Part shown: positions 1 through 64,000 of the stretch, one piece after another
Numbering within the stretch: position 1 is the first letter of the stretch
Layout of the letters: each line of letters begins with the position of its first letter
NCBI GenBank assembly: GCA_947044405.1
Contig: CAMRHE010000077.1
Coordinates: 3,656,001-3,720,000 of the forward strand
From: Leptodactylus fallax
Taxonomy: Eukaryota; Chordata; Amphibia; Anura; Leptodactylidae
Length of the DNA: 64,000 nucleotides
Direction: 5' to 3'
Notes under the pieces: generated by a model
Seen by the model: only the letters and a program-made list of their open reading frames with translations
Told to the model about the DNA's origin: nothing
Databases searched by the model: none
Program-made: the position numbers and the translations under genes

Positions 1-1164
1 ATCTTTCCCGAACCTCTAATTATTGTAATCTCAGGTCGGAAGAGACCACTTGCAGGTGAACCTCACAAATATTTGCAAAGTTAATCTCACCCATCACTAC
101 TGCAGAGTTGAATGCAAGTTTAAGGGCATCAATTGCAGTAATAATCAGCAGATGTGCACTGCAGAAAGATGATATCCATGGCGGTGCTGAAATAGCTAAA
201 GCACAGTCAAGCTTTGACTTTTGACCATCTGTCTGAAGATATTTTTCTGGTCTTTGCATACTGAGATGTGATCACAGAAACAGTAAACCTCAACACACCT
301 ATCAACTCAACAACAATACCAGGTGTACACCAACAATAAATTATCTTTGCTTTTATTGATGAAAAAAGGAGGAAAAAAAAACCCTAGTGCTACCTTTTGG
401 AAGTTAGCTTGATATAGATCAATGCCTGGTTTTCTATGAAACCAAGAGACATTTTCTGGGATTAAAGCCAAGCCAGAACATCTTTTCCAAGACTGCTGTT
501 TGAGGGTTATTGTCCTCATCAGTGTGAAGCAGGGTACTGGTTTGGCTGGCTGAGAGGTGAGTGACCTGGGTCAGAAGAGGTACTATGTCCCATTAGAGAG
601 ACTGCCTTTTTAGGCCATCTTACAATGTGTAGCCTAATAGACCATGAAGAACATGCCCAGCCCCTGTCCATTTGATTGAATATGGCACATAGGGTTTCAA
701 GGGGTGACTTTGCTTAATACTTAGACTTCCCCATAGAGTAGAGAACATTTAAGGGCCAATTGGAAATATTGAAACACTGGGTTGCAACCCTGACAGTAAA
801 ACTGCTGCAGGAGTTCTTGCTATCATATATTTTCAGGTAAACCCTTACTTAATTGGAAGCTGAGCTTCAATATCCCAATCTGGGCACTACACAGGGAATG
901 GTGCTATTGGAATATAGTCACATCTTTTTTTTATGGTCCGAAAGATATGAATCAACTGGATCAATCTCATCATCTTAGTAGGAGACTCCTCCACATCTTA
1001 TAGGCTGATAAAACAGCAACTAAACTTACTAGGCATATACAGTATGTCAATTTCCTCCCTTTTTTGGGAAATGTTATCATTACTTAGAGTGCATTATCCT
1101 CTTGTCTTATGTAGCATTTAATGTTTGTGTATCTTAAAAAATTAGTTCTGAAAAGAGAACATTA
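1..1164. other. unassigned non-coding sequence
   Basis: No reading frame here looks like a protein and I see no terminal repeats or RNA gene. The longest open frames are short and of random composition. Confidence 0.5.
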
Positions 1165-1166
1165 TA

Positions 1167-2491
1167 CTGTTGTGCTAAAAAGTTTAAATACCCCGGCAGA
1201 TTTTTTGTTTTTTTTGGCCTTTTTTCAGAGAATATGAATGATAACACAAAAAATTTTTCTCCACTCTTGGTTAGTGGTTGGTTGAAGCCATTTATTGTCA
1301 AACTACTGTGTTTTCTGTTTTTAAATCATAATGACAACCAAAAACATCAAAATAACCCTGTTCAAAAGTTCACATACCCTAGTGATTTTGGCCTGATAAC
1401 ATGCCCAGAAACCAAACCATGGTCAGGTAGACCAACCAAAATATCTGCCACAACTGCCCGGAAAATTGTTCGGGATGCAAAGAAAAACCCACACATAACA
1501 TCAACTGAAATACAGGACTCTCTGAAAACTATCGGTGTGGCTGTTTCAATATGCACAATAAGAAGGCACTTGAAGAAAAATGGGCTGCATGGTCGAGTTG
1601 CCAGAAGAAAGCCATTACTGCGCAAATGCCACAAAGAATCTCACCTTCAATATGCCAAACAGCACAGAGACAAGCCTACAAACTTCTGGAACAAGGTAAT
1701 TTGGCGTGATGAGACAAAAATCAAACTTTTTGGCCACAACCATAAACGTTACATTTGGAGAGGTGTCAACAAGGCCTATGATGAAAGGAACACCATTCCT
1801 TCTGTAAAGTACGGAGGTGGATCACTGATGATGTGGGGATGTGTTAGCTTCAAAGGCACAGGAAACTTGGTCAAAGTTGAAGGAAAGATGAATGCAGCAC
1901 GTTATCAGCAAATACTGGAGGCAAATTTACACTCTTCAGCCAGGAAGCTGCGCATGGGACGTACTTGGACATTCCAACATGACAAAGATCCAAAACACAA
2001 GGCCAAGTCGACCTGTCATTGGCTATAGCAGAAGAAAGTGAAGGTTCTGGAGTGGCCATCTCAGTCTCCTGACCTCAATATCATTGAGCCACTCTGGGGA
2101 GATCTCAAGCGCATAGTACATGCAAGACAGCCCAGGAATTTACAGGAACTGGAGACTTTTTGCCAAGAAGAATGGGCAGTTTTACCATCCGAGAAAATAA
2201 AGAGCCTCATCCACAACTACCACAAAAGACTTCAAGCTGTCATTGATGTTAGAGGGGCCAATACACAGTATTAAGAACTGGGGTATGTGAACTTTTGAAC
2301 AGGGTCGTTTTGATGTTTTTGGTTTTCATTATGATTTAAAAAGAGAAAACACAGAAGTTTGACAATAAATGGCTTCAACCAACCACTAACCATGAGTGGA
2401 GAAAAAGTTTTTGTGTTATCATTCATATTCTCTGAAAAAGGCCAAAAAACTGAAAAATCTGCCGGGGTATGTAAACTTTTTAGCACAACTG
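1167..2491 (+). mobile_element. Tc1-like DNA transposon, defective copy
   Basis: The element is bounded by TA dinucleotides at 1165-1166 and 2492-2493, the expected Tc1/mariner target duplication. Its ends are long inverted repeats of about 215 bp (about 1167-1383 and 2277-2491). Both tips read TGTGCTAAAAAGTTTA or one base different, and the ACAACAGTT-side bases differ slightly between ends. Each arm carries an outer and an inner copy of a motif like AAAAGTT..ACATACCCC, so it resembles the IR/DR subgroup of Tc1 elements. The arms are clearly diverged by small changes, so the copy is older than the Tc1 element at 53305-54954. At about 1325 bp it is shorter than a full Tc1 element of this type (about 1.6 kb), because the 5' part of the gene is missing. 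Confidence 0.93.
1385..2274 (+). pseudogene. Tc1 transposase, N-terminally deleted with one nonsense codon
   Basis: Tc1-family transposase, a DD34E cut-and-paste enzyme that would bind the inverted repeats and excise the element. The reading frame runs out of the 5' inverted repeat directly into the second DNA-binding helix-turn-helix (SGRPTKIS hook near 1420, then TARKIVRDAKKNPHITSTEI). The first helix-turn-helix, about 55-60 residues, is absent. The catalytic motifs are visible: WRDETK near 1706, FQHDKDPKH near 1975, and PDLNIIEPLW near 2070, with 34 positions between the second Asp and the Glu. An in-frame TAG at 2026-2028 separates the second Asp from the Glu; the same frame continues to the natural stop after QY at 2272-2274. 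The ATG at 1234 lies in the inverted repeat and is not a natural start. Protein made from this copy would lack part of the DNA-binding domain and the catalytic Glu. Confidence 0.9.
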
Positions 2492-2493
2492 TA

Positions 2494-3747
2494 CATCAGA
2501 ATAGCAAGGGATCCTCAAAACAGAGTATGAGACCCCGATTTGGTTGGACCCACAGGTACTATGCGCCATATTTGATATACTACTTAGGTTTTCTTAGCTA
2601 TGTTATTTGAGCACACAGCTCAGTGAACTATTTCTGAAATATTACATTATAACCTTTATTGTAAATTGTACCTTTGTGTTCTGTATGGTTGTTGAATTAG
2701 CAAAAATGCCATTGGGAACAGATTTAATAAGAAAATGACCACTAACTTATTCCAGTATACAGCAGCAATAAATGGCATACCGTACTGCACTGCATCTTAG
2801 TAGGGTTGATTTAGAACACTTGTCGTCTCTGCCACAGAATGTAGTGCAATATTCTAGTCTTGTTGCTTGTTTAGTAGAACTTACCACAGTAAAACCTTAC
2901 ATTATTCTATCAGGCACATTTGGATGAAATTGTGGAAATGTGATATTCAGTAGAAAGGTATGTGAACAATTGTGTGTAATTTTAGATGAAACGTAAAGCA
3001 ACAAATAGCATGCATCTGTTTCTTTCATGACTTCCTGCTTATTATATGAATAGACAAGGCTTGTTATGATAAAAACACATTTATATATTCATTTGATGAG
3101 AAGTATGTCTATACACTACTATACAAGGTTACAATACAATATAAAATATGTATTTCACATTATGCTGTTTGTATGATTTATTACTGTTGCTCTTCAGATT
3201 ACTTTTTTATTGCATCGTTCATGTTTATCCTGATGATTCACACACACATGTTCTGTACATGCATATATATATTCAGCAACAAACCTAGAAATGCAACCAG
3301 GGAGGTTGTTAGAGTCCTTGATTTACCTGCTGCTGCTGAACTCTTTCAATGTCTGGCCAAAAAGGAAGGATCCCTTTTACTCTGTAGACCACTACTTACA
3401 GTTATATCTGCTTCTTAAAGAAGACCGGGCACCAGGTGTGGAAAGCCCAATGACTTACTCCATCTGATATATGGAGTAATGTCCTGTACTCTGTCTTTAC
3501 GTGGTGCCAGCAGTGACCCTGTCATAGCCAGAAATCAGTGTAGATGCCGGACCTATGCATGATGGCTCCCAGGTTTGATTACTCTCAATATTCATTACAG
3601 AGAACACATTGATAAAGGTCAGGATGACCAAAAAGGTTTGGGAAATTAATTTCTGGATCACATTTATATTTAAAATATCTACCATGTTCTTGCATCCTAT
3701 CTGAGTGCCATGGATTTTCTACACATACCTCCTCTGAGCTGTCTCTC
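2494..3747. other. unassigned AT-rich sequence
   Basis: No credible coding frame, terminal repeat or RNA gene was seen in this stretch. Confidence 0.45.
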
Positions 3748-4012
3748 TGAGCATTTTGGTACTTTGTTTATCCAAATCCATTCAACCATTCGAAAGATAT
3801 AAGCCCTTTTAGCATTGATGCAAACTAAGATATGCTAGATGGGTTGGTGGTAGCACTGTGGTTTCTCTGGGGGTGGGTTCTCTTTGTGCTGTATGTGTAG
3901 TGTTACCACCAACTTGGTTAGCATACTCTAATTTGCATCAACAACAAAAGGATTTATATCTTTGGAATACCTGAATGGATTTCTATATTTACAAAACATC
4001 CAAATGCTCATG
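3748..4012. repeat. long palindromic (foldback/MITE-like) element
   Basis: Two arms of about 110 bp (about 3748-3857 and 3899-4011) are inverted copies of each other around a loop of about 40 bp. Shared blocks, read inward, include GAGCATTT, AAATCCATTCA, AAAGATATAA, TTGATGCAAA and GTTGGTGGTA. The arms have several indels, so this is an old copy. There is no coding capacity. I could not define an unambiguous target duplication, so the superfamily is open. Confidence 0.75.
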
Positions 4013-4650
4013 GCAACAGTGTCTGTGTATTGTCATATGTCATTAGGCTTTTCACACCTGGTGATAGGTTCAATTGAAGGATTATTACTTAATGCTGTAC
4101 CCCAGATACCCCAATCAAGGGGTATGATCTCAATCTGCAGAGACTTTGAGCCATTGTGCAGGATTATTATTATTATTACATTATTTTAACAAGTGATTTG
4201 GAAGAACTGGGGAGAACCAACTACATCTCACCTTTGAATGGGGGCACAGGCATCTGGATAGGGGTTTACACACAGCTTCAGACCCACTGGAACTCATCCA
4301 TATGTGCACTGTATATATTAGGAAAGTTGGAAACCATATTTTTTGGGGAAAAAAAAACATTTAAAATGTGGACATTAAAAAAAAGATTCAATACCACTTA
4401 CCTACACCTGCATGCTAACAAATTAAGTCCAATAAATAAATACTTAGAAATCCAAATTTCCATTCTTGGCCTATATCCTTTTGGATGTGCTGGCAGTGTA
4501 CTGTATATAAAGATGAGCCACCAGTTCTTATGTACTTAAATAAGCAACTAGCTTACTTAGCATAAGAATTTATTTGGGATAAAATATACATTTCAGCTAA
4601 AGTCAACCTGTGATCTTGAAAACTGTGACCAAATGAAAAACAAAGTATAT
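4013..4650. other. unassigned sequence
   Basis: An open frame of 127 codons on the plus strand (4156-4539) has no motif I recognise and is probably chance. Nothing else was seen. Confidence 0.4.
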
Positions 4651-4657
4651 TAGAAAG

Positions 4658-5003
4658 TTCCTTAAAGAGGAACTTACACCACCAACTAAAACTCTTTTCT
4701 GTCCTTCAATTGGTGCCATGCCACTTATTCTGGTGCAGATTAATTTTTTTTATGTCGGCCCCACCATTCCCAAATGACTATTGCTGTTAGTTTCCACACA
4801 ATTATGCTCTCTACTGTCAGTTGGGCAGTCTCTGTCTTTCAGCTTTAGCTCAGGACCGCCCACTTGACAGTAAAAAGCATAATTGTGCTGAAACAAACAG
4901 AAATGATTGCTCAGGAATGGTGTGGGCTGGAGAAAAAATTCCTATAGTACTAGAATTAGTGTTGTGGTGAATTGGTAGAGGTAATGAAAGGTCCGCTTTA
5001 ACA
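4658..5003. repeat. palindromic MITE with TTAA-type ends
   Basis: The left end reads CCTTAAAGAGGAACTTACACC and the right end, reverse-complemented, reads TGTTAAAGCGGACCTTTCATT, so both begin TTAAAG(A/C)GGA. Near the centre, ACAATTATGCTCTCTACTGTCA (positions 4798-4820) faces its inverted copy at about 4864-4887. The TTAA ends and RR-type start fit the T2/Kolobok-like MITEs abundant in frogs. It is non-coding. Confidence 0.65.
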
Positions 5004-6705
5004 GTTTAATATACAATAGTTAAACATAGTTCACTTAGCATCTGTAAATGCATAACTAACACAAGTGTCTCAGCACATACATTGATAGCATACTACTAGA
5101 ATATTCCATCAATTTCTGATTTTCTGATTGGTGGGGGTCCCACTAGTGCGATCCATTCATCTCTTGTAAGCTCTGGTGACACAAACTGGTGAAGCAATAA
5201 TCTGGTGAAGCAATAACTATAATAGACCACATACCCATTTAACTTCCTAAAGTATTTTCCAGAATTAGGGAAAAAGATAAAAGATACATGGCTAGGCAGT
5301 AGTTAGTTGGCTTGTCTAGGGCCACTGCTAAGGGCTAAATAGTTTTGTTATGATGTAGTATGTTTCAGACTGTTTATATTGTTTTGTACACTTAAACACT
5401 GGCTTTTTGCACTTTACAGCTTTATGGTGGTTATTCCGGCTATAACTTACCATTCCTATGCTGCTGTGTTAATGGGAGTGGCTTTGGCTCTGGGGTTTCT
5501 AGAAGTGTGGTTAGGGGCTTTAACAAGCAGTCCCAATCACTTGATGCTCTGCTCACAGTAAAATCTTTGTGTAAGTGACCTGTGCTGAACCTTTCAGGAA
5601 ACTTTGTTGCTCATAGCCAGCCAAAACATGCCCTGCATTTCCCCAAGAGTGGTTAGAAAGGGCGAATTAGGCCTCAAGAGTCACTCCAGATCACCATGGT
5701 AGAAAGTATCTGGAGACTGAGGAAGGGGTGAAGAGCAATAGCCACTCCTGTCAGTATATGTATAGTGCCATATGTGTGCCTTCTATAAGTTGATGTGCCT
5801 CCATGTTGCCTAGTAAACTGAACCATGACCCTGTTTCAACTGCCACCCTGTCTCCTGTGCTATTTTTGCACCCACAATCAAGTGCACCCTGAAACACCAC
5901 CACATGCGAGATGCATAGCAAAGACTGCCCTGGGGATACTTTACCATCACCCAAGTGCGACCCCCCTCATCACTGTGCTACCTCAGGGCCTACTGGAGAA
6001 TTCGGCACCAAAGCGATTATGACCAGAGTAGCCACTATCTTGGGCCTTGGCCAAATGCACCATCTCCACACCGCTAGCCTTGGGGCACTGCAGTATCACT
6101 TCAGTAATTAAAATGGCTACCAGCTCCATCTTGTGTGAGAAACCTATTCTTAAGTGTAAACAGGAGAGACTGGAGTTGGGGAGTGGGATTGGGGCAAAGT
6201 TGGAAGTAAAGCATAATGCTTTTTGTCCAGAATGACTTACATCTTGACAAATGATCGTGGAACAGTTGAGTAGAGAGATGTTCTGTTCTACAACCATCTG
6301 TTCTGGGTGCCACCATGGTTAGTTCCACAAAGCCCTCCAAACCTCATTCAGATTATTACAGTATATCATTAGATATATAACATATCATTACTTGTTGCTT
6401 CTGAAGAGAGGACCTCAACTCTCCTCTCCAAAGAGATTAATACGTCCTAATGTTTGAGGAAATAAATGCCTTTCCAAGCTTATCTTATTGTATAATAGCA
6501 ATTGATATTTTAGACATATATTTTTTACTTCTAGGAGTTCAGGTTTTTTCATCAGGCTCTTATTGCTATGCACTTCCTATTGTACTTTTGTTTGTTATCC
6601 AATAAATAAAACATAAAGTAGAACGAACAACATACATTCAGTATGAGCAAAAACAACTTGTCCAAAATCCATAACAGGACCCCCACCTGTTGTACCGCGT
6701 GCCAT
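5004..6705. other. unassigned sequence
   Basis: Around 5100-5165 there is a decayed fragment with the pattern ATTGGTGGGGGTCCCAC seen in dispersed anuran repeats. Several overlapping open frames at 5825-6340 lie on both strands and show no family signature. No gene is called. Confidence 0.35.
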
Positions 6706-7171
6706 CTATAATATCAACGTCTTATAGCTATGCCCCTGGCTAAAAGTAGTGAGAAAATATTTTGTTACTGCAATGTCTACATTTAGACCAGGTGACAGTA
6801 TTGCATAACCTACAGTTCCAGAATTTTGACTTTGGTCTACCACAGTCAAACTAGCACATTCTTTAATATCTAATTCTGGTACATGTTCCATTAAATAATA
6901 AGGAATATTTCTAATAGAGAAACAGTCTTTCAGCACATAAAAACATTGGCTAACCAAGCAAGTTCTATTCCTGTCTTCTGTAAAACCTCAGTGCATATTT
7001 TACTATTACGTGGCCTCTACCATTCCTACAGTATTTGAATGCCATTTTATGACTCATTATCCTGATGGTAAATGATCGCTTCCCGTTCAATCTGTATCCA
7101 TTGCATATAAAAATTTTGTTTGAAATTATAGCTCCATTTAAGAATTTATTTTGCTTTAAGTCATGTAACAA
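6706..7171 (-). pseudogene. unidentified decayed coding sequence
   Basis: Two adjacent minus-strand frames (7171 down to 6965, then 6957 down to 6706, offset by +1) have a composition more like real protein than most frames here. They include segments such as NGAIISNKIFICNGYR, ALRFYRRQE, then CFYVLKDCFSIRNIPYYL and GTVGYAILSPG. A single frameshift near 6960 would link them. I do not recognise the family. No Met-coded start fits well; the first frame simply opens after a TGA. It could be a fragment of a retroelement gene or of a host pseudogene, or it could be chance. No function is proposed. Confidence 0.3.
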
Positions 7172-7395
7172 TGTAATGCGTACCTGTCATGAGTACATTC
7201 TGTAATGTATTGAGTCCCTCAAAGGTTAATGATGCTACAACAAAGCCAAGGGTGGACTCCTTCAAGTCTCTGCATCTTTGTCACTATTATTAATAAGTGC
7301 TTGGTATGGCCACATTTTGTACTTGTATGCCTTGGCAATCTATCAGATGAGTAATCAAAGGGATATTCCCATTTTTACAAATTGCGGCTGACATA

Positions 7396-7632
7396 GGAAT
7401 AACTGCCCGAAAATCTCGACCACAAGGCTGGACTTGAGCAGCATAGCTCTATGTTGTCTCCATAACTCTGAAAGAGGTGAATGGGAGTTACAGAGACAGC
7501 CTAGCACATTTAGTAACTCAGCTCTCATTCACCTCTATAAGAGTTACAGAAACAGCGTAGAGCATTACTGCGACTATTTCCATAAATCCAGTCCTGGTGA
7601 TCAGGACTTGGGGACAGTTATTCTCTGAGATG
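7396..7632. repeat. palindromic MITE-like element
   Basis: The left edge GAATAACTGCCC and the right edge GGACAGTTATTC are inverted copies. Inside, about 42 bp at 7445-7487 (containing GAGGTGAATGGGAG) is repeated inverted at 7526-7567. There is no coding capacity. Confidence 0.65.
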
Positions 7633-7639
7633 GGAATAA

Positions 7640-8216
7640 CCCTGTAACGGCATACACATCCTCTCCTATCACTTATTCTTTTGGAAATTTCTCTCTAGGA
7701 TTTGCATTTATGACTTTCATGTTGATTTATTTATAGTTGTTTATAAAGCACCCACATATTCTGCCGTGCTGTACAAAGATTGTCATCACTTTCATCAGCC
7801 CCTGTGCTCAAGAGGGCTTATTGTCGAATTATTCTATCTCAGGCACACACTATGACCATTTTCATATGGAGCATTTTCACCTATCAGTATGTTTTTGGAG
7901 TATGGGAGGAAACTGATGTATCAGGAGAAAAGTATGAGGATATAGGGAAGAGAATATCAAATATAATTTTTATTTATATAGCACCAACATATTCTGCAGC
8001 ATTTTACAATTAGAGATGGACAGATAATATCCGACATTACAGAGCAGCAAACTAATCAGCATATTACACTATAGCGGTGAGGACTCTGCTCACAAAAGCT
8101 CACCATCTGTGAGAAAATACATGTACGAGACCCAGCCACAGATTCTGCTTAAAATCAGTTTAGAGAAAAGTCCTGCAAGTCTAGGGAGTCCGCAAGTTTC
8201 CTCAGGTAACTGCTTT
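7640..8216. other. unassigned sequence
   Basis: It contains ATTTATATAGCACCAACATATTC-type sequence (7968-7995), also seen in part at 7740-7760. No gene was seen. Confidence 0.35.
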
Positions 8217-9429
8217 TTAACCACTTAATGACCAATGACGTACCTGTACGTCATTGGTCACATGAGGATGTATGGAGAGGGCTCAGGAGCTGAGCTCTCT
8301 CCATACAGGGCTGATGCCGGCTGTGTAATACAGCCAGGACCCGCCACTAACAGCCTGCACCAATCGCGGCTGTTAACCCTTTAGACGCCGTGGTCTAACC
8401 GGCGCTGCCATTTTTCACCAATCGCCGCCCTCCTGAATATCTTCGGAGGACGGCATTCGGTTGCCATGACAGCCGGGAGCCTATAGAAGGATCCCAGGTT
8501 TGTCATTGCATTAGATCTATTGAACGCTGCCAAAGGCAGCATGTAGTAGAGAGGTAGGTATTTTGCTATTCACTGCAGTACAGTAGTATTGCAGTGAATA
8601 GTATGAGAAATCAGACCCCCTAGTTTTCAAGGTCTCTAGGGTGTCTGATCATAAAAGTAAAAGAAGAAATAAAAAAAGTTTTTAAAAGTATAAAAAAATA
8701 AACATAAAAAGTTCAAATCACCCCTCTTTCCCTAGATCAGATATAAAAGTAAATAAACAAAAGCAAACACGCTCCAAAATGCCCGACCTATTAAAATATT
8801 AAAATATTTATCCCATACAGTGAACGGCATAGCGGCTCAAAAAATCAAAATAGCCAAATAGCGTTTTTTTCAACACTTTGCCTCCTATAAAAAAATTGAA
8901 TAAAAAATGATCAAACCATCAGATCTTTCCCCAAATTATATCAGTAAAAACATCATCATCTAGCATAAAAAGACACCTTACCCAGCTTCATATATGTAAA
9001 TATGAAAAAGTTACAGGTGACACAATATGGCGACACAAATTTTTTTTTTCTTTTCAAAGTTCATTTTAAAAGGTATCAAAACATTGCAAATACTATATAA
9101 ATTTGTCATCGCCGTGTTCATACTGACCCACAGAATACAGGTAACATGTCATTATTGCCACACAATGAGCCGTAAAAATTAAACCCATATGAAACTGGCA
9201 CAAATGCATTTTTTTCTCCAATTGCACCTCATTCTGAATTTTTTTCCAGCTTCCCAGTACATTGCACAGCATATTGAATGGTGACATTACAAAGCACAAT
9301 TTGTTTCATAAACAATAAGCCATCATGTGACTCTGTGAACTGAAAAATGAAAAATTATGGCTCTTGGAATGTGGGGAGGGAAAAACGAAAATGCAAAAAC
9401 GAAAAATGGCCCAGTCCTTAAGGGGTTAA
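8217..9429 (-). repeat. 1.2-kb dispersed repeat with TTAACC...GGTTAA ends
   Basis: The two ends are inverted: the left reads TTAACCACTTAATGACC and the right, reverse-complemented, reads TTAACCCCTTAAGGACTGG. Both start at TTAA. Related copies occur at 32163-32530, 47272-47865 and 51094-51668. The shared interior block (here on the minus strand, 9060-9400) contains AATGTACTGGGAAGCTGGAA, nearly identical to 51255-51275. It has no coding frame. It behaves like a non-autonomous DNA element with TTAA ends. Confidence 0.75.
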
Positions 9430-9724
9430 GAGGACAGGGTTGCCGTCTTTCAGGTCTCTATGAGGACCTGAACAATGGAGACCCAAACGCTAGTGTGAAT
9501 CTAGTGTAAAAGAAAAGCTGTATGAGTCACTCACCAACTGGTATCTGTGTATACACAGACATGAAGCGTGTCTGAGTGCACGGAGTATAGAGATTACTGC
9601 TAGATGAGGGATCAGGTTCTGAGGAATAATGTAGAAGGGGGTTTTAGCAATCATTCCTACTGCACGTTCTCTGCATGGGCCTGTGTATAGATTGGTGTGG
9701 TTTGTCCGTGATCAGCACTAGTGA

Positions 9725-10735
9725 AACAAAAATCTGTAGGTCTAATAGCACTTTTAATCTTATAACACATTCAGTTTTCCTAATCACCAAAAGTCATCAA
9801 AAAGAAGGCAACCATCAAAAGTCAGCATCAAGCCCCAGTCATAGCTGACCATCATAGTCATCTAATACACACTTCCAAGGTAGGAACTTGATGCCTTTCC
9901 TATAAAATTTGGCAGGAGTGCTCACACAGATGAGTGTATGCTCACTACTCCTCTAATAATCTTAGGACTTTAAATCAGAATTGGTGCTAAAGGGGTTTTC
10001 CAGGATATACATAATGATGGCCAATGCTTAGGATAGGTCATCAATATGTGATCAGTGGGAATCTGACACCTGGGATACCCATCGATGAGCTGGTTGTACC
10101 ATGTGACCTATGAACGCGATGTCATTAGCCCAGAGAAGAGGCCACTGTACACATGATTGCTGCGGCCTCTTCAAACAGATGATTGGAAAGGGTCCTGGAT
10201 AACAGAACCCCACTGATCACATATTAATGAGCTAAGTATAGGTCATCAATATGTAAAACCCCTTTGATACCAATTATGATTTAAAGCCCCACAATTATCA
10301 GAAGTGTAAGGAGCATACATCCTTCTTGCCAATATGTTAGGAAAGGCATCATGATGTGCCCACCTTGTAAGTGTGCTTTAGGCTGAAGCCCCACATTGCG
10401 GAAACACAGCTTTTTTTGCTGCAGATTTTGCTGTGGTTTTTTGAGCCAGAGCCAAGAATAGCTACAAAAGGGATGGGAACTATATAGGAAGTACTTATAC
10501 GTCTATCTTCTGTTCAATCCACTTCTGGCTCTGGCTGAAAAATCCGCAGCAACAAAAAAATCTGTATTTCGGCAACGTGGGGCCTCAGCCTTAGATGGCT
10601 ATGATGGTCAGCTGTGGACTGTTCTGGATGTTGACTTTTGATGGTAGACTTCTTTTTTGATTTCCTTTTATTGATGGCTATGAAAACTGAATGTGCTGCA
10701 AGACTAAGAAGCCTAAAGACTACTGATAAAGAAAT
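9725..10735. repeat. large foldback element interrupted by a younger MITE
   Basis: The left arm (about 9725-10090) and the right arm (about 10180-10378 plus 10593-10735) are inverted copies. Matching blocks include CACATTCAGTTTT, CCATCAAAAGTC, AGCTGACCATCATAG, GATGCCTTTCCT and GGATAGGTCATCAATATGTG. The right arm is split cleanly by the MITE at 10380-10592; removing that insertion restores continuous pairing. The inner CTAAAGGGGTTTTCC motif is present in both arms. It is non-coding. Confidence 0.75.
10380..10592. mobile_element. Harbinger-like MITE, family A copy 1
   Basis: The ends read GGCTGAAGCCCCACATTGCGG and, reverse-complemented, GGCTGAGGCCCCACGTTGCC. It is flanked by TTA on both sides, the 3-bp target used by PIF/Harbinger elements. 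A second copy lies at 16578-16799, and a related element begins at 46425. It is about 213 bp with no coding capacity. It interrupts the larger foldback element and is therefore younger than it. Confidence 0.8.
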
Positions 10736-11867
10736 AAAAACTACAACTATGTATTTGGAAACTTTTTGTGCAATTTTATAGCTGTCCAGCCTCAAACATT
10801 CACTAAGAATCACAGCAAACCTATTGTTCAGTTCACCATGAATCATCTATTGTAGTTCATCAGCCAGTGTATTCTTGCTGTAAACAACCATGGCAGATAT
10901 GTCATGAGCTGCTTTTAGAGGACGCTCATTTTTCTATTATTCCTGTAAGGTTTTAATAATCTTCAGTTCCTCAGCATCATTTGTAGCACATTCCATCTTA
11001 CTTTTCAGCATCAATTTGCAAATGATTCTTCGACTAGCTAGAACACAGAACAATGCCAGGCTTGGCCTCTCAAGGCTACACCAAACGCCTATTAGATTTT
11101 AGACCGACAACCTTCTCTTTAGAGGGTAAAATCTTAAGCAATAATAATAATTAAGAAGATAATAGCAGCAATATTTCCATGGACAGAGGCACTCAATAAA
11201 CCTCCAAAGTGATAGAACATTTTTTCATCAGATAATGTATGTTCTTGCTTTGTTCAGATTGAAAAGAATGCCATGGAAGGATAAAGTCCAATGTGTCCCC
11301 AATACAGAAGAAAGGGTGATGACCCAGCGTTAAATGTATCTTTGATGTTGCACCTGTTGCCATAGAAACATATTAGGATGTCACACCTCGATCTGTTTTG
11401 CATTGAGGTGAAGGCCATTTAAAAGATAAAATAAATGGATGAGTGGGAGAAAATTGAAAACGTTGCAGGTAAATAAGGCAATCTGAATGTATAATGAGAA
11501 GTTAATCTTCAGACGACCGCCTCCTAAAGACCTTGTGTTCTTCTAAAGAGTTTAGTTTATTAATATGTCCAGGTAAGTGCTCACCTGTTGATATTGAAAT
11601 GAAATGTTTTACATTCTTTTGTTGCTCCCATTGTCACATCTCAGAATTCCATTTTCTGCCTTCATTTGATTCTCTAATTGTACAAAGTAGAGCTCCGTGA
11701 TGGTGTCAGTGGTCACTGAAGACACAGGATTCCTGCAGACAATACAGGAAGCAATACGACCTAACGAGGATAATTCATTGCAGGATGTCTCTCACATCTT
11801 ATTAGCTAGTATCTTGCCAAGTGAGTATCATGGAAATGAAAACGTTTGTATTCCAAAATCTTGGGGG
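10736..11867. other. unassigned sequence
   Basis: Nothing with a clear structure or family signature was seen. Confidence 0.35.
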
Positions 11868-11924
11868 TAGGCAGAAAGGACTGGTTCTGACCCAGTTATT
11901 TTACTAACCGGTCCTTTCTGCCTA
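11868..11924. repeat. 19-bp inverted repeat (hairpin)
   Basis: TAGGCAGAAAGGACTGGTT at 11868-11886 faces its inverted copy at 11906-11924 with one mismatch and a 19-base spacer. It could be the core of a decayed palindromic element. Confidence 0.7.
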
Positions 11925-12588
11925 TCTCCTGACACTCTTGAGTGCCTGCTGGATCCTGCTGCTACCTACCACCCAGAGAGTAACCCTCTGTCAATTGGTT
12001 GTACTGTGCTATACGGTGGTTGTGGCCTGTTCACAACCAGTTAAGGTGAGAGTTCAATTTGCTGTACTTACCTCGTATTACCTATCAAACGGTGTTACAC
12101 TATGCACTGCTCGGCGCTGTTGTTTTGTTTTATCTGAAAATCTTGGGGGTTTCTTAACAAAAAGCTAGAGGGTGTCCATTGTCTAAAGCTTCACCGACCT
12201 CTGCATACACATAGATGACCAGCGGTATACAAAAGTGGGGCTCTACAGGGTCAATAGACTTTGATACCAAAGTGTATATATAAGATGTCTGTGATTCTCA
12301 TTCTCCCTCTGTCAAGAAGATTCTGCTGAGTATCACACTGTGCAGGACATACTACACATATATACCGTACAACAGCAAGAGCTACATCTTCTGTACTCCA
12401 TGTACTGTATTTAGAGAAAAAAATAAAGAAATCTATTAAACATCTTAGTCTTATTTCAGATTCCTCTCTGCAAAATTGGGTGACAACCAGTGAGACTACT
12501 AATATAGCTCCCACAGGAGTAGTCACCCCGCTTGAATATCTGGAATTCAGGGGTGCTTATTATTAAGAAGTCTGTGACTGAAATGAAC

Positions 12589-12672
12589 CAGGCCCATACA
12601 CCTTCCATAGCTGTAGGCTGAATGCTGTGCGTAGGCCCATACACCTTCAATAGCGGTAGGATGAATGCTCAT
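12589..12672. repeat. tandem duplication, about 43 bp unit
   Basis: The phrase GGCCCATACACCTTC(C/A)ATAG followed by (C/T)GTAGG(C/A)TGAATGCT occurs twice, starting near 12589 and 12632. It looks like a local duplication in otherwise unassigned sequence between 11925 and 13634. Confidence 0.65.
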
Positions 12673-13631
12673 TTGGCTTATCCTCCTGACTACCCAATGC
12701 ATGTTTTGTCAATAGGTAGAGAGGAGTCAGAATCAAGGGGTGAAATTCAACATCCCCAATCCTTCTTTTCCCTCACATCATATATCTGGGAATCTGGAGA
12801 TCCTCATGCATATAAGATAGCAGCTTTGGACCACTTTTTTCTTACCTGTATGGGGGCCTTTAGACATATCACAACATTTAGCAAAAAAAATTTGACATAT
12901 TCTAGTCACCCTCAGTGACTTCTGCTCCTGGAGAATTTTTTGTTCAAACTCTTCCATAGCACACGGCTACGTGACATGTACGTCAGGTTTCTATACTATA
13001 ACTTATTGCTATTAATACTTCAAAATGGAACAAATTTATGAAAATGGCCCGAGGTAAGATGCCATGTACCCTGCAACAGGTTGCAGACCCCTCTGGCACA
13101 ATGTGGGTTAAGAAGTCTGCTAGAAGGGTTTGTGCATCTTTAATTTTACTGTTAATTATACATTGAGCAATGTTGTGAATCGTGTTCTCCAAACCCAAGC
13201 GCAGAAAAAGAGAGCAGATGCTCATTGCCAGGTTGGATTCGCTGGGGAATTGAACAGAGCATATTGGTTTATAATTAATGTAATTTTGTTGGATTATCTT
13301 TTGTGAAGAAGCTAAAGTAAACAACGTTGCAGTATTGTGACAAAACAGCAAGACGCTAGAAGAGTCTAATATAGGACTACAAGTCTAAAACAATAAGAAG
13401 AACTCATTTTGCAAAGCACCAGCCAATAAAATATACATTATTACTTATCTTGGCCAAGGGATCTTGCTTTCAGGAGCTTTCTGTCTTGGTTATTAACCCT
13501 TCCAAAGCATCAAACTATAAGGCGTGCAATATTACAGTATATCCAAAAATAGTCTCTTGATAACTCTTGATACAGCATTATATAGCCCTTTGCTTAGTTT
13601 ATCTGTGCCTTCTTACACTACATTATAGTTT

Positions 13632-13634
<3 letters not shown>

Positions 13635-13678
<44 letters not shown>
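13635..13678. repeat. (AT)n microsatellite
   Basis: About 22 uninterrupted AT units. Confidence 0.97.
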
Positions 13679-13680
<2 letters not shown>

Positions 13681-13891
13681 TATGTTATCCTGGTTGCTAG
13701 CTCATATCAGAGATAACAATTATTTTTTACACACAACAATCTTTACCAGTCATGACTCAGATATAATTTCCACTTTTCTAACATTGCAGCAACTGTGGAG
13801 GTGCTTGTCCCATTCAAAATGAGGAATTGATCACCCTGGAATTGAGGTTTTTTGCTGCTTACTACACTATATGATCTGCATTTCTGCACAA

Positions 13892-13951
13892 GCTTAAATA
13901 AGCTAAAAATATTATTTTTAAAATAGGCTGGGGGAGGTGAAATATATACTG

Positions 13952-13989
<38 letters not shown>

Positions 13990-14242
13990 TGTATATATAC
14001 TCACCTGTCCCCAGTGCTCCGGTGAAATCCAATCAGCGGCCTCAGGAAGTGATTCTGGGATGTTACAGGTAGTGACATCACTTGTCCTTCGCTGTGGTCG
14101 CTGATTGGCCTCAGTGGTTACGTGTGGCAGGAACTTCCGCCGGAAGACAACAATGGTCCAGCAGGACCGTACCACGCTGGAAGGCTATGGTGCACCAGGA
14201 AAAGATGAGTATGATTTTTTTTTTTCTGTACAATCCCTTTAA
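13892..14242. repeat. TTAA-ended MITE, 'GGGGGAGGTGA' family copy 1
   Basis: The right end reads CAATCCCTTTAA. The interior shows GGCTGGGGGAGGTGA, an AT run at 13956-13990, ACTCACCTGTCCCCAGTGCTCC and CTGATTGGCCTCAG. The same order of blocks recurs at 63631-64000, and the first two blocks recur at 16799-17091. It is non-coding. Confidence 0.7.
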
Positions 14243-14849
14243 ATGGAATCCCTCAATCCAGGGTATCATAACAGCCACATGGGCTATCACTATGATACTG
14301 TATATGCCCTTCTGAGGAATAAGTCAATAGGAATATAGTCTTGTATATCAGTTGTTGCTGACAGGGAAGAGCCCAGTGACGTGAGTAAGAAAGAAGCACA
14401 GATACAACCTGCTATAGGAAAAAGTAAGATTTCCAGCATTTTATAGCACTTTTCTAATTCTTCAGCTGGTTCTAGCATAGTGTAGAAAAGAATAAAGCTT
14501 TGGTGAGAGACATATTACTGTAAAGCTTGTTTCTGATTCTCATTCATTTGTCCTCCTCCTCCTTTCCTCTCTACAGACTTCTATGGACTGCAACCTGTCT
14601 TCAGTGTAGACAGATCTCTCACTGAACTGAGCAGTTTACCAGGCAGGAGAGGAGCTGAGAGGAGACAGAAGAATTTCACTCTGATAAGATATATTACAAA
14701 GTTTCTTATGTTCATCTGAACTATTCATTTATAATAAAAAATGGAAAACAAAGTTCCTGGTAAATTTCAATCACTATTGTAGGTTGGCAAAGGAAAAGTG
14801 TTTCCTTTTAAGCATGTGCTCAATAATTCCACTAATACAGATATTATAA
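14243..14849. other. unassigned sequence
   Basis: No coding signature or terminal repeat was seen. Confidence 0.4.
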
Positions 14850-16255
14850 CACTGCGCAACAATGATTTTGCTACTGAGAAAAAAACATGTGATTTATGCT
14901 AAAATGAGCGCGCTGATTCCAAATATGAACTGGGAATTTGCTTGACACGTCTAGATTTTAAGTTATACATGCAAAGCTATTTAGTTATAATATTAATGCA
15001 TTATATCCAATGGACATGCGCAGACCTGTCCGGACGCACTCAGGCTGATGTCTGCAGTATGTATATAAGGCAAGCTGGACAGTTTTCGATAAAGTGATCT
15101 GTTACAGCGCTATCAGTTTTGAAACTTAAAATGGATGAACGCGAATGTGTTAATGATCCAGACAGTTTCTGCTACATATGTGGCAAATACACTACTTATG
15201 ATCAGCTCAAGAATCTGACAAAGCATGTGTCTTGCTTACAACTATTACTTTGACTGTCAAATTGGAGATCAAGATAAAAGCTCATTACAAAATGAGACAG
15301 TGGCCTCTCAGAGTCGAGCACACAGTTGGTCAGTACAATGTACAACACAAATCACTGGTCGATCCACTTCAAGTTTATCTTCCACCACTTCACATTAAAC
15401 TTGGTTTAATGAAAAATTTTGTAAATGCACTTGATCGTGATGGAAATGGTTTCCAGTATTTGAAGGAGAAGTTTAGCACACTGAAAACTAAGGCTAAAGT
15501 AAAGGCCGGAATTTTTATTGGCCCCAAAATCAACAAACTAATGCATGATGACACATTCAGAACAAAACTAAACCCTCTGGAACTTGCAGCTTGGGATGCA
15601 TTTGTGCTAGTAGTGCAGAACTTTCTTGGGAACAGGCAAGCAGAAAACTATGCTGAATTAGTAGACAACATGCTTACAGCATATGAACAACTTGGCTACA
15701 GAATGTCATTGAAAATGCATTTCTTACATTCCCATCTTGACTATTTCCCACTCAATTTAGGACACGTAAGTGACGAACATGGAGAGAGGTTCCATAAAGA
15801 TATTTCTACAATGGAGAAAAGATATGAAGGCTGCTGGAATCCCAACCTGATGGGGGACTACTGCTGGTTTTTGCAACGGGAAAATATGACCGTTCACAAA
15901 CGCAAAAGCAGATGCCTGAAGCACTTTTAACAGTACTGGGCCTTGCTCAAGCAAGACTTTTAAACTGAAAAACGAGACTTTTTGAAATTTTGTTACTCCA
16001 TTACATTTTCATACACTTTTTACTACGAATACATTGATGTAGATCAGGTCATTGTTGGAGTAAAACTCGTTCTGCTCAAAATTATTCAATGCTTTCCAAG
16101 TGCTTAATTCATTTAGGCATACTTATGCATAGCAAAATTTCCTGACGTGTTACAACAATACTCACTTCGGATTTAGAATCCGCACACTCGATTTAGTATA
16201 GGACAAATGGTTTTTGCCCAGTAGCATACGAAAAGTTTTTTTTTGTTGTGTGGTG
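14850..16255 (+). mobile_element. DNA transposon with CAC...GTG ends (CMC/Chapaev-like?)
   Basis: Inverted terminal repeats of at least 100 bp lie at 14850-14951 and 16144-16255. They align through CACTGCGCAACAA versus CACCACACAACAA, GCTACTGAG versus GCTACTGGG, and GACACGTC versus AACACGTC, with about 70-75% match by eye and weaker similarity further inward. A TAA trinucleotide flanks each side (14847-14849 and 16256-16258). CAC termini with a 3-bp duplication suggest the CACTA/Mirage/Chapaev group, but that is inference from the ends only. The element encloses one broken gene on the plus strand. About 1.4 kb is too short for the whole gene, so this is an internally deleted copy. Confidence 0.78.
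15131..15930 (+). pseudogene. transposon-borne gene of an uncharacterised metazoan family, deleted and frameshifted
   Basis: The gene starts at ATG 15131 with MDERECVNDPDSFCYICGK, a Cys-x2-Cys zinc-finger-like N-terminus. That frame stops at TGA 15251-15253. The next recognisable piece, FDCQIGDQDKS, is in another frame from about 15249. The rest (frame from 15232 to the TAA at 15928) is well preserved, with VGQYNVQHKSLVDP, LPPLHIKLGLMKNF, NFLGNRQAENY, LHSHLDYFP and HVSDEHGERFH. I know these motifs from uncharacterised proteins scattered through invertebrate and some vertebrate genomes, usually 500 residues or more. Comparison with that memory suggests that about 200 or more codons between the GDQDK segment and the VGQYNVQH segment are missing. 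The inverted repeats around it argue that it is a transposon protein, perhaps the transposase. No catalytic residue can be named from this copy. Confidence 0.72.
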
Positions 16256-16575
16256 TAATAGGCATGTAACCAGTTATTAGGAGTCAATGATGAATAAAAC
16301 AGGTCCCCATGAAGTGTGCGCAGCAATATTAAAATGGAAGTTGTGGGAAAATTATAACATGGTTTAACAATATACTGAAACAGTTTGGGGATTTTCTGCT
16401 GTTTCCATAAGTTGTGAGATGCAGAAACAAAGATGCAGAATGAATTTAGTATAATGCACAGCTTAAAGAGGCTTTTTTGAGACTTGGAAAACTACTTTAC
16501 CTCTAAAAAACAAAGATATCTTTTAGGGGAAATAATTCTCCGTGTAGACATCAATTTAAAGGCAAGTACACTTTT
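16256..16575. other. unassigned sequence
   Basis: No gene or repeat structure was recognised. Confidence 0.4.
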
Positions 16576-16577
16576 AG

Positions 16578-16799
16578 GCTGAGGCCCCACATTGCAGAAA
16601 CACAGCTTTTCTTGTTGAGGATTTTGTTGAGTTTTTTTGAGCCAAAGCCAAGAATGGCTACAAGAGGAATGGGAAATATATAGGAAGCTCGTATACTTCT
16701 ACCTTCTGATCAATCCACTCCTGGCTTTGGCTAAAAAAAAAAAAAGTAACAAAATCTGTAACAAAAATGCTGCGTTTCCGCAACGTGGGGCCTTAGCCT
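16578..16799. mobile_element. Harbinger-like MITE, family A copy 2
   Basis: The ends GGCTGAGGCCCCACATTGCAG and, reverse-complemented, GGCTAAGGCCCCACGTTGCGG match copy 1 at 10380-10592. Both sides carry TTA. The inner blocks GAGCCAAAGCCAAGAATGGCTA and ATATAGGAAG are shared with copy 1. It abuts the TTAA of the next MITE. Confidence 0.8.
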
Positions 16800-17091
16800 T
16801 AAAGGCGTTGTTCAGGATAACCACTTTTTTAATATGAGGCTGGGGAAGGCAAAAAAAACCAAAAAACATACTCACCTGTCCCTGGCGCTCCAGTGTCTCC
16901 CAGCGCAGTTGGGTCCTGCTGCTCCAGTGTTTTATCCCGGCAGGACTGGACCACACTGACAGACACCATAGCACAGGTAAAAATATTTTTTTTTATCTTT
17001 TTTTTTTTTTTTTTTACCTTTTATGACATCATATTTTTTACCTTTTATGACCTCATATTAAAAAAATGATTATCCCAGACAACCCCTTTAC
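16799..17091. repeat. TTAA-ended MITE, 'GGGGGAGGTGA' family copy 2
   Basis: The left end TTAAAGGCGTTGTTCAGGATA pairs with the right end, which reads TAAAGGGGTTGTCTGGGATAA when reverse-complemented. Both arms then continue through TTTTTTAATATGAGG. The interior has ACTCACCTGTCCCTGGCGCTCC. The left TTAA is intact and the right one is TTAC. Confidence 0.8.
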
Positions 17092-17132
17092 TGGTTTTTC
17101 CAGCAAACTGTATAGAATTTACATTTTTTTTT

Positions 17133-17416
17133 CTAATCTTAGTGGTGACAGTCTTTTGTTTCGACAGGTTGACAATGGATACAACCATGAATGAAGGAAT
17201 TTTCTATGGCCTAGAAGTTGTCAGAAATCCAGCTATGATTTCATTATTGTCAGGTTGTCTTCTTGAACATGTAGTGTCCCTGCCTGATAACCTGTCCATA
17301 CTATGGAAATAATGGCTGGGTTTCTTACATGTCCCAGGCCATAGAAAGTTCCTGCATTAATGGTTGCATCCATCTATTGGCAACTGATCAAAACAAAAGA
17401 TGTCACCACTAAGATG
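17133..17416. repeat. palindromic MITE, 280 bp
   Basis: The arms at 17133-17215 and 17335-17416 are inverted copies sharing ATCTTAGTGGTGACA, CTTTTGTTT, GGTTGCATCCAT-type and TTCTATGGCCT blocks, with about 85% match by eye. It is non-coding. The target duplication is not clear. Confidence 0.75.
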
Positions 17417-18097
17417 GTTGAAGAAAATCTCTAAAACGCTGTAAAATTTTTAATTATTTAAATGTTCAAAAATGTTAAACTTTTAATAGTCTATGCATTT
17501 AAATATGGTTATGTTTGTGGGAAAACCTTTTTAAGACAATGCAAAAGAAATATGCAAAGAAGGCAGAGAACTGTCACTCTAGTGTCACCTATAGTTTATA
17601 ACCTTGTAAATTTTATGAGCCTTGAAAAGTGCCTGGGCTACACCAGAGATACCTCAATATATGCAAAAGTAGAATTTTTATTTTACAGCTGGATATAGTT
17701 TTGTATTGTTACATAGAAACAAAAAAAAATCTTCTTGAGTTGTAGATACAGTGCACTGCTTGTACATAGTGACCATTGTGACAGACTCATATTCTCAATG
17801 ACTCATTCACTGTAACCATGTCTTCCATACTACTTTAAAAGGTCTCATATATATCTTTTTGTCTGACCACATAATTTCAAAGCAACCGATTAGTTTTCCA
17901 TTTGGAAGCAACCCAGAGACATGTAGAAGTCAAAATACAGTAAAACGCCTACAGTTATTTTCCTGTATCGAGAGATGATTAAGATATGGTCCAAGCAATA
18001 GTTTACTGGGTTAGCAGTACAAACAAGAACATATCCAAAAATAGTTCACTGAAAAGTTGTTTTATGTCAATGGCACCTGAAATTGTGCTAGTGTAGT
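17417..18097. other. unassigned AT-rich sequence
   Basis: The frame at 17462-17698 has no motif. Nothing else was seen. Confidence 0.4.
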
Positions 18098-19345
18098 CCC
18101 CTAATGACCTTATATATTTATGTGCCCTTATATAAATGATCCCAGTTATATTCATAAAGCCCTCTAAAGACCCCTTTTATAAATAATGCCTGTGATGATT
18201 CTGCTTAAGTGTTTCCATAACTCAGCTATATTTTGGTCTCTGGGTATAGGATCTCCCTTCTTGCTTGCACTCATTCATACTGTGCGCAGCTATAAGCCTA
18301 GGTGCATATTGGCAGTAGCGGCCAGGCTGGAACAATAGGGCTCCATTGTATTCCTATACAGCCCTGGCTGATCAAACAAAAGTGCATTGTTCAAGCCTGG
18401 GCTGTTGATCAGATATGACTGATAACAGTGTATCAATTCACTTTGTCTCAGCTCTATACAAAAGATCTGGATTTGATTGAATTAACTCATCAGACGTACT
18501 GTCGCCGGTGACCTCATTCGGGGAGGTGGCATAAAGGGTATAAAAGATGAGGTAAGAGGTCTGTGGGAGGAGACTATCACTTGGAGATCATGCTATGAAG
18601 ACTGTGCTGAGATAATGCTATGGAGATTATGCCACAGAGTTGTTACAGACAGACCATGAGGAGAGGCTGCTGTGATGAGATTCTGTTGAGACTACTGGAC
18701 TAATGCTGAGATTCCTGTGAAAAGCATGCAGGCTGGATTATTGTTTTAATGCCACATGCTAAAAAGCCTCCACTGGTGACTCACACATGCCATGTGTGAG
18801 TATTGGACTATAGAACCACATCAAGGACATGTGTGGTAAAGTAATCATTTCACCTTTATTCCCTTTTATTTTAATTGCACTGTATCTTGTAACTAGTAAC
18901 TGTTAATGCTTGTATATATCTGCATATCTGTTCTGAACTGCATGTGTTAGATGTTAATACCGACCCATTTAGGGGTTAATAAATATATAAAATTTAGAAA
19001 GCTTGTCTTGTATTTATCTTGTGGACCCAACATTCACTGGAGGTGAGTGTGGTTTTTATATGAAAGAGGACTCAGGGTGTGGCCAAAGCGGTTTGGCGCA
19101 CGGAGGATCTTTCACAATGCCCCTCATATTCTTTAAACCCCTTTATATTAGTGATCTCCCCCTATAGTCATAATGCCTGTACTGACCCCTTATACAAATA
19201 ATGTCCCTTATATTCTTTAAGCCCCCTTATATAAGTGATCTCCCCCTATAGTCATCATTCTCTCAATGACCTCTTATATAAATAATGCCCCTTATATTCT
19301 TTATGCACCTTGTATAAATGATTTCCCCCTATAGTCATAATGCAC
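18098..19345. repeat. degenerate tandem repeat, about 84-bp unit, split by a solo LTR
   Basis: Units built on CCCTTATATTCTTTAAGCCC, GATCTCCCCCTATAGTCATAATG and CCTTATATAAATAATG recur about three times at 19117-19345 and in part at 18098-18190. The LTR at 18191-19116 interrupts the array within the word AATGCC. Confidence 0.75.
18191..19116 (+). mobile_element. solo LTR, 926 bp
   Basis: It begins TGTGATGATTCTGC and ends GGATCTTTCACA, the TG...CA form of an LTR. It is flanked by perfect 5-bp duplications ATGCC at 18186-18190 and 19117-19121. Joining the flanks gives ATAAATAATGCCCCTCATATTC, which matches the neighbouring tandem unit, so the empty site is predicted exactly. A TATAAAA box lies at 18540-18546 and AATAAA at 18978-18983, placing U3-R-U5 on the plus strand. 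No primer site, polypurine tract or coding frame is attached, as expected after LTR-LTR recombination. The parent family (gypsy or ERV) is not identifiable from this. Confidence 0.85.
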
Positions 19346-20763
19346 CCTAACAACCCCTTTATGTCACATATATATAAGAAGACCCACAAGTGCCCTAAAG
19401 AAAAAGAAAAAAAAAGAAAAGTTATACTCACCTGCCTGTGATTCCTTGTTGCATGGAGCCGCCAATGCCTCCATCTCTCCTCTTGTTTACAAGGCGCCAT
19501 GCTGGAAGCGCAATGCTATGATGTCATTTTGTCTGTCTGTGCTGCGAAGAAGACACCTTGTCTGTGATCTCATTGCCTTGTAAGCTACCAGGCATGAAGT
19601 GGCTTGTGGTTTACAGAGTGGCAGAGCAGGAAGCCGAAGTCTTTATGCTCTACCATGCATTTCAACTGTCTGTATATAATTGCTAGTACTTGTGTTTATG
19701 GCGGCCCTGCAGAGTCCATAAAGTACTATATGTGATTTAATGTTCCAAATAGACCTGACAGATTACCTTTACAGTAAATGTCTGAGGGAAATTGCATTGT
19801 GAGCCTGGACTGATGTGAATGATGATAATCTCTATACAGCTCTGTTAATATGCTGGTGCTATATAAGGAGAGAAATAAATACGTGTTACTGCACTTTTCA
19901 TCTTTCTCATGAAGACACGATGTGAAAAGTTTCTTCATAGATTGCAATGGAAATACCACATTCAGGATGGATTAAAGATGTATAACTATTATAAGATTTC
20001 ACACAGAAATAGCATTAGTAAAACTAACTTCAAGCACATGACTATTAGGGATTTATAGCACCAACATGTTCCCATCATTCTGCCACGTCTCTCAGCCAGG
20101 CTCACAGACACTAACTATTTCCAAAGTGTTTTGTTCAATGTCAGCTTCCCTTTTACTACAGAGGTCGGGTGGAAATTTGTTCCAATCTAATCTAATAAAG
20201 GACAAATGTTTACCGAAAATGTCATCAAGTCAGAATTATTATTTGGTTTTATTTATTTGCTGCAAAGGGATTCCCAAACAGGCACAGGCTGATTATATAA
20301 AAAGGGAAAAAAATATCTTAGAGCGAGACATTTCTATTGTTTACCGGATGTAAAATCAAGAGAGCGACTTTTTTTTTTTACCCGCACTCCCAGGGATTCA
20401 CAGCTGAAACTGTTTAATTATATACACAGACAGAAACACATAGTCCTACGGACATATCCACACGTATGTCATATATACAGTATACCCTTGTATTCTATCT
20501 GCACTGTAGTCTATACAATGAACTTTGTACTCTGGACACATAGATTAATTGAAACAATGCTGAGGTCACTTTTCACTTAAACAAAGAATAGAAATTATAA
20601 TATCCACTATATATGAGACTGCAGGAAGGGAGAACGCCCTTTGTAATATGACATAAGTAAAGCTGTGGACATTTTTTAATAGCTTTTCACCAGAAAATAA
20701 AATAATATACTTGAGTCTAATTCCTTAGAATAGGATCTTAGGATAGGTCATCAATTAAAAATC
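19346..20763. other. mostly unassigned; MITE fragment at 19380-19500
   Basis: The part around 19420-19500 contains ACTCACCTGCCTGTGATTCC and GGCGCCATGCTGGAAG, a diverged member of the 'ACTCACCTGTCCC' MITE group. The remainder shows no gene or clear repeat. Confidence 0.4.
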
Positions 20764-21107
20764 TTAACAAGTACCTTTCACGTCCTCATCAATGGGCAGT
20801 ATTATATAGCGCTAGAAAGCCCACAGTTCGCTGAAGTTGGCTTTCTCGGTATGTGACCCGGTGCTGGAGATATCGGTGCCGAAATTAACAGCATAAGTCT
20901 ATGGAAGAGTACTGTCAGGGGGCGTTCTTCACAGCCCAGCGGTGATGCTAGGCTGTAAGGCCTGCCCTTCTGACAGTGGGGAGATACTGGTGCCGAAATT
21001 AACAGCACCGACATGTCCTGTGCCGGGGGAAAGTCCACAGTGCACTGTCGGCTTTTTAGCGGTATATAATACTGCACATCTCTGAGGACGTGAAAGGTCC
21101 TCTTTAA
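20764..21107. repeat. TTAA-ended palindromic MITE, 344 bp
   Basis: TTAA sits at both ends (20764-20767 and 21104-21107). The left arm (TACCTTTCACGTCCTC, GCAGTATTATATAGCGCTA) pairs with the right arm, which reads GACCTTTCACGTCCTC and GCAGTATTATATACCGCTA when reverse-complemented. An internal direct repeat GGTGCCGAAATTAACAGC occurs at about 20874 and 20990. Confidence 0.85.
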
Positions 21108-22655
21108 GGGGTCTGACACGCGATAATTTAAAGAGGATGCAATATTTGCATGATCGCTGCAGCCTCTTCAGTACTTATCAAGCACATAGTCATAGATTTG
21201 TACAATGCCAGTTCTTGGTATCACAGTTCAGCCAATTCACTTATTTGGGACTGAACTGCGATCAGGCCATGTGACCAATGAACGTGATGTCACATGACTT
21301 GTAAAGCGGAAGCGGTTTTCAAGGAGCTGTACTGCCACTTCAAACAGCTGATCTGCAGGAGTCCAGGGTGTTATAACCCCACAGAACTTCAATTGATGAC
21401 CGCCAAAATCAGTTCTAAACCATTATATGTTGTTGTAGTAGCCATTAATAACATAGAGAATATATCAATTATTGTGCCAAAATGCAATCTTGCTGTCGAG
21501 AAAATCAGCTTTTTAATTCATATGCAAAGGACCTGTTGCTGTACCTGAAGCATGGTTGTGCTTGCCAAAACGGCAGTTTTTGCCTATGGTCATCACGCTT
21601 ATATAAAGATTGACTGGTCCCAAAGTGAGACATCCACAGGCAAAAATGGATGCTGAGACATATTCACCCAACACCCCTGATGCACCAAACCTCAAGGGGC
21701 ACACTATTTAAAACGTCTGTTCCTTGAGCTTAGCAAGAAGGAGTTGAAGAGCTTGCTTGAGGATCAGTGACTGCTTGGAGGTTAATACAAAAGGCCTGAA
21801 TAGCTTGGGAAGAAGGAAACTTACACTTAGACATCAACTGGTTCTTGCCACTGGGGCACCACCAGTTCATCCCCATTCCCCCAGAGAACTGTCTGTTGGT
21901 CCTACCTGCACAACTGTCTACTGTACAGCTGTTTGTATCAACCTCTCTACAGCTGTGAAGACCTGAATGCAGTAAAGAACTCTAATGAACTCTACAACAA
22001 CGTTCCCAGTATACAAAGTGTGTTCCTTCTTCCATAGGTGGAAAGCTCTCTTAGCCGACCTGTAAGGAGCTTTGTGGCTGGATTGCTGCTGCTTGAGGAG
22101 TGACTGGACATATAACATGCTGGCTGCTGAAGATCGCAGTGTTGACCATATCCAAGTAGGCGCCACCAGTAACTGTTGCATCCCTGCCCACCATTTTTCA
22201 AGTTAGAAGAAACCAATGAGAGTGATATGGAGTTATGTGGAAAAGTAGTCCTTAACAATTTCACACAAATGTTATTCTCCATTACATGAAATAATGTTGC
22301 AATTAAGTGCCATTGTACCTACTGCTGGTATGAAGACTACAAATATAAATTAATTTACATGACCTCATATGACACAGGATAGGATTGTTTTCTTTCTAAA
22401 TGGCTCACTTTTCATTACATAACCTCGAATGAGCAAAACTACTAGAATATAAAGCATAGAGGCTTGATAAGAAGCTATAGGATCCACAATATAAACTGGT
22501 ATGAAAGGATGGACAGCACTCCAAGTACTTGTAATTGAGCTAGCTTGGAAGGTTTATTAGCAGAATGCACATTTCATGTTAGAACAGGTTGTATTGACCA
22601 CAATATATAATATCATACAAGGTTGAGAAAACTTACTTTAGTAATTCAAGAGCCA
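21108..22655. other. mostly unassigned; fragment related to the 9.7-10.7 kb foldback
   Basis: 21240-21400 shares ACCAATGAACGTGATGTCA and CTTCAAACAGCTGAT-like blocks with 10090-10190. From 21400 to 22655 no gene or ordered repeat was recognised. Confidence 0.4.
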
Positions 22656-22659
22656 AGAG

Positions 22660-22697
22660 CAATGTTTCGGACTGCGAAAGCCCTTCCTCAGGCAAAT
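22660..22697 (-). ncRNA. hammerhead-ribozyme-like remnant
   Basis: Read on the minus strand: CTGAGGA (22691-22685), a potential stem II with arms GGGCT and AGTCC around TTCGC, then GAAAC (22668-22664). These are the two conserved strands of a hammerhead core in the right order and spacing. The expected cleavage triplet and a closed stem I are not evident, so it is probably a dead copy from a Penelope-like or related retroelement. Confidence 0.4.
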
Positions 22698-22796
22698 AGA
22701 ATACTGAGGTGTGAAGGCTGCCGTGCATGTAGAAAAATTGTTTGTCGAAAGGGTCCAGGAGCAATGATCCTGATGAGGAACCCAGAGGTGGAGGAG

Positions 22797-22876
22797 AGTT
22801 GAGCACCTTCCCACGGTGAGCTCAGTACGACAGTGGCACTGCCGTCCAGAGCTTGCTGTGGGAAGGTGCTCAACTC
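22797..22876. repeat. hairpin with about 36-bp arms
   Basis: AGTTGAGCACCTTCCCAC (from 22797) faces its inverted copy GTGGGAAGGTGCTCAACT (ending about 22876), with further pairing inward and a very short loop. Confidence 0.75.
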
Positions 22877-23063
22877 CCAACATATATGTAATCAAGATTT
22901 CCCAAAAAGCTTCCATTGCTGCCTATATACTTCTGCTTCATACACACAGGGGGGATTTAGAAATCCCTGCATGCCTGAATTCTGGCATCATATCACACAA
23001 AATAGACATATGCAACTTTTTGAGCTTATTTGTACAACGTTTTGTGACCACACTTTACAAAAG

Positions 23064-23458
23064 TGTGGAGGATGACTCAGCTTATGTATCCTCCATTTTT
23101 GATTTCACTGCCATGTGGACCATGCCTGTAGCCATTTTACATTCCTCTTTTGTCTAGAGAGCTCATCCCCCCACCACATGGCTTAAGGGGATGAGCCCCT
23201 CTCTTGTTTCTTATCCAATAGCCATGTGCCAGAACTATTTTTACAACTTTGCCACCAATCATGTTATGTTAATTACAGTAACCTGACCTGTGCTTTGTCT
23301 ACACTGTATATATATACCTTTTTCCCTCCATTAAAGCAGAACCCACTATATACACACAATAGCTGTGCATATGTGTCTGTCTCTCCGAGTTAACTCATAC
23401 ATCAACTTTATGAATTTGGATTTCAATACGGCGATACTTAGAGCGGATTGCGCTCACA
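23064..23458 (+). repeat. 5' LTR of the provirus
   Basis: It begins TGTGGAGGATGACTC and ends GCGCTCACA. A TATATATATA promoter element lies at 23307-23316 and a likely polyadenylation signal ATTAAA at 23330-23335. The pair is 395 bp in both copies. Confidence 0.95.
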
Positions 23459-23463
23459 GAAAT

Positions 23464-23481
23464 TGGCGTCCCTGGGTGGGC
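23464..23481 (+). promoter_or_regulatory. primer-binding site, tRNA-Asn type
   Basis: The 18 bases TGGCGTCCCTGGGTGGGC start five bases after the LTR. Their complement, ending ...CAGGGACGCCA, equals the 3' end of vertebrate tRNA-Asn(GTT) including CCA as I know it, with no mismatch. This is where minus-strand DNA synthesis would be primed. Confidence 0.82.
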
Positions 23482-23527
23482 CAGAGGTAAATTACTACAC
23501 ATCCGGACAAAACAGACGGAAAGGACA

Positions 23528-25860
23528 ATGGGACAAGGAGAATTTGGAAACTGGTTCAAAAGCAGCTGCAGGGTAAGAAGCCTTATTCTTACTGTCTCCA
23601 CTTTCCAGTCCTCCTTGGTTTGTGTGCCCTCTCTGGATGCCGGGTGAGTTGTAAGAAAAGTAAATCCTCTGGTCTTTTTAAGAACCCTGATTAGGAAGTA
23701 TCCGTATTTGAAGAATAACTAATGTAGAAATTTTCTGCTGTGTTTTTGGTATGCATCCCATTTGGTTCATTTATATGTTGCACCCTGTGGAAAGTTATTA
23801 AGGAAAGATTAGCCAGGAAAGATTAGCCCATTGTCCTTTCTCCTCAAGGTAGAGGAGAAAGTAGTAGCCTGGGGTTACTGTATGAGTTCCTTATACGTAG
23901 TTAACACTTTTTTTTAGTGCCGTGAGAAATCCTTTGAGGTTTTGAGGCAAGACGTTGCCTTAATTAAGTGCTGGGCACCCGAGAGATATCTCTTTTGTAG
24001 GTTTTCACATAAGAAGGTGTCGTTAGGCGCTGGGCGCCCGAGAGGTACCGGTACCGTTGTTTGTACCCTTTGAGGTTCGACACAGAAGATTAGGCAAATC
24101 ATGGGGAATTTTCCTGGGAGGTGTGAGGCTGATCCTAAGAATAGAGGAATTCCAGCTATAGAGATTGTGAGAGTAAAAGAGGGTGCTGACGTAGTGAAGG
24201 GGTGCTCTATTAGTCAAGTGAAAGAGTCAAAAACAGCAAGATAGGTGATAATGATAGGATGTGAAAAGATGAGTTTCTGAATGTTGAAAGGTGGAGTGAC
24301 TCTCAGAAAACAAAGTGTTTCAGCAAGTTAGTAAATGAAGGTTTCAAAGGAAGTTGAGCTTGGTGCAATAAAGTGTGTTTGGATATTGTTTAAAGATTCC
24401 TCAGACTGGTGAGGTAGCAACTGTTGCTTTTGTAGTCCATCCCCCTTAAACAATAGAAGGCCTAATCTAGAGTATTGTGTACATGTTTGTAGAAGAAAAT
24501 CCATTGTTTCAGTGAGTTAACATATAACAATAGGGGTCAAAAAATTTAACAAAAAGGAAACCAATTAAAGAGAAAATGGCAAAAATATAGAAATGAAATA
24601 ATAAATAAAACTCAACCTTTATTAGAAAAAATTAAAAGCACAGACATCCAAAAAAGATGTCACCCATAATTATTCTAAGTGATCCTTTCAGATAAACCTA
24701 TCCCGAGGGACTAGATCAGGCATTTGGTTTATCATGCTGCTTATGGGGCTCATGGTCTCTTGCCCTCTGAGTATAGTCTATATAGAGTTTGGGTGTGGTG
24801 TTTTGAGCTTCATGTTGTTGATTTGAAACTCCACTACACTAATATATTATATATACCTTATCTAGTATTTATAAGTTAAGGATACTTTGAGTGCTTTAGT
24901 GAAGTTGTCTGCAGTTTCTTATCAATCTGCGGTGTTTTCACTTTTTACCGCAAAGATATAGTATTTTATTGCGGCTACCTATACTCCAATATTTATATAA
25001 TAAGGGGGCTTGAAAGAATACTGTATCTACGTTTTCCCCTTATTTGGGATAGGTTTATCTAAAAGGATCACTTAGAATAATTATGGGTGACATCTTTTTT
25101 GGATGTCTGTGCTTTTAATTTTTTCTAATAAAAGTTGAGTTTTATTTATTATTTCATTTCTATATTTTTGCCATTTTCTCTTTAATTGGTTTCCGTTTCA
25201 GTGAGTTAGAAGTAATATTATCTGTTTTGTAATGTCTTTTTGTTTATAATGCACATTTGAAGGAATTTATGAGTGTGACGGAATGAATGCTATGATTTGC
25301 AAGAGTGTATGATAGAGTCATGTATATGGTCTAGAAATCCTGTATCTGCTTAGGATTTGAGTAGATGTCTGACTAGTTAAACAGATGTTGTTTGGTAAGT
25401 TGAATTGGGAGACCGTGGCCACAATATAAATTGACTTTGAAATCATATTATAAGCTCTCCCATTTCTTCTGCCTGCTTCACTGATTGAGGATATTTTGTG
25501 TATTTATTAAAGTCATTGAATTGTTTGTAATTGTGGAGTGTGTAGGAGCTCAAGACTAGTTTTACTTGTTCTGGATAGTCTGAATGAGCTGACAATTTAA
25601 AAGATGGAAGGAGAGATAAAATCCAACTATGTGTATGCTAATGAGGTGGGGGTTGAATTTATTAGACACAGGAAGGAATGTCATTGTCTTTGAAGATGTC
25701 TGAATGTTTATTCCCTGTAGCATGTGCTTAAATATTGGAATGTGCTGAATCCAGACATTTTGCCTGGAACTGCAAAGTTCCAAGATGGGAGACCCAAAGA
25801 CAGACAGGAGGATTCTGACAATAACCATCAATAGGAAATAGGTACTCCAGTAAGCGTGCA
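23528..25860 (+). pseudogene. gag: ERV leader and gag remnant
   Basis: Two short frames start with a myristoylation-type Met-Gly: MGQ at 23528 (stops after about 38 codons) and MGN at 24101 (stops at TAG 24242-24244). The second is more likely the matrix start. A splice-donor-like GGTAAGA is at 23572-23578. Beyond 24244 no capsid sequence can be recognised. Near 25741-25773 a zinc-knuckle-like pattern Cys-x4-His-x4-Cys survives (TGT, CAT and TGC codons), but the upstream Cys position is not Cys and an in-frame stop precedes it; this is probably the nucleocapsid end. The region also holds the palindromic insertion at 24520-25194. Gag is non-functional. Confidence 0.65.
24520..25194. mobile_element. 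675-bp palindromic insertion in the provirus, 14-bp target duplication
   Basis: GTTTCAGTGAGTTA occurs exactly at 24506-24519 and 25195-25208, flanking the insert. Inside, two arms of 149 bp (24556-24704 and 25046-25194) are inverted copies differing at only about 2 positions, around a 341-bp non-coding spacer. The 36 bases 24520-24555 lie outside the left arm. A 14-bp duplication is the size made by target-primed retroelements and too long for the common MITE superfamilies. The near-identity of the arms makes it young. No ribozyme core, A-rich tail or coding frame was found, so the class is open. Confidence 0.8.
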
Positions 25861-25864
25861 TTTA

Positions 25865-28462
25865 ATATCAGCACCTGATAAACTGAGGCCAGCCCCTATG
25901 ATCTCCCTACAATTGCCTGAGGGGAGAACTTGAGAATTTTTTTAGTGGATACTGGAGCTAACAAACCTGTTTTTCACACTGACAATGATTTTTCCCTATG
26001 AGATAACTTATGATTACCACTAGATTCTTTGTCAGTGAGTCTGTCTCAATTAACTTGCTGGGATCAGACGTTTTACAAGCCCTAATGGCTCACATTGTGT
26101 ATGAGCCAGATGGAACGGTATCACTGTTACCAATAATGTCAGAAGACACCTTATGTTCCCTACACTCCCTGGTTTTCCTGACAAAGCAAAACAATGCAGA
26201 GGTAGTTAGTGTAGAGGAACATCTAGGTTGTGTGCCCCATTACCTCTGGCAAAAGGAAAAACAGATCTAGGCAAATTGCCAGTACCCCCAGTAATGGTCA
26301 CATTGCATTTACCTTGAAGGGCAAACAATATGCCTGGACAGTGCTACCACAAGGGGCGCAGCATTCTCCCACCCTGTATACTGCAGGGCGTGGTGCTACT
26401 CCAGTATGGGGATGACCTGCTTTTATTTGGCCCCTCCTAGGAGATATGTACAAGCATCAGTATCTCGGTTGTGCTTTTTAACTGAAAATGGATGTAAAGA
26501 ATCTAAGTCCAAATTGCATTTCTGCCTTACTGAAGTTGTTTTTCTAGGTCATTGCATTTTACAAGGAAATCTGACCCCTGATAGACTTCAGGTCATACAG
26601 GAGCTTAAACCCCCGAATGGTGTGGCACAACTTAGGACATTCTTAGGCCTTGTGTCCTACTGCAGACAGTGGATCTGTAATGTATCCCTGTTAATGCAAC
26701 CTCTCTATAAATGCATCACTAAACCAGAACAGGCAGTGGAAAACTTCCACTCCATCAAGTTGGCACTTATTTACACAAGTTTTAGGACTTCCTAATTATG
26801 ACGAGACTTTTTCTCTTTACTGTACAGAAATGTCGGGACACGCAACAGCAGTGCTTACTCAGACTCATGGACACCAACTAAGACCAGTATCTTAATATTC
26901 TGCTAGATTAGACCCAGTGTCCAGAGGAGCACCTTCTTGTGTTAGGGCAGTAGCTGCAGTCCAATTGTCCCTGGAGAAAGGTGCAGAAATCGTATTGGAT
27001 TTCCCTATCACAGTACTTACTCCTCATGATGTACATGGCATATTGACCCAGGCCCAGCCTAAGCACATTTCAATGGCTAGACAACTCAGATTATAGTGTG
27101 CCTTACTTATGCCTCCTAATGTCACCCTTGCACGCTCCACGACACTCCATCCCTATACCCTGTTACCAATAGATTCAAGGGGGGGAAAGGAAGGACAACA
27201 GTGAAACAACCTGTACACACGTGTATTTTCTGATGAAATGTATATAACTAATGCAGCAAGAAACTGTAGGATTTGGTCATGTAAATGCTGAATCTATTGC
27301 TAACTCTGATTTTGAGTTCTTTTGTAGATGGCTCTCGATTTGGGAATGATGGCTAATTCTATACCAGATATGCCAGTGAACATGAGGTAAACAAGCAGAA
27401 CCATTACCCCCACAGGTCTCAGCTCAAGAAGCTGAACTGAAAGCACTCACTGAAACGATGTAAAATAGCTGAGGGTAAGCCCGCTATGCCTTTTATATAG
27501 AATAAGACTATGGTCTGATGTGGAGAGTAATAGCTTACCTTAGTTCTAATGGTATGCTTATAAAGGATTTACAGGCTATTCAGGAGCTGATGGAGATCAT
27601 GCTGCCACCAAGGCTGATACAAAAGAGAGTAGAGATAATGCAAAGGCAGATGTTGCCGCCAAACTAGCTGCAGAAAAGCCTAGATGCTCAGCTCTCATTT
27701 CAGGTTCTAAAAACATTGCAGGACCAAGCCGGTCCAGAAGAAAAGAAGACTTGGGAGCAGAAAATTGCAAAAGAAGATGAACAAGGCCTGATGGTCAGTG
27801 GTAAGAGAGTATGTTTACCTAGAGCATTGTTCCCAATGATGGCGCAAGCAGCTCATTCTCAAGTGCACCACTCAAAAACAGCCATTTGTGACCTGGTGAG
27901 CAACGGTGGGTAGCTCCAGGTTTTAGCACAACTGCAGTCAGATACGTGTAAGCCTGCATGACATGTGCTAGGCATAATGTGGGCCAAAAAGTAAAGGTTC
28001 CTCAGAAACACACCCCAAAGTCCTTGTACCCGTTTCAGAGATTGCAGGTTGACTATATACAGTTACCAAAGGCGGGAAGGTATGAGTACGTGCTTGTGTG
28101 TTGATCTCTTTTCAGGATGGCCTGAGGCATTTCCGGTACAGAAAGCCACCGCTAAAGTAACTTCAGATAAACTACTTAAAGAAGTAGTGTGCAGATATGG
28201 GATCCCCGAGACCATCGAAAGTGATAATGGCACTCACTTCCCTGGACAGTTCTCTTCTAGATCCAAACCTTGTACTGGGAACACATTCCCTAAAGCCAGG
28301 AGACTGGGTGGTGGTAAAGAGACACGTGAGAGCCTTGATCCACGGTTTGATGGTCCTTTCCAAGTGCTTCCGACAACATCCTCTTCAGTCAAGTTAGAAG
28401 GAAAGTCGACGTGGATCCACGCTAGTCACTGTAAAAATGTGACCTGCCCGGAAGAGGACTGA
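25865..28462 (+). pseudogene. pol: ERV pro-pol remnant (protease, RT, RNase H, integrase)
   Basis: Order of recognisable parts: a protease with VDTGAN at 25945-25962 and LLGSD near 26055; an RT segment with WTVLPQGAQ near 26336-26362; the YxDD box as QYGDD near 26403-26417; then the RT thumb (26430-26795). A connection region follows to about 27180, RNase H with VDGS at 27324-27335, then integrase. The integrase has a zinc-site HSQVH near 27856 and CMTC near 27957, QVDYIQLP near 28047, and ESDNGTHF near 28220. Between the fingers/palm parts of RT, and again after the second catalytic Asp of integrase (about 28250), sequence is missing; the catalytic Glu of integrase is therefore lost. The integrase C-terminus (WIHASHCK near 28420) follows. 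Many stops and frame changes interrupt it. Confidence 0.88.
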
Positions 28463-28589
28463 AAGGATCTGGTACCTACTGGTGATCCTAGCCCTGGTGA
28501 CACAACCAGTGAGCTTGTTCTAAAAGAAGAATGGGACAATAAATTGATTAAACACCATCAGGTGTTAACTGTTAATTAGGATGAGTAGG

Positions 28590-30061
28590 AAGAACCCAGG
28601 GATTGTTGGATCTGTACTCACAGCCCTGGTTCTCCAAAGACTATGTTTTATCTAGCACTCCCTCTTGACCTAGATGAGTTTTTCTCTTAATGACTCCTGT
28701 TTTCATAATGTTTCGTGGAGTCCAGTGACTTATAAGGGAATGAACATCAGTAATAATCACTTTGTTCCAATTCCCATAGCAGGTTGGGTGACCCTCACAT
28801 GGTTACAGCTAAACCTGACAGGTAGACCAAGCAAGTGGTATGATTGGAAAAAGGAAAATTTGAACATAAATTCAAAGTCCCATATCACGCCGGTATCATT
28901 CCCACAGAAGAGCTTAGTATTAGCCTTAGTCTACCAAGCACCTGTACTGTAAGGTCAGATAAAGTGGACTTCATTTTTTAAGAAAAAGATTCATGCCCCC
29001 TTACAAGATAGTGACAGATGGTTCACAGAGGGAATAAAGGGTTGTCCAGAGCACAACTCCTCAATAGAACGGGGATTAGTTAAGGATAGTCAGTCAGGGG
29101 TGTCTGATAGAGAGCACTGGACCCCAAAGAGACATAAAGACGGGGGTAAGTGGTGTGCAAAACCCCCCCCCATGCAGCGACTCTTTAGCTACCTCTCTTG
29201 CCTAGTTCAGCTTCGGAGAGCATGCACATTGCCCAAGGATGTATATCTAGTATGTGGTCATCAGGCATACAAGTGGCTACCCCCAGGGGGAGAGGGGACT
29301 TGTACTCTAGCTAGACTGACACCAGCCACCTTCATAATTACCCATGAACATGTGAAACCTGAGATGATACCCCGTCATACTTTGTACAAGTGTGCAGCAG
29401 ACAATCACCCTAGGAAAGATGGGTGACCTCATTTGGTTTCAATGGGTACAAGCAACAGAATCATCAGCACGATACTCTTGTATCCCATGGTTATGCAAAC
29501 TTATGACAAGTTAGTAGAATCCACCGATTATCTAGATGAGCAGATATACACCATTCTAGGCCTGTTGAATGCCACTAATACGATACAAGGACAACTCATA
29601 ATAGTCAGTAATCAACACACCATAGTCCTTGACTATCTCACAGCAGCACAGGGGGAATGTGTCAGATTATCGTACCTTCCTGTTGTCATTATATTAACTC
29701 TGAAGGGAATCTTCAAGTGTGGGCAGGGATCGATAAGGTCAAAGAACTTAGAGAAAAATGGATCAAAGAACATCAGAAGACACAGGACAGTTGGTGGTCA
29801 GATACCTTTTCGTTCTTAAATCCTGCCAATTGGTTTAAGGGATTAGGTGGATGGCTTATGGGGATATTGCAGGGAATATTTCAAATATTATTGCTGTGTT
29901 TTTGCATCTATTGGATTATAAAGTTTATAATATGGCTTGTAAATAAACTTGCTAGAAAGAGGTCCAAACCCAAGACAGTGGGTTTGCAGGTTGTAAGGGT
30001 GGTCAGACACACTGATAAACATGACAGTGAAGGCATCCTTCTGAGTGTATTAGACCAATAG
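28590..30061 (+). pseudogene. env: ERV envelope remnant
   Basis: The surface part keeps a CWIC motif at 28604-28615, the isomerase-like site of gamma-type envelopes that bond covalently to the transmembrane subunit. Open pieces lie at 28674-28952 and 29100-29426. The transmembrane part begins in the frame 29433-29819 and continues in another frame from 29657 to the stop at 30059-30061; a frame change lies near a run of G at 29651-29655. The second frame carries CX6CC at 29660-29686 and, near 29860-29950, a hydrophobic span (GIFQILLLCFCIYWII) followed by Lys/Arg, as expected for membrane anchoring. The start codon and signal peptide are not evident. It is non-functional because of stops and the frameshift. 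Confidence 0.85.
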
Positions 30062-30173
30062 GTATGTAAATGGTATAACATATCCATGGGGAATGAGGTG
30101 AATTCTACAAAAAAGTCCTCAGGATCTGATTAGCAGATCCTAATGTACCCTGGGTATGGGTTATATCATTTAC

Positions 30174-30186
30174 AAAAGGAGGGAAA
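30174..30186 (+). promoter_or_regulatory. polypurine tract
   Basis: AAAAGGAGGGAAA lies directly before the 3' LTR, the normal primer site for plus-strand synthesis. Confidence 0.9.
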
Positions 30187-30581
30187 TGTGGAGGATGACT
30201 CAGTTTATGTATCCTCCATTTTTGATTTCACTGTCATGTGGACCATGCCTGTAGCCATTTTACATTCCTCTTTTGTCTAGAGAGCTCATCCCCCCACCAC
30301 ATGGCTTAAGGGGATGAGCCCCTCTCTTGTTTCTTATCCAATAGCCATGTGCCAGAACTATTTTTACAACTTTGACACCAATCATGTTATGTTAATTACA
30401 GTAACTCGACCTGTGCTTTGTCTACACTGTATATATATACCTTTTTCCCTCCATTAAAGCAGAACCCACTATATACACACAATAGCTGTGCATATGTGTC
30501 TGTCTCTCTGAGTTAACTCATACATCAACTTTATGAATTTGGACTTCAATACGGCGATACTTAGAGCGGATTGCGCTCACA
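30187..30581 (+). repeat. 3' LTR of the provirus
   Basis: It is 395 bp with the same start and end as the 5' LTR and 7 differences by manual comparison. The target duplication AAAAG follows at 30582-30586. Confidence 0.95.
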
Positions 30582-30586
30582 AAAAG

Positions 30587-31577
30587 TATGTGAAAAAGTG
30601 GGCATGGGTAGCTTGGTGGACTGGTGTACACCCGATTTGATGTGACTGATGAAAATTGCTGCAATATTATTCCAGTTGGGGGTGGTGTAGAAAGTGGAGT
30701 AACATCACAGAACAGAAGTGTTAAAGATGCAACAGATTTATGAAACATTGTGTGATGTTTAATAAAATTAAGTAGTCCTTATCCTAAAGAACAACTAAGA
30801 GCAGATTCTATAAAAGATATCAATATAGGGAGTCTATTGTGGTGCTTGGTTGTACTGTATGATTATTCACATTTAAGTTGGTGTACCACATTGGAGCATA
30901 TCCAGAAACCTAGCATAGAGGGATGATATTGTGGCATACAATTGGCACAAGGCTCTTTCTTGGCGGGGCAGGGCAGCACCTGGCAGATTTATTATAACTC
31001 ATGCCAGTTTTCTGGTTTTCTGAAAATCTACGCCAGTTCCTAAGTGGCATAGATTTCCATTCTGGTGCAGAGACGTCAGACTGATTTATGCAGAGGCTAC
31101 AGCTATCCTTCTTTTATAACTTCCCATTCCTGGTTAAAAAAAAACTGCATTAAAAACTATCACAGAAAGACTGTCCAGTAATAAGAGCACCTGCAGCAGG
31201 TCCACTGAGGGTATTATCCCATAGCAGACCTGCCTGCAGCAAAAGCAGATGAAATTGTCTGGGTTTTCACAAGGGGTTTTTATCACAACTGGGCCTGTTT
31301 TCATCCTTGCCAAGGTCATAGAACCCACAGCAAGACATTGACCTGCTGTAGGTTCAAAACCGCAGCACAAGGCACACAAGAGCTACGGGTTTTTTCAGTA
31401 GCATGAGGCTGGGATTTGGTTAAATTTCATTCACTACACTTGTACTATATCGCAAAAAGTTGTCAGCTAAACTGTTGCAACTACACCACTAATACTGACC
31501 TAATACTGTCTTATACACTTTTTTCACCTGAAAGTCCCTGCTGTAGCTTCTAATCATAGGCGGAGCCAACCACTATG
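30587..31577. other. unassigned sequence
   Basis: 30960-31100 looks like a fragment of a dispersed repeat (CAGATTTATTATAACTC, CCAGTTTTCTGG), but no copy elsewhere in the window confirms this. Confidence 0.35.
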
Positions 31578-31585
31578 GTCGCCAC

Positions 31586-31997
31586 TAGAGATGAGCGAAT
31601 TTCTCAAAAGTTTGATTTGGCAGTTCGATTCGAAATTCACTTTGATCCGATTTACTTCGCGGTGAATAAACAACTATTTTCCGGGCTGCAGAGTCGGGGT
31701 GGGTGGCGAAATGGCGGAAGCCCTTGGATGCCACGGTCATGTTTCTCTCTCTCTCTCTCTCTCTCTCCAGCAGGGGCAACTTTTATTTATGTGGAAGGAT
31801 CTGCTAACAAGCAAAGACACGCCTACACAATCACATCACTAGAGAATATCATGTAACCGTCTGATGTCACAAAGGTCCTTACTACTGTAAATATTCGTTA
31901 CTGCGAAGCATCAGGAAATCCAGAATCATGGCGAATCGAAGATTTCCTGAAATTCGGATCAAATTCCACTTCTGCAGAATCGATTCGCTCATCTCTA
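31586..31997. mobile_element. hAT-like MITE with 8-bp target duplication
   Basis: The ends are TAGAGATGAGCGAAT and its inverted copy ATTCGCTCATCTCTA. The 8-bp direct repeat GTCGCCAC flanks it exactly (31578-31585 and 31998-32005). TAGAG termini and an 8-bp duplication are diagnostic of hAT elements. It is 412 bp with no transposase. A (CT)n run of about 12 units lies at 31744-31767 inside. Confidence 0.92.
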
Positions 31998-32162
31998 GTC
32001 GCCACTTATGGGGTGGACCGACTTCTAATATATAACATCCTTACTTATGAATTGAAGCGTTATATCTGTTTGTGAGTCCTCAGAAACTGACAGATTAGCC
32101 AGACTTTCTCTGCATTTAACCCCTAACAGGACAAGAACAGATAACTAATTTCAATCCAGTAT

Positions 32163-32530
32163 TTAACCCCTTGCCGCTGCAGCCATAAATCATTTTACAT
32201 TTTTTTACTCTCCACCTTGCAAAAGTCATAACTTTTTTTTTAATTTTTCCCATTCACAGAACTTATTTTTTTGAGAAAAAATTGAATTTTATAATGGTAT
32301 CTTTTTTAATATTCAGTTTTGATGTACTTGGAAGCGGGAAAAAAAAAATCAGAATAGCTAGTAATTAGAAAAAACTGCATTTACAACATTTTTTATTACT
32401 TTTATTTTTCGGCATTCTCAGAGCAGCCAAAATGACATGTTAGCTATATTCTGTGAGTCAATATGATGTTACCAAATTAGTATAGTTTTTGTTATGCTTT
32501 AACACCTAAACGATTTTTAAAGTGCCGACA
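32163..32530 (+). repeat. dispersed TTAACC repeat, partial copy
   Basis: It begins TTAACCCCTTGCCGCTGCAG and contains GTCATAACTTTTTTTT, TTTTGATGTACTTGGAAGCGGGAA and CAGCCAAAATGACATGTTA. The same order of blocks occurs at 51094-51668 on the same strand. It is related to 8217-9429. Confidence 0.7.
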
Positions 32531-33534
32531 ACATTTTTATGGCAGATGACAGCAAGGAGATAAAGAGGAACTAGCACCTCTACTGACGTAATGTTTCTTT
32601 TCATAAAAACTTGTATTTCTAATAAAGGAACAATTCTGCAGCAACTGCAAGTTGTACTTTTTATTTACACCATTGAGAATTCCTTGCCAAGCCGTTCCCT
32701 CTGTCCATGTAAAATCTGTAAACATAAATCCCTAAGAGTTTCCTTCTCCAAAATTTCAATCCCTCTGCTTTGCTGCAATGTAAATCAATGCAACTATCTC
32801 TAATTCTACATATTTTATTGACCTGTAATTTCAAACCTTATGATGCGGGCATATGGGTGGGTCACATTTCTAGGCTAGAAAGTGTTCTCTGTAATTTTAG
32901 CATTCAGCATTTTAGCCACTAAAAAAATAAAACAGTATGGGATTGTACACTAAACAAAGTCTATATAGCCATACATAGTGTACAGCTATACATATTTCAT
33001 ACAGTCTCAGCATTAAAAATCGTAGCAAAAGTGTCCAAAAAGTGCACCAGAACTCTTACTGTCCTGTATGTGGAAGTCATCTTCATAAGATTACATTTTA
33101 TTCCTACTGTCTGTGATGCATTGATATTTCATACCAAGGGTGGGTGCAACTGCATCCAGGCCTGAAGAGGTACGGGCCCAAGGCCAACTGGAGATGGCCG
33201 GGGTATTGCAGCACCATGATAGTGCTCAAGGAAAACCTGCTCCTCCGACCGCTAGCTCTGCTATACATCTCTCTAATGGAAAGTGGACCAGTGTCATGTG
33301 ATATGTGTACATGCTCCCATGCCCCTTTCTAATAGTAGCCTGCCCAGGGGAATTGAGTAAATATCAGAAACACTTATACTCACCTCTCCTGAGCTTCTGA
33401 CGGTGTCCAGAGTCCGCTTCAGGGCTCATGACATCCGCGTGCCAGACAGACTGAGGATGACCAGGATGGGTAAGGCAAAGAGAGTATAAGTGTTTGTTAT
33501 TTTTACTCACCTCCCCTGGACCTCTACTTTTTAT
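32531..33534. other. mostly unassigned; MITE-like fragments at 33355-33530
   Basis: AGTATAAGTGTTT and CTCACCTCCCCTGGA-type phrases near 33365 and 33510 resemble the 'ACTCACCTGTCCC' MITE group. No gene was seen. Confidence 0.35.
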
Positions 33535-34440
33535 ATGCTGGGATCTAAGGAGACGCCAGTGTATAATAATAACACCAAAATGAATCGGAGGGCCAAATCT
33601 CAAAAATATTCTTCTAAACAAATTTTGTGGGGTTTACCTGAAGTGGTTTGAGGCTTCAGGAACATATTATACTCAGGGGAGGAGGCTGTTGGGAGCATTA
33701 TTTACTCTGTAGGGTCATTGTGGAGCATTATACTGTGTGGGGCTTCTGGGAAGCATTATACTCTGTGTGGTCACGGTGGAGCATTATACTGTATAGGGCC
33801 GGCCGTGTGTGGGGCATTATACTGTGTAGGGCCACTGTGGAGCATTACACTGTGTGAGACAACTGTGGGGATCATATTATACTGTGCAGGGCCACTGTAG
33901 GGAGCATATTATACTGTGTGTGGTCACTGTGGAGTATTATACTGTGGGGGGGCTCTGGGGAGCATATTATAGCGTCTAGGGCCCCTTCACAATTTAAACC
34001 ACATGATATCTGTTTTATAGCAGCCATGTCACATTATTACAGACTGGCATTACATCGCACAACCATTATAAAACAGTATGATGTAAATAGTGATGGAGTC
34101 ACGGTGCTTGCAATGGCACCATGGTCCCTACAAACAGGTGATCAGCAGGGGTCCAGTGTGTTGGACCCCCACTAATCTCTTAGACTATTAGGACCCCACT
34201 GATCAGCTACTTCCAGAGCAAGCAGATCCCAGTATTGTTTACATGTTGGGCGCTGCTTACTCACCATATTCTTGATAACAGCAGTTGTGGGTACTATAGT
34301 TATATCTCTTTCAAGTAGATGAAACATTTCTGCTCTACCTATAACCACTGCTATCAAGAATACGCTGTAGGGAGGGAGTAGGGGGTCCCGGTCAAAGTTT
34401 GCACTGGGGCCCACAAGACTTTAGTTATGACACTGCCTAT
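33535..34440 (+). repeat. dispersed repeat copy 1, with minisatellite
   Basis: The left part (TATAATAATAACACCAAAATGAA, ACAAATTTTGTG) and the right part (CTCACCATATTCTTGATAAC, AATACGCTGTAGGGAGGG, GTTATGACACTG) match copy 2 at 39213-39570 in the same order and strand. Between them this copy has about 480 bp that copy 2 lacks, including the minisatellite at 33648-33990. Confidence 0.8.
33648..33990 (+). repeat. minisatellite, units of about 28-40 bp
   Basis: The phrase GAGCATTATACTGTGTGGGGC, with variants followed by CACTGTGG, recurs about nine times. Open frames through it are repeat artefacts. Confidence 0.9.
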
Positions 34441-36900
34441 TTGCACAGATCAGCATGTTCAGCAGCCTTTGGGTGCTGGAAGATGCTAGTGGGTGGGGAG
34501 CGCATACAGACTGCTCCTATTCAAGTACACGAATAGGAACTGTGCTGTACATACCCCCATTTCATTAGCAGCATCCGGCACCCGAAGGATGCTAAAATAG
34601 CTGATCTGTGCTGGGTCTGGGTGTTGGGCACTGACAGTTCACATATTGATGATGAATCCTGTAGATAGGTCATTAGTATGAAAAATCAATTTGGGGCTAG
34701 ACAAGCCTTTGGGCACTGTATAGATACAGATGTGTTTTTTTAAGTTCCAGGGGTACTGTGTACTGACAACTATATGGAACAATGTTTAGATATTTATATA
34801 CAGTAGCAGAGCGAGTGTCAGCACCCGGCTAACCTGGGTGGTTGCTTGGGCCCACTGAAGATCCCAAATGGGCATTTCATTCAATTCATCACCTTGGAAA
34901 TGGTCAGGAAGTGAGCTGTGCTACCAATTTCATTATTACTCACCTCTGTAAGCTCCCCAGATATCCTGCCCCCTTGCTGCTTTGGCACCAATGCTAACAA
35001 GGTATGTACTGGAGTAAGGAAGAGGCATGGAGTCCGGGGGATCTAATAACAGTGAGCGATAATGAAATCCGTAGCGCCACCCTGCCAACATCATACTTTG
35101 TGGGAACAAAGTGCATATTGTATATTATTGTACAGCTCCTGGCGCATCTTGCTACACATCACTAGCCAACTTCGTTGCTGTTTCCAGGTTCCAATATACT
35201 GACGGCACAGAATAATATTGCAGGTGATCCATTAGGAGAGGAAATATTAAATATTCTGTAGTATATAATATAACTTCTCTAAGCAATCCATTTGATGAAA
35301 GTTAGACCTGTATGGGAACTCTAGGAAAACCCCTGGTCTTCACACTAAGGCTACGTGCACATGAACATGCACATTGTAGGGTCCGTGGGAAAACAGCATG
35401 GATGAGACGTGGATGATATTCATGAGCTGTCTGTGCCCTCCTCATACCCATTCATTATCTTAGGTAGATACACAAGTGTCTGTATGGAGCCAAAGAAAAT
35501 AATGAGTTAGTGTGCTAGCTGTGACAAATACAATTAGTACAATGACAGAGCACACATTTATGTGTATGGAGCCTTAACCCTGAAAGGAACAATGGACTTT
35601 GCTGCAGGACGATTCCAAGGCTGCAATTCCTAGGACAGACACTGGAGCAGTGGAATTGAGTAGTGACGTGTTCAGTAACAGAGACAGAAATCATTACCAA
35701 GAAATCAATCAGAATGCAAAAAGCATGAGGATAACCAGGAATGTAGCCAGGAAATAGCCAAAAATTGGAACTAGGAGTAAAACTATAAGTACCAGGTGGG
35801 CAATGCAAAAGGACAAGGCAGGAATGTAGACAGGTATAGTGCTTGAGAAGGATATAGGTGTCTTCAAACAAACAGCCAACCTGCAGAGAGCAGTGACATT
35901 AGCTATCAGATATAAGCAACAAAACTATTATATTCCAAAGGACAACATATAAGTTATTAAGAAAGTAGTGATTTTTTTTTTAAATTTTGTTGGATAGTAT
36001 AAATATTTAGGGACAAGAGACCTCTTCCGCTGTATTTTTTCTATTATAGAATATGACTATTTAACTGATTATATGTATTATGACTAAATGGATTATAATT
36101 TATATAAATGCAGGATCTATATCTTATCATGAAATATGCATCAAATTGTGCAAATAATGTTTAGTTAAAGTCTAAAAGCATTAACCAACCATAGAAATAT
36201 GTTATGTGAAGAGCTGAAGATCTGTCTGATTCTGAGCACTAGGTGGTGTCAGAAACCCTAAAACCATAAGTACGTACACGACTCAGCTTCAAACACTTGC
36301 CATGCTTAGCTTTACCTCTTATAGGAAGCAGTTTATTGATGTTCCTTTATCATACCTTTTCACAAAGGAGGAGAGAAAAAAATAAATACAATCGTCCGAA
36401 AAAAGTAATTGACCCCTTTCTAGATATCCTCTATTTGTCAAGCTGAATGTTTTTTTATAATCCTTACACAACAACAATCATATACACATATAACCCATGC
36501 AACTGCAAAATGAATATGTTGCTGCTTTGTATGTAGTAAGATTTAAGACCACAATTTTATCTATAAGTTAGAAATGAACAAAATATATAAATTAAAAAAT
36601 AAATAGGAAGGAAATAACATTAAAATTAAACCTCCCACCCCATCTATACCATAAATGCTTTATTTTGCATGGGCTTTGCACTCCTGTGTGCATAATGCAT
36701 AATGTACAGTATTCAATCCCAAAAATAATGAATTAATTAAAAATTTAAACATTGTCCCCACTCATTGAACTTGAAATACAGGCGTCTATTAGACACACAT
36801 AAGGAACTATGAAAACAGATACCAAAGAGTGATCTCTAGAATGTGTTCTGTGTTTGTTGTATGAAATGTTGCTCTGAACACAAAATTCCGCGGAATAACG
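34441..36900. other. unassigned sequence
   Basis: Long intergenic stretch. 35341-35460 starts AAGGCTACGTGCACATGAAC, a form seen at the end of anuran MITEs. The 118-codon minus frame at 35515-35871 has no family signature. Confidence 0.35.
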
Positions 36901-36904
36901 GAAA

Positions 36905-36906
<2 letters not shown>

Positions 36907-36941
<35 letters not shown>
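36907..36941. repeat. (TA)n microsatellite
   Basis: About 17 TA units. Confidence 0.95.
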
Positions 36942-36944
<3 letters not shown>

Positions 36945-37457
36945 GTGGCTATGTGTACAAAAAGTTATCTTAATATATTGACTGAAGAACATTTCATAGA
37001 TTGATATTTCCTATTTCTATAGTTCACTTTCAGCTTTGTTCTGCAAACTGGGAGAGAGTCTACACAGGGCAAGGGATTTGATTACACCTATATTGTATTG
37101 CTGAAAACACTGCAAAAATGGCAGTACTTCACCTTTATACACTATGTATATCTCTTCCTGATTTCTGGAGGAGGGGGCTGTTCTCAGCTATACAATAAGT
37201 AATGTAATTGTCCCAAAAATACCTTTATAACCTTTCCACAGGATATGTGACAAATGTATATATGCTGGGGGTTGGCCTTCTTGGTCAGTCCCATAGATTT
37301 TGAATAGGGCAGTAGTACATGCATAACGAAGCTCCTGGGCCCCATTGCAAAATCTGTAATGGGACCCAATTTCTATCTTGTGCCATTTAGAATAGTGGTA
37401 TATTTTATATGGCAGAGGCATCCGTGGGGCCTCGGTAGAAACTGCTATCACTGCATC

Positions 37458-38416
37458 TAGAGATGGGCGAACAACTCAAGATTTGAGTTTGGGTGGTTTG
37501 GGACCAAAATTCATTTCGGATCGAACAAGTTCGGTATAAACCACTGCTTAAATTGGCGGCTTAAAGCATAGTGTATGACACTGTCAGAACCTTAAGAATG
37601 GAGATTTTTTTTCAGATTAGCAAACTCCATCACACTGTTTATTGGGTGAGGAAATAAAAAAAAAAACCTTAAATAACGGAGGTTTTATCAAATTATCGCA
37701 GATGGATTCAGCGTTTTACAGATAGAACAGCAGTTTGTATATATTTAAATAAAAAATTAAACTCTTGCCCATAAAAACCCCGAAGAAAATATCTTTCACT
37801 AACAGGACTGACTTTCTCAGTAAAAACTATGTTAAAAAATCTGTGGACAGATCAAACTTCAAAACAAACATAGACAAAAATCAGATTATAGGCAATGAAA
37901 GGGTTAATTGTCCTTTGTCTGTCTGTATTACTGCTGCAGGCTCGCAAAGCACAGATATTCTCCCTCACTCCTATCTATGATTTTTATCACTAATTTGAAT
38001 GTAATTGATTAACTCTGACTAAATTGTGTTCTAATTCTCCTACTCCTAGCTGTATTACAATCTTTGCAGCACTGTATCAGTGCTCTGTATCATGCAGTAA
38101 TAAGTAACACATGCATCCCCTATTTTCACCATCACTGATATGCTTTGTGTTCCAGCAACACAACCTTATTATATACTGTATATCAGCACTGTAAGGTGTC
38201 CACCTACCACTAACTGTTGGCTGAACGGCTGTCAAGTGGCACTAGAATGTCGCAGTGACTAACAAGACATGTGTCTTTTCCTGTGCAATATATGAGGTGG
38301 CAGTCATTTTTGTTCAACCGAGAAGAATCGGCTTTTATTTGGTTTCATTAAAAACCAAACATTTGGGAATACTCAGGTCGATCCTGGTTCATGGCTAATC
38401 GGTTCGCCCATCTCTA
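37458..38416. mobile_element. hAT-like non-autonomous element, 959 bp
   Basis: The ends are TAGAGATGGGCGAAC and its inverted copy GTTCGCCCATCTCTA. The flanks are ACTGCATC (37450-37457) and TCTGCATC (38417-38424), matching at 7 of 8 positions. The ends resemble the 412-bp element at 31586. No transposase frame is present. Confidence 0.85.
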
Positions 38417-38563
38417 TCTGCATCCCCTATAGCTATGCCCCTTGGCACTAGTGCACATATTTGATCACTGTTCCATTTAAGTGTAAAACCCTTGTTCTTG
38501 TGATACTGTATGTGGGGAATCCAGCAGATGGACACCTAGCAATTATGCTGGGCATTCATCACT

Positions 38564-38672
38564 AGAGATGGGTGAACTGACTTGTACTGAGCTGAGTTAG
38601 ACCCGAATATTACACATTTTTATATATTTTTTTTTTTTTTTATGAAACTGAACAAATGGAGATTCATCTCTA
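38564..38672. repeat. short hAT-like remnant
   Basis: It starts TAGAGATGGGTGAAC and ends TTCATCTCTA; the flanking 8-mers do not match. Probably a deleted or fused copy. Confidence 0.45.
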
Positions 38673-38693
38673 GCAAACTAAAATGGCTCCTGC

Positions 38694-38731
38694 ATTATAC
38701 TCTGGGGTCTGAAGAGACCCCAGAGTATAAT
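38694..38731. repeat. perfect 17-bp hairpin
   Basis: ATTATACTCTGGGGTCT, then GAAG, then the exact inverted copy AGACCCCAGAGTATAAT. It follows the hAT-like remnant closely. Confidence 0.9.
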
Positions 38732-39212
38732 AGGTGGATGTCTAGGGGAGGTGACAAAAATAACAAAACCTTCATACTCATGTTCTGTTACCTTCTTTGG
38801 TTCTCCTTGGTGACATCTGGCATACTCCAGTGATGTCATGCTTCTGTGATTGGGCCTCAACGATGACATGGGCACGCCTGTGACGTTACGCCGTACTTTA
38901 TACAGCATACATTTTTTTTGTGCTAACTTTCGCAGAAGTTATGGTGAGTTACCACACATGGATTAGCCCCAAGTTTTCCAACAGATAAATCCAGTATGTG
39001 CACATTGCCTCCCATTCACTGCAGATTCCATATTTTGCATACACCCTACTTCACTGTCTACAGACAATACAGATGTAGAAGTTTGTATCTACCCAATGAA
39101 AAAGCAACTCTTACATTAAACCCTTGAGAACATGATGATTTTCAGTTTGTTTTATTCTTGTTTTTTTTTCATGTTCTAAAAGCCCTAGTCATTTGACGGC
39201 TTGGTTTTTGCA

Positions 39213-39570
39213 GGACCCCAGGGATATAATAATAGCACCAAAACTAACCGGAGTGCCGAACCTCACAAATATTCGTCAAAACAAATTTTGTGATCAACAG
39301 GGGCCCCGGGTGTTGGACTCCCACTGATCTCTTAGATTGTTAGGACCCAGCAGGTCAGATGTTTACCAGAACATGCTGCTTCCAGTATTGTTTACATGCT
39401 GGTGCGGTGCTGCTCACTCACCATATTCTTGATAACCGCAGTTGTGGCTACTATAGTTGTATCCCTTTCAAGTATCTGAGATACCACTGCAGCAACCATA
39501 AGAATACGCTGTAGGGAGGGGGCCCTGGTAAAAGTTTGCACCGATGTCCACAAGAGTTTAGTTACGCCAC
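39213..39570 (+). repeat. dispersed repeat copy 2
   Basis: It matches 33535-34440 but lacks the minisatellite-bearing middle; ACAAATTTTGTG runs straight into ATCAACAGGGG. Same strand as copy 1. Confidence 0.75.
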
Positions 39571-39955
39571 TGGGCCCAAAGGTATCTCTACAACATGAAA
39601 AGGCACCAAAATAATAGACTGATTATGGTAAGTGGAGGCTCTTCTACAAATTTTGCATTGCGACCCATGAACTTCAAATTATGGCGCCAAGAGGCACCAC
39701 ATTTCCTGTTCCATTGCTTTGCCAACACTTTAGTTCACCTCCTTGGGGTGCTCCACCACCATAGCACAGGTAATTCATTACCTGTAAGATCGGGGTAGGA
39801 CAGAGTGGAGAGACTCGGAGAGCGGAACACTACCTTGGTTCATATGACCCACATATGTCCATCAAAAGTATCCCAGGACCAGGTAAGTCTTTTGATACGC
39901 CCCAGACAACCCCATTAGCACCTTACTGTCACAGGCAGTTTCACTCTTTATTCAT

Positions 39956-40160
39956 GGGGCAGCATGATGGCTCAGTGGTTAGTACTGTTGTCTTGCAGCG
40001 CTGAGGTCCTATGTTCAGGTCCAACCAAAAGCAACAGCTGCAAAGACATACCGATAGGGAACGTAGTTTGTGAGCCCGAAATGGAGCACTGATTGACAAT
40101 GTCTGTAAAGCGTCGTGGAATATGCTGGAGCTATACAAGTAATCAAAAATAAATAAGTCT
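39956..40160 (+). repeat. SINE-like repeat with a tRNA-type head, copy 1
   Basis: It begins GGGGCAGCATGATGGCTCAGTGGTTAG (A-box-like TGGCTCAGTGG), then TGTTCAGGTCCAACC (B-box-like), AAAGACATACCGATAG and an A-rich end (AATCAAAAATAAATAAG). A second, decayed copy is at 60113-60290. This head is widespread in fish and amphibian genomes; the exact family is not assigned. Confidence 0.65.
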
Positions 40161-40666
40161 TTTTTTTTTTTTAAACCCCTCCTTTTGAGAGCCATGTTCT
40201 CCCAGTGCTGAAACTGCACAGGGGGCGTCCCCTGTGTTCTCCTCAGATGCATTTTTGAACTTACCGCGCTGCCTCTCTTCTTCTTTAGAAGATGCCTCTT
40301 CTTGGCTTCATCCTTCGTTCTTGAGACATGCGCCGACTGCGCATGGCCATTCGGGCATTTTCCTGTGGCCTATTACACGTACTGAATGCGCTGTATGTAA
40401 TAGGCCACAGAAAAATGGCCGAACGAAGACTCATACAAGGATTAGGGACAAGAATCTCTCACATTGAGGAGAGCACCAGTGAAGGTGTGTAGAGATTTTA
40501 ATTGCCTTTCGCCCTCTACTTAGCATCTACATATCACAAGGCATTATGGGAAAGGAGCTGGGGAGCTCATGCGCCCTCTATTGGATGTAACAGATCCTCA
40601 ATTTGCTTTTGACTCACCGAGCCTTAAGACAGCAAAAGGGATCTTAGCCAAGCCAATTTCACTTAT

Positions 40667-40711
40667 CTGCATACAGCGCTGTTTCCGGATTGTTGTCCTT
40701 CATCAGTACAG
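40667..40711 (-). ncRNA. hammerhead ribozyme, unit 1
   Basis: On the minus strand it has the same 45-base sequence as unit 4: CTGTA, then CTGATGA, a small GGA/TCC stem, GAAAC, CAGC/GCTG, and GTA^TGCAG. See unit 4 for the pairing. Confidence 0.8.
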
Positions 40712-40978
40712 AGCAAAGTGAATTGGCTGGCTTAGTGGGAGGCAATGAGTGGGTTAGGGACAAGAATCTCTCACATTGAGGAGAGCACCAGTGAAGGTGT
40801 GTAGAGATTTTAATTGCCTTTCGCCCTCTACTTAGCATCTACATATCACAAGGCATTATGGGAAAGGAGCTGGGGAGCTCATGCGCCCTCTATTGGATGT
40901 AACAGATCCTCAATTTGCTTTTGACTCACCGAGCCTTAAGACAGCAAAAGGGATCTTAGCCAAGCCAATTTCACTTAT

Positions 40979-41023
40979 CTGCATACAGCGCTGTTTCCGG
41001 ATTGTTGTCCTTCATCAGTACAG
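40979..41023 (-). ncRNA. hammerhead ribozyme, unit 2
   Basis: Identical core, 312 bp from unit 1, so self-cleavage at both sites would release a monomer of 312 nt. Confidence 0.8.
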
Positions 41024-41159
41024 AGCAAAGTGAATTGGCTGGCTTAGTGGGAGGCAATTAAAATCTCTACACACCTTCACTGGTGCTCTCCTCAATGTGA
41101 GAGATTCTTGTCCCTAACCCACTCATTGCCTCCCACTAAGCCAGCCAATTCACTTTGCT

Positions 41160-41202
41160 CTGTACTGATGAAGGACAACAATCCGAACAGCGCTGTATGC
41201 AG
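41160..41202 (+). ncRNA. hammerhead ribozyme, unit 3, core damaged
   Basis: Same as unit 4 except that CCGGAAACAGC is CCGAACAGC here: two bases are gone from the conserved GAAA strand. Loss of those bases should abolish cleavage. Confidence 0.75.
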
Positions 41203-41469
41203 ATAAGTGAAATTGGCTTGGCTAAGATCCCTTTTGCTGTCTTAAGGCTCAGTGAGTCAAAAGCAAATTGAGGATCTGTTACATCCAATAGAGGGCGCAT
41301 GAGCTCCCCAGCTCTTTTCCCATAATGCCTTGTGATATGTAGATGCTAAGTAGAGGGCGAAAGACAATTAAAATCTCTACACACCTTCACTGGTGCTCTC
41401 CTCAATGTGAGAGATTCTTGTCCCTAACCCACTCATTGCCTCCCACTAAGCCAGCCAATTCACTTTGCT

Positions 41470-41514
41470 CTGTACTGATGAAGGACAACAATCCGGAAAC
41501 AGCGCTGTATGCAG
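41470..41514 (+). ncRNA. hammerhead ribozyme, unit 4, core complete
   Basis: Self-cleaving RNA. Stem I: CTGTA (41470-41474) with TGCAG (41510-41514), including one G-U pair. Core strand CTGATGA at 41475-41481. Stem II: GGA (41483-41485) with TCC (41492-41494), loop CAACAA; the first position beside the core is an A-G opposition instead of the usual G-C. Core strand GAAA at 41496-41499. Stem III: CAGC (41500-41503) next to GCTG (41504-41507), self-complementary with no loop, so two molecules or two units would pair as a dimer. The predicted cleavage triplet is GTA, after 41509. Open ends in stem I make it type I. The short stem III is typical of retrozyme, satellite-DNA and Penelope hammerheads. 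Confidence 0.82.
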
Positions 41515-41905
41515 ATAAGTGAAATTGGCTTGGCTAAGATCCCTTTTGCTGTCTTAAGGCTCGGTGAGTCAAAAGCAAATTGAGGATCTGTTACATCCAA
41601 GAGAGGGCGCATGAGCTCCCCAGCTCCTTTCCCATAATGCCTTGTCATACAAGGATGACATCAAGAAGAAGCGTCTGCTAAAGAAGAAGAGAGGCAGCGT
41701 AGTAAGTTAAAAAATGCGTCTGAGGAGCGCACAGGGAACGCCCCCTGTACATTCTGAACATGCATTTGCATAAAGATAAAAATCAACATTTCTTCTAAAC
41801 GGCAGCGAGGAGCGAAACAACAAAGGTAGGAGACTAATAGCCTTTATAAAGGCTGTTACGACGTGGCTTCAGTTAAAAACATGTTTCCCCAATGACAGAA
41901 TCCCT

Positions 41906-41948
41906 TTAACAGTCTTTCAAGACTTTTGCATGTAAAAGATTATCTAAT
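41906..41948 (+). repeat. 43-bp direct repeat, copy 1
   Basis: TTAACAGTCTTTCAAGACTTTTGC and what follows recur at 45366-45408 with about three small differences. The pair encloses the LINE remnant. Confidence 0.8.
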
Positions 41949-42253
41949 TTACAACAATTGAAATAAGTCTGTATGCTGTCCAATATATAAAAGAACTGGA
42001 CAGCATAAAAACAAACAACTACAACAGTGCTGCAAAGTCCATAGCAGAAGCAAAGTACGAGACAGAAGAAATCCAGAAGAGAATCCAGGCCGAGGAGCCA
42101 TGAAAGAGACAGAATCGATCTGACCTGTAGAGGGCGAGAGCAAATAAAAACAGTACTAAAATACAGTTCTATCTAATCCATATACCGTAACCATAGACGG
42201 TCTGTGAGATAATGTGAAGGTAAAAAATACTAGTAAGGTTATGGGCACTCTCA

Positions 42254-43560
42254 TTAGTCCCAACAATTAAGCAATAAAAGTATTAACGGCAGTACGAAAG
42301 TCAGCAGGGAATTACACCAAGATCCACAAACTTTTGGGAATTTTTTAGGGCAACCCCTACCTTTATATACTATTTGATTATATGGCAAGACAGAGTAAAC
42401 TAGTTTTCTCCACATAGACAAGGAGGGAGGGTGCGGAGCCATCCAATGTAAGACAATAGCCATTCTAGCTAAAACTAAGGATTCCCGCAAAAAGATACGA
42501 GAGTAGTGCGGCCACATTTCCTCGTCGAGGATACCAAATAAGCATATTTCAGGGGAGAGTGGAACAGGGGTGCCTAATATGTCTGACAGGAGGTCTATGA
42601 CCTCAGTCCAAAAACCTTTAACTATAGGGCATTCCCAGATCATATGCCAAAAATCAGAGTACATGACAGAACAACACAGTCACCCGGGATGTTGCAGGAG
42701 TCCCATTTTATGCAGATGTGCAGGGGTCAAATAGCTTTGATGCAATATATACACTTGGATGAACTTATTGTTAACAGCTATGGATACATATTGCGTTGAT
42801 TCCAGAAGTTCTGAATATGTGTCATCAGTGAGAGTAGGAATAAGAGTGCACCATTTTAGTAAAGCAGGTGCATCTAAATGAGACATCTTGACCTGTATAT
42901 AAGTATATAAGCATAAGTATATGAGTATATAAGCACAAGATAAGACTTTGTTGACCTTGAGACCTAAGTACTCCTATAAGAGGATATGTAGGAATTAACA
43001 CATTCAATGAAGGGAACTGCGTGAACATGCCGTGCCCGATCTTAAGGAATCTATAAAATTGGGTACAGGGAATATTACATAGTGTGCTCAGGGAGTTAAA
43101 AGATCGGAACATGCCCTGGTCAAAAACATCGCCCAAGGACACAACTCCGAACTGCTCCCAACTCAGGGAGCAGTTCGGAGTTGTATCAGGGAGGGCAAAA
43201 AGTTTGTTCAAACCTGGATTATCCTACAGTGGGGGTTTGATAGGAACATCATTGTAAGCCGCCACTTGCTTAACCTGTTGCCAGACCTGTTTTGCCAATT
43301 TGTGAATGGGCAGAAATCTACCTCTGTATAGATGTGGGTTCTCCAACACTGGCCATAGGTTGGGATTATTTAAGTAATGTGCTAAGTAAGCCTCTGGGCC
43401 AGGTAGAGGGTCTGCTAGTAACCATACTTTAAACTTAACTCTAAAGTGACTGAGGAGTGGGTATGCATTTAAACTCAAGAAGTGTCTATGGTTATTGGAA
43501 ATATGGATTCCCTAGTATTTGCAGGTGTCCATGATCTTAAGACCATTTCCAGGAAATTTT
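42254..43560 (-). pseudogene. L1/Tx1-type LINE, ORF2 C-terminal remnant
   Basis: The frames run from right to left: 43478-43224 (PLPGPEAYLAHYLNNPNLWP), 43211-42825, 42886-42680 (NNKFIQVYILHQSYLTPAHL) and 42664-42254 (FWHMIWECPIVKGFW, RGCPKKFPKVCGSWC). The last has the C-terminal pattern of L1-like ORF2 proteins after the reverse transcriptase, with a decayed Cys-His cluster just before FWHMIWECP. Endonuclease and reverse-transcriptase catalytic domains are absent; 5' truncation near 43560 is usual for LINE insertions. Several frameshifts are present. The 3' untranslated part would lie at 41950-42250. Confidence 0.82.
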
Positions 43561-44819
43561 TATATTATACTGTATATTTTATAATTGGGGGTAGCAGCAG
43601 GATGGAGATGTTATGTAGGTGACAACAACGTGAATCGGAGCCTGGAAAAGTGAAGAGCCAAAGATGTTTGTGTTACAAATGTTGCAGAGACAAGTCATAT
43701 CTGGACGAAGTGGTCATGGTGGTCCAGATGGAAGAGATGAGAAATGTGAACGATTACAGTCAGAGACGTCACCTATTATCTCTACTGCTTTAGTTTGTGC
43801 GTTGCCTGGATTTTTGGTGTAGGATACCGTATTTTTGGGGGCCAGCTAATAGCGCTACTCATGATATTATACCAGCATTGAGAGGCACTTACTATTTGTG
43901 GCATCCCCATGTCAATTTATCCATATTTATTTTGGATGGTTGCGCTATATCACCTCTGCTAGTGGTTATGTATCTTTGAGCTAGCAAATAGTTTTTGATC
44001 TGTTTTAGCAGTACTGGGAGATGGAGTTTTGAAATTCTTCATCTCTTTAGGCTAATATTTATTGGGATACTGCTATATATTCATATATACGGGGGACATG
44101 AGTATTGGTGGACCTCCTAATATACTTGTGTTATATTTGGGGTATTTTTAACTATATTCAATATAAGTTGAGTTTTATACGTTAATTAGGATCATTCAGC
44201 CATCTTGATTTAGTCTGTGAATAGGACTTTTTATTGGTATCATTTTGGTTTACATGCAAAAATGTGATCATTTTTCGTAAGACGTGATGAACAAACAGCA
44301 ATTTTGGTATTTTTAAGGGTTTTTTTTTTTCACAGTAGCCTCCTTCCACGTTAAATAACAAAGTTATTATAGCTCTGCTGGTTACATATGAGACAATATT
44401 AAAAGTGGGTTTTTAAATATATTTTATATAATAATAGAAGAAAGAGTCTTTTTTGTTTTTGTATCCTTTTTTTATTTTTTTTACATTTAATTCAACTTAT
44501 TTTTCTTTGATTGCTAGTCCAACTAGGGAGCGTAATATGTGATTATTTAATTGTTTATACAATACCTGGATACTTCTGCATTGCGGTGTATTTTTTCTAT
44601 CATCATTGACTGTGGCAATTAATAGGTTAAACAGCTTGCATCAGAGTTTTCTCTGATACTGGCCATTGCAGTGGGAAATCAGCTATAAATCACATTTGGG
44701 TTCCAAGGGTGATCCCATGGATACAGCTCCTGTGCCTCTACAGTTACCTTAATGTACAAAGATGTATTTTGTGAGACAGGTCCATGCAGATCATGAACAA
44801 GAAAATCAAATATGAAAGG
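43561..44819. other. unassigned; possible decayed dispersed repeat at 44230-44800
   Basis: 44231-44800 has the layout of the TTAACC repeat interior (AAAAATGTGATCATTTTTCG, T-runs, GGTTAAACAGC), but the match is weak. The rest is unassigned. Confidence 0.35.
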
Positions 44820-45250
44820 GTTAAAAGGGTTGTCCCACTAGTAACTATCATATTCATTATATAGATCATGAAAAATGAACAAGCTTTACTATTTACACTC
44901 TGTAAGAAAACTGATCCAGTGAAGAGTTATGACATTTACTTACTTAGTATAGTGCCACCTGGTGTTCAAAGTGTATAGCAATGTAAACCTCCACGTAATG
45001 AGCTGAATGATGGTGGACATGAATGCTCAGTCTCCTTATAGCAGATACCTGCATAGTTAACCTCAAGGACTTGTTTATTCCTCTGCCATTCAGTGCAGTC
45101 ATTGTGGTGGTGCCTGGTCCTGTTATCTTGTCCTGCAGTGATAACCTGCTGTACATGCGACTGCTGCAGCAATTGGCTTGGCCTCAGCAATTGTGTGCAG
45201 TATATGCAGACATGATAATTAAAGCTACGATTTACCAGATTGCCTGATTC
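44820..45250 (+). repeat. TTAA-started MITE, one end seen
   Basis: It begins TTAAAAGGGTTGTCCCACTAG, a typical left end of TTAAAGGGGTTGTCC-type anuran MITEs. The right end was not found, so the limit is approximate. Confidence 0.5.
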
Positions 45251-45365
45251 TGTCCAGCATCAAGGATTAGCAAGCAGCACCAAGGGGAACACATGGAAGC
45301 AAAAATATATGAAAAAGGTTGATATGTTGAAAATATTAAATATTAAATAATTATATTAACGTATA

Positions 45366-45408
45366 TTAACAGTCTTTCAAGACTTTTGCTATGTAAATGA
45401 TATCTAAT
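45366..45408 (+). repeat. 43-bp direct repeat, copy 2
   Basis: Partner of 41906-41948. Confidence 0.8.
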
Positions 45409-46424
45409 AAATAATCTATAAAAAGGATACATTTTCTGTACATAAGATGATCAGACGACGATTCTTGAGATTTACCCTAATTTATATGGGCGATGTATGC
45501 TAATATAAAAAATGTGACGCAAGTCAAGACAAAAAAATCATTGTTTTCTGCAAACAAAAGCTATCACTTACTGTTTATAGTGAACTGGAAACATTCTTAG
45601 CTTTTCTGAGAATCTCCTAAAACCTCAAAAGAGTGCTTGAATTCTCAGAAAATAAAGTGTGTTTATTAATATAAAAACTACACAAATGTCCGATATACTT
45701 TGTGTGTGAGAAAATGATTATTGAATGGGAACCTTATTTACAGTTGACAGTAGCAAATACATCTGTACAAGGGGGACACTGACAGCAAAAGACCCCTGTG
45801 CAGGACTTATATCTGGGCCTCCCTTACATTCTCTCCACGTCTACACATGCATATGTAAAATACACACTTACATATGCATATACACATTACACACACATAT
45901 ACATTTATTATGTAACACAAATATACTTTACGTGATGTTCACATCTGGATTGTAGGCTTTGTTAGACATCGGCAATTCCATCAATTTTGTTGTTCTATTC
46001 CAGTGACAGAGTAAAATAGCATAATTGAGAAACACAAATGTGAACAGAACCTTTCACATGTACACAAACATATACACATAATTGATATACTGTATAAAAT
46101 AGACACATAGTGATCATACATTATACACTCATTTACACATTATGCACACATGTACAGTACAAATGAAACATACATATACACAGTACGCACGTGACTGCTG
46201 CAGTCAATCACTGATCTTAGTAATAACCAGAGGCCAAAGCTACAGCCAGTGATTGGTCTCAGTGGTCACATGTCCATGTCGAGATGTCTTCACTGGAGCC
46301 AAGAATACAGAGAACAGCTCGGGCCTGAAAAGTGTCGCAACAGGATGGCAGATATAATGAAATGTACTGTTTCTTTTATTATTTGACAACATTCTCAGTG
46401 ATTTAAAAATAGTGCTTTAGGCTA
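45409..46424. other. unassigned, CA/TA-rich
   Basis: 45840-46190 is rich in ACACATAC-type imperfect repeats. No gene was seen. Confidence 0.4.
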
Positions 46425-46770
46425 AGGCCCCACGTAGCGGGCCACAGCAAAAAAGTGCTGTGGGAAAAACTGCGGCGGAAACACATTGCGTTTTTTCCTA
46501 CAGTGCTTTTCACAGAAAGAACACAGAGGTTTCTGTGGACTTTCTGCTTCAATTATACCTATAGGGAAACTGCCGACGTTTCTGTAAGTATAATTGGCAT
46601 GTTTTGGAAATTGCAATATTTCCACTGCATGTATTTTTCTGCAATATGTTGATGGGATTCGCTAGAATCCCATCCACTTTGCAGTGACTGTAAAATGCCG
46701 CGTTTTTTGCCCCGGTGTTTCCGCCACAGCCAAACCGCAGCGTTTACACCACGTGTGGCCCTGTCCTTAA
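46425..46770. mobile_element. Harbinger-like MITE, related to family A
   Basis: Starts (TTA)GGCTAAGGCCCCACGTAGCGG; the right end is CACGTGTGGCCCTGTCC(TTA). The inner blocks GCGGCGGAAACAC and GTGTTTCCGCCACAG are inverted copies. A fragment of the same kind is at 57667-57780 (GGCTAAGGCCCCTAGTAGCG). Confidence 0.7.
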
Positions 46771-47271
46771 GCACTGTTACTCCTTCAAATTTTTTTCTCT
46801 GATGTTTTTACTCCTGGGCTCCAACTGTGCAGGAAAACGTAAAACAGTCCCATTTACTTGAAATTGATATTTATGCATTTGTGTATCAGGTTCATACAAA
46901 TTTAGTTAAGTTTATAGAATTTATCTATTTTTTATTATTTATTTAATTTTTAATTTTACTTTTTTACCTGGGACTGCCAAGACTACCACAATCCGTCAAT
47001 TAGCAGTGATCGCCACATAGAGGAATGCTGGGATGAAATTTAAAGAGAATGTGTTGTCTCACCTGACAATTATGAATAAATTGACAGCTGGGTGTTGCCA
47101 TCGCCCTTCATAAAGGGGTGTGTCCCTAGACAGTATGGCACTACCAGCACTGATTTGACAAGATCACAGTATGTAGGGACATACTAATAGCTGGTAACGC
47201 CCAGTTGTCAGTTCATTTATAAATATGTAGGAGCAAATTCTGTTTTTTGTTCACCCTGCATTTAACCACTT
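46771..47271. other. unassigned sequence
   Basis: Nothing was recognised. Confidence 0.35.
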
Positions 47272-47810
47272 AATGACCAATGGGTGAAGTGTGTAAAACT
47301 ATGAAAGCTACCACCAGGGCTTGGAACCGTGGGAGCTGCTCTGTCCTAGAGGACCCCTATCAGTTCTGCATTGTATACTAGGAACCTGCATTCCTCCAGT
47401 AACTGCAGCAAATGTATCATCCAGTTACAGGGAAAAACATAACTTTATGGGGCCACAATGTACAAAAAAAAAAAAAAAAAAATCTCAAAAATAAAAAAAA
47501 AAATTAAGACAAAAAAATAAATCACAAAAATATGTGTCACCTAAATAAAAGTCTCCATAATGGAAAGGGAAAACATTTTTTTTTAATTATTTTCCGGCCG
47601 GTAGTACTTTGTGTTGTTAAAAAAAAAAGTTGTGAAAAAGACACGTTTCCCTCCTCTTTTTTCTCCATTTATCCAGCTATTTAAAAAAAGAAAAGAAAAA
47701 GGCATGCAAAAATTAAAATGACAAAAAAGTCCTACTTTTTAAAGAAATAAGATTTAAAAAAATAAAAAATAAAATAAAATTAGCTTTCGAAAGCAGAAGT
47801 ACCAAAAATC

Positions 47811-49312
<1,502 letters not shown>

Positions 49313-50912
49313 TGACCATGAAGCCGCGGACCTTGTCCCGATGCCAGAATGGTCAGTCTATACCTGTATGACAATATCATTACAGTTTCATCAGTATTCA
49401 GGGCATTGCAAAGGTCCACAGCTTAGGGACCCTATGCACCAAAAGTAGTGGCCCATTATTATGTGACCTAGTTTGGTAAGTGTGGTGTATGATAAAAAAC
49501 CTTCTAGCAGGTATTCCAGTGGATTAGAATGACAATGATTATCAGTTCTTTATATGCAGTCTAGAGGACAGTAGGGATCACTTTGTAATTTCTTTGGATG
49601 GCAGTGTCCCCTACGTCTTTTTTGCAATGCTCCTGTTCAGATCTGGTCCTCATATAGCATGTCCACTTTGTAGCCCATCATTATTTCACCTCTTTGTCAT
49701 ATTGGTAGGCTAGAGCTAACACCACGAAGGTGAGAATAATAGCAGCACATTATATAATTCTAGCTACCATTTGCAAAAAAAATCCAGAACCTAACCAAAC
49801 CCAAACATGACAAAGGATTCACATTTTGCTGAAATATAAAAAAAAATGGTATTGATATGTTATCAATGCTATTGATATGTTGACAATTGCTTACAAATAA
49901 TTACATTTTACCAATATGAAGGCCAATATCAATCCAAAATCATAGTCACAGCAGTCGACACGGTACCTAAATGTGTATCCTATAATCTATTACCTAGTCC
50001 TGAAGGAGTTAAATAACCACAATCCACAGCAAGGTCATTTATAAATTATATTCATGAAAATGCTCAGATATAAATCATTGACAATGAGTTTAACATTTAA
50101 TACCTAATGAAATGGGATGCTATTGACGTGCAAAATATCAATGTATAACAGAAAACAACTAAAACCATTCGATAAATAGACTAGAGGATTTTTTTTTTCT
50201 AAGAATACAATTAACCATATGAAGATTAAATGAAATCTATATAATTCTGCAAATAGGAAAACTACAACTAGACTTTTCCCATCCAGCCCTCTTAATTTTG
50301 TTTTTCTGAATATATCACCATGTCTTTTGTGAGCCCACAAAACATAATTGGCAACATTGTTAAAGGAAACAAAAGCATTGTGGTAATGGAGGGATTGTGG
50401 GTAATTATCTGTCAGAGATTGCATCTACAGTTGGTCACCAGATTAGATTTAATTTAAAGAGAAAAAAAAGTTTCCAAAAACATTATTTAAATTTTCTTTA
50501 CAATTCAAGTAACCGCCCGGCTTTTCCATACTCCGAATACTAAACCCTACAGCAGAAGAGGTTCATTTTGTTCATTTCTTCTCTCATTACGGATCTCCTT
50601 TGTCCCTAATTTTGGCACTGAGGATGGCAGGTTTTAATGGGAACATATTTGCTTCATGGGAACATAGATATTTGTTTACAGGCCTACAACCATATTTAGG
50701 AAAATGACTTTGACTACAGAATACAAAGTTTTGAGAATGTTAATTTTATGCAGAAAATTTATGCTGGTGCAAAGGAGAACTGGAGCAATAGCAGTCCATC
50801 AGGTTGAAGCTTTTTGTTAAAAAGAAGACCATAAAAAGAGAGCTGGATTAACTGGTCATTGTGAGCAATTTTCCCAGGTTACATATGCACTACTTTTATT
50901 AAATGTGTTCAT

Positions 50913-50948
<36 letters not shown>

Positions 50949-51093
50949 CCTATCTATCCATACATGTACCCACTTATCTACATATTCATCTATCTGACAA
51001 AAATTTTGGTTTTCGCAAAGTTTGCTGCTTAGATATTTTAGTCGGATGTTTCTATGGCTACTTATGAGCATTTCATAAGTGTTTAAACTATTA
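49313..51093. other. unassigned; CTAT microsatellite near 50913-50960
   Basis: The only clear feature is a run of about 9 CTAT units with a few variants. A second short (CTAT) run is at 51717-51741. Confidence 0.5.
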
Positions 51094-51668
51094 TTGAACC
51101 CCTTCCTGCTGCAGGCATTTTTCGATTTTCGTTATTGACTCCCCACAGTCCAGAAGCCATAACTTTTTTTATTTTTCCATTCATAGAGCCATATGAGGAC
51201 ATTATTTTTGTGGGACAAATTGTACTATTAAATGGCACCATTTAATATTCTGTACAATGTACTGGGAAACTGAAAAAAAATCGGAATGGAGTAGAACTGG
51301 AGAAAAACTGTGACTTTCTTATGGTCTTCGTTTTTGTGGCTTTCACTGTGCAGCCAAAATGACGTCACCTGTATTCTATGAGACAGTACAATTCTAAATA
51401 TCAAATGCCAATACAAATTTATTCATATATTTTTTACAATTTAAGCCCTTAAAAAAATCCAAAACTTTGCAAGAAAAAATTTCTTGGAGTTGCCATTTTC
51501 TGACACCTGTAATTTTTTGATATTTTCATGTTCTTAGTGGTGGGTCTCTACTGTATAATACAGCAGAGACACAGCGACTATGGTGGCCACTCAGCTCCTG
51601 AGCAGCCGCCATATTCAAATACCCAACATCCACCATACTATTATGGCGGGTGTCAGGAAAGGGTTATT
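51094..51668 (+). repeat. dispersed TTAACC repeat, copy 4
   Basis: Left TTGAACCCCTTCCTGCTGCAG. Right end, reverse-complemented, AATAACCCTTTCCTGACACC. Shares AATGTACTGGGAAACTGAAA with the minus strand of 8217-9429, and GCCATAACTTTTTT and CAGCCAAAATGACGTCA with 32163-32530. Confidence 0.75.
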
Positions 51669-53302
51669 ACATTAATTTTATGGAAAGACTCAATATTTAG
51701 ATGAATCTTGACTGTTCATCTATCTATCTGTCTATCTATCCAATTATTGGGAATAAGTGATATATTGAACCTTGGCTTCTTCTTCTAAGCCAAACCAAAG
51801 CATAGTAGTGAGTGAATATCACCAGCTGCCAATACGCATGCTGAAGAAGGGACATGGGAGCTAATCTGCCCCAGTACAAGTCACAGGGAGTTTTGTCATG
51901 AGGGGAATTTTTAATGTCGCTTTTAAAGTCTCTACTTAAGATCTGCACCATTAAAAAAAACAAAGAACTGCACCTACTAATGTAAAAAGGTGTATGCTAC
52001 TATGGCAGTAATACTATTACAGAAAGTGTACTCTGTAAACAGCACAAAACATAGATTTGAAAATACATTGCTGCTATTATGTATTGTCTACACATATAAC
52101 ATTGCTGCTATATTACCTATACATATAAATTTGAGGTTCTTAGTATACATGTTTGATCAGACTATAGAAGCCCATCTGCCCCAACCTCATTCAGATAGGA
52201 CCCTGCACTAAACAGACATACCGCTCTTGGACTGAGAATAAGCCTATAATGAGAAGACAGAGCAAGTAGAGTCCAGAGCCATTACAGGCAGATGGGAGTC
52301 TGAAGTATCATTTGCACCAGATTTACCGACCATTGCACAATGTTTAATAAATTTGGTGCACCTTTGAGTCTACTACTTATTTCCACAAATGTTACTTCAC
52401 TTTCTAGGCTGATCCCCTACTGGCCTGAGATGTCACATTTTTTGTGACTTTTTAAAACATTCCATTTGATACATCTGGCAAATATCAGTCTGACAGGGTA
52501 CCTACTGTATTTCCACTTTCCCACACACTCTTCAAATGTGGAGTGACCAGAGTAAAATGTTTCAAAATGTTTTCCCAAGCAAATGCAAAAACAAATTTTA
52601 CTATTTTTTGATGCAAGAATTCTGGTATGTAGGGCTCATCAAATTCCACCTACAATCTCTAGTATGTGTGCCCTTATGCTCCTAGCTGTTACAGCATACC
52701 TCTCTTCTCCGGGATCTTGCCATTTTTGTCACAAGAAGGAAGGAAACTTCAGGTGATAGATGTTTCAGGTTTAGGCAATAGAAGGAGGATATTAGAGGTG
52801 AGGACTTCAGCACTTCACATTTTCTCTTACTGGCAGAATATGAGTGTTGTTAGTGGTATCTGCATTCTGTTGGTGGGGATGGGTAGGGTAGCCTCAGGTA
52901 GTTTGACTTCCTTTTGTCTCTTATTATTCAAACTCTGACTTGTATTTTAAGTAATATTAATATAGTTGGAAATAATATGTATGCACGGCCCAAATATATA
53001 GGCCAAGATTTGCCAAAGGTACACGTTCCCTTTAAATTGCCTTTTTTCCTATGTAACTCTCCTTTCCACATTCTGTTCTACCATCATTTCAGTGACTGAA
53101 TTCAGCTTTGTGAGAGTTGCACAGAGTAACTTTCAGGTCAGATTGCTGTAAAGACACAGCATTGTTTAGTTCTGGCTGAAAAACAGCACAGACAGGAATG
53201 TTTTCCATAGTAATTTATGTTATTTTACCTTCTTAGCAATTAGTTGCTGGACTTTTTAGAAGTCTGCTGGGTGTAAGAGGGCATTGATGTTTGATGGAGG
53301 TT
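51669..53302. other. unassigned sequence
   Basis: 52666-53099 has open frames of random composition. CGTTCCCTTTAAA at 53025-53037 is a TTAA-MITE-like end without a partner. Confidence 0.35.
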
Positions 53303-53304
53303 TA

Positions 53305-54954
53305 CAGTCATATGAAAAAGTTTGGGCACCCCTATTAATCTTAATCATTTTTAGTTCTAAATATTTGGGTGTTTGCAACAGCCATTTCAATTTGATATAT
53401 CTAATAACTGATGGACACAGTAATATTTCAGGATTGAATTGAGGTTTATTGTACTAACAGAAAATGTGCAATATGCATTAAACCAAAATTTGACCCGTGC
53501 AAAAATTTGGGTACCCTTATCATTTTATTGATTTGAATACTCCTAACTACTTTTTACTGACTTACTGAAGCACAAAATTGGTTTTGTAACCTCACTGAGC
53601 TTTGAACTTCATAGCCAGGTGTATCCAATCATGAGAAAAGGTATTTAAGGTGGCCAATTGCAAGTTGTTCTCCTATTTGAATCTCCTCTGAAGAGTGGCA
53701 TCATGGGCTCCTCAAATCAACTCTAAAATGATCTGAAAACAAAGATTGTTCAACATAGTTGTTCAGGGGAAGGATACAAAAAGTTGTCTCAGAGATTTAA
53801 CCTGTCAGTTTCCACTTTGAGGAACATAGTAAGGAAATGGAAGACCACAGGGACAGTTCTTGTTAAGCCCAGAAGTGGCAGGCCAAGAAAAATATCAGAA
53901 AGGCAGAGAAGAAGAATGGTGAGAACAGTCAAGGACAATCCACAGACCACCTCCAAAGAGCTGCAGCATCATCTTGCTGCAGATGGTGTCACTGTGCATC
54001 AGTCAACAATACAGCACACTTTGCACAAGGAGAAGCTGTATGGGAGAGTGATGCGAAAGAAGCCGTTTCTGAAAGCACGCCACAAACAGAGTCGCCTGAG
54101 GTATGCAAAAGCACATTTGGACAAGCCAGCTTCATTTTGGAAGAAGGTCCTGTGGACTGATGAAACAAAGATTGAGTTGTTTGGTCATACAAAAAGGCAT
54201 TATGCATGGCGTCAAAAAAACACAGCATTCCAAGAAAAACACTTGCTACCCACTGTAAAATTTGGTGGAGGTTCCATCATGCTTTGGGGCTGTGTGGCCA
54301 ATGCCGGCACCGGGAATCTTGTTAAAGTTGAGGGTCGCATGGATTCAACTCAGTATCAGCAGATTCTTGAGAATAATGTACAAGAATCAGTGACGAATTT
54401 GAAGATACGCCGGGGATTTATATTTCAGCAAGACAATGATCCAAAACACAGCTCCAAATCTACTCAGGCATTCATGCAGAGGAACAATTACAATGTTCTG
54501 GAATGGCCATCCCAGTCCCCAGACCTGAATATCATTGAACATCTGTGGGATAATTTGAAGCGGGCTGTCCATGCTCGGCGACCATCAAACTTAACTGAAC
54601 TGGAATTGTTTTGTAAAGAGGAATGGTCAAAAATACCTTCATCCAGGATCCAGGAACTGATTAAAAGCTACAGGAAGCGACTAGAGGCTGTTATTTTTGC
54701 AAAAGGAGGATCTACTAAATATTAATGTCACTTTTCTGTTGAGGTGCCCATACTTTTGCACCGGTCAAATTTTGATTTAATGCATATTGCACATTTTCTG
54801 TTAGTACAATAAACCTCATTTCAATCCTGAAATATTACTGTGTCCATCAGTTATTAGATATATCAAATTGAAATGGCTGTTGCAAACACCCAAATATTTA
54901 GAACTAAAAATGATTAAGATTAATAGGGGTGCCCAAACTTTTTTCATATGACTG
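53305..54954 (+). mobile_element. Tc1-like DNA transposon, young and nearly intact
   Basis: It lies between TA dinucleotides (53303-53304 and 54955-54956). The inverted repeats are about 217 bp (53305-53521 and 54738-54954), starting CAGTCATATGAAAAAGTTTGG and differing at only a few positions over most of their length. The inner end of each arm has a degenerate second motif (TTTGGGTACCC / GGTGCCCATAC), so it is IR/DR-like. It encloses one transposase gene with a single visible lesion. The element is 1650 bp, the full size for the family, and by arm identity is the youngest DNA transposon in the window. Confidence 0.96.
53703..54725 (+). pseudogene. Tc1 transposase, one nonsense codon at position 8
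   Basis: A DD34E transposase of 340 codons from ATG 53703 (MGSSNQL then TAA at 53724-53726) to TAA 54723-54725. After the nonsense codon the frame is fully open. Domains: first helix-turn-helix at residues about 10-55, a GRPRK hook at 59-63, a second helix-turn-helix at about 65-115, then the catalytic domain with D153 (WTDETK), D244 (FQQDND) and E279 (NIIEHLW), plus the Gly-rich GGGS loop. All three catalytic residues and the length match active Tc1 transposases. No ATG lies soon after the stop; downstream initiation would remove part of the first DNA-binding motif. I chose ATG 53703 because it is in frame, gives the family length, and the codons right after the stop still read as the normal N-terminus (KIVQH..GEGYKKLSQRF). 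Confidence 0.93.
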
Positions 54955-54977
54955 TATAATTAATGTTTTCTCATATT

Positions 54978-55110
54978 CTTAAAGGTGTATTTCCATCATT
55001 TTTGGTATATCCACATAAAATGTCATAAATGCCTGATAGGTGTGGATCCCTCTGGGACTCTGGGGAGGCAACCCCTTTTACTGGGATTTTCTTGAATTTT
55101 CTGAACGTGC
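54978..55110 (+). repeat. TTAA-started MITE fragment
   Basis: TTAAAGGTGTATTTCCATCA, then TGTCATAAATGCCTGATAGGTG and a GGATCC-type block, a common anuran MITE end. The partner end was not seen. Confidence 0.5.
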
Positions 55111-55881
55111 TGGCAACTATAAATAATGCCCCCTTAGTGCCCCCAACACAGTACCCCTCACAATGTATAAGCCGTCACCAGTCAGTGTCCTTTAATGTGC
55201 AGATGGTGTCTGGACATATAAAGTTACAGTCCGATATGGCATCATATCCTGTGGAGTAATGTAGAAGCATGAACAGAGGAGGATCAGTTTTAAGGATTCT
55301 AACTTTGAAAGATTTTACTTTAGGAATTGTGATAGGCCTGTCTGGAAAGATATGTCTTTAGGATGCACTTGAAGTTGTAGAAATTGGGAGTTAATCTGAT
55401 TGTCCAGGGTAGAGCATTCCAGAGAAGTGGTGCAACTCAGGAGAAGTCTTGTATACGGGAGTGGGAGGTTCTGAAAATAGAGGATGTTAGTCTTAGGTCA
55501 TTGAGTGAACTAACCTGAAGAAAGAAAGTCCTAGGATATGATTACAGTAGCAAAGTCTCAATGTAATTCCATGGAGAGTTAATCATGGCATAGTTGATCA
55601 TGGAGCCCTGATTTGCCAACATTTGAGGCATTTTTGGCATATCCTATGTATTTTCTATACATGTTTAAGATGAGAATATACCTTTAAGGCTCCTTTGCAG
55701 CGATAAAGTCCATATTCTAACAGAAAACTGGAAGAAGTATGTTGTCATGTGCAATAATCCATGTAACACTAAAGTAGATTTCCAAAAAAAACATTTTCAT
55801 ATCCATATCTCATTGTGTACAATGCAGTTTATAAAGCTAATAGTCACCTATGAATAACTTCTAATGTCATTATTTTGTACA
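55111..55881. other. unassigned; likely dispersed repeat at 55290-55570
   Basis: Contains GTAGAGCATTCCAGAGAAGTGGTGCAA and ATCTGATTGTCCAGGGTAGAG, phrases I associate with a dispersed amphibian repeat. No second copy in the window confirms it. Confidence 0.35.
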
Positions 55882-55883
55882 TA

Positions 55884-56094
55884 CAGATGTAGCAGAGTTA
55901 ACCTGAACCTCTGCAATCGGTTAATCTGCTGTAGTGTGATATCTTATCACAGAAGACAACAAAAAACAATGAAAAGCCATTGAAAAATGTTTTTCCAATG
56001 ACTTATCATTATTTTTTTTTGTCTTCTGTGATAAGATATCACATTGCAGCAGTTTCACCAATTGCAGAAGTTTGGGTTGACTTTGCTACATCTG
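55884..56094. mobile_element. Tc1/mariner-type MITE, 211 bp, near-perfect palindrome
   Basis: It lies between TA dinucleotides (55882-55883 and 56095-56096). The ends read CAGATGTAGCA(G/A)AGT on both strands. Arms of about 75 bp include TGATATCTTATCACAGAAGAC and its exact inverted copy. Non-coding. Confidence 0.88.
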
Positions 56095-56096
56095 TA

Positions 56097-56718
56097 TATC
56101 TGTAATTTCAGCGTAGTCTTCAAAGGAGAAAGTAGCCCCATGAACCTGACAGGTCTACACAGACTCTCATCCTAAAACCTCAATGCAGGGAAAGTTCTGA
56201 GCACAAACAGTTGAACTCACAAGAAAAACATTTTTCCTAGATTGGAAGAATTTCAGCCATCAATATTGTTTAATAGGTTACTTTATGAGCACCTTTGTAA
56301 CATTAAAAGCCATTGCATTGTATGTGACATGTACAATATATACAATTTGTAAATCCAATTCTAAAAAAAATGTTCATAAATGAACAGCACAGTCCACTTA
56401 TCAAAATACTTTCCTTCCCCCCTCCCTTCAGTCTTTCATATCTCTAATACAGTCTTTCTCTATATCCAACCTCACATACAAAAGTCTATGGAAAACAAAA
56501 GAGGAGGAGGCTGCTGGCAGCTAATAAGTGATTTAGTGTTGCACTCTGTACAATGGTACAAAGTAACCTTACTAAATATAGTAGTGGCAAAAGAGTTACT
56601 GTATCTTACCAGACATAACAGAGTATAGGAGCAGCACTGTGTCTTTTCCAACTGTCTCCTACCTCCCCACCCCTCTCTATAGACTTCTTTGTTAGAAGCA
56701 ACTCTAAACCAGGAAAGA
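56097..56718. other. unassigned sequence
   Basis: Nothing was recognised. Confidence 0.35.
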
Positions 56719-56723
56719 GGAAG

Positions 56724-57381
56724 TGTAAGGGTCTTGCCAAACGTAGCAATACCCTGACACTACTGCAGGGGTCTGGGAGGAAGGACAGAGACAAGTGAGC
56801 CCTAATCTCACCCCAGCCACTGTCCCTTCCTATTGCCTCAGTTACCCTAAACGGTAAAAGGACAACTAGAAGACAAGCCCTATACTGGGTAAGTGACACA
56901 CAAAACAGGACAAGACAAAACAAACGACAAAAGAGAGGTCAGGAAGCCAAGGGGTCGGTACAATCGAGCAATGCAGTACAAAGTCAAAATCCAAGAGAAT
57001 AGTCAAAAGGCAAGCCAAAGGGTCAGAAAATCAGGTAAATAAAGTAGCAAGGAATATAACAAGGAGAGCAGGCAAAGACAGTTCAATAACCGGCAACTTG
57101 CTGAGAAAGTGACATCCTGTATATAGAAAGTCTGGGCCCAGCTCCAGACCTGATAGGTAGACAGGCTGTCAATCACACAGGCCAGGAAGAGATTAACTCT
57201 ATGCAGTCCAGAGAGAAATGCCCAGAACACGGGTGTGGCCGGAAATCCATTAAATTATCTAGGACCATGTTCAGACTGAGCAACAAGAAACTTACACAAA
57301 GAATCAAACCGAACACGCCTCCTTCGCCACAGCGTGCGAGCGGAGGGTGGCACCGAGACCCGAACAGGCAGAGACGTTACA
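56724..57381 (-). mobile_element. solo LTR, 658 bp
   Basis: It starts TGTAAGGGTCTTGCC and ends AGAGACGTTACA (TG...CA). Perfect 5-bp duplications GGAAG lie at 56719-56723 and 57382-57386. On the minus strand a CAAT-like TGATTGACAG and a TATATA at about 57117-57124 are in promoter order, so minus orientation is favoured; an AATAAA at about 57037 on the plus strand leaves this uncertain. The open frames inside are not meaningful. Confidence 0.78.
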
Positions 57382-57473
57382 GGAAGACAGTCTAATAAAT
57401 GGCGAAAGAAGTAATTTTCTTTGATAAAATAGAGTACTTTGCAAAAGGTTAGGGCATGTTTGAAATGGCAATT

Positions 57474-57597
57474 GCAAAGCCTTTATTCACTGTCATGTGA
57501 ATATGTCCCTTCTGTGGACTTGAACATCCCGACGCAGATATTTTTCATGGACGTTAGGTCTGTGAAAAACAGAACTGTCACGTGAATAAAGCCTTGG
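57474..57597. repeat. short palindromic MITE-like element
   Basis: GCCTTTATTCACTGTCATGTGAATA faces GTCACGTGAATAAAGCC. Similar in kind to 61107-61432. Confidence 0.55.
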
Positions 57598-57666
57598 TAT
57601 CATGGCAGTAGCAGAAGGTACATCCTTGTGGATCCTTATGGTTCTGGGGTTTAGTGTCCCAGCTTT

Positions 57667-58107
57667 AGGCTAAGGCCCCTAGTAGCGAAGTGCAGCAAAA
57701 AACGCTGCAGAGAAAACTGCGGCAGGAAACGCGTCACGTTTTATTCCGCAGCATTTTTCTCTGTGGACTTTCTGCCCCTATAATAGCTTTATATTTACCT
57801 AGAGATGAGCCTGAAGAGTCTCATCAGACTCATCTCTGGTGCTCTGAGCGCCTGCACAGTTCTTCAGTGAAGTCGAGGACGTACACCCTGGTTTCACTGT
57901 GCCTGTGCCCCGAGATCCAGCGCATGTGAACTGAAGCTGAGGTGTATTCCTCTGGTGGGGAGTACTGGACAAGTATAAAGCTTTTTTAATTTTTATTGCG
58001 GACACATATGGCTTTATAACAGGGCGATTAGGATTACTAAACCCCCGGTCCATAAGAAACTGTGGGCAGTTTAGTGTCCCAAATTGCCCTGACAGGTTCC
58101 CTTTAAG
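57667..58107. repeat. composite of MITE fragments
   Basis: Left: a Harbinger-like end (GGCTAAGGCCCCTAGTAGCG). Middle: a 38-bp hairpin AGAGATGAGCCTG...CAGACTCATCTCT at 57801-57837. Right: the TTAA-type end CCCTGACAGGTTCCCTTTAA at 58087-58107. Confidence 0.5.
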
Positions 58108-60112
58108 TATGGGGCTGGGACACACTCAGAGGGTCTACAACAAATAAATAAATTATAAAACACTTTCTGCAAAAAATAATGACAGATATATTCCCAAAAG
58201 AAAGAGCACACAAACAAAATAAAACTAAATCCAATCCTACTCTGACACTACACTACATAGAATGAAATGTCTATTATGTATAAAAGTGCTTTTAGCTGAT
58301 AATGAACAGGAGAAAACAGCGATGCTGCAAAAAAGGGAAGAAAACGAGACTGAGGAGGTATAAAATGAATAACATACTCAAGTGAGTAAAGAAAAATAGA
58401 ATAAAGAAACCAATAGTCAGCTCAGATAAGAAATAAAAGAGACTGAAAAACGAGGGATCAGTTCAATAAACTTTATTTGCTTTTCATGGAGGACTCTTTT
58501 CTGTACGTCATGCCACAACATGTGACTACCCAAGGTTAGAGACCAACTCCATCATGCGCACTAAGCTTGAAAATAATTGGTCATATACCATATACAATAA
58601 CCTCAAAATATTGAGACTCTGCTATATTACCACAATTTACAGTATTGGTATGGTTATTTTTTTATATAATCATCATTATCATAATTTGTTAAAATAAATA
58701 GCTAGAAGGCCACAATCTACAGGCCACAAACCTTCCATTGCCAGTGTGCTACTTTTTCTCTCGGATGTATTTTCTCGGTTGTTTTAAACTAACATCCCTG
58801 ATCATTTCCTTTCCCGCTTCTCATATAGCTGACCTTTGTCTAAGCAGTTGAAATAATGTATTTTCCAAATTAAAAAGTAAATTGCAGAGAAATAGAAAAT
58901 GTTCATATAAATAACAGTGAAAATTCCATTTTGGAAAAACAAGTATTATAACGGTTTGTTTACTATCTACTACAATAGTCTGCTACTGATTTAAAGACAG
59001 GCAAACTATCGTCATAGCTTATCCCTGAATACCTTGCCACATAAACCAGCTGCCTCGTGCCTGAAATGACATTAATTTATCAGTGGTACCCATATCGACA
59101 TACAATGAACCTTTCACTCCATTTCTACCCCAAAGAGTTTAGATTACTGAGAAGCAAATAATTCTCTAACACTTGCCTAACACCTAACTAGCCGTCCTCC
59201 TTCTGCTGGGCACCTAGGCCTGCCAAAAGGGCCATCCCTCTCAGAAACTTGAGAGTTTAACATGCATACCTGTGGGCCATCCAGTCAATCTGTTCTAATT
59301 ATGTCAGCTTAATCCACTGCGCATTGCCTGAGCAACATAGGTTCTTGGTTATCTAGTTACTGCAAGGTTTTTGGGATTGAATTCCTGCCTGATTGTCAAT
59401 GTATAGACCTTGGCCAGTTTCCCAACTCTACTGCTGATTCTTTTTCTGACCTACTGATCCTCTGTGTATGACCTTTAGGCTACCTATGACTCTGCTTCTC
59501 CGCTGCCTGTCCTTGTCCTTTGGACCAGATTCAACCACACTGGTGGATGACCCTTTGGTGCTTCTGGCCTTTGGGTTAGCTGCCACCTACCCCGGGAACA
59601 CTCTGAGAGGTAGCATGATAGTCTCTCCGCAGTGAAGACCATATTTCTTTAACAGGGTTAAAGGGTTAAAATCAAGGAGGCCACTTAGTTGACGCTCTTG
59701 CACTGCACTACATATATATAGGAAGCATACGGCATTGCAGCTGACCTATGTGCCCATATAATAAACTAGGTAGAATATTTAGCAAGCTACACAGTTTATT
59801 GTATATAGATGCATTGGGTGACTGAGATGACATCTAGGCAGAGGCAGATCGACCACTATCCTCCCTCCTTGGCCCTGTCTACTTATTGTCACTGCTGGGC
59901 CCTGTCACCAATCATCTTGCTCATCAGAACTAAGGTGGTCACAATCTAAGACAAGGGCTAGGTAGCAGGCTAATGCTGAAAAAATGGAAGACAGGTAATA
60001 CTCACATTTATCCGTATGGTGGGCCCCCAGAATGAATTCCTCTGTTTGGCCCTAGGCACCCCAATCTGATACTGTATACATGGTGGTGTTTGGTCAGCTT
60101 TAAAGCATTTTT
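58108..60112. other. unassigned; possible LTR-like fragment at 59180-59650
   Basis: 59180-59650 is a C/T-rich run of CTGCCTG, TGACC and TTGTCC phrases like the U3/R part of amphibian LTRs, but no ends or duplication were found. Confidence 0.3.
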
Positions 60113-60290
60113 AGGGGCAGCATGGAGGCTCAGTGGTCAGCACTGTTTCCTTGCAGTGGATGAGTTTGTATGTTCGCTGTTTGCGCAAATTTCCTCCCAT
60201 ATGCCAAAGACATACTGTTAACAGTGAGTGATGACCTAGTCTGTAAAAGTGCTGCCAAATATCTTGGTGCTTTAGTAAAAGAAAGTACAG
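60113..60290 (+). repeat. SINE-like repeat, copy 2, decayed
   Basis: GGGGCAGCATGGAGGCTCAGTGGTCAGCACTG, then TTTGTATGTTCGCTG and CCAAAGACATACTG. Same head as 39956-40160; the body differs by indels. Confidence 0.6.
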
Positions 60291-61106
60291 TACAATTTCC
60301 TATTATACTAGCCAATATTCCTCCAAAGAAATAAACATTTCAAGAATAAGTATAGATATTCAGTGATCAGGTAAATCCAATAGTTTTTGTTATAGGTAAA
60401 ACTTTATAGAAATTCTTCTGTATTATTTTTAGGCATTCCAGCTTTAAATAAATTTATTTTTCTTAAAGAGGTAGGTAGATACATTGTAAGGGAGTAAAGG
60501 AGGTGGAATTTAGTAACAAGTTATATGTAATAAATATAATTTCTCTTATCCTTTGTTATATATGAAAATATTCCTGTATATCCAAAAGAACAAATATTTG
60601 AGCTTTTGGAAAGAGCTGGTGGCCTGTGAGTATGTCAATGTGCGGTGTTCCCACTTATTGTTTGCATTATACCATGTGCGGTCACAATTCACTTGCTACT
60701 CTCTAAATATTAGTTGTCTTGTAAACATCAAATGGTTCGTTAGAATTAGATTAACCCCTTAACTATTTTTATCATGTCTATTCTCTGTCCATTCGAAAAC
60801 TCAACACCGAATAGAAATATCAAAAATTACACCTTTTAAAAAAATTATCAAAATTAATTTTGGCATAATTTTCTTTCAAAGTAAGCTAAAATAAAACTTT
60901 TATAAGTAAAATTTGGTAGAATTGTTTCAACTGTCTGAACAGAAGAACTTCAGCAAAAAGGGAAGCCCTAACCACAAATCATTGTCATGTCAAACTCAAT
61001 GGATAGATTGTACTAAACCCCAACACATTTAAGGGGTAACAGCAGGGAAGACTGGACAGTGGTCCATTACTTTGATTAATCTCATATGCTTAGATGCTGA
61101 ACCCTC
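60291..61106. other. unassigned AT-rich sequence
   Basis: Nothing was recognised. Confidence 0.4.
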
Positions 61107-61432
61107 AGGGCTTATTCATACGAGCGTGTCACATGTGTCACACGTCCATTTTGACAACACATAGAATTCAATGTGTCTATTCACATGGCCTTATTTTTTT
61201 TGACAGGCCATTTTTCACGGCTGTCAAAAAAACTGACATGCAGTATCTTTGTCTGTGAAAACAGACATAAATAGTGGCATGTGAATAGACCCATTGAAAA
61301 TCATGGGTTCTTTAATGGCCATGTGATGGCCATTTCAAAAACGGACATTGCATGGGCATTATTCACTGCCATGTAAATAAGGATAGTCCATGCACATAAC
61401 AGTACAGCCATGTGCATAAGGCCTTAGTGAAA
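61107..61432. repeat. MITE-like element with imperfect inverted ends
   Basis: Left AGGGCTTATTCATACGAGCG; right, reverse-complemented, TAAGGCCTTATGCACATGGC. The inner TTTTTTTGACAGGCC and GGCTGTCAAAAAAA form a hairpin at about 61195-61235. Confidence 0.5.
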
Positions 61433-62175
61433 AACAAGGGAGGCAGACTCTGGGCTGAATCTGCCGCTGATTTTGGGATGAAATTTGCTGCAAAATCAGT
61501 GCCAGATTCCGCCAAGTGAACAGGGCCTAATACTATTAACAGTGCAACAAACGCTTTTATCTGTATTGATGGAAGTGCTCATTGCAGAAACTGTATACAG
61601 TATATATATATATATTTGTCCAAACAAAGACAGCACCAGCCCAATGTAATTGATCAGCCTGTCATCCCCTGCAGTACAAGAATCTGGAAGGAGGAGGGGG
61701 CTGTGAGCCTGCACGGACTCCTTTACTTGTAAACATAAAGGGTAAGTAATTGAGGGGAAACAAAGTGAGGCCGTCAGCACCCAGCAGCCAATGGGGCCTC
61801 CTCAGGAGCTTGGGGCCCTGGCACTTGCACAGGTTTTGCTGGCCCTGTGACTGAAGTGTGCATTAACCAATGGTTGCTATTCCTTGAAGTCACACAGACA
61901 TACAGTAATTGTAATAAACAGGCTTGGCAGTAATGTGAGAACAGAGGATGCATAGTAGTTCCAACATACAGTAGTAAGAACTCTAACAACAACAAGATGG
62001 TAGAAGACTGGAGATGAAGCTCAATTTTAATGAGAATACATAAATAAAATAGAAAACAGACGCTGGCATTCTCCACTACTGGTAATATAACATTCCATTG
62101 ACCGGTGTATATTTGTCCTAGATCTCCAAGCCTAGAAATTCAGGTGGTGCTCAACCGAAACACAGTCCAGAGAAT
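61433..62175. other. unassigned; short (TA)n at 61602-61615
   Basis: No gene or ordered repeat was recognised. Confidence 0.35.
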
Positions 62176-62443
62176 TGCCTAAATGAAGAAAAAGGAGTGG
62201 TACTCACCATCCGTAAAAAGACTTCTTTATTGCAAAAACATGCATTTCAAGCTTGGTACAGACATGGGGAAACAAGGCGACAGTCGTTTCGCATGTAACC
62301 ACACTTCCTCAAGCGTGGTTACATGCAAAACCGCCATTGTCTTGTGTTCCCCCGTGTCTGTACCGAGTCTGTACTGAATGTTTTTGCAATAAAGAACCCT
62401 TTTTATGGATGGTGAGCACCACTCCTTTTTCTTCATTTTGGCA
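62176..62443. repeat. 268-bp palindrome with a hammerhead-like motif
   Basis: The outer ends ATGAAGAAAAAGGAGTGGTA (62183) and its inverted copy ending at 62436 (ACTCCTTTTTCTTCAT) enclose arms of about 115 bp. At the centre, GCATGTAACCAC and GTGGTTACATGC pair around ACTTCCTCAAGC. TTTTTGCAATAAAGAA lies in the right arm, with its inverted partner in the left. Confidence 0.8.
62277..62318 (-). ncRNA. hammerhead-like remnant in the palindrome
   Basis: On the minus strand: TTGAGGA (62312-62306) where a hammerhead has CTGANGA, a stem II of GTGT with ACAT, GAAAC (62290-62286), and a GTC that could be the cleavage triplet. The essential first C of the core is T, so it should be inactive. Confidence 0.4.
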
Positions 62444-63630
62444 ATTATTGGGAATACACCCTATACTTCTCTTTCCAATGTAGCCTTTGTAAATTACAAG
62501 ATAGTGAGTTGGATCAAAGTAGGTATTTGCACACCGGGAAATGAATACCACAAACCACCAAGGTGTCTTTGACTTAGGTGAAGCAAAAAAACAGATGTCC
62601 CTGAAATGAGCATGTGCAGGATCCATAAGTGGCTGAGGAAGGCCAGGCCTGACTAAACTGGAGAAGGTCGCTCCCAGATCCTTAGCAGATTAAGGAAGCA
62701 GTTAAAGGGGTTTTCCTCAAAGGAACATTTATCATCTAGTTACTCAGGGATCTATGGTAAATTAGAGTTTCTAGGGCTCTTTTTTTCAAACACTAAAGTG
62801 TGCAAATTTCATAGGCATCTGTGCAAAATTCCTTCTCCCCCAGATGTCAAGGACAAATTTTACATGCAAGACCTAAATAGAATTGGGTAACTACACAACA
62901 TACCAGGATGGATATTACTTTTTAATTTAATCCAGCACTAAAGAACATACTGAAAAATACAGCAACGATCACTGACAAAACAGAAAATTGTTAGTTATTT
63001 CCATTACAGGTGGTGGGTCAGGGTTTTTCCAATACTTCACTATTTTTGTCCTTGTAGCAATAATATTGTTAATATCAATGTCAACAATATCAATGAAAAA
63101 ATATCAATGAAAACAAAACCTTTCGCCTTATATAGATATCCTCAATTTCCAAACCAATGGGCAATCTGGATTAACTTGCCATACAACAAAATTGTTATTC
63201 ATAAATAAATGTATCTCTACTAAAACTGATATAAAGTTATCACCCAGCATCAGTCACTGAGATAAACCTGGTGTATTTTCAGACTGCCTGTCAAGGCTTA
63301 CACTGACTAGCGATCTGTAAATCTGAGCCATTGACTCTCATTATCTTCTCCATTCTGCCCAAACCAATAAAAAAAAGTTTCTCAGCCATGTCTACACAGT
63401 GTGGCACACAGACATTTTAGGATGCTCAGTTTTTTTATTATCCTACCTTTTTAACACAAACTCCTCATCTAGTGTTATCCTACTGCTATCCCTAATACTG
63501 AACTGCACAATTGCCCAAATACTGAGCTGTACTGCAGAAATATTAGTGCCATAAATAATCCCTACAGTAATTAGTGCCATGTATACTGCCCTGAAACAAA
63601 TAAGAACCCAGAAAGTAATGCCCCTCACAG
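62444..63630. other. unassigned sequence
   Basis: 63050-63120 has a short tandem run of AATATCAATG words. Nothing else was seen. Confidence 0.4.
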
Positions 63631-64000
63631 TTAAAGGGGTTGTCCAGGCTAATTTTTTTTTTTTATTATTATTAATTAGGCCGGGGGAGGTGAAAAAAAT
63701 AAAAGAAATCCAAACTCACCTGTCCCCGCTGCTCCGGCGCCTCCTTGCGCAGTCCGGTCTTGCAACTCCGTTGTTGTCTTCTGGCGGAAGTACCCGCCAC
63801 ACGTGACAGCGTAGGCCAATCAGCATCCTCAAGAAGGGAACCGGGGATGTCACTACCTGTGACATCCCCAGATTCTTTCCTGAGGCCAATGATTGGCCTC
63901 AGCACTCACGTGACCGTTAAGGCCAATCAGCAGCCTCAGCAGAAGGGATCTAGGACGTCACAGCCAGCAAGAAATTCAACAGCAAAAGGCAGCCGAGCTG
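63631..64000. repeat. TTAA-ended MITE, 'GGGGGAGGTGA' family copy 3, runs off the window
   Basis: Starts TTAAAGGGGTTGTCCAGGCTAA, then a T run, GGCCGGGGGAGGTGA, CTCACCTGTCCCCGCTGCTCCGG and repeated GGCCAATCAGCA-type blocks, as at 13892-14242. The right end lies beyond 64000. Confidence 0.75.

Follow-up and report, generated by a model that had tools for sequence, protein, structure and literature searches.

The window analysed here, a stretch of 64,000 nucleotides from the frog Leptodactylus fallax (contig CAMRHE010000077.1, positions 3,656,001 to 3,720,000), contains an insert of 1202 bp (40443-41644), which is bounded on both sides by exact copies of the 12-bp sequence TCATACAAGGAT (Table 1). 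The original prediction had described exact flanking repeats, a period of about 312 nt and two hammerhead-like units on each strand, and all of these were confirmed. Since one nucleotide at each inner edge can be assigned to either side, the length of the target duplication is given as 10-12 bp. The insert consists of two arms, each comprising approximately two laps of a 312-nt unit, with the lap boundaries set at the predicted ribozyme cut site and the same period on both sides. The arms meet head-to-head: the 3′ end of the left-arm RNA adjoins the left duplication and the 3′ end of the right-arm RNA adjoins the right one, and these outer ends fall at differing positions within the unit, i.e., at position 229 on the left and at position 135 on the right. 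This arrangement, with both RNA 3′ ends placed at the duplication, is the most informative feature of the locus.

Table 1. Features of the insert and of its host site; coordinates refer to the window.
Feature	Position	Strand	Basis or remark
Left part of older host fold-back element (arm 40206-40315), insertion target	40206..40442	+	inverted pair
Left target-site duplication, 12 bp	40431..40442	.	exact repeat
Left arm, 616 nt in sense orientation	40443..41058	-	laps of 75 + 312 + 229 nt
Hammerhead core 1, intact, predicted cut 40672/40671	40666..40712	-	descriptor match, laps
Full 312-nt unit of left arm, predicted cut to predicted cut	40672..40983	-	
Hammerhead core 2, intact, predicted cut 40984/40983	40978..41024	-	descriptor match, laps
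Overlap of both arms, 4 nt (CAAT), head-to-head meeting point	41055..41058	.	sequence
Right arm, 590 nt in sense orientation	41055..41644	+	laps of 143 + 312 + 135 nt
Hammerhead core 3, 2-nt core deletion, predicted cut 41197/41198 retained	41159..41203	+	missed by descriptor
Full 312-nt unit of right arm, predicted cut to predicted cut	41198..41509	+	3 substitutions vs left-arm unit
Hammerhead 4 including its long helix I (17 pairs outside the UGC/U internal loop)	41449..41535	+	
Hammerhead core 4, intact, predicted cut 41509/41510	41469..41515	+	descriptor match, laps
Right target-site duplication, 12 bp	41645..41656	.	exact repeat
Right arm of older host fold-back element	41651..41760	+	inverted pair

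Within the left arm a direct repeat of 300 nt shows 100% identity, and the laps are identical to one another at every shared position. Compared to these left laps, the right arm differs by four substitutions and one deletion of 2 nt. If these five private changes are later mutations, the probability that all of them fall into one arm, whichever of the two, is about 0.06, so nothing firm follows from their clustering; their confinement to the right arm was counted against the explanation favoured below. Taken as sequence features, the uneven changes and the differing end points appear to argue against a mirror-image artefact of the assembly. A blastn search of the array against the whole window returned no further copy, and no open reading frame in the list used here, which starts at 120 amino acids, overlaps the array.

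The insertion target is an older fold-back element of the host, the arms of which are 84% complementary over 110 nt. The joined flanks fold as one long hairpin, and the insertion point is located within an arm. A second hairpin of 28 bp (40350-40423) is found right beside the left duplication. Two minus-strand open reading frames at 42254-43211 have the look of a LINE reverse transcriptase tail by eye, with no match in Pfam. Elsewhere in the window, Tc1/mariner-type transposase reading frames are present at 1234-2028 and 53784-54725, the second encoding 313 amino acids with HTH and DDE_3 domains. A gammaretrovirus-like integrase fragment (28049-28462) scores above the cut-off for MLVIN_C and just under it for rve, and the short reading frames near it (26406-26795 and 29657-30061) have no Pfam match. 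Moreover, 467 bases at 47885-48351 are nearly pure C (92% matches), which is unusual for an animal genome and possibly reflects a sequencing artefact. No tRNAs were found.

The core of the putative ribozyme reads, in order, CUGAUGA, stem II (GGA/UCC) with the loop CAACAA, GAA and stem III (ACA/UGU) with the palindromic tetraloop GCGC, followed by the A at the cut and by stem I (UCUGUA/UGCAGA). The base of stem II is an A-G apposition with only three more pairs above it, and this was counted against the motif. Hammerheads cleave after GUH, and because of this rule the cut of the fourth core is predicted between 41509 and 41510, which is where the original prediction had placed it and where the sequence agrees with the rule. 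The 45-nt segment that had been described as a type I hammerhead does hold the core and only the core: outside of it helix I runs 17 pairs further, past a small internal loop (UGC/U). For the canonical loop 1-loop 2 contact of hammerheads, helix I would offer this internal loop and stem II its CAACAA loop. Of the four hammerhead units proposed, the third lacks two nucleotides of the conserved stretch between stem II and stem III, so that three of the four cores are intact, and judged by its sequence core 3 is probably inactive as an enzyme.

The hammerhead identity is supported by this anatomy and not by Rfam. At the gathering cut-off no Rfam family of any kind matched in the whole window. With the threshold relaxed to E ≤ 10, three matches were obtained in the region 40400-41700, none of them a hammerhead, i.e., Enterococcus-1 RNA (E 0.022) and mir-342 (E 2.7), both of which lie across the junction of the two arms, and one piece of an lncRNA; in the region 41450-41540 the same threshold gave four matches, two snoRNAs and two others, again with no hammerhead. 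The best Rfam matches in the array were rejected as unrelated and as lying under their curated scores. The hammerhead covariance match that the original prediction had expected is thus absent, and this counts against it. It was not taken as decisive, because the survey of axolotl hammerheads relied on RNAmotif, a structure descriptor (PMC7229834), and because the array does have the core, a palindromic stem III and a long helix I. The hammerhead call therefore rests on anatomy, and in the absence of a match at a curated score the element is not placed in an Rfam family. A descriptor built from the core and the three helices, composed after the motif had been seen, found three places in the window, all within the array; applied to 200 dinucleotide-shuffled windows, it gave two matches, one scoring equally high. 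Exact motif scans returned no match in viral contigs and none in prokaryote genome contigs, as is expected for an animal sequence.

Regarding the predicted folds, a piece of 56 nt is no more stable than its shuffled versions (z 0.37; 127 of 200 shuffles equal or exceed its stability). For a 112-nt piece with the long helix I a z-value of -2.69 was obtained (3 of 200 shuffles as stable), with an optimum that mispairs the catalytic core, and for the 312-nt unit a value of -1.68 (6 of 100). As a monomer, the 47-nt core favours a non-hammerhead fold (-7.6 vs -4.6 kcal/mol), and so does a 94-nt piece with the long helix I (-31.7 vs -28.7 kcal/mol). Stem III has a self-complementary 10-nt sequence, ACAGCGCUGU, and two 47-nt cores cofold into a double hammerhead (-28.7 kcal/mol), the stability of which is by itself unexceptional, as 38 of 500 shuffled cores, counting any fold, cofold at least as strongly and in 24 of 500 the gain from pairing is as large. 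For the 616-nt left-arm RNA, the unconstrained optimum is a double hammerhead in cis at -184.8 kcal/mol, compared to -174.7 kcal/mol with two monomeric hammerheads, and it was the optimum in 0 of 30 cases when spacer and flanks were shuffled with their base composition kept. The same topology is predicted for the right-arm RNA despite its damaged core. In a single unit, linear or circular, the CUG of the core is paired with the CAG of stem III, i.e., the ribozyme is in an off state. These models, which leave out the non-standard contacts of the hammerhead core, predict a ribozyme that would be on in multimers and off in the circle. It was shown that axolotl hammerheads cleave far better as dimers (PMC7229834). 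If real, a dimer-on/circle-off switch would explain how the circle escapes from being cut again.

In the account given in PMC7229834, animal non-LTR retrozymes are tandem units of approximately 300 bp with type I hammerheads, for which RNA circles were demonstrated. The array shows the features used there to describe retrozymes: the type I core, by descriptor and anatomy, intact in three of four units, tandem units within 150-450 bp (312-nt period), a target duplication longer than 4 bp (12 bp), no coding capacity among the listed reading frames of at least 120 amino acids, and a GC content of the unit of 46.2%, which is below the 50% of the text and slightly over the <45% of a legend. Consequently the proposal of a retrozyme-like, non-autonomous element with a 312-nt unit is supported as far as core, tandem units, base composition and duplication are concerned and fails at Rfam; its non-autonomous nature is supported by the reading frames and by the comparison with the retrozymes of that account. 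Given the dimer-type stem III an amphibian retrozyme is plausible, and the original prediction as a whole is partly supported.

The closest likenesses, drawn from described features, are to amphibian units. Like the array, the axolotl elements Rtz_331 and Rtz_353 and the newt satellite repeats of approximately 330 bp are described as tandem non-coding units of about 300 bp with a type I hammerhead, a short stem III, low GC and a duplication of more than 4 bp (PMC7229834). The axolotl ribozyme Amex1 has a palindromic stem III tetraloop as does the core found here, and the weak base of stem II, an A-G apposition in the array, is U-U in Amex2 (PMC7229834). In contrast to the array with its two tandem runs head-to-head, the axolotl and newt retrozymes are described as tandem repeats, and the words "inverted" and "head-to-head" do not occur in the main text of that source (PMC7229834). 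Furthermore, most animal circles are predicted there with the hammerhead free, whereas in the predicted circle of the array it is mispaired. Interspersed hammerhead repeats are described in another frog, Xenopus tropicalis, and are likened to the array by description only; the same source states for several ribozymes, which it does not say to be those of Xenopus tropicalis, that a palindromic stem III permits dimers (PMC3088659). The plant LTR retrozymes are similar in being non-autonomous and in forming hammerhead RNA circles and are different in their type III hammerheads, LTRs and 4-bp duplications (PMC7229834). Among the literature matches listed, no title or abstract opening describes a head-to-head retrozyme array, which does not establish its absence from print. 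As hammerhead repeats in a frog were already reported (PMC3088659), new at this locus is the head-to-head double array of an otherwise known kind.

As to its origin, we consider it the better-founded reading of this one locus that a retrozyme was inserted by two-sided target-primed reverse transcription. The structural features together with the literature on Penelope-like elements lead to this preference. The element is probably a metazoan non-LTR retrozyme inserted by Penelope-like machinery; the fuller version for the locus, which combines two-sided priming with both a Penelope-like enzyme and a circular template, is more tentative and falls somewhat short of even chances. With a similar reserve, the locus might be regarded as the fossil of a two-sided rolling-circle retrotransposition, in which each overhang was extended for approximately two laps on a hammerhead RNA circle. 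The process would start from a tandem transcript, in which neighbouring hammerheads share one palindromic helix III of 10 bp and thereby form a double hammerhead. Each core would then cut the site of its partner, freeing monomers of 312 nt, and a host RNA ligase would circularise the monomer, which might persist as a circle because it folds with the ribozyme off. The enzyme would cut the host DNA in a staggered manner and leave 3′ overhangs of 12 nt, as follows from the 12-bp duplication if the insert was target-primed. Each overhang would prime at an internal site of the RNA with little complementarity, approximately two laps being reverse transcribed per side, and finally both cDNAs would be joined centrally via the 4-nt microhomology. 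If both overhangs prime, both outer ends are RNA 3′ ends and the halves come to lie head-to-head. Each cDNA runs through the predicted cut site two times and shows no scar there, which points to a circular or multimeric template, and a linear multimer may have served instead of the circle.

Penelope-like elements (PLEs) were named as strong candidates for moving retrozymes (PMC7229834). For one Penelope-like protein it was shown in vitro that it cleaves and extends both strands, and that it starts internally without homology to the target, using an AC-rich stem loop (PMC11167929). In that study insertion did not depend on hammerhead cleavage, the enzyme mainly used unprocessed RNA, and reads beginning or ending at the hammerhead cut site were absent, which counts against the circle as the template of a PLE. 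The inverted repeats of PLEs are most frequently head-to-head, and several inverted copies carry duplications of 8-10 bp, some having none, in the survey of PMC3846280. PLEs resemble the array in that inverted copies lie head-to-head, target duplications are short, 3′ ends occur at more than one position, and hammerheads and tandem copies are present, as far as these are described in the sources cited. They differ in that canonical PLEs encode a reverse transcriptase and a GIY-YIG endonuclease, neither of which is encoded in the array among reading frames of at least 120 amino acids, and in that helix I of the array hammerhead is longer. Where PMC3846280 compares PLE types, it describes enzymes and cis sequences as adapted to each other and finds no indication that the types compared mobilise one another, which counts against the explanation favoured here; the same text describes a host gene that was moved in trans.

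Two-sided priming has to be weighed against four other routes to such an array. L1 twin priming gives head-to-head halves, central microhomology and duplications of similar size. If a LINE enzyme had primed on the bottom and then on the top strand on one linear multimeric transcript, the front half would be inverted and these three features of the array would be obtained, and the nearby reading frames that resemble a LINE tail by eye would fit, although Pfam finds no match in them. This route is unlikely here, as a poly(A) or simple tail is absent at both 3′ ends and the two halves overlap fully instead of representing successive parts of one RNA, so that twin priming would need a long multimer or two RNAs. 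More doubtful still is a remnant of a degenerate Penelope-like element, in which the units would be pseudo-LTRs and not an independent retrozyme. Pseudo-LTRs of PLEs can bear minimal type I hammerheads (PMC7761336, PMC11167929), and those of a rotifer are described with about 181-218 bp, as often inverted and in some cases with short duplications (PMC3846280); against this reading, roughly four laps follow one another here with no coding stretch between them, and the long helix I with its internal loop is unlike the minimal form.

Self-priming, in which a transcript or cDNA folds back and is copied into an inverted repeat, was proposed for inverted, head-to-head copies of PLEs, on an antisense template, in PMC3846280, and the central CAAT overlap would permit such a fold-back. 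At this locus we regard it as very unlikely: neither arm is long enough to have templated the other by snap-back, as only 374 nt would be available for the 590-nt arm and 520 nt for the 616-nt arm, and the outer ends lie at different unit positions. The least probable route is a satellite-type DNA array shaped by rearrangement at the DNA level (unequal exchange, inversion or fold-back repair) without reverse transcription, for which speak the newt hammerhead repeats, first known as satellite DNA (PMC7229834), and the host site, itself a long fold-back element, and against which stand the exact duplication of 12 bp of host sequence at the two outer ends, the presence of only about two laps per arm and the lack of a second copy in the window by blastn.

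Two-sided target priming directly predicts a head-to-head array in which the two RNA 3′ ends adjoin a single 12-bp duplication and the arms are too long for self-copying. The locus bears on the question which enzyme moves animal retrozymes, and makes it testable by a count of such arrays, and of where they end, across amphibian genomes. If the fuller version with the RNA circle is true, the locus would record in a genome the both-strand priming that a Penelope-like enzyme performs in vitro, and such a footprint would name the machinery that mobilises animal retrozymes and tie them to Penelope-type machinery.

An AC-rich start as a shared rule, as in PMC11167929, is unsupported: the left start is moderately AC-rich, 64 of the 312 unit positions being at least as rich, and the right start is not (310 of 312). 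The left start lies where the predicted circle is most open, and the right start lies at the 48th percentile of openness. Complementarity between primer end and RNA is 3/4 on the left, equalled by 69 of 312 positions and thus not above background, and a modest 5/6 on the right (12 of 312), for which reason priming without homology is not clear at the right end. The insertion target differs from the ATT motif of the PLE studied in vitro (PMC11167929). Penelope elements share an ancestor with telomerase reverse transcriptases, as stated in PMC3846280. The telomere-repeat-like sequence CCCTAACCC is located at unit positions 225-233, found in the window at 40751-40759 (minus strand) and at 41112-41120 and 41422-41430 (plus strand), and the start of the left arm falls within it, following CCCTA, which may be a coincidence.
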